Part shown: positions 1-20,135 of the stretch, piece after piece
Numbering within the stretch: position 1 is the stretch's first letter
How the letters are laid out: the number at the start of each line of letters is the position of its first letter
Source of the DNA: a virus
Direction: 5' to 3' (one strand)
IMG/VR virus record: IMGVR_UViG_3300018080_004965
Coordinates: 1 to 20,135 of that record
DNA length: 20,135 bases
Notes under the pieces: model-generated
Databases searched by the model: none
The model's input: only the letters and a program-made list of their open reading frames with translations
Told to the model about the DNA's origin: nothing
Made by a program: the position numbers and the translations under genes

Positions 1-633
1 GAGGGCGATGAAATTCAGGTTGAGTGCGATCCGTGGGCTTGGGAAATTGGAAAAGCTGTACAGTGGGCGATGGAAAAACTAAAAGGAATTCCAACTCATT
101 CAGGTAGGGACACGGCTGGAATTGAAAGGGCAATAGCTTATTTGAAAAGGTTTAATGGTGAAATCTCTAAAATCGTGCAGTCAGATCTCGATGGATCATT
201 GGACGCTAAATCTATAGAAACTTTAGAGAAACTTAGGGAACAAGCTATAAAAGGTATTGATAGGTTAGAAGAGCGTTTAGAGCAAATTATGGAATCTAAG
301 TATTCCAAGAAAAAAAAGAAATCTAATGCGGATCCCGAAATGGTAAAAGAGGCTCAAAAGGCTGCTAAATTTACTGTTGTAGTACCATTGTTCATATCAT
401 CAATGGCTAGAACTTGTATAAATTCTATGGTTTCTGCGGGTAAGGATATTGAAGATTGCTTTGCTCAAATAGTTAAAACATACGATCTTACCAATAGAGA
501 ACAAGCAGAATTAATGCAGCTACTTGCAGACATGGGTTATCCTGTGCGAAGGCCGCGTGGACATTTGTTGGACGAAGAGATTGATACGTCATCTGAAGAT
601 AATTTAGATTGGTCTGTGCAGTATCCGGCATAA
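1..633 (+). CDS. Uncharacterised phage protein, 5' end cut by window edge
   Basis: The reading frame is open from base 1, so the ATG at 70 is probably internal: 23 sense codons precede it in frame, and it lacks a convincing ribosome-binding site. About 210 codons are visible. The protein is helical and charged. It has a likely coiled coil around codons 50-95 of the visible part, a lysine run (KKKKK) encoded by an A-rich tract near 308-320, and a conserved-looking C-terminal block containing LTNREQAELMQLLADMGYPV, followed by an acidic tail. I do not recognise a family. It ends 11 bases before the next start and lies just upstream of the terminase, so a packaging or virion role is possible by position only. 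A small terminase subunit was considered, but nothing in the sequence supports that over other options. Confidence 0.75.
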   Translation, partial: EGDEIQVECDPWAWEIGKAVQWAMEKLKGIPTHSGRDTAGIERAIAYLKRFNGEISKIVQSDLDGSLDAKSIETLEKLREQAIKGIDRLEERLEQIMESKYSKKKKKSNADPEMVKEAQKAAKFTVVVPLFISSMARTCINSMVSAGKDIEDCFAQIVKTYDLTNREQAELMQLLADMGYPVRRPRGHLLDEEIDTSSEDNLDWSVQYPA

Positions 634-644
634 AGGAATTAATT

Positions 645-1355
645 ATGAGTAGAGGAAACTATAGATTTAGTCGCGGTCAGAATCATGATTATGTTAGAGG
701 CGAGCGTGTAGATTGGCTTGATAGATTTGCTGATAGTGTGGCAGGAGAAAATGAAAATGGTCAAAATGGTCAAAAATCTGCCGTAGAAGTAGCGCGTAAT
801 AGAAGTCATCAGTCTTTAATTGATCAAATTAATTCTATTGTATCTAATAAACCTGTACACGCAACTGTTGAGAGTAAGGTTCAGGAGATGCAGGAGAGAA
901 TAGGCTTGAAAGAATATTTAAAGCGCGTATCTAATGAGGAGGATGGTAATACCAAGACGGCGCAGGATATTATTGAATCTAATCCCGATGAAGTATCAGA
1001 ATTAGAAAATCAGGATCAAGAAGAGCAAGATGTATCTGATGTGTTTGATGAGCTGCCAAATGGAGATGATGTTAAGGATTGGATTAAATTTTTTATAGAA
1101 AGAGATCATGGGGCTGTAACTGTACCAGCTATATTGAATGATATTTCTGATGCTTTTGGGGGCGAGATTGGTGGTGTTGTGGCGGATGATCGTTTGGCCA
1201 AATATATTAGCGATAGCATTATAGAAAAGCAGCGCGGTTCAGTTATGTCTATAGATGATTCTGTAAATCCAAATGCAAAGGACGATATTACCGAAGATGT
1301 AGATAATGCTAATTCTGATTATTTTCGCGTATGTAAACCTAGTTCGGGATATTAA
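645..1355 (+). CDS. Uncharacterised acidic phage protein upstream of terminase
   Basis: The start is the ATG at 645, because AAGGA at 633-637 sits 7 bases upstream; a TTG 36 bases earlier in frame has no such site. The 236-residue product has a basic, Arg/Tyr-rich N-terminus (residues 1-30) and a helical stretch with IGLKEYLKRV near residue 86. A Glu/Asp/Gln-rich linker follows at about 112-140. A compact-looking block at about 143-195 contains WIKFFIERDHGAVTVPAIL, and the tail is acidic. No catalytic motif or known family is recognised. It lies between another unknown gene and the large terminase, with 10 bases to the latter, so it is probably cotranscribed with packaging genes. A small terminase or head-completion role is only a positional guess. 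Confidence 0.8.
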   Translation: MSRGNYRFSRGQNHDYVRGERVDWLDRFADSVAGENENGQNGQKSAVEVARNRSHQSLIDQINSIVSNKPVHATVESKVQEMQERIGLKEYLKRVSNEEDGNTKTAQDIIESNPDEVSELENQDQEEQDVSDVFDELPNGDDVKDWIKFFIERDHGAVTVPAILNDISDAFGGEIGGVVADDRLAKYISDSIIEKQRGSVMSIDDSVNPNAKDDITEDVDNANSDYFRVCKPSSGY

Positions 1356-1365
1356 AATTTAACGC

Positions 1366-3339
1366 ATGGGTAAGTTTGAAGATACGAGAGCGAAACACAG
1401 GGAAGACTTGTTTTCTCAGATGGTTGATGGTGTTTTAGCCATTGATCCGGTAGCGTTTTGTCAAAAATATCTAACTTTAGACGGTGCGCCATTTAGATTG
1501 AGTGGAAATGGTTATAAGCCATTTGCCGATATTTATAGATATATTGGTGTTAAAGCGTTAGAGCCAGATGCAAAACCAGTAGTTTTTATTAAAGGGCGCC
1601 AGGTTGGTGGGACAACAATGGCTGCCGCATTAGAACTGTTTTTTATGGCGTCTGGGTTGTTTGGAGTTAACGGCAAATCACCTATGCGCATAATGCATTG
1701 CTTTCCTTTGCTTGAGCTTGGGTACGCCTATACTAAGACTAAATTAAACTCTCTAATTAAGACATCCAAAATGGTCGCCACTGATCTTACAGACAAGCGA
1801 GCATTGGCTAGGGGTCAGGGAGCTAAAGCATATATTGAATCAAAAATTGATAGGGCAGCAGCGTCTAGTGATTCAATGACGTATAAACAATTTGAAAATG
1901 GAAATTATTTGTTTATAGAATCAACGGGATTAACCGCTGATAGAATAAGAAGTTTTACAGCAGATTGTATGTTTATGGACGAAGCTCAAAACATTCCCGG
2001 AGCAGCGTTAGCAAATGCTACAAAGATTTTATCACAAGCAAAATATGGTAAGGTTGGTGATGGTGTACAGGTTTATTTCGGAACTCCTAAACAAAAAGGA
2101 TCTGAATTTCATAAAATGTGGATGATGTCTTCTCGCCAATATTATCATTTGGGTTGTGAGAATTGCAAAGAATATTTTCCATTATATACGCCAGAGTCTA
2201 GTGAGTGGGAAAACATTTGGATAGAAGATAACATACCGCCGGATTATGTAGATCCAAAAACCGGATTAAAACCACATGGCTTTATTGTTAAGTGTATTCA
2301 TTGTGGGCATGAGCAAGATAAACGCCCGGCAGCAGAGCGTGGTAAGTGGTTTGCTTCTAATAAAGATGAGAATTATAAGTATGTTGGTTATCATTTAAAT
2401 CAGTTATTTATGCCGCACTTTGATCGGGCTAAAGTTATATCTGAAAAACCAGAAAACCATCCATTCAATACCGAAAGAGCATATCAAAACGAGGTGTTGG
2501 GAGAGTTTTATACTGGTGATGCCGCGCCTATAACTGCGGAGCAAATCCATGATTTATGCGCTGATATGGAGCGTAAATTCAGGCGGCATATTGCATTAGA
2601 AGAGGGAAAGCGTGTATATCTTGGTTTAGACTGGGGGCAGAAGGCAGATATCGATCAAATGTTAGTAGGTGGTCAAGAGAGACAGCCGCAGGGGCAATCA
2701 TATAGTGCGGCAGTAATACTAACTGTAGACGGTCCATTTTTATTGTCTATTCAATTTGCAAAATTATTAAAGAAGAATGATCCTGATTATAAGAGAGGTG
2801 TGGTTGACGAATTAATGCGCAGATATAGTGTGTCTTTGGCAGTAGGGGATATTGGACATGCCAACGATTTAACTTACACTCTTCAAAAAGATTATGGTGA
2901 TAGATTTTTAGCCAGTCGGGCTGGTGGCAATATAAAAAATCATGTAAAGTTTCTAGATGATGTATTTCCTAAAGAAATAAGATTTGACAAGAATTTTTAT
3001 ATTGAAGAAATGTTTGCTTGGTTGAAAAAGGGGCAAATTAGATTTCCGTTTGGTTCATATGAACAAATAGGGTGGTTGGTTCAACATTGCTCATCCATGG
3101 AAATGAAAGCCACCATGGACAGATCTGGTGATATAAATATAAAATATGTAAAAGGATTAACGCAAAATGATGGCTTTATGGCATTAATTAACGCTTATTT
3201 GGCGTATAGATATGATGCCACAAATGGATTTAAGATTATACACCCTGATCGTATGAATAACGAGCCTGAGCAGCAATCAAGTATTCCTGCTGTTTTGGGT
3301 CATTGCGCCTATATGAATCCGATGAATAGGAGCAGGTAA
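1366..3339 (+). CDS. terL: Terminase large subunit (ATPase and nuclease)
   Basis: This 657-residue protein is the DNA-packaging motor. The N-terminal ATPase has a Walker A variant GRQVGGTT at residues 77-84 and a Walker B CMFMDEAQ at 201-208 (Asp205, Glu206). A coupling-type motif FGTP lies at 238-241. Between ATPase and nuclease are two CxxC pairs (Cys264/Cys267 and Cys310/Cys313) that could bind one zinc, as in lambda GpA-like terminases. The C-terminal RNase H-like nuclease shows LGLDWG at 419-424 (Asp422), VGDIG at 493-497 (Asp495) and NDGFMA at 601-606 (Asp602), the expected acidic triad. The length is normal for the family. The ATG follows the previous stop by 10 bases and has no strong Shine-Dalgarno, so translation may depend on the upstream gene. 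The stop codon abuts that of the opposing phoH gene. The family call is secure; the subgroup is inferred. Confidence 0.95.
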   Translation: MGKFEDTRAKHREDLFSQMVDGVLAIDPVAFCQKYLTLDGAPFRLSGNGYKPFADIYRYIGVKALEPDAKPVVFIKGRQVGGTTMAAALELFFMASGLFGVNGKSPMRIMHCFPLLELGYAYTKTKLNSLIKTSKMVATDLTDKRALARGQGAKAYIESKIDRAAASSDSMTYKQFENGNYLFIESTGLTADRIRSFTADCMFMDEAQNIPGAALANATKILSQAKYGKVGDGVQVYFGTPKQKGSEFHKMWMMSSRQYYHLGCENCKEYFPLYTPESSEWENIWIEDNIPPDYVDPKTGLKPHGFIVKCIHCGHEQDKRPAAERGKWFASNKDENYKYVGYHLNQLFMPHFDRAKVISEKPENHPFNTERAYQNEVLGEFYTGDAAPITAEQIHDLCADMERKFRRHIALEEGKRVYLGLDWGQKADIDQMLVGGQERQPQGQSYSAAVILTVDGPFLLSIQFAKLLKKNDPDYKRGVVDELMRRYSVSLAVGDIGHANDLTYTLQKDYGDRFLASRAGGNIKNHVKFLDDVFPKEIRFDKNFYIEEMFAWLKKGQIRFPFGSYEQIGWLVQHCSSMEMKATMDRSGDINIKYVKGLTQNDGFMALINAYLAYRYDATNGFKIIHPDRMNNEPEQQSSIPAVLGHCAYMNPMNRSR

Positions 3340-4668
3340 TTATAATATTTTAGACGCCTCTGTGGCCAACCTACTTCTTTCCCCCTTAACTAGAGTGATA
3401 TGGCCCGCTATTGGTGAGCCTCTAAATGCTGAGGCTACATGGGTTAAACCATTATTTATAGCATCGAGATGTGGACTATCTGTTTGTTCTATATCTCCCG
3501 TTAGAACAATTTTGGTTCCATATCCGGCGCGGGTTAGTACTGTTTTTATTTCGTTTTTTGATAAATTTTGGGCTTCATCTATAATCATATAAGTGTTTGG
3601 AATGCTTCTGCCTCTAATATATGTAATAGGTTCTAGATATATCTTATCCGCATATTGACCTAACCTATCTCTCCAGTCTTCTTTGAACGATCCTTTTCCT
3701 TTTGTCTTTTTCTTATAGGATGTTAGAAAATCTAGACTATCAATAATTGCTTCCATCCATGGTTCCAGCTTTTCTGCGAGATTGCCCGGAAGATAACCTA
3801 ACTCATTGCCTACGGCTTGCATTGGCCTGTATATTATAATCTTATTATATGTTTTTTGATTAATTAATAGTTCTAAACCGGCAGCAACTGCCAGAATTGA
3901 CTTGCCGGTACCTGCACGTCCAATCAGTGAAACTAACGATACATCAGGATCTAACAACAAATTAGCGGCAAATTCTTGTTCTTTATTCTTGCTATTTATA
4001 CTCCACAATTCACTACCGCGCACCACATGTATTTCATTTTTTATACGTCTGCCCAGTGTGGTTCCATTTCCATATTCATCAGCAAAATGAACACATTCAT
4101 TGGGCAATATATTTTTTAATATTTCATTTTCGTCACAACTAATTATTTTATCCTTGCATAATTTTCCGCTGAGTTCTGGACTAGTTATTGTAACGATACC
4201 TGAATATAATCTATTGGCCCATTTAGAGCTTTTTACAGTTTCTTTTTCATAATCTTGAGAACAAATATCAAACGATTGCGCTCGTATTCTTAAGTTAATA
4301 TCTTTACTAACCAATACGATTTGATTTGGTTTATATGTTGTTTTCAAATTGTATGCGCAGGAAAGTATTTGGTTGTCCCCATATTCTGAGTCACCGAACA
4401 TAGATGCATTGCCAGATTTGGTGTCAACTTTAATATTAATATTGTTATCTATTTGAATTCCCTCATGAATTTTGCCCAGCGCACAAATTTCATCAAGAAT
4501 TCTGATAAAGGTTCTAGCGTTCTTTCCGGCATCGCTAGCTGTTCTTTTAATTTTGTCTAATTCATTTAATACATAAACATGTAAAATAATATCAGAATCT
4601 GGAAATTTTTCAAAACAATATGGGTCATAGGCTACTACGGATGTGTCTAAAACGTATATTTTTTTCAT
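3340..4668 (-). CDS. phoH: PhoH family protein with N-terminal PIN domain (PhoH2-like)
   Basis: The 442-residue product starts MKKIYVLDTS, where PIN domains usually begin. PIN-domain acidic positions are Asp8, Glu36, Asp98 (GDNQ) and Asp123 (SKDINLR). The C-terminal half is a PhoH ATPase with Walker A GRAGTGKS at 250-257, a YRPMQ motif near 280, GYLPGNLAEKLEPW at 291-304, and Walker B MIIDEAQN at 361-368. PIN-PhoH fusions (PhoH2/YlaK type) are described as RNA helicase/ribonucleases. In phages PhoH is widespread but its role is unsettled. An in-frame TTG at 4713 would add 15 residues. The best Shine-Dalgarno (AGGAGG, 4735-4740) lies too far from either start, so the start is uncertain. It is the only minus-strand gene here and has its own promoter. 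It meets the terminase stop to stop with no gap. Confidence 0.92.
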   Translation of the reverse strand: MKKIYVLDTSVVAYDPYCFEKFPDSDIILHVYVLNELDKIKRTASDAGKNARTFIRILDEICALGKIHEGIQIDNNINIKVDTKSGNASMFGDSEYGDNQILSCAYNLKTTYKPNQIVLVSKDINLRIRAQSFDICSQDYEKETVKSSKWANRLYSGIVTITSPELSGKLCKDKIISCDENEILKNILPNECVHFADEYGNGTTLGRRIKNEIHVVRGSELWSINSKNKEQEFAANLLLDPDVSLVSLIGRAGTGKSILAVAAGLELLINQKTYNKIIIYRPMQAVGNELGYLPGNLAEKLEPWMEAIIDSLDFLTSYKKKTKGKGSFKEDWRDRLGQYADKIYLEPITYIRGRSIPNTYMIIDEAQNLSKNEIKTVLTRAGYGTKIVLTGDIEQTDSPHLDAINNGLTHVASAFRGSPIAGHITLVKGERSRLATEASKIL

Positions 4669-4802
4669 ATGTGTGTTCTGCTTTGTTTTTGTTTCTATTT
4701 GATAATTTGACAAATAATTATAAACTGTTTTTAGCCTCCTATAATCTCATATGTTATATATTGTTTGTGAGTAGATTTTGTTTTGATAAAGTATCTCATT
4801 TC

Positions 4803-4831
4803 ATTATCCTAAATGAAAACGTTCCTGTCAT
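4803..4831 (-). promoter_or_regulatory. Sigma70-type promoter for phoH
   Basis: On the minus strand, ATGACA (4826-4831, 5 of 6 match to TTGACA) is followed by exactly 17 bases and then GATAAT (4803-4808, 5 of 6 match to TATAAT). Transcription would start near 4796 and run leftward into phoH. A 7-base inverted repeat, TTTCATT/AATGAAA (4799-4805 and 4812-4818), overlaps the -10 box and spacer and could be an operator, though AT-richness makes chance plausible. No comparably good promoter is seen for the rightward portal gene. Confidence 0.6.
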
Positions 4832-4843
4832 AATGAATGCTAT

Positions 4844-4902
4844 TTAAGTAATATATCGTTGGGTTGTATTATACGATTTTTTGCTGGAAATTGTTAAGTA
4901 AT
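4844..4902. repeat. Direct 9-bp repeat in the phoH-portal divergent gap
   Basis: TTAAGTAAT occurs at 4844-4852 and again at 4894-4902, exactly 50 bases apart start to start. The divergent gap between phoH and the portal gene runs from 4669 to 4967 and is the longest non-coding stretch in the window. Apart from the phoH promoter and this repeat it holds only AT-rich sequence, including a tandem ATCAAT at about 4905-4917. The repeats may be binding sites for a regulator of the rightward genes, but there is no independent support. Confidence 0.3.
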
Positions 4903-4967
4903 TGAATCAATATCAATATTTGGACCTTCTAATAGAGACGATTGTATCCTAATATAGGCAATGTAAA

Positions 4968-6734
4968 ATGATAAAAACTAATTCGGAAAGATTTATGAGT
5001 AATAGGCAAGTTGCGCCAGTAGCATCAAGGCATATGGCACAATCTGTTAGTCAGTATAGGCGTGGAGTTTTGGAAGATGAAGTGGCTGCTGGGCTTTATC
5101 GAGAGGAGGGGAGTTCTGCCGTGGGTGGATATCATATTCCGGAAAGATTTGCTACAACTTCAGCAGCTAATGTCTTGTCCAGTTCTATGAATAAGAATGC
5201 GTCATTTCGTTCTTTTGCTCAAAGCTCTGATAATGTTGGAGTGGGAGCGGCTGGTGGTTCTGGTGGCTTTAGAGGAACTGGTGGGACGGTTCGGCAAGTT
5301 CCTGAAATATATAGTCCCCTTTGGCTTACTAGTAACTTAAATTTACCAAGAGATAGAGCTACAATTAATGCTTGGTGTAGATCTTTCTTTGCTTTAAACC
5401 CAGTAGTTCAGAATGCCATTTCTTTACATTCTACATATCCAATATCAAAATTAAATATTAGTTGTAAAAGCGAAAAGGTTCAGAAATTTTTCGAAATTAT
5501 GATCGATGAGATCGATTTAATGAATATTTGCGTACAGATTGCTCAAGAATTTTGGACACTTGGTGAGGCATTTGTTTATGCAGAATTAGATGAAAGGGCA
5601 GCTAAGTGGAGCAGGCTTTTAATTCAAAATCCTGATTATGTAGTTGTTAAGCACTCTGTTGTGGCCGGAGAGCCTGTATTAAGTTTGCGTCCAGACGAGA
5701 ATCTTAGGCGCATTATTACATCCAATAGACCTTCTGATATTCAACAAAGGAAAAAGCTTGATCGTAGTATTATTGAGCATGTGCGGCGTGGTGAGAATAT
5801 TCCTTTGAATAATTTTTATGCTTCTCATTTGTGCCGTAAAATTGCACCTTATGAGATTCGTGGTACTGGGTTGGTAGTAAGTTGTTTTAGACAATTAATG
5901 TTATTCGATTTATTGCGCGAGTCTAAGTTCGCTCAAGCTTACAATCTTATCAATCCTGTAACACTAATAAAAGTTGGTAATGAAAATTATAAGCCCAGCC
6001 CTACAGATCTTGAGGCTTGGAGAGACGTGTGGGAAAGCGCTGAATACGATAAAGATTTTAAGATCTTTACACATGAAGCTGTAAACGTAGAGAGAATTGG
6101 GGCTTCTGGACAAATCATTGATATTTCAGGTGATGTGACCCAGTTATTGAAAGAGATATACATTGGTTTGATGGTGCCGCAGGTTATTATGGATGGCGGG
6201 AGTGAGGTAACTTATGCTAATGGAAGTGTAAGTTTAGATGTGTTGCGTCAGAGGTATATGCAGTTTAGAAATATGTTATCTAGCTGGTTGCGAAGAAAGA
6301 TATTTGCTCCAATTTCTAAAATTAATGACTTTTTTGAATATGTTGATGGTGAAAAAGTTCTTATAGTTCCAGAAGTTGAGTGGAATCATATGTCGTTATT
6401 TGATACTAATGATTATATTCAAGCATTAACTCAATTAGTTCAAGGAGATACAAAGAAAGCTTCTATGCAAACTCTTTACAGATCTATGGGATTAGATTGG
6501 GAGGACGAGAAGAGAAAGATGCGCGATGAGTCTATTCAGGAGTCTATTATGGCTAAGGAAAAGGAGGCTCTTGGTACTATGACATTGAATGAATTAAGAG
6601 CTATTGGTCCTGAAGATGAGATCAAAGAGTCGGTAGATGAGCCATTGCCGGGAGAATCGCCTGCAGGTGGTGGAGAAGAAATGGGAATGCCGCCAGATAT
6701 GGGCGGAGGTGGCGGAGATATGCCGGCCATTTAA
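4968..6734 (+). CDS. Portal protein
   Basis: The 588-residue product would form the dodecameric portal ring at the capsid vertex through which DNA is packaged. The N-terminal 110 residues are low-complexity, Ser/Gly-rich and probably disordered. The portal core runs from about 115 to 500. It includes NPVVQNAISL (144-153), a wing-type segment around 190-240, the IAPYEIRGTGLV segment (292-303) preceding a long helix, and the stem/clip-like stretch ANGSVSLDVLRQRYMQFRN (417-435). The C-terminus (565-588) is Gly/Met/Pro-rich. Position after the terminase supports the call. Two starts are possible: ATG 4968, with only a weak AGG upstream, and ATG 4995, with GGAAAG 4 bases upstream, giving 579 residues. 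I kept the longer one. The portal assignment is by overall pattern rather than a catalytic motif. Confidence 0.8.
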   Translation: MIKTNSERFMSNRQVAPVASRHMAQSVSQYRRGVLEDEVAAGLYREEGSSAVGGYHIPERFATTSAANVLSSSMNKNASFRSFAQSSDNVGVGAAGGSGGFRGTGGTVRQVPEIYSPLWLTSNLNLPRDRATINAWCRSFFALNPVVQNAISLHSTYPISKLNISCKSEKVQKFFEIMIDEIDLMNICVQIAQEFWTLGEAFVYAELDERAAKWSRLLIQNPDYVVVKHSVVAGEPVLSLRPDENLRRIITSNRPSDIQQRKKLDRSIIEHVRRGENIPLNNFYASHLCRKIAPYEIRGTGLVVSCFRQLMLFDLLRESKFAQAYNLINPVTLIKVGNENYKPSPTDLEAWRDVWESAEYDKDFKIFTHEAVNVERIGASGQIIDISGDVTQLLKEIYIGLMVPQVIMDGGSEVTYANGSVSLDVLRQRYMQFRNMLSSWLRRKIFAPISKINDFFEYVDGEKVLIVPEVEWNHMSLFDTNDYIQALTQLVQGDTKKASMQTLYRSMGLDWEDEKRKMRDESIQESIMAKEKEALGTMTLNELRAIGPEDEIKESVDEPLPGESPAGGGEEMGMPPDMGGGGGDMPAI

Positions 6735-6746
6735 ACATGTGTACTT

Positions 6747-6790
6747 AATATAATATTTGGAAAAGGCCATGCATATTCTTATATTATATT
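6747..6790. repeat. AT-only inverted repeat between portal and next gene
   Basis: AATATAATAT (6747-6756) is perfectly complementary to ATATTATATT (6781-6790) across a 24-base loop. A direct repeat ACATGTGTA flanks it at 6735-6743 and 6801-6809. The element contains a TATAAT-like hexamer at 6749-6754 but no matching -35 box. It could be a regulatory or RNA-processing element in the 93-base gap, or a product of AT-rich composition. Confidence 0.3.
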
Positions 6791-6827
6791 GATTGACGGG
6801 ACATGTGTATCTTTTAGAGGAACAACT

Positions 6828-8510
6828 ATGCTACATGACGATTATAATGATGATATTATTCTAATAATGGCTAAACAAGAAGACGGCGAAGTTGGCTGGT
6901 ATAAAGAGGCCATAGGTGGCGGTCGTATAAGGCGCTGGGTTACTGAGAGATTTTCGCCAAAGTTTAGAGATTCAATGACGCAACTACGTAAAATTGATGA
7001 AAATTTACGAGATTGGGTTGGTGATTTGAAGGGTGATGTAAAGAAGATTAGAAAAGCATTTAAATCTAAAAGAATTATTGATGTTGCTATTTTAATGAGT
7101 CAATTGAATGCTAAATTGAATACAGCAAACCAATACGCTCAAGAGGCTCAGGCGCTTCAAGAATCTCAGATAGAAGATTTTGAAAAGAAAAATATTGAGG
7201 ATTTATTATTATTAAAGGATTGGCACGAAAGGCAAACTAAGACTGCGACTGCTGGTTGGTTTACTGATTTAGCTAGAAAATATATGTCTTGGCGATTGAC
7301 AACGGCAGAAAGAAAGCGCCGAAATGAAAAAATTAAAAAAGTAATGGATTTGGCAGATGTTATCGCGCAGAATACTAAGCGTTATTTAGGTTTGATGAAA
7401 GAAAACCTTAATAAGGGCGATATAAACGAATATATCAGACTTGCTAGATTGTTGGGTGCTCAGCAAAGTAAATTTGAACAAGAGTTTGCAGACCTTTATA
7501 ATACATATTTTGCCCAAACTGTTCAAGAGATGTTGGATGAAGAAAGAGAAAAGATTGAAGAGGAACGTGCTAGAAGAGAAGAAGAATTGTCACCAGGTTT
7601 ACAAGAGGCATTAGAGAAAAAGCGAGAAAGAGAGCAAGCAAGCGAGTCTGGAACTGAGATTCCTGAATTTGTATTAGATTTGCCAGAGGAAGAAGTGGTT
7701 GAGGAAGAAGTTGTTTCTCCAACAATTCCAATAGAACCTGCTGATGTTGTACCAGAGTCCGAAGTAGTGCCAGAACAATCGGTACCAGAACAATCGACAC
7801 CAGAACAACAAGGCCCAGAACAAATGGAGCTTCCTTTAGAGCAACAAGAAGATAAGAGACAGTTAGAGCTTTTTGATAAGTCAACAATGGAGAGTGGTGG
7901 TAAGAAACCAGTTACAAAGGACGAATACAACAGAATGTTTGAAGAAATGTTACCTAGCAATTTTTTCGATCTTGAGGCGGAAGAACAAGTTAAAGTACAA
8001 GATAAAGTTAAGTCTGATTTAGATAAGACGGTTGTAATTGCGATAGATGTAAATGTTGGCATAGTAAAACAATCTAGATATGTATCTACAGAGCAGGTCT
8101 CTAGATGGATGAATGGTTTAGATTATGTAATAAACCAAATGAGAGAGATCGTTGTGCGAGAAGAGAACGTGCCATATACAGAACCGAGTGAAGATGTGCC
8201 TGAAACATCTAGAGACGCCCCAGTAACAATGCACAGTACTGTTGCAGAAGTTCCAGAAACAGGTGAACAGGAAAGTGCATCACCACAGTGGCCAGATGCG
8301 GTTGAGGTGTTTCGAGGGAAAGGCTTTGTTCCAACCAACATATCAGAATCACACATACAATTTGTTGGATTATTAAAAGAAGCATCTGTGGCTAATGATT
8401 CGAATTTGTTGGCATATATGATGCTTAAGTATGCTGGTGCTATAGAAGATATTGATTTAGATAGTAGTTTGAAGTTACTTGCTATTGCTGAAGGTATTTT
8501 GAATGGATAA
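6828..8510 (+). CDS. Uncharacterised coiled-coil virion-region protein with Pro/Glu linker
   Basis: The start is ATG 6828, because AGAGGA (6816-6821) is 6 bases upstream; an in-frame TTG at 6789 lacks a site. The 560-residue product has a helical, lysine-rich N-terminal half (about 30-275) with long coiled-coil stretches. A Pro/Glu/Val/Gln linker at about 280-350 includes a four-fold PEQ repeat (315-332) and ends in RQLELFD (344-350). A folded-looking segment follows at about 360-445, then a second disordered Pro/Thr/Ser/Glu linker (447-490). The C-terminal helical hairpin is at 508-560. Its stop overlaps the start of the transglycosylase gene by 8 bases, which suggests translational coupling and joint function. 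No family recognised; a virion structural or internal protein is the most likely role. Confidence 0.8.
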   Translation: MLHDDYNDDIILIMAKQEDGEVGWYKEAIGGGRIRRWVTERFSPKFRDSMTQLRKIDENLRDWVGDLKGDVKKIRKAFKSKRIIDVAILMSQLNAKLNTANQYAQEAQALQESQIEDFEKKNIEDLLLLKDWHERQTKTATAGWFTDLARKYMSWRLTTAERKRRNEKIKKVMDLADVIAQNTKRYLGLMKENLNKGDINEYIRLARLLGAQQSKFEQEFADLYNTYFAQTVQEMLDEEREKIEEERARREEELSPGLQEALEKKREREQASESGTEIPEFVLDLPEEEVVEEEVVSPTIPIEPADVVPESEVVPEQSVPEQSTPEQQGPEQMELPLEQQEDKRQLELFDKSTMESGGKKPVTKDEYNRMFEEMLPSNFFDLEAEEQVKVQDKVKSDLDKTVVIAIDVNVGIVKQSRYVSTEQVSRWMNGLDYVINQMREIVVREENVPYTEPSEDVPETSRDAPVTMHSTVAEVPETGEQESASPQWPDAVEVFRGKGFVPTNISESHIQFVGLLKEASVANDSNLLAYMMLKYAGAIEDIDLDSSLKLLAIAEGILNG

Positions 8511-10701
8511 TTATGCCGAAATAAGAAAACTTGCGATAGAATTACATGCGGCCGATAATGGAGATATTATCAAGGTAGCTGGTATTTTGCGTAAAATAAT
8601 CGATTGGCTACGAGGAAATAGAAATAAGGCTTATGATGCTGCTTGGGAATCTGTAGGTAATCAATCTCAAGAGATTAGGGACACAATTGAGGAGTTAACC
8701 AAGCAGTTTTCTACATTATCTTCTATTATACAAAATGGAGAAGTTGACAAATATAATGCGGCGTTCGAAGAGGTTAAAGATTCTGTATTTAAGTTTTATA
8801 GAAAATTAAACGATTATAATAAGGATGCGAAAATCACTTTATATTATACATTAAAGGAGATGGAAGAGCCTGGTTTTATAGAAAAATTCAAACAATATTT
8901 GCCACAAGAATATGATGTAGAAATAAATAAACAGTATGACACTCCATTAAAAAGCTTTTCATGGTACGAAAACATTTCTCCGTCTAACATAAGAAGTATT
9001 CGAGGCGGAGCTGATGGTGGTGTGATAAAAAATTTCGTTAAAGATATTGTCCGCAAAGCGTATGGTGATGAATTAATTTCTGATGAAGAGGTAAAAAAGA
9101 TACCATACCAAAAAGTGATTAGAGAGGAAATAGTTTCGCAGTTAAATGACGCTATTGTAAATGGAACATTGAAATATGTTAGTGCTAGAAAGCCATATGC
9201 ACCACCTAGGAAAGATAAAAAACAAGGTGAGGAGGGTGGTTTGGCCAGAGCAAATTGGGGAGAGGTTACTTTAGGAATAGAGACCGCTCCAATTTTATTA
9301 AATTCGATTGGTTTGCGGGTAGTTGGGTATGCCTATGTTCATGATTATCGTACTCGTGCCGCTATCCAGCACCAACGACCAGGTACAAATCTGTCTATTT
9401 GGAAAATTATTGCATATGATGTTTCTAGATTTGCTGAGCCTCAACTTTCTTTTAAGGACGAAGAAGAGCCTGGTGTATTTCCGAAACCGTTACCAGAAGA
9501 TTGGGAAGAGCCCGATGTATCTAAACCAGAAGGTGCCCCACCCGCTGAGGTTGAAAGTGATGTGGAAAAAGAAGAGGTGGAGCCTGAAGAAAAAACAATA
9601 GAATCTTCATGTAAGAAGCCCGAATTTCTCAAGTTGGGTGGCGCGGACAGATCTGCTTGGAAGAGATTGTCTGATGAGTTTTGGGTTGAATTAGTTAAGA
9701 TGGCCAATAGATTAAATGCAAAACCAGAAGATATGGCTAAGTTGCTATATCATGAGAGCGCATTTGATCCTAAAGCAATGTATATTAGTAATGGGCGACC
9801 AGTTGCTAAGGGTTTACACCAATTAACTCTCATTGGCGCTAAGGGAATGGGCATGACAAAAAGCCAATGGGATAATTATGAAAATACAGATCCTATACAG
9901 CAATTAAGAAATATCGAAAAATATATGGGCGCTCTTGGTAAGATTAAAGGCGTAAATGAATGGGACGCAACACAATTATATGTGGCCAATTTTGCGCCTA
10001 AATATGTTAATCAGTCTGATGCCGTTTTATATAAGAAATATAAGGATGACGGTAGTAAGAACCCTAGTTACACATTGAATAGCGGTTTGGATCAGGATAA
10101 AAAAGGATATATAAGTGTTGCAGACCTGGGTAAGGTGGCATCTGGGCCGTTACCAAAACATATCTTAGAAAAGATAGAGGCGGCAAAACTTTCTGTTGGC
10201 GGAAGTGATCTGCCCGAAACTACCACAGATGAGCCGATGGAAGATCAGTCAATTGACGATTTGATTAAGCAATTATATTCTAGTTATGGTCCATTAGAAA
10301 GAATAGTGCGCAAAAGCCTTTTAGAGCAAAAATTACCTATTAGTAAAATGGTAATAGTTGCAAGTTCTAAAGACGCCTCATATTCTGATAAATTAGAATA
10401 CGCCCGAGTTGCCGCTAGAATATTGAGAAGATTTGCTGATGCTAGTGTTACAATTTATGGCTCTGATTGTGATTCTATTGTTGAATTACAGTGTTCTTTG
10501 GTTGGCGAAGAAAACATAGCAAAAAATGCCGTAAAAGCATTGTGTGAGTGTGTGTCTGAAGGTATGTTAAGAAAAGTTTCAGGACATATTGCTATCACAC
10601 CAATATTAATTTCAAATGCAAAATCTAATTATAATACTGTAGATATGTATCAGATCGTGCGTAATAACAGACGTTTTAATTTGGATAAACTGGTGAAATA
10701 A
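8503..10701 (+). CDS. Virion-associated lytic transglycosylase, multidomain
   Basis: The 732-residue product probably cleaves the MurNAc-GlcNAc bond of host peptidoglycan during infection. An SLT/lysozyme-like domain spans about 385-550. It has the catalytic-type glutamate in YHESAFDP (Glu418), the GLHQL motif at 437-441 and a later ANFAPKY segment (495-501). LDQDKKGYISVADL at 529-542 has the spacing of an EF-hand-like loop (Asp530, Asp532, Gly535, Ile537, Asp541). The N-terminal 230 residues are helical. A basic linker and a second folded block follow (230-310), then an acidic Pro/Glu linker (317-368) and an unrecognised C-terminal domain (about 585-732). There is no signal peptide, consistent with delivery in the virion rather than a lysis endolysin. 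The start overlaps the upstream stop, with AAGG 8 bases upstream. Confidence 0.82.
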   Translation: MDNYAEIRKLAIELHAADNGDIIKVAGILRKIIDWLRGNRNKAYDAAWESVGNQSQEIRDTIEELTKQFSTLSSIIQNGEVDKYNAAFEEVKDSVFKFYRKLNDYNKDAKITLYYTLKEMEEPGFIEKFKQYLPQEYDVEINKQYDTPLKSFSWYENISPSNIRSIRGGADGGVIKNFVKDIVRKAYGDELISDEEVKKIPYQKVIREEIVSQLNDAIVNGTLKYVSARKPYAPPRKDKKQGEEGGLARANWGEVTLGIETAPILLNSIGLRVVGYAYVHDYRTRAAIQHQRPGTNLSIWKIIAYDVSRFAEPQLSFKDEEEPGVFPKPLPEDWEEPDVSKPEGAPPAEVESDVEKEEVEPEEKTIESSCKKPEFLKLGGADRSAWKRLSDEFWVELVKMANRLNAKPEDMAKLLYHESAFDPKAMYISNGRPVAKGLHQLTLIGAKGMGMTKSQWDNYENTDPIQQLRNIEKYMGALGKIKGVNEWDATQLYVANFAPKYVNQSDAVLYKKYKDDGSKNPSYTLNSGLDQDKKGYISVADLGKVASGPLPKHILEKIEAAKLSVGGSDLPETTTDEPMEDQSIDDLIKQLYSSYGPLERIVRKSLLEQKLPISKMVIVASSKDASYSDKLEYARVAARILRRFADASVTIYGSDCDSIVELQCSLVGEENIAKNAVKALCECVSEGMLRKVSGHIAITPILISNAKSNYNTVDMYQIVRNNRRFNLDKLVK

Positions 10702-11001
10702 ATGGCTAAATTACACGCATACGCAGAAGCTGTGATAAAATACCTTAAAGATCAAGAGGTAGAAATATATTGCGGCACTGATAAAACTATATTAAAATTT
10801 GCTGATTATGATGTGTGTCAAAAAAATCTTATTAAAGGAGTTTTGGTTGATGCTTGTGGGGATTGTTTGATTGTTGAGTGTTTAAAAAATGGAATGAAAA
10901 ATACTATATTTTTAAATTGTTGGGCTGTTTATTCTATCGTTCCAGTCAGACAAGGGGCGCTTAGGACCAAAGATATGCATGTAGACGAAGAGGAACGCTA
11001 A
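10702..11001 (+). CDS. Small uncharacterised protein, possible Sm-like beta barrel
   Basis: The start codon directly follows the TAA of the transglycosylase gene, with no spacer, so reinitiation is likely. The 99-residue product has a short N-terminal helix (1-20), then alternating strands. Residues 42-81 (KNLIKGVLVDACGDCLIVEC, then NGMKNTIFLN and AVYSIVP) resemble the strand order of small Sm/Hfq-type barrels. This is a shape impression, not a family match. Six cysteines (24, 39, 52, 55, 60, 73) are unusual for such a short protein, and the tail is acidic. No function can be assigned. The tight position between the transglycosylase and a capsid-region gene suggests a virion or assembly role. 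Confidence 0.75.
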   Translation: MAKLHAYAEAVIKYLKDQEVEIYCGTDKTILKFADYDVCQKNLIKGVLVDACGDCLIVECLKNGMKNTIFLNCWAVYSIVPVRQGALRTKDMHVDEEER

Positions 11002-11012
11002 TTGGTGGTAAT

Positions 11013-11723
11013 ATGACGATCATCAAGCGGGCATATATTAAGAAGTTACCAGACGGTCGGTGGAGGGTTATGTCCGAATCTGGAAGAAATATGGGAACAT
11101 ATTATTCTAAATCTATGGCCGAAAAACGTTTGGCCCAAGTTGAGATGTTTAAACACATAAAAGGGCGTAAAAATAGAAAAAAAAGAAAAAAGTCTTATAA
11201 TTTATATATAGATACAATTAAGAAAGCAGAAATTTATGAAACAGTAAATTCTTATTCATTTATAATGCGAGATTTAAATAAAAACTATCCTGAGAAGGTA
11301 GATGCGTTTATGGAAACATATAAACGAGCATTTGAGGAGGCTTTGCTTAATAAAGAAAATGATCCTGAATTGCACGCTCTTTTACAAGCGGTTTTAGCTG
11401 TTGGCTATTTAAAGAAAGCCGCCAAAATAGATAAAATAGCACAAACTGCCGTAGAAATGGGAAATCCGCAGTTAGCCGGTCGAGTGGTTGCCAATGTAAT
11501 AAATTTCCTCATGCAAAAGGTGCCAAAGAATCAGCGTTTTCAGTCTTTGAATACCTTAAGAAATACATTGTTAAATCTTAGTGTTGGCGAAATATCTTCA
11601 AAAAAATCGCCGCCATCATCTGCATTGGGGCAGTCGGTGGCTTTAGTTAAAAATATGTTGGGTGGTCATAATCCTGACTATGTACGACAAGTAATTCAAG
11701 AAGCTATACGGTACTTATATTAA
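11013..11723 (+). CDS. Uncharacterised protein with N-terminal RLxQVExFKH-type phage domain
   Basis: The ATG follows GGTGG at 11004-11008. The 236-residue product opens with a small basic module (about 1-50). It contains DGRWRVMSESGRNMGTYYSK and then AEKRLAQVEMFKHIK, a pattern I know from phage proteins encoded near portal and maturation protease genes; its function is not established. A very basic patch, GRKNRKKRKKS, follows at 51-61 and could contact nucleic acid. The remainder (65-236) is alpha-helical and includes IDKIAQTAVEMGNPQLAGRV, which resembles the recurrent helical hairpin in other genes here. It is separated from the phosphatase gene by a single base and so is part of the same translational unit. 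A head or DNA-interacting structural role is inferred from position and charge. Confidence 0.8.
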   Translation: MTIIKRAYIKKLPDGRWRVMSESGRNMGTYYSKSMAEKRLAQVEMFKHIKGRKNRKKRKKSYNLYIDTIKKAEIYETVNSYSFIMRDLNKNYPEKVDAFMETYKRAFEEALLNKENDPELHALLQAVLAVGYLKKAAKIDKIAQTAVEMGNPQLAGRVVANVINFLMQKVPKNQRFQSLNTLRNTLLNLSVGEISSKKSPPSSALGQSVALVKNMLGGHNPDYVRQVIQEAIRYLY

Positions 11724-11724
11724 T

Positions 11725-12468
11725 ATGCCTGAGAGATTTTCAGAAGTTAGTAAGAATATTTATCGGGGCGGCAAACCCAGCTCAGAGGATTTGTCTATAT
11801 TGGCGAATGTATTTGGCGTAAATCGAATTATTAGTTTAGATGGTTATATTGGTGAAGAAATTGCGCCATATGTAAAAAAGTATGGAATGGAGCACATTGT
11901 AATACCCATTGGTGGTTTAGAAAGCATTAAGGCATTAAAATTCCTGAGAAATAATATAGTATCATTATTAACAGATAATCAACCAGTATACATACATTGT
12001 AGACACGGTAGTGATAGAACTGGTACGGCCATTGCTTTATATAGGATATTTAATGATAATTGGAATTTTAATGATGCTATTCGCGAAGCTAAGAAGTTTG
12101 GTTTTGGTAATAAGGTAGATTTTGGTACGGAGGGTTTGTATTTAAACATTATTGGAGGCAAGCCAGACTCTAATGGTGTTGAGGACGATATGGTTACTCA
12201 AATGCGTGATTGGTTTAATATGGGAGATGTACCGCCGGCATTTACTCCGCAACAATCATTTGCTCCCAGATTTGATGTAGAAAGAGCCTCTCCCGAACCA
12301 CCTACGGCAGCTAGACAGAATAGAAGGCAAAGTATAAGAGATATTTTAGAGAATATGTCCGGTGATGGTGAATCAGAGAATGTTCCTGAAATAGGTTTGT
12401 ATGACAATTATGGCGGTGTTCGCGGAGCTGGTCCTGTGGTGAATCATCAAGGATTTATGAATATATAA
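11725..12468 (+). CDS. Dual-specificity-type protein phosphatase with C-terminal extension
   Basis: Residues 1-145 form a tyrosine/dual-specificity phosphatase-like domain. It has YRGGKP near the N-terminus, the strand VNRIISLDG (32-40), and the signature P-loop HCRHGSDRTG (91-100), with nucleophile Cys92 and phosphate-binding Arg98 at CX5R spacing. AIREAKKFGFG follows (118-128). No aspartate occupies the usual general-acid region before the P-loop (about 55-70 reads EHIVIPIGGLESIK), as in some atypical DSPs that act on non-protein substrates such as inositol pyrophosphates, so the substrate is open. Residues 150-247 are a Pro/Ser/Arg/Gly-rich, probably disordered extension with the basic segment ARQNRRQSIRD, absent from simple DSPs. 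It is embedded in the head-gene operon one base after the previous stop, which suggests it acts in or on the virion. Confidence 0.85.
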   Translation: MPERFSEVSKNIYRGGKPSSEDLSILANVFGVNRIISLDGYIGEEIAPYVKKYGMEHIVIPIGGLESIKALKFLRNNIVSLLTDNQPVYIHCRHGSDRTGTAIALYRIFNDNWNFNDAIREAKKFGFGNKVDFGTEGLYLNIIGGKPDSNGVEDDMVTQMRDWFNMGDVPPAFTPQQSFAPRFDVERASPEPPTAARQNRRQSIRDILENMSGDGESENVPEIGLYDNYGGVRGAGPVVNHQGFMNI

Positions 12469-12516
12469 TGAGGTGATATAACGGCATTAATAATAGATCG
12501 TTATTTTAGGTGTTTT

Positions 12517-13236
12517 ATGTTAAGAAAATTAGCAACACATATTGAGATGTCATTTGATGTTTCAGATGCCGAAAAAAGAGATGCTATGATGGCTTCTGAG
12601 AAGTTTGAGGGAATTTCTTCTGCGCTGGATATTGCCGTAGAACATTTAGATATTATTTATAATCCATTTCAAAAATATGAAGAAATTCCAATGGAAACAA
12701 TTGTTAATAAACGCGGAGCCATTGATAGATATAAGAGAAAAATATTAGAAAATTTTAATGAAGTTAAAAGACGGTCATTATATGCTATTAAGGATTTATA
12801 TTTATTTTCTAGTGATACTCATGTTCAAGAGCTTATTAATTCATTCGATGATAGTGTTTGGGAATTGGAAAAGCAGATAAATGAGTTATCTGATGTATTA
12901 TCTGATTACAAATCACAAGATTTTAGAAAAAATGTTCTTGGCGCCATAGATAATATACGAAAGCAAGCTGAAGAGATTGAAAGTTTAATAAAAGAGCGTA
13001 TAATTGAGTATATAGATACCAATATTTTAGCAAAGAGTTGGATGAGTGATACCGATGAAGATTTTGTTTCTCAAATAAGAGAGAAGGTTCCACTTATTAC
13101 AGAATTATATGATCATCGCGTAAAAGAGCTAGAATCTGCGCAATATGATCAATTTCCCGGGGCTGAAAAAAGAGAACAAGCGACGAATCCAATGGATGCT
13201 CAAAGAATGTGGTATCCAGATAGAACAAGGTCTTAA
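12517..13236 (+). CDS. Uncharacterised helical phage protein
   Basis: ATG 12517 is preceded by AGGTG (12508-12512). The 239-residue product is predicted by eye to be almost wholly alpha-helical and acidic, with heptad-like stretches at about 95-175, and a C-terminal tail rich in Gln/Pro/Arg ending MDAQRMWYPDRTRS. No catalytic motif or family is recognised. The 48-base gap before it contains a 6-base inverted repeat, ATAACG/CGTTAT (12478-12483 and 12499-12504), too short to call a terminator. The position between the phosphatase and the protease genes suggests an assembly or structural role. Confidence 0.78.
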   Translation: MLRKLATHIEMSFDVSDAEKRDAMMASEKFEGISSALDIAVEHLDIIYNPFQKYEEIPMETIVNKRGAIDRYKRKILENFNEVKRRSLYAIKDLYLFSSDTHVQELINSFDDSVWELEKQINELSDVLSDYKSQDFRKNVLGAIDNIRKQAEEIESLIKERIIEYIDTNILAKSWMSDTDEDFVSQIREKVPLITELYDHRVKELESAQYDQFPGAEKREQATNPMDAQRMWYPDRTRS

Positions 13237-13250
13237 GACTGGAGATATAT

Positions 13251-13415
13251 ATGTTAATCAAGCGTGGTAAAATAAAGATTATAAATATCATTGAAAATGA
13301 TGAAGAATTTGATGATAAGAAGACAAAAAAAGTCCTTAAGAAAGCCAAGCAAGATGCCAAAAATATTAAGGAAGCAGGTAATAATAAGGAATTAAATAAA
13401 GAATCTGGTAATTAA
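13251..13415 (+). CDS. Small lysine-rich protein preceding the maturation protease
   Basis: This 54-codon gene is supported by GGAG at 13241-13244, 6 bases before the ATG, and by filling the gap between two real genes almost exactly (14 bases before, 11 after). The product MLIKRGKIKIINIIENDEEF continues as a lysine-rich helix (residues 22-50). Its opening resembles that of the next protein (MAFIKRGEAVTITT). Small ORFs of this MLIKRG type occur near head genes in large phages as far as I recall; no function is known. It could be an assembly cofactor. Confidence rests on start signal and fit. Confidence 0.7.
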   Translation: MLIKRGKIKIINIIENDEEFDDKKTKKVLKKAKQDAKNIKEAGNNKELNKESGN

Positions 13416-13426
13416 TCGGAGAGTAC

Positions 13427-16400
13427 ATGGCATTTATTAAACGAGGAGAAGCTGTAACAATTACTACTGAGTCTATTCAATCAGTAGATAATGTTGTGTC
13501 AGATCCAAAAATCTTAGCACAATTCGAGAAGGTTGCATCTGATTTAAAGATGATTGCGCCAAAGGCGAAGGATTTTCTATATTTTTCCGCTGTAATGATG
13601 CATGCTGCTGAGGCATCTATTCTTGATGAGAATGGGGCCGTTCGTAAAGATGCGCAGGGAAATAATATTACCTGTGGTTGGGAAAAAAGTGGAGATTCTT
13701 GGCGATGGGCGTGTTCCGATTCTTCTATTTTACCATATAAAAATTCTAATAATGATATATTTCCAGAAGAAGAATTACTTAAAGCATATAAAAAGTGGAT
13801 AGGCCGTCCACTATGTTTAGACCACCAGTCTAGCTCTGTTGATATGGTCCGTGGTGTTATTGTTGATACTTATTACGACTATCCTAATAAAAGAGTTGTT
13901 GCTTTATGTGCTTTGGATAAGGTTAGTTATCCAGAATTAGCTAGAAAAGTTGCTACAGGCGTTTCGGCATCTGTTTCTATGGGTACTGCAGTCGGTAGGG
14001 CAATTTGTACTGAATGTGGTAATGTAGCAAGAACTGAAGGTGAGTTTTGCGAGCATATGCGGAGTAAATCTTGCTATGGTGAGATTAATGTTGATCTTAA
14101 CCCGATAGAGTTGTCTATTGTGGTTAATGGAGCGGATCCAAAAGCTAAGATTAGGCATATTGTAGCTGCGGCAGAAAGTATTGCGCAGTATGTAAGCTCT
14201 AAAGAAGAACAGATTTCAAAAATGGCAGATATGCATGAAATGGTAGATCCTGATGAAGTCAAGGATATTACCGAGGAGTTAGAGGGCGTTCTTAATAAAT
14301 TGAAAGATCTTCAAGAAACTGCTAAACGAGTAGAGGAAGAGGAAGAGGCAGAAGAAGAACATGAAGAACATGAAGAGCATGAAGTGTCTTCAGATGAGGA
14401 TGAAGAAGATGCCAATGATGAAAAATGCGCCTCAGGATCAGGTGAGGATATTAAAAAACTCGCTGGTGTTTTAGATAATATTTACAAAGGTTTAAACAAA
14501 TTGCAAGATGACGTTGATCAGTTGTCACAAAACAAAAAAGAGGATATTGATAAAATGACTAAAAAGGAAGCTTATTTTCAAGGTGGTGGAGGACCTAATG
14601 AGCCCGGACCTAGCCCGCGTTATCCAATAGAAGATGCTGAATCTATTCGGGATCTTAAGGACAAGCAGATGGTTGGGCAGATGGATACCGGCCCGGTAGA
14701 AGGGATGCATCCTGGTCCTGAAAGTACAGATAAATCCGAAGAAGAGCGTAAGCGCGAACTACAGCGCTTGGCAGAGGAGCGCGAGCAGCGTTCTTTGAAG
14801 CGCCAAGCTGTGGTGGCTAAGGCTAAAGAGGCTTTTCAGAATCGCAAGGAAGCTTATTTCCAAGGTGGTGGTGGGCCTAATGAGCCGACTCCCGGAAAGC
14901 CTACTTACGAGAAAGAGGATTATGCAAAGACCCGGGATGGAGAAGATAAGCAAATGGTAGGAGAGAAGCCATTTCCTGGTGTAGGCGATGTCGAAGGTCT
15001 CTATGGTGACGATGAGAAGAAAAAGCAGATGTTGGCTCGTGCTAAACTAACTGCTAAGTTCATCAAAGCCGCAGATGTTGAAAAGGGTGAAGATGATAAG
15101 GCAAATAGTCGTTGGCAAGTATATTCTGACAATAAGCTTATTTTAAGCAGTACTGTCAGTGATATTACCAATGGCAAGGTTGATGCATTGTATGATTTTG
15201 TAGCAACAGAGAAATTTGGCCGTAAAATTTTGGATACTATCCGAACAGAAGGCTTTGACAAAGCTCAAACCATTTTGAAGGGCGCTCAAGCACCTGAACT
15301 TCCTACTCCTCCACCAGAAGAAGCTGAGCTTCCTGAAGGTGCTGAAGAAGCTGTCGAAATGGATGAAGGTTTTGCAGGTGATGTTCGTGAGCAGATTCCA
15401 GACTTGATGGAAGATGTGGAGAATGCATTTGCAGATCTTCGCAATGCTGTCAATACCCTTCTTGAAGGTGGTGATGAGCTAAGTTCTTTTGAAGAGCTAG
15501 AAGAGGAAGAGGTTGAGGAAGGTGAACCTACTTTTGCTTCTCTGGTTGAGATGCAGAAAAAACTCAGTGCAGAGTTAGTTGAGGAAATGAATAAGACCGC
15601 TGGTGTCCTCGAAGAACAAGCAGAAGAACTTCGACTTGTTAAGCATATTTATGATAATAAAGAGAAGTTAGCTGATAAAGACATTGATCAATTCAATAAG
15701 CTAGCAGCAAATACTTGCAGCGATACTAAGGAAACATTAGCAGATCATTATAAGCTGTTGGAGTCATTCGTGAAATATGCACATGGAACAGAAGAATTAG
15801 TAAAGAAGGCCGAAAAACATCCTCTGCAAGAAGTGTATGAGAAAAATACTAAGGATCAGAAGCCTGTTGACAGGGAGTCTAAGATCAAGCACGATCCATC
15901 TGCCGGATCTGGGCCATATAACCCAGCAGAAGAGGCAGAAGAGAAAGATCCAAAAGGAGAGTCCACGACTGGCCGTGAAGTAAAGAGGCAAAAAGCTAAA
16001 GCTGATGATGCTGACGATTCCAACGATGCCGCTCTAGACGATCTTCTTGAGATGCTGGAAGGCGGAGAAGAGGCTCCAGAGGCACCTGAAGATGCTAATC
16101 CCGCAGCTATAGAAGCTGAGGTTCCGCTATCAGGTGGTGGCACCGCAACAATAACTGGCGATCCTGTTGATGTAGGCAAGGCAGTATCGAGTGCAGAGGA
16201 CAAGCCAGATCTTTCCACTAAGGAAGGTCGAGCAGCTTATCGTGAAGAGCTAGAAAAGTTGGCCCAGACCGGTCTATCTTTCAATCCAGTTCTTGATGAG
16301 GCACATCCCCAAGGCGGAACTACTACTCAGTTAGATGTTCCTCCAGAGGGAGAGCTTGCCAAGACTGAGACTCTTGAAGAGGCTCATGATAAGGTTATGG

Positions 16401-16936
16401 ATGTAGCTACTGCACCTCCTAAGGTTCGTAAGATGGCTGAAGATATTCAGAAGATGGTAGTAGAAGGCAAGATTGATCCTGAGAAGGATTTTGATGGTCT
16501 AATCGCTGCTGGTCTGGATGCTGATGCTGTTGCTTACTGGAAGAAGTTCTTTGGAGAGGCTGGGGCTGAGGGATCACAGTTTGCTTCAGAGCTAGTTAAG
16601 GAGCATGCTAAGGCTGCTAACGAAGCGGATAAGGAAAAGTATCAGGTCAAGATTGCTAGAGCATATGAACTTGCATATGATATGGTAGGTCGCGGCATGA
16701 TTCAGAATACACGTCCGGCTGTGAAGGAGCAAGTAGAAGAGCTTATGTCATTTAATGATGAGGCATTTGAGAGCATGAAGCGATGGGTAGATAGGCAACC
16801 ATCAATTCAGAAAAATGCATCACTTCCTCAGGTAGGCTTGATGAGCACTGGTGATTCTATTGCATTGCCGGCTCCTGAGGCTGCACAAAATGAGTGGGCT
16901 GAGCTAAATAAGATATGGGCAGGCAAGAAGCTATAA
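13427..16936 (+). CDS. Prohead maturation protease fused to long scaffold-like region
   Basis: The ATG follows GGAGAG (13418-13423). The 1169-residue product has an N-terminal protease domain (about 40-245). Candidate catalytic residues are His133 in PLCLDH (128-133) and Ser184 in SASVSMG (180-186), the His-Ser arrangement of HK97/herpesvirus-type prohead proteases. A Cys/His cluster (ICTECGN 193-199, FCEH 207-210, Cys216) looks like an inserted zinc site, and NPIELSIVVNGADPKA (225-240) is a typical family ending. Residues 300-335 are nearly all Glu/Asp/His. Two copies of a Gly-rich unit follow (380-430, 474-528), then a small folded domain (about 561-620) and long acidic helical regions with low-complexity linkers to the end. 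Scaffold is inferred from composition and the fusion. Codon use changes markedly from about 14600 onward. Confidence 0.85.
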   Translation: MAFIKRGEAVTITTESIQSVDNVVSDPKILAQFEKVASDLKMIAPKAKDFLYFSAVMMHAAEASILDENGAVRKDAQGNNITCGWEKSGDSWRWACSDSSILPYKNSNNDIFPEEELLKAYKKWIGRPLCLDHQSSSVDMVRGVIVDTYYDYPNKRVVALCALDKVSYPELARKVATGVSASVSMGTAVGRAICTECGNVARTEGEFCEHMRSKSCYGEINVDLNPIELSIVVNGADPKAKIRHIVAAAESIAQYVSSKEEQISKMADMHEMVDPDEVKDITEELEGVLNKLKDLQETAKRVEEEEEAEEEHEEHEEHEVSSDEDEEDANDEKCASGSGEDIKKLAGVLDNIYKGLNKLQDDVDQLSQNKKEDIDKMTKKEAYFQGGGGPNEPGPSPRYPIEDAESIRDLKDKQMVGQMDTGPVEGMHPGPESTDKSEEERKRELQRLAEEREQRSLKRQAVVAKAKEAFQNRKEAYFQGGGGPNEPTPGKPTYEKEDYAKTRDGEDKQMVGEKPFPGVGDVEGLYGDDEKKKQMLARAKLTAKFIKAADVEKGEDDKANSRWQVYSDNKLILSSTVSDITNGKVDALYDFVATEKFGRKILDTIRTEGFDKAQTILKGAQAPELPTPPPEEAELPEGAEEAVEMDEGFAGDVREQIPDLMEDVENAFADLRNAVNTLLEGGDELSSFEELEEEEVEEGEPTFASLVEMQKKLSAELVEEMNKTAGVLEEQAEELRLVKHIYDNKEKLADKDIDQFNKLAANTCSDTKETLADHYKLLESFVKYAHGTEELVKKAEKHPLQEVYEKNTKDQKPVDRESKIKHDPSAGSGPYNPAEEAEEKDPKGESTTGREVKRQKAKADDADDSNDAALDDLLEMLEGGEEAPEAPEDANPAAIEAEVPLSGGGTATITGDPVDVGKAVSSAEDKPDLSTKEGRAAYREELEKLAQTGLSFNPVLDEAHPQGGTTTQLDVPPEGELAKTETLEEAHDKVMDVATAPPKVRKMAEDIQKMVVEGKIDPEKDFDGLIAAGLDADAVAYWKKFFGEAGAEGSQFASELVKEHAKAANEADKEKYQVKIARAYELAYDMVGRGMIQNTRPAVKEQVEELMSFNDEAFESMKRWVDRQPSIQKNASLPQVGLMSTGDSIALPAPEAAQNEWAELNKIWAGKKL
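14540..14557 (+). promoter_or_regulatory. Candidate internal translation start for scaffold-only product
   Basis: GAGGA (14540-14544) lies 10 bases before an in-frame ATG at 14555 (Met377 of the 1169-residue protein), directly before the first KEAYFQGGGG unit. Initiation here would give a 793-residue protein lacking the protease domain. The precedent is lambda, where Nu3 scaffold is made from an internal start inside gene C. The spacing is at the long end, so this is an inference. Confidence 0.4.
14564..14962 (+). repeat. Two-copy coding repeat KEAYFQGGGGPNEP...DKQMVG
   Basis: The protease/scaffold protein contains KEAYFQGGGGPNEP at residues 380-393 and again at 474-487, each followed about 20 residues later by DKQMVG (412-417 and 507-512) and then VEGM/VEGL. 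The units cover 14564-14677 and 14846-14962. Their DNA is similar but not identical, with mostly third-position changes in the first part, which indicates an old duplication kept by selection on the protein. Confidence 0.85.
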
Positions 16937-16973
16937 TATCTATAAGCCACCGTTTATAATACAAATTTTAACC

Positions 16974-16995
16974 AGGGCAGGCTTCGGCTTGCCCT
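16974..16995 (+). terminator. UUCG-capped hairpin after protease/scaffold gene
   Basis: AGGGCAGGC (16974-16982) pairs with GCTTGCCCT (16987-16995) with one G-U wobble across a TTCG tetraloop. It starts 37 bases after the scaffold stop codon. Only three T residues follow, so it may be a partial terminator or an mRNA-stabilising 3' hairpin that lowers expression of the next genes relative to the scaffold. Confidence 0.65.
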
Positions 16996-17019
16996 TTAGC
17001 ATATGATATAAGGACATTC

Positions 17020-17352
17020 ATGAGTTGCAAAAATTCAGGCGTAGCAGATGACTTAGCTCAGTCTATGAGTGAGGTATTAGCTGAAGAGGGTTATCAGAAT
17101 ATTTTTAAAAAGCCCGAAGTAAAGAAAGTGGCATCAAATGAAATGCCAGAAGATAAGACCGAAACTAATCCTGTATCAGATGCATTTAGTAAGCTTTTAG
17201 AGGTATCCGCCGTTCTAGACGAAATGGGTCTAACCAAGACTGCTGCAAGTGTATTAGAGGCTGCTGAGGAGTTTGTGTCTGAGATGTCTGAAAAGGATCT
17301 CGATGCGGCTGCCGAACAAGCCGAAGCTGAAATTGTAGTATCTGAAGACTAA
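17020..17352 (+). CDS. Small acidic protein, member 1 of a local paralogous family
   Basis: ATG 17020 follows AAGGA (17010-17014). The 110-residue product has an N-terminal helix, then NIFKKPEVKKVA (27-38), closely matched by NMFYKKAEVKDIV in the next gene. A helical hairpin follows, with LLEVSAVLDEMGLTKTAASV at 59-78, and a Glu/Ala-rich acidic tail. It lacks membrane segments, a signal peptide and catalytic motifs. Related features in the three following genes indicate local duplication and divergence. It lies just after the scaffold hairpin and 13 bases before the next gene, so it is probably a low- to moderate-level head-assembly or internal virion protein. The function is unknown. Confidence 0.78.
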   Translation: MSCKNSGVADDLAQSMSEVLAEEGYQNIFKKPEVKKVASNEMPEDKTETNPVSDAFSKLLEVSAVLDEMGLTKTAASVLEAAEEFVSEMSEKDLDAAAEQAEAEIVVSED

Positions 17353-17365
17353 GTCAAGGAAAATC

Positions 17366-18097
17366 ATGAAAAAAAAGAATATTAGTGAATCGGTTGCTAT
17401 AAATATGGATAAAATTATAAATAGCGATTCTCATACGAATATGTTCTACAAAAAGGCTGAAGTAAAAGATATTGTAGAAGAAATACCAGATCAATTGACT
17501 AATATTTTTGATGTTCTGGTAAATGTTTCGGCAGAATTAGATAATCATGGTTTGGAGAAAAGCTCAGAAAAAGTATTAAATTCTGTTTCTACATTAATGA
17601 TAGAGGCGGCAGCCAGGGCATTATATGAGGGGGTGGGCTTACAAGAATCATCTATGATACCTTTGATTGAGGCAATTAAAAATAACCCCTCATTAACAGC
17701 TTATATTCTTAGTCGACTTTCTGATAATGCCGTGCAGGAATTATATAAAGACAAAGATGCTGCCGCAGCTTTAAGCGCTTTTAGGCGAGAACTGTTGGAG
17801 CGGGAGGATATCGAGACCATTCCAAAGTCTGAGGATGAGCGTCTTCAGGAAATGGAAGATGATGCTGTGGCGCGTGAGGTGGCAGAGCTTGCAGGTTCTG
17901 AACCGTTACCGAAAGAAGAAGAGGAGATTGAAGTTATTTTAGAGGGGTTAGAAGATGAGCCCCCTGAAGAGATAACTGGTGAGTCATTGTTGCGCTCTGA
18001 TGAACCAGAAGAAGAAGGAGAATATATTGAGATTTCTCCGGTAGAACCAAGAGAAGAGGAAGGCCCAGATGCTCCGGAGTATGAAGATGAAGAATAA
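17366..18097 (+). CDS. Acidic protein, member 2 of the local paralogous family
   Basis: ATG 17366 follows AAGGA (17356-17360) by 5 bases. The 243-residue product begins with the family N-terminus MKKKNISESVAINMDKI and NMFYKKAEVKDIV (25-37). The hairpin FDVLVNVSAELDNHGLEKSS is at 48-67. An extra helical domain covers about 83-145 (containing NPSLTAYILSRLSDNAVQEL), and the tail (150-243) is rich in Glu, Asp and Pro and probably disordered. The acidic tail resembles phage scaffold or internal proteins. The stop overlaps the next start region by 11 bases. No enzymatic motif is seen and the function is unknown. Confidence 0.8.
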   Translation: MKKKNISESVAINMDKIINSDSHTNMFYKKAEVKDIVEEIPDQLTNIFDVLVNVSAELDNHGLEKSSEKVLNSVSTLMIEAAARALYEGVGLQESSMIPLIEAIKNNPSLTAYILSRLSDNAVQELYKDKDAAAALSAFRRELLEREDIETIPKSEDERLQEMEDDAVAREVAELAGSEPLPKEEEEIEVILEGLEDEPPEEITGESLLRSDEPEEEGEYIEISPVEPREEEGPDAPEYEDEE

Positions 18098-18794
18098 TGA
18101 CTATGATATTGCTGCTTCTATGGCTAAAAATTTGGCAGCTGATAAAATAGAAGAAAATACTAATGCAGATAAATTATCTGAGGCTCTAGATTGTTTGAAT
18201 AAGTCCGCGGAATTATTTGAAGATTCAAATAATGATGCTTGTGCATTTGTTGTTACTAATCTTTTAGAAAAGATTTCTACCATTGTATTTACGAAAGAAG
18301 AGGATATACCAGAAGAAGAAGAATATGATATAAAATGGAAAACCAATGAGGAATATGAAATAGAAGATGATATAGATTTTATGTTTGATTTTAGTTTTTC
18401 TGATCCCAGTGAGATGAAAAAGAATTTAATATCCGGTATGAAAAGTTTGAAGGCAGCGATAGATAAAAAAAAGAACAAAACATCTCAAGAAGAACAAAGA
18501 GAATTTGATTATATAATTGAAATTATTGGTAACATAGCAAATACAATGCAAGAAAATGGTGATAATTACTGGGGTGATAAATCATTGAAGTCTTTTTTGC
18601 CAGGAAATGGTTGTTTAAAAACTGATTTTAATTGGATATTTAGAACTTTATATAAATTAGATCCTGGGAAATTTGCGGAATATGGCGTTCCAGATAATTC
18701 TCCAAAGGAAAAAGCGGTGAAGCCAGAAACAGAAGAAATTATTGTTGACGATATACCAGAAGAGTTAGAAGAAGCAAAGACAAGTGACGAATAA
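18087..18794 (+). CDS. Acidic protein, member 3 of the local paralogous family
   Basis: I chose ATG 18087 because GGAG (18076-18079) lies 7 bases upstream and the resulting N-terminus, MKNNDYDIAASMAKNLAADK, lines up with the starts of members 1 and 2; ATGs at 18069 and 18081 are alternatives. The 235-residue product has a diverged hairpin, LDCLNKSAELFEDSNNDACA (34-53), and an acidic stretch with Phe/Met-rich IDFMFDFSFSDP (96-107). A second helical domain covers about 108-200 and contains YWGDKSLKSFLPGNGC (161-176) and NWIFRTLYKLDPGKF. A Glu-rich tail ends it. It overlaps the previous gene by 11 bases, which points to translational coupling. Function unknown. Confidence 0.75.
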   Translation: MKNNDYDIAASMAKNLAADKIEENTNADKLSEALDCLNKSAELFEDSNNDACAFVVTNLLEKISTIVFTKEEDIPEEEEYDIKWKTNEEYEIEDDIDFMFDFSFSDPSEMKKNLISGMKSLKAAIDKKKNKTSQEEQREFDYIIEIIGNIANTMQENGDNYWGDKSLKSFLPGNGCLKTDFNWIFRTLYKLDPGKFAEYGVPDNSPKEKAVKPETEEIIVDDIPEELEEAKTSDE

Positions 18795-18814
18795 ATATAT
18801 AAAGAGATAAGTAT

Positions 18815-19156
18815 ATGGATTTTTTTAATAAAATATCAGAGGATGAATTTTTATTGGCATTTCAGGATGAACTAGATAAGCTTCATTCTCAGGCAGAGGA
18901 TTTAAATAAAAGTCGAAAAAGTAAAGCGTTTGAACTATTAAGAAGGGCAGCTGATATATTCAATGATGTTGGGTTAAAAAAAGAGGCGGAAGCAGTTGCG
19001 TTAGTTTATAATATTAAAGACGATCCTGCTACAAAAGATTTAACAAGTGAAGAGATGGTAAAGTATTTGAAGGAGAGGGGTTGGCCATTTAGGGCTGATT
19101 CCGACGATGAAGAAATAGAAGTTGAAGTTGAGGATGCTTGTGACAGAGAAAAGTAG
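18815..19156 (+). CDS. Small acidic protein, probable member 4 of the local family
   Basis: The 113-residue product has helices at 8-30, then FELLRRAADIFNDVGLKKEA (39-58), which matches the hairpin pattern of members 1-3 (leucine pair, Ala/Ser, Gly-Leu-x-Lys, Ala). A compact C-terminal motif follows, SEEMVKYLKERGWPFRADSD (78-97), and an acidic end. The N-terminal family block is not recognisable, so membership is less certain. The Shine-Dalgarno is weak (AGAG near 18803). It is the only gene in the window ending in TAG. The stop lies about 50 bases before a strong terminator, so it closes the long rightward transcription unit. Function unknown. Confidence 0.75.
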   Translation: MDFFNKISEDEFLLAFQDELDKLHSQAEDLNKSRKSKAFELLRRAADIFNDVGLKKEAEAVALVYNIKDDPATKDLTSEEMVKYLKERGWPFRADSDDEEIEVEVEDACDREK

Positions 19157-19205
19157 CTTATAGTTCGGTATTGGGACCGGGTAATATAAATAAGTTACTT
19201 AATAC

Positions 19206-19242
19206 AAAGCCGGTCATTTTTAAACGAATGACCGGCTTTTTT
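19206..19242 (+). terminator. Strong intrinsic terminator closing the rightward unit
   Basis: AAAGCCGGTCATT (19206-19218) pairs perfectly with AATGACCGGCTTT (19227-19239) over an 8-base loop, giving a 13-base-pair stem with a GC-rich core. The T run continues to 19242, six T in all from 19237. It separates the four-gene acidic family from the decoration-protein gene, which must therefore have its own promoter or depend on read-through. Confidence 0.93.
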
Positions 19243-19331
19243 CATTTATCTTGGCTTATTCTGTTATATTAGTAAATGGCCGCTCTTTAATGGGTGGCAT
19301 ATGACGTAATAAATAAATGTAAGGATATCAA

Positions 19332-20030
19332 ATGTTTCGTCTTGTGCAAACGGGAAATGCCCTTCCCTATTCGTTCCCTGTAGATCCCAGTGCAGAATTT
19401 GAGCCTGGAATGGTAGCGCAACTAAATCTTCATGGAAATCAAGTGGTTTGTGGGGTAAGTGATGGATCGGCTCCGTTGGGTATTATTGATGATGTAAAAA
19501 AGAATGCATTTTCCGCTGTATCTATTGATGAGGTTGTAATTGCTCCGGCTACTGGTGTTCCTGGGCCCGGAGGGCAGCTTGTAACGCCCGTAGATATTAA
19601 GGTCGAATTGCGCAACCCTAATGTGGCTGCCAATTCATTTATATCTAATCCTGTAGATGTAGAGCTTATACCGCGAAATGGAGTTATTACCTATTTGGCT
19701 GGAACTCCGTTAAATTTTAGTCAAACTGGAGGAAGCACACCAGATTCTATTAGGACTGTGGTGAGTTATTCCTATCAGATTCCGAACGTACCTGGTGATG
19801 ATTCGACTATGGCCTCTGGGCGCATTACAGTATGGTTTATGAGAATGATTGCTATAACCAATATGTTTGAAACAAATCAGAGATACCCATTGAACGCCCC
19901 ACTTTTCGTTAATGATAGTGGGTTATTGACCACCAGACAGATTGGAGCTAGCGACGAATATCCTGCTGTAGGTTTTGTAACGGCTCCGCCAACAAGCGTT
20001 CATGATTCATTAGAATTTATTTGGTTTTAA
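19332..20030 (+). CDS. Probable head decoration / virion structural protein
   Basis: ATG 19332 follows AAGGA (19321-19325) by 6 bases. The 232-residue product is beta-rich with few charges, quite unlike the acidic helical proteins before it. Residues 20-60 (FEPGMVAQLNLHGNQVVCGV, then SDGSAPLGIIDDVKKNAF) look like small phage surface proteins in which a polypeptide sets a pGMV..l strand and a GIIDD turn. A Pro/Gly-rich loop follows (75-83), then long beta segments, ending LEFIWF. No signal peptide or catalytic motif is seen. It sits alone after a strong terminator, as highly expressed capsid genes often do. Decoration or capsid-stabilising function is inferred from fold impression and position. 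It is too short and lacks the features expected of a full-size major capsid protein. Confidence 0.6.
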   Translation: MFRLVQTGNALPYSFPVDPSAEFEPGMVAQLNLHGNQVVCGVSDGSAPLGIIDDVKKNAFSAVSIDEVVIAPATGVPGPGGQLVTPVDIKVELRNPNVAANSFISNPVDVELIPRNGVITYLAGTPLNFSQTGGSTPDSIRTVVSYSYQIPNVPGDDSTMASGRITVWFMRMIAITNMFETNQRYPLNAPLFVNDSGLLTTRQIGASDEYPAVGFVTAPPTSVHDSLEFIWF

Positions 20031-20115
20031 GATTTTTAATGGAAGTAAGTTAATTCTTTAAATAAAGCACGTATTTATAAGTGTGATAAACGCATAACCT
20101 AATATTATTATAGGT

Positions 20116-20135
20116 AAGGAAACGTGTATATAGCC
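20116..20135 (+). CDS. Possible start of the next gene, cut by window edge
   Basis: AAGGA at 20116-20120 is followed at 20124 by GTG TAT ATA GCC, open to the end of the window. Only four codons are visible, so this is a suggestion based on the Shine-Dalgarno and on spacing from the previous gene. The 93 bases between 20031 and this point hold no clear terminator or promoter. Confidence 0.25.

Follow-up and report, generated by a model that had tools for sequence, protein, structure and literature searches.

Four consecutive small genes, here called m1 to m4, follow a prohead protease gene in a 20,135-base linear IMG/VR virus record, and they raise the question of whether they constitute a single protein family and what such a family may do in the phage head. 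This record, at its full length, is the stretch of DNA analyzed in this work and is referred to as the window. An earlier note on the same sequence had described a tandem set of four acidic genes sharing a helical hairpin, perhaps a head-internal or scaffold-partner system that diversified in place; we followed up this proposal by profile comparisons, structure prediction, a survey of related phage loci and motif statistics.

Gene organization of the window

The gene encoding the protease is preceded by genes for a large terminase, PhoH/PIN (on the reverse strand) and a portal protein, and by several head-region genes (Table 1). The protease matches the PHROG head maturation protease (3.6e-15) and, over residues 35-252, shares 33% identity with gp19 of phage G; together, the window portal and protease are each about 33% identical to gp14 and gp19 of phage G. 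The scaffold region contains duplicated KEAYFQGGGGPNEP blocks (approximately residues 380-395 and 475-490), each opened by a K-x-A site. As for the phosphatase gene located among the head genes, a similar open reading frame (ORF) is present at the same place in a related locus (L148, 5089).

The cassette formed by m1 to m4 is bounded by a UUCG hairpin in front, attenuator-like and followed by just three U after its stem, and by a strong intrinsic terminator behind. The mechanical ORF call starts m3 at position 18069; however, 18087 is the more likely start, with a better ribosome site (GGAG at 18076-18079), giving a protein that begins MKNNDYDIAASM... The earlier note had placed the set between scaffold and capsid-surface genes. 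The upstream side of this description holds, in the form of a protease and scaffold fusion, whereas the downstream gene is not a demonstrated capsid-surface gene: it had no match in Pfam or PHROG, and its assignment as a gp26-like decoration protein was rejected, as phage G gp26 gave no match to it. In the relatives, a different, decoration-like gene sits directly before the capsid gene.

Table 1. Features of the window, with the evidence for each
Feature	Position	Strand	Length	Details and evidence
PIN-PhoH gene	3340-4713	-		Lies in the packaging block, flanked by terminase and portal
Phosphatase gene, tyrosine/dual-specificity-like	11725-12468			HCRHGSDRTG; PF03162, 4e-13
Prohead protease (about residues 1-260) and long scaffold-like region, one gene	13427-16936	+	1169 aa	
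RNA hairpin, UUCG loop	16974-16995	+		Between protease gene and m1; fold -16.7 kcal/mol, z -3.4
m1	17020-17352	+	110 aa	ORF, AlphaFold2, profiles
m2	17366-18097	+	243 aa	ORF; window-free m1/m2-type profile, 58 bits
m3	18087-18794	+		ORF; window-free m3-type profile, 60 bits
m4, last family gene	18815-19156	+	113 aa	AlphaFold2; window-free profile, 76 bits
Intrinsic terminator	19206-19239	+		Directly 3' of m4; 14-pair stem then T run; -21.1 kcal/mol, z -8.8
Conserved gene, other edge of the cassette	19332-20030	+	232 aa	56 related ORFs in the loci

Sequence and predicted structure of the four proteins

An iterated profile grown from m1 through its relatives picked up all four window members (E 5e-19, 3e-13, 7e-11 and 3e-9). 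Because iteration can drift, profiles were rebuilt without any window sequence, and every member was scored against 2000 composition shuffles of itself. With the window-free m1/m2-type profile, m1 obtained 61 bits and m2 58 bits, which bears out the N-terminal block and hairpin previously reported as common to both; within the window alone these two proteins display 32% identity over about 90 residues. The m3-type profile gave 60 bits for m3 and 24 bits for m4, and the m4-type profile 76 bits for m4 and 35 bits for m3. At the level of sequence profiles, m1/m2 and m3/m4 are confirmed as two solid pairs within one family, and all four ORFs of the proposed tandem set belong to it.

The link between the two pairs, as seen in the same profiles, is significant but weaker, and is carried mainly by m1 and by the profile-profile comparisons. 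With both m3/m4-type profiles m1 reached 15-16 bits, above 2000 of 2000 composition shuffles, and the scores of m2 with the m4-type profile and of m4 with the m1/m2-type profile were marginal (matched by 5 and 7 of 2000 shuffles, respectively). Neither m2 with the m3-type profile nor m3 with the m1/m2-type profile was significant in this window-free test, and these two proteins reach the opposite subtype only indirectly. Thus, for m3, to which a diverged form of the hairpin had been attributed, the grouping with m4 is clear but the direct similarity to the m1/m2 type did not reach significance. Profile-profile comparison, which had been suggested as a check, yielded E 4.5e-16 between the m3 and m4 types and 1.9e-6 and 2.4e-5 across the pairs; each alignment spanned about 70 columns and kept both the N-terminal helix and hairpin in register. 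The reversed-profile controls gave E 0.15-0.56 (0.15-0.2 across pairs). Column-shuffle controls were mostly near 1, but one of 20 for the m4 type versus the m3 type gave E 2.7e-24; this was treated as an alignment artefact, and weight was placed on the reversed and per-protein controls.

It would be very improbable, on these data, that m1 to m4 are four unrelated acidic helical proteins resembling each other by chance or composition. Such a reading could appeal to the weak pairwise similarity inside the window and to the two direct scores that fell short of significance; nevertheless, it is contradicted by the window-free profiles with 2000 shuffles each, by the reversed and shuffled controls, and by the exclusive location of the family in about 60 loci (see below), on which grounds we consider it largely refuted already and rejected it.

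Scans of PHROG, Pfam and NCBIfam returned only weak, inconsistent matches for m1 to m4 and no family describing these proteins, in agreement with the earlier statement that no known family was recognized, and m2 used alone as a query against viral contigs found zero relatives. A gene of about 370 aa located behind the 230-aa gene of related loci (L064, 16422-17585, and equivalents) carries a similar N-terminal helix and a hairpin of the form LRxSGFxKxAxxLE (LRASGFDKHAADLE); its profile link to the family was not significant (0.02-0.25) and its membership is not claimed.

The family proteins have in common an N-terminal helix and a hairpin of the LxxxAxxLDxxGLxKxA type, in register, followed by a middle and a tail that differ greatly among members and among phages, as had been proposed for the second regions of the four window proteins. 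In the m1/m2 type, the N-terminal helix has the form SxxxxVAxxMDxxLxSxExxxLF, followed by K-x-A-[S/Q/A], a variable and often low-complexity linker with Cys/His clusters in some members, the hairpin LLTASAALDSxGMEKSAxxSLKLASLVVEAK, and an acidic or Lys-rich tail. In the m3/m4 type, the helix is MFKxxSFExEIxxSMEKxL and the hairpin A-DYLNxAAEIFDxAGMxxEAxxIT, after which there is from nothing up to about 280 residues more. Accordingly, m1 consists of N-terminal helices (residues 6-29), KKVAS (35-39), a linker, the hairpin (51-68 and 72 onwards) and an acidic tail; m2 has an N-terminal block and hairpin like those of m1, with FYKKA at residues 27-31, then a different helical region and an acidic tail; m3 has the helix and hairpin of its type, an unmatched second region and an acidic tail; and m4 has the N-terminal helix, the hairpin (turn at 52-54), the LTSEEMVKYLKERGWPFRADSDDEE motif and an acidic tail. 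The sequence LTSEKMVKNLKxHGxxFNAADD was found in 26 distinct family proteins (strict SEKM..NL...G pattern), mostly in the last family gene. All four window members are acidic (pI 4.1-4.5), as first described, but acidity is not a trait of the family, since the tails of m1/m2-type relatives are often Lys-rich, with a median net charge of -1.

AlphaFold2 models of the single proteins, of modest confidence (pLDDT 66-68, pTM 0.31-0.36), predict helices at residues 6-21, 23-29, 51-68 and 72-109 of m1 and at 4-51, 55-66 and 78-88 of m4. In both models an N-terminal helix is accompanied by a helix-turn-helix that turns at the conserved Gly, which supports the common hairpin proposed from the sequence. 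Structure searches with the predicted models gave no significant match.

Location and copy number in related phages

Approximately 120 loci were gathered through their portal and protease genes, and 62 of these contained both flanking genes, namely a protease and scaffold gene of about 1100-1300 residues and the conserved gene of about 230 aa. The family members lie between the two, three of them in 36 loci, two in 20, four in 5 and one in a single locus, where individual counts may be off by one as gene calls were mechanical; outside this interval, on the protease side or beyond the 230-aa gene, the 62 loci contained no family member. Further, when six records of 350-459 kb were searched with three family profiles, all clear matches fell at this locus, and one weak match elsewhere (E 8e-4) was to the low-complexity tail of a profile. 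In the relatives, the major capsid protein is a homologue of phage G gp27 (54-56% identity), present in 7 of 9 relatives' records; its gene lies about 8-9 kb beyond the cassette on the downstream side, which places the cassette between the protease and the capsid protein. The window ends before the expected position of this gene. The family is co-conserved with the protease, scaffold and capsid genes of these phages.

On the protease tree, copy number changed at least 11 times among 53 loci, in a clustered but not clade-wise manner, and thus family copies have probably been repeatedly gained and lost. The four-gene set of the window occurs in the same order in two other loci (L049 and L051). 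These findings support a single family, diversified in place and specific to the head-assembly locus, as the earlier note had anticipated. By contrast, three profiles detected no member of the hairpin family in the whole 497 kb genome of phage G; given that this phage encodes a related protease and capsid protein, heads of this type do not depend on the family. A search of bacterial genomes with the window protease found no match and hence pointed to no host.

Other insertions were observed in the same regions. GIY-YIG-like ORFs are inserted directly after the 230-aa gene in two loci (L093, 15888-16805; L066, 16623-17480), and in L134 (G006) the major capsid gene is in two parts with a homing-endonuclease-like ORF between them, possibly an intron or an intein.

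A candidate protease motif and the proposed role

A K.A pattern is found within residues 25-50, just after the N-terminal helix, in 58 of 65 m1/m2-type members, against 20.6 expected (maximum 31 in 500 shuffles), while the swapped patterns A.K, E.A and K.S occur there in 21, 7 and 19 members, respectively. Preceded by a hydrophobic residue, as [LIVMFY]-x-K-x-A, the motif is enriched 2-4-fold in the head proteins of these phages and not in tail or non-structural proteins. The window proteins contain 28 instances of [LIVMFY]-x-K-x-A-[SQADEKNT] versus 6.4 expected, 13 versus 3.7 when the family and the scaffold are left aside, and zero in the terminase and PhoH; the protease and scaffold protein has 13 [LIVMFY]-x-K-x-A sites. 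Across loci, enrichment was 4.1-fold in the scaffold region (after residue 260, 69 homologues), 3.3-fold in 134 family proteins and 2.3-fold in 518 other, upstream head-region genes, values partly inflated by related sequences, as the shuffles control for composition and not for helix periodicity or shared ancestry; residue-swapped controls ranged from 0.64 to 1.23 (A.K, E.A and K.S near or below 1, R.A 1.2-fold). In a 452-kb relative the motif was enriched 3.3-fold in head genes and 0.65-fold in tail genes, in the non-structural genes of two relatives 0.97-fold, and in phage G 2.4-2.7-fold in head genes and 1.14-fold elsewhere; residue-swapped controls behaved similarly in this comparison. 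Several scaffold sites, for example those at residues 618, 793 and 944 of the window protein (kept in 55, 68 and 69 of 69 homologues), are conserved while their neighbors vary, and seven major capsid proteins bear an LVKYAS-like sequence at about residues 22-27, within an N-terminal extension absent from the phage G protein.

For calibration, the same test was applied to T4, whose protease gp21 recognizes [LI]-x-E (PMC9026906): this published motif was recovered in the core (2.4-3.3-fold, z above 5) but not in the tail (about 1.2-fold), and K-x-A displayed no significant excess. Judging from these sequence patterns, [LIVMFY]-x-K-x-A is probably the recognition motif of the prohead protease, with Ala at P1. 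We found no earlier description of it in the literature searched, the coverage of which was incomplete, so that a prior description is possible.

With these elements, we consider it fairly probable that m1 to m4 belong to the prohead core, as internal head proteins of a phage G-related lineage of megaphages, and that their N-terminal helix would be removed by the prohead protease; accordingly, the head-internal or scaffold-partner role first proposed is partly supported, being the reading that best fits the genomic context and the protease-motif evidence. Each member would enter the assembling head by means of its N-terminal amphipathic helix and helical hairpin, which may dock on the scaffold or on one another. 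The protease would then cut after [hydrophobic]-x-K-x-A, just behind the N-terminal helix in m1/m2-type members and in other places also where the second helix of the hairpin begins, so that the targeting segment would be released as scaffold and core are degraded. The diversified part would be the variable middle and tail, acting either as core filler that determines the size or charge of the head, or as internal cargo, and the set may have arisen by duplication in place and be carried as a cassette. More tentatively, and with rather less than even confidence, we suggest a general scheme for phage-G-like megaphages, in which the prohead protease would cut after [hydrophobic]-x-K-x-A instead of x-x-E, and quickly diversifying internal proteins would be loaded by a shared helix-plus-hairpin tag docked on the protease-scaffold fusion, a modular parallel to the targeting peptides of T4.

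The role proposed for m1 to m4 follows the analogy of T4, in which short N-terminal targeting peptides, later removed by the protease, bring core and internal proteins together with the scaffold (PMC9026906, PMC5694885); in the internal proteins these peptides are 10-19 residues long (PMC9026906). Like T4 gp67, gp68 and IPI-III, the members of the family described here would be small multi-copy proteins incorporated into the core along with the protease and the scaffold, and gp67 combines a short helical part with an extremely acidic tail, a design comparable to that of the window members. On the other hand, the predicted motif is K-x-A here and L/I-x-E in T4, and several paralogues sharing one hairpin form a single cassette here. 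No significant sequence similarity to gp67 or gp68 was detected; homology to gp67 was rejected, as Pfam found no PF17634 (GP67) match in m1 to m4 and gp67 scored no better than its own shuffles with the family profiles. Head paralogues with varying copy number also occur in other giant phages: families A (PF12699) and B of SPN3US/phiKZ resemble the window family in this respect, with 2 and about 20 members in the SPN3US families and 2-7 members per phage for PF12699 (PMC5694885), which leaves unsupported the earlier suggestion that multiplied head genes, such as four in a row, are exceptional. A Pfam scan to E 1 found no PF12699 match in m1 to m4. The SPN3US propeptides are mostly over 100 residues long and are cut at A-x-E (PMC10052503). 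The closest head module is that of phage G (gp14 portal, gp19 protease, gp20, gp21 and gp27 capsid protein), with portal, protease and capsid protein homologous to those of this lineage; its gp20 is a small protein directly behind the protease with LKKTA near the N-terminus and a charged tail, and its protease gene, unlike that of the window, is not fused to a long scaffold region. The freshwater bS21 phages (PMC9723584) are named as a further comparison system.

Two other roles have to be weighed against a prohead-core function. The variable regions may be effectors that, as with T4 IPI-III/Alt or the ejection proteins of SPN3US, are kept in the mature head once the N-terminal helix is lost and reach the host together with the DNA, a role that we regard as unlikely though worth keeping in mind. 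A variable middle and tail beside a conserved loading part would suit such proteins, as would the changing copy number on the protease tree, and the internal proteins of SPN3US and T4 likewise form head paralogues or bear targeting propeptides. Moreover, a DUF5661 domain lies in the variable region of one family protein (L063, 8747-9382; E 4.2e-11), with a weak match in a member of a different slot (L068, 14434-15222), and the variable regions of three others (L066, 14786-15703; L083, 8050-8871; L051, 14175-15212) contain CMCSMCMDADD repeats or metallothionein-like Cys runs that are possibly metal-binding; it is due to DUF5661 and these Cys-rich repeats that internal cargo stays a rival. Nonetheless, the variable part is in many cases a low-complexity run, either acidic or rich in Lys/Asp/Ser, or is missing, as in members of 70-80 aa with little beyond helix and hairpin, so that core filler fits better than an effector.

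Somewhat less likely still, the proteins may serve as scaffold partners or assembly chaperones before or while the head forms, without ever being incorporated or processed, in which case K-x-A would be a helix-packing feature of head proteins and not a protease site. The conserved part is indeed a small helical hairpin, and K-x-A recurs inside it, where cleavage would destroy the conserved fold. Against this, enrichment of the motif is equally strong in the scaffold and clear in unrelated head genes, tail and non-structural proteins show background levels, and T4 behaves alike with its own known protease motif.

Since head paralogue families of variable copy number are known in giant phages, the present case is of a kind already known; what is new here is the family itself, its arrangement as a cassette that follows a protease-scaffold fusion, and the motif predicted for the protease. 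This likely internal-head family marks a wide group of uncultured megaphages. A concrete predicted motif for the head protease would allow processed head proteins and targeting peptides to be predicted from sequence only, with no need of a cultured host and, if the variable parts are cargo, the cassette would be a natural place to seek proteins injected at infection.
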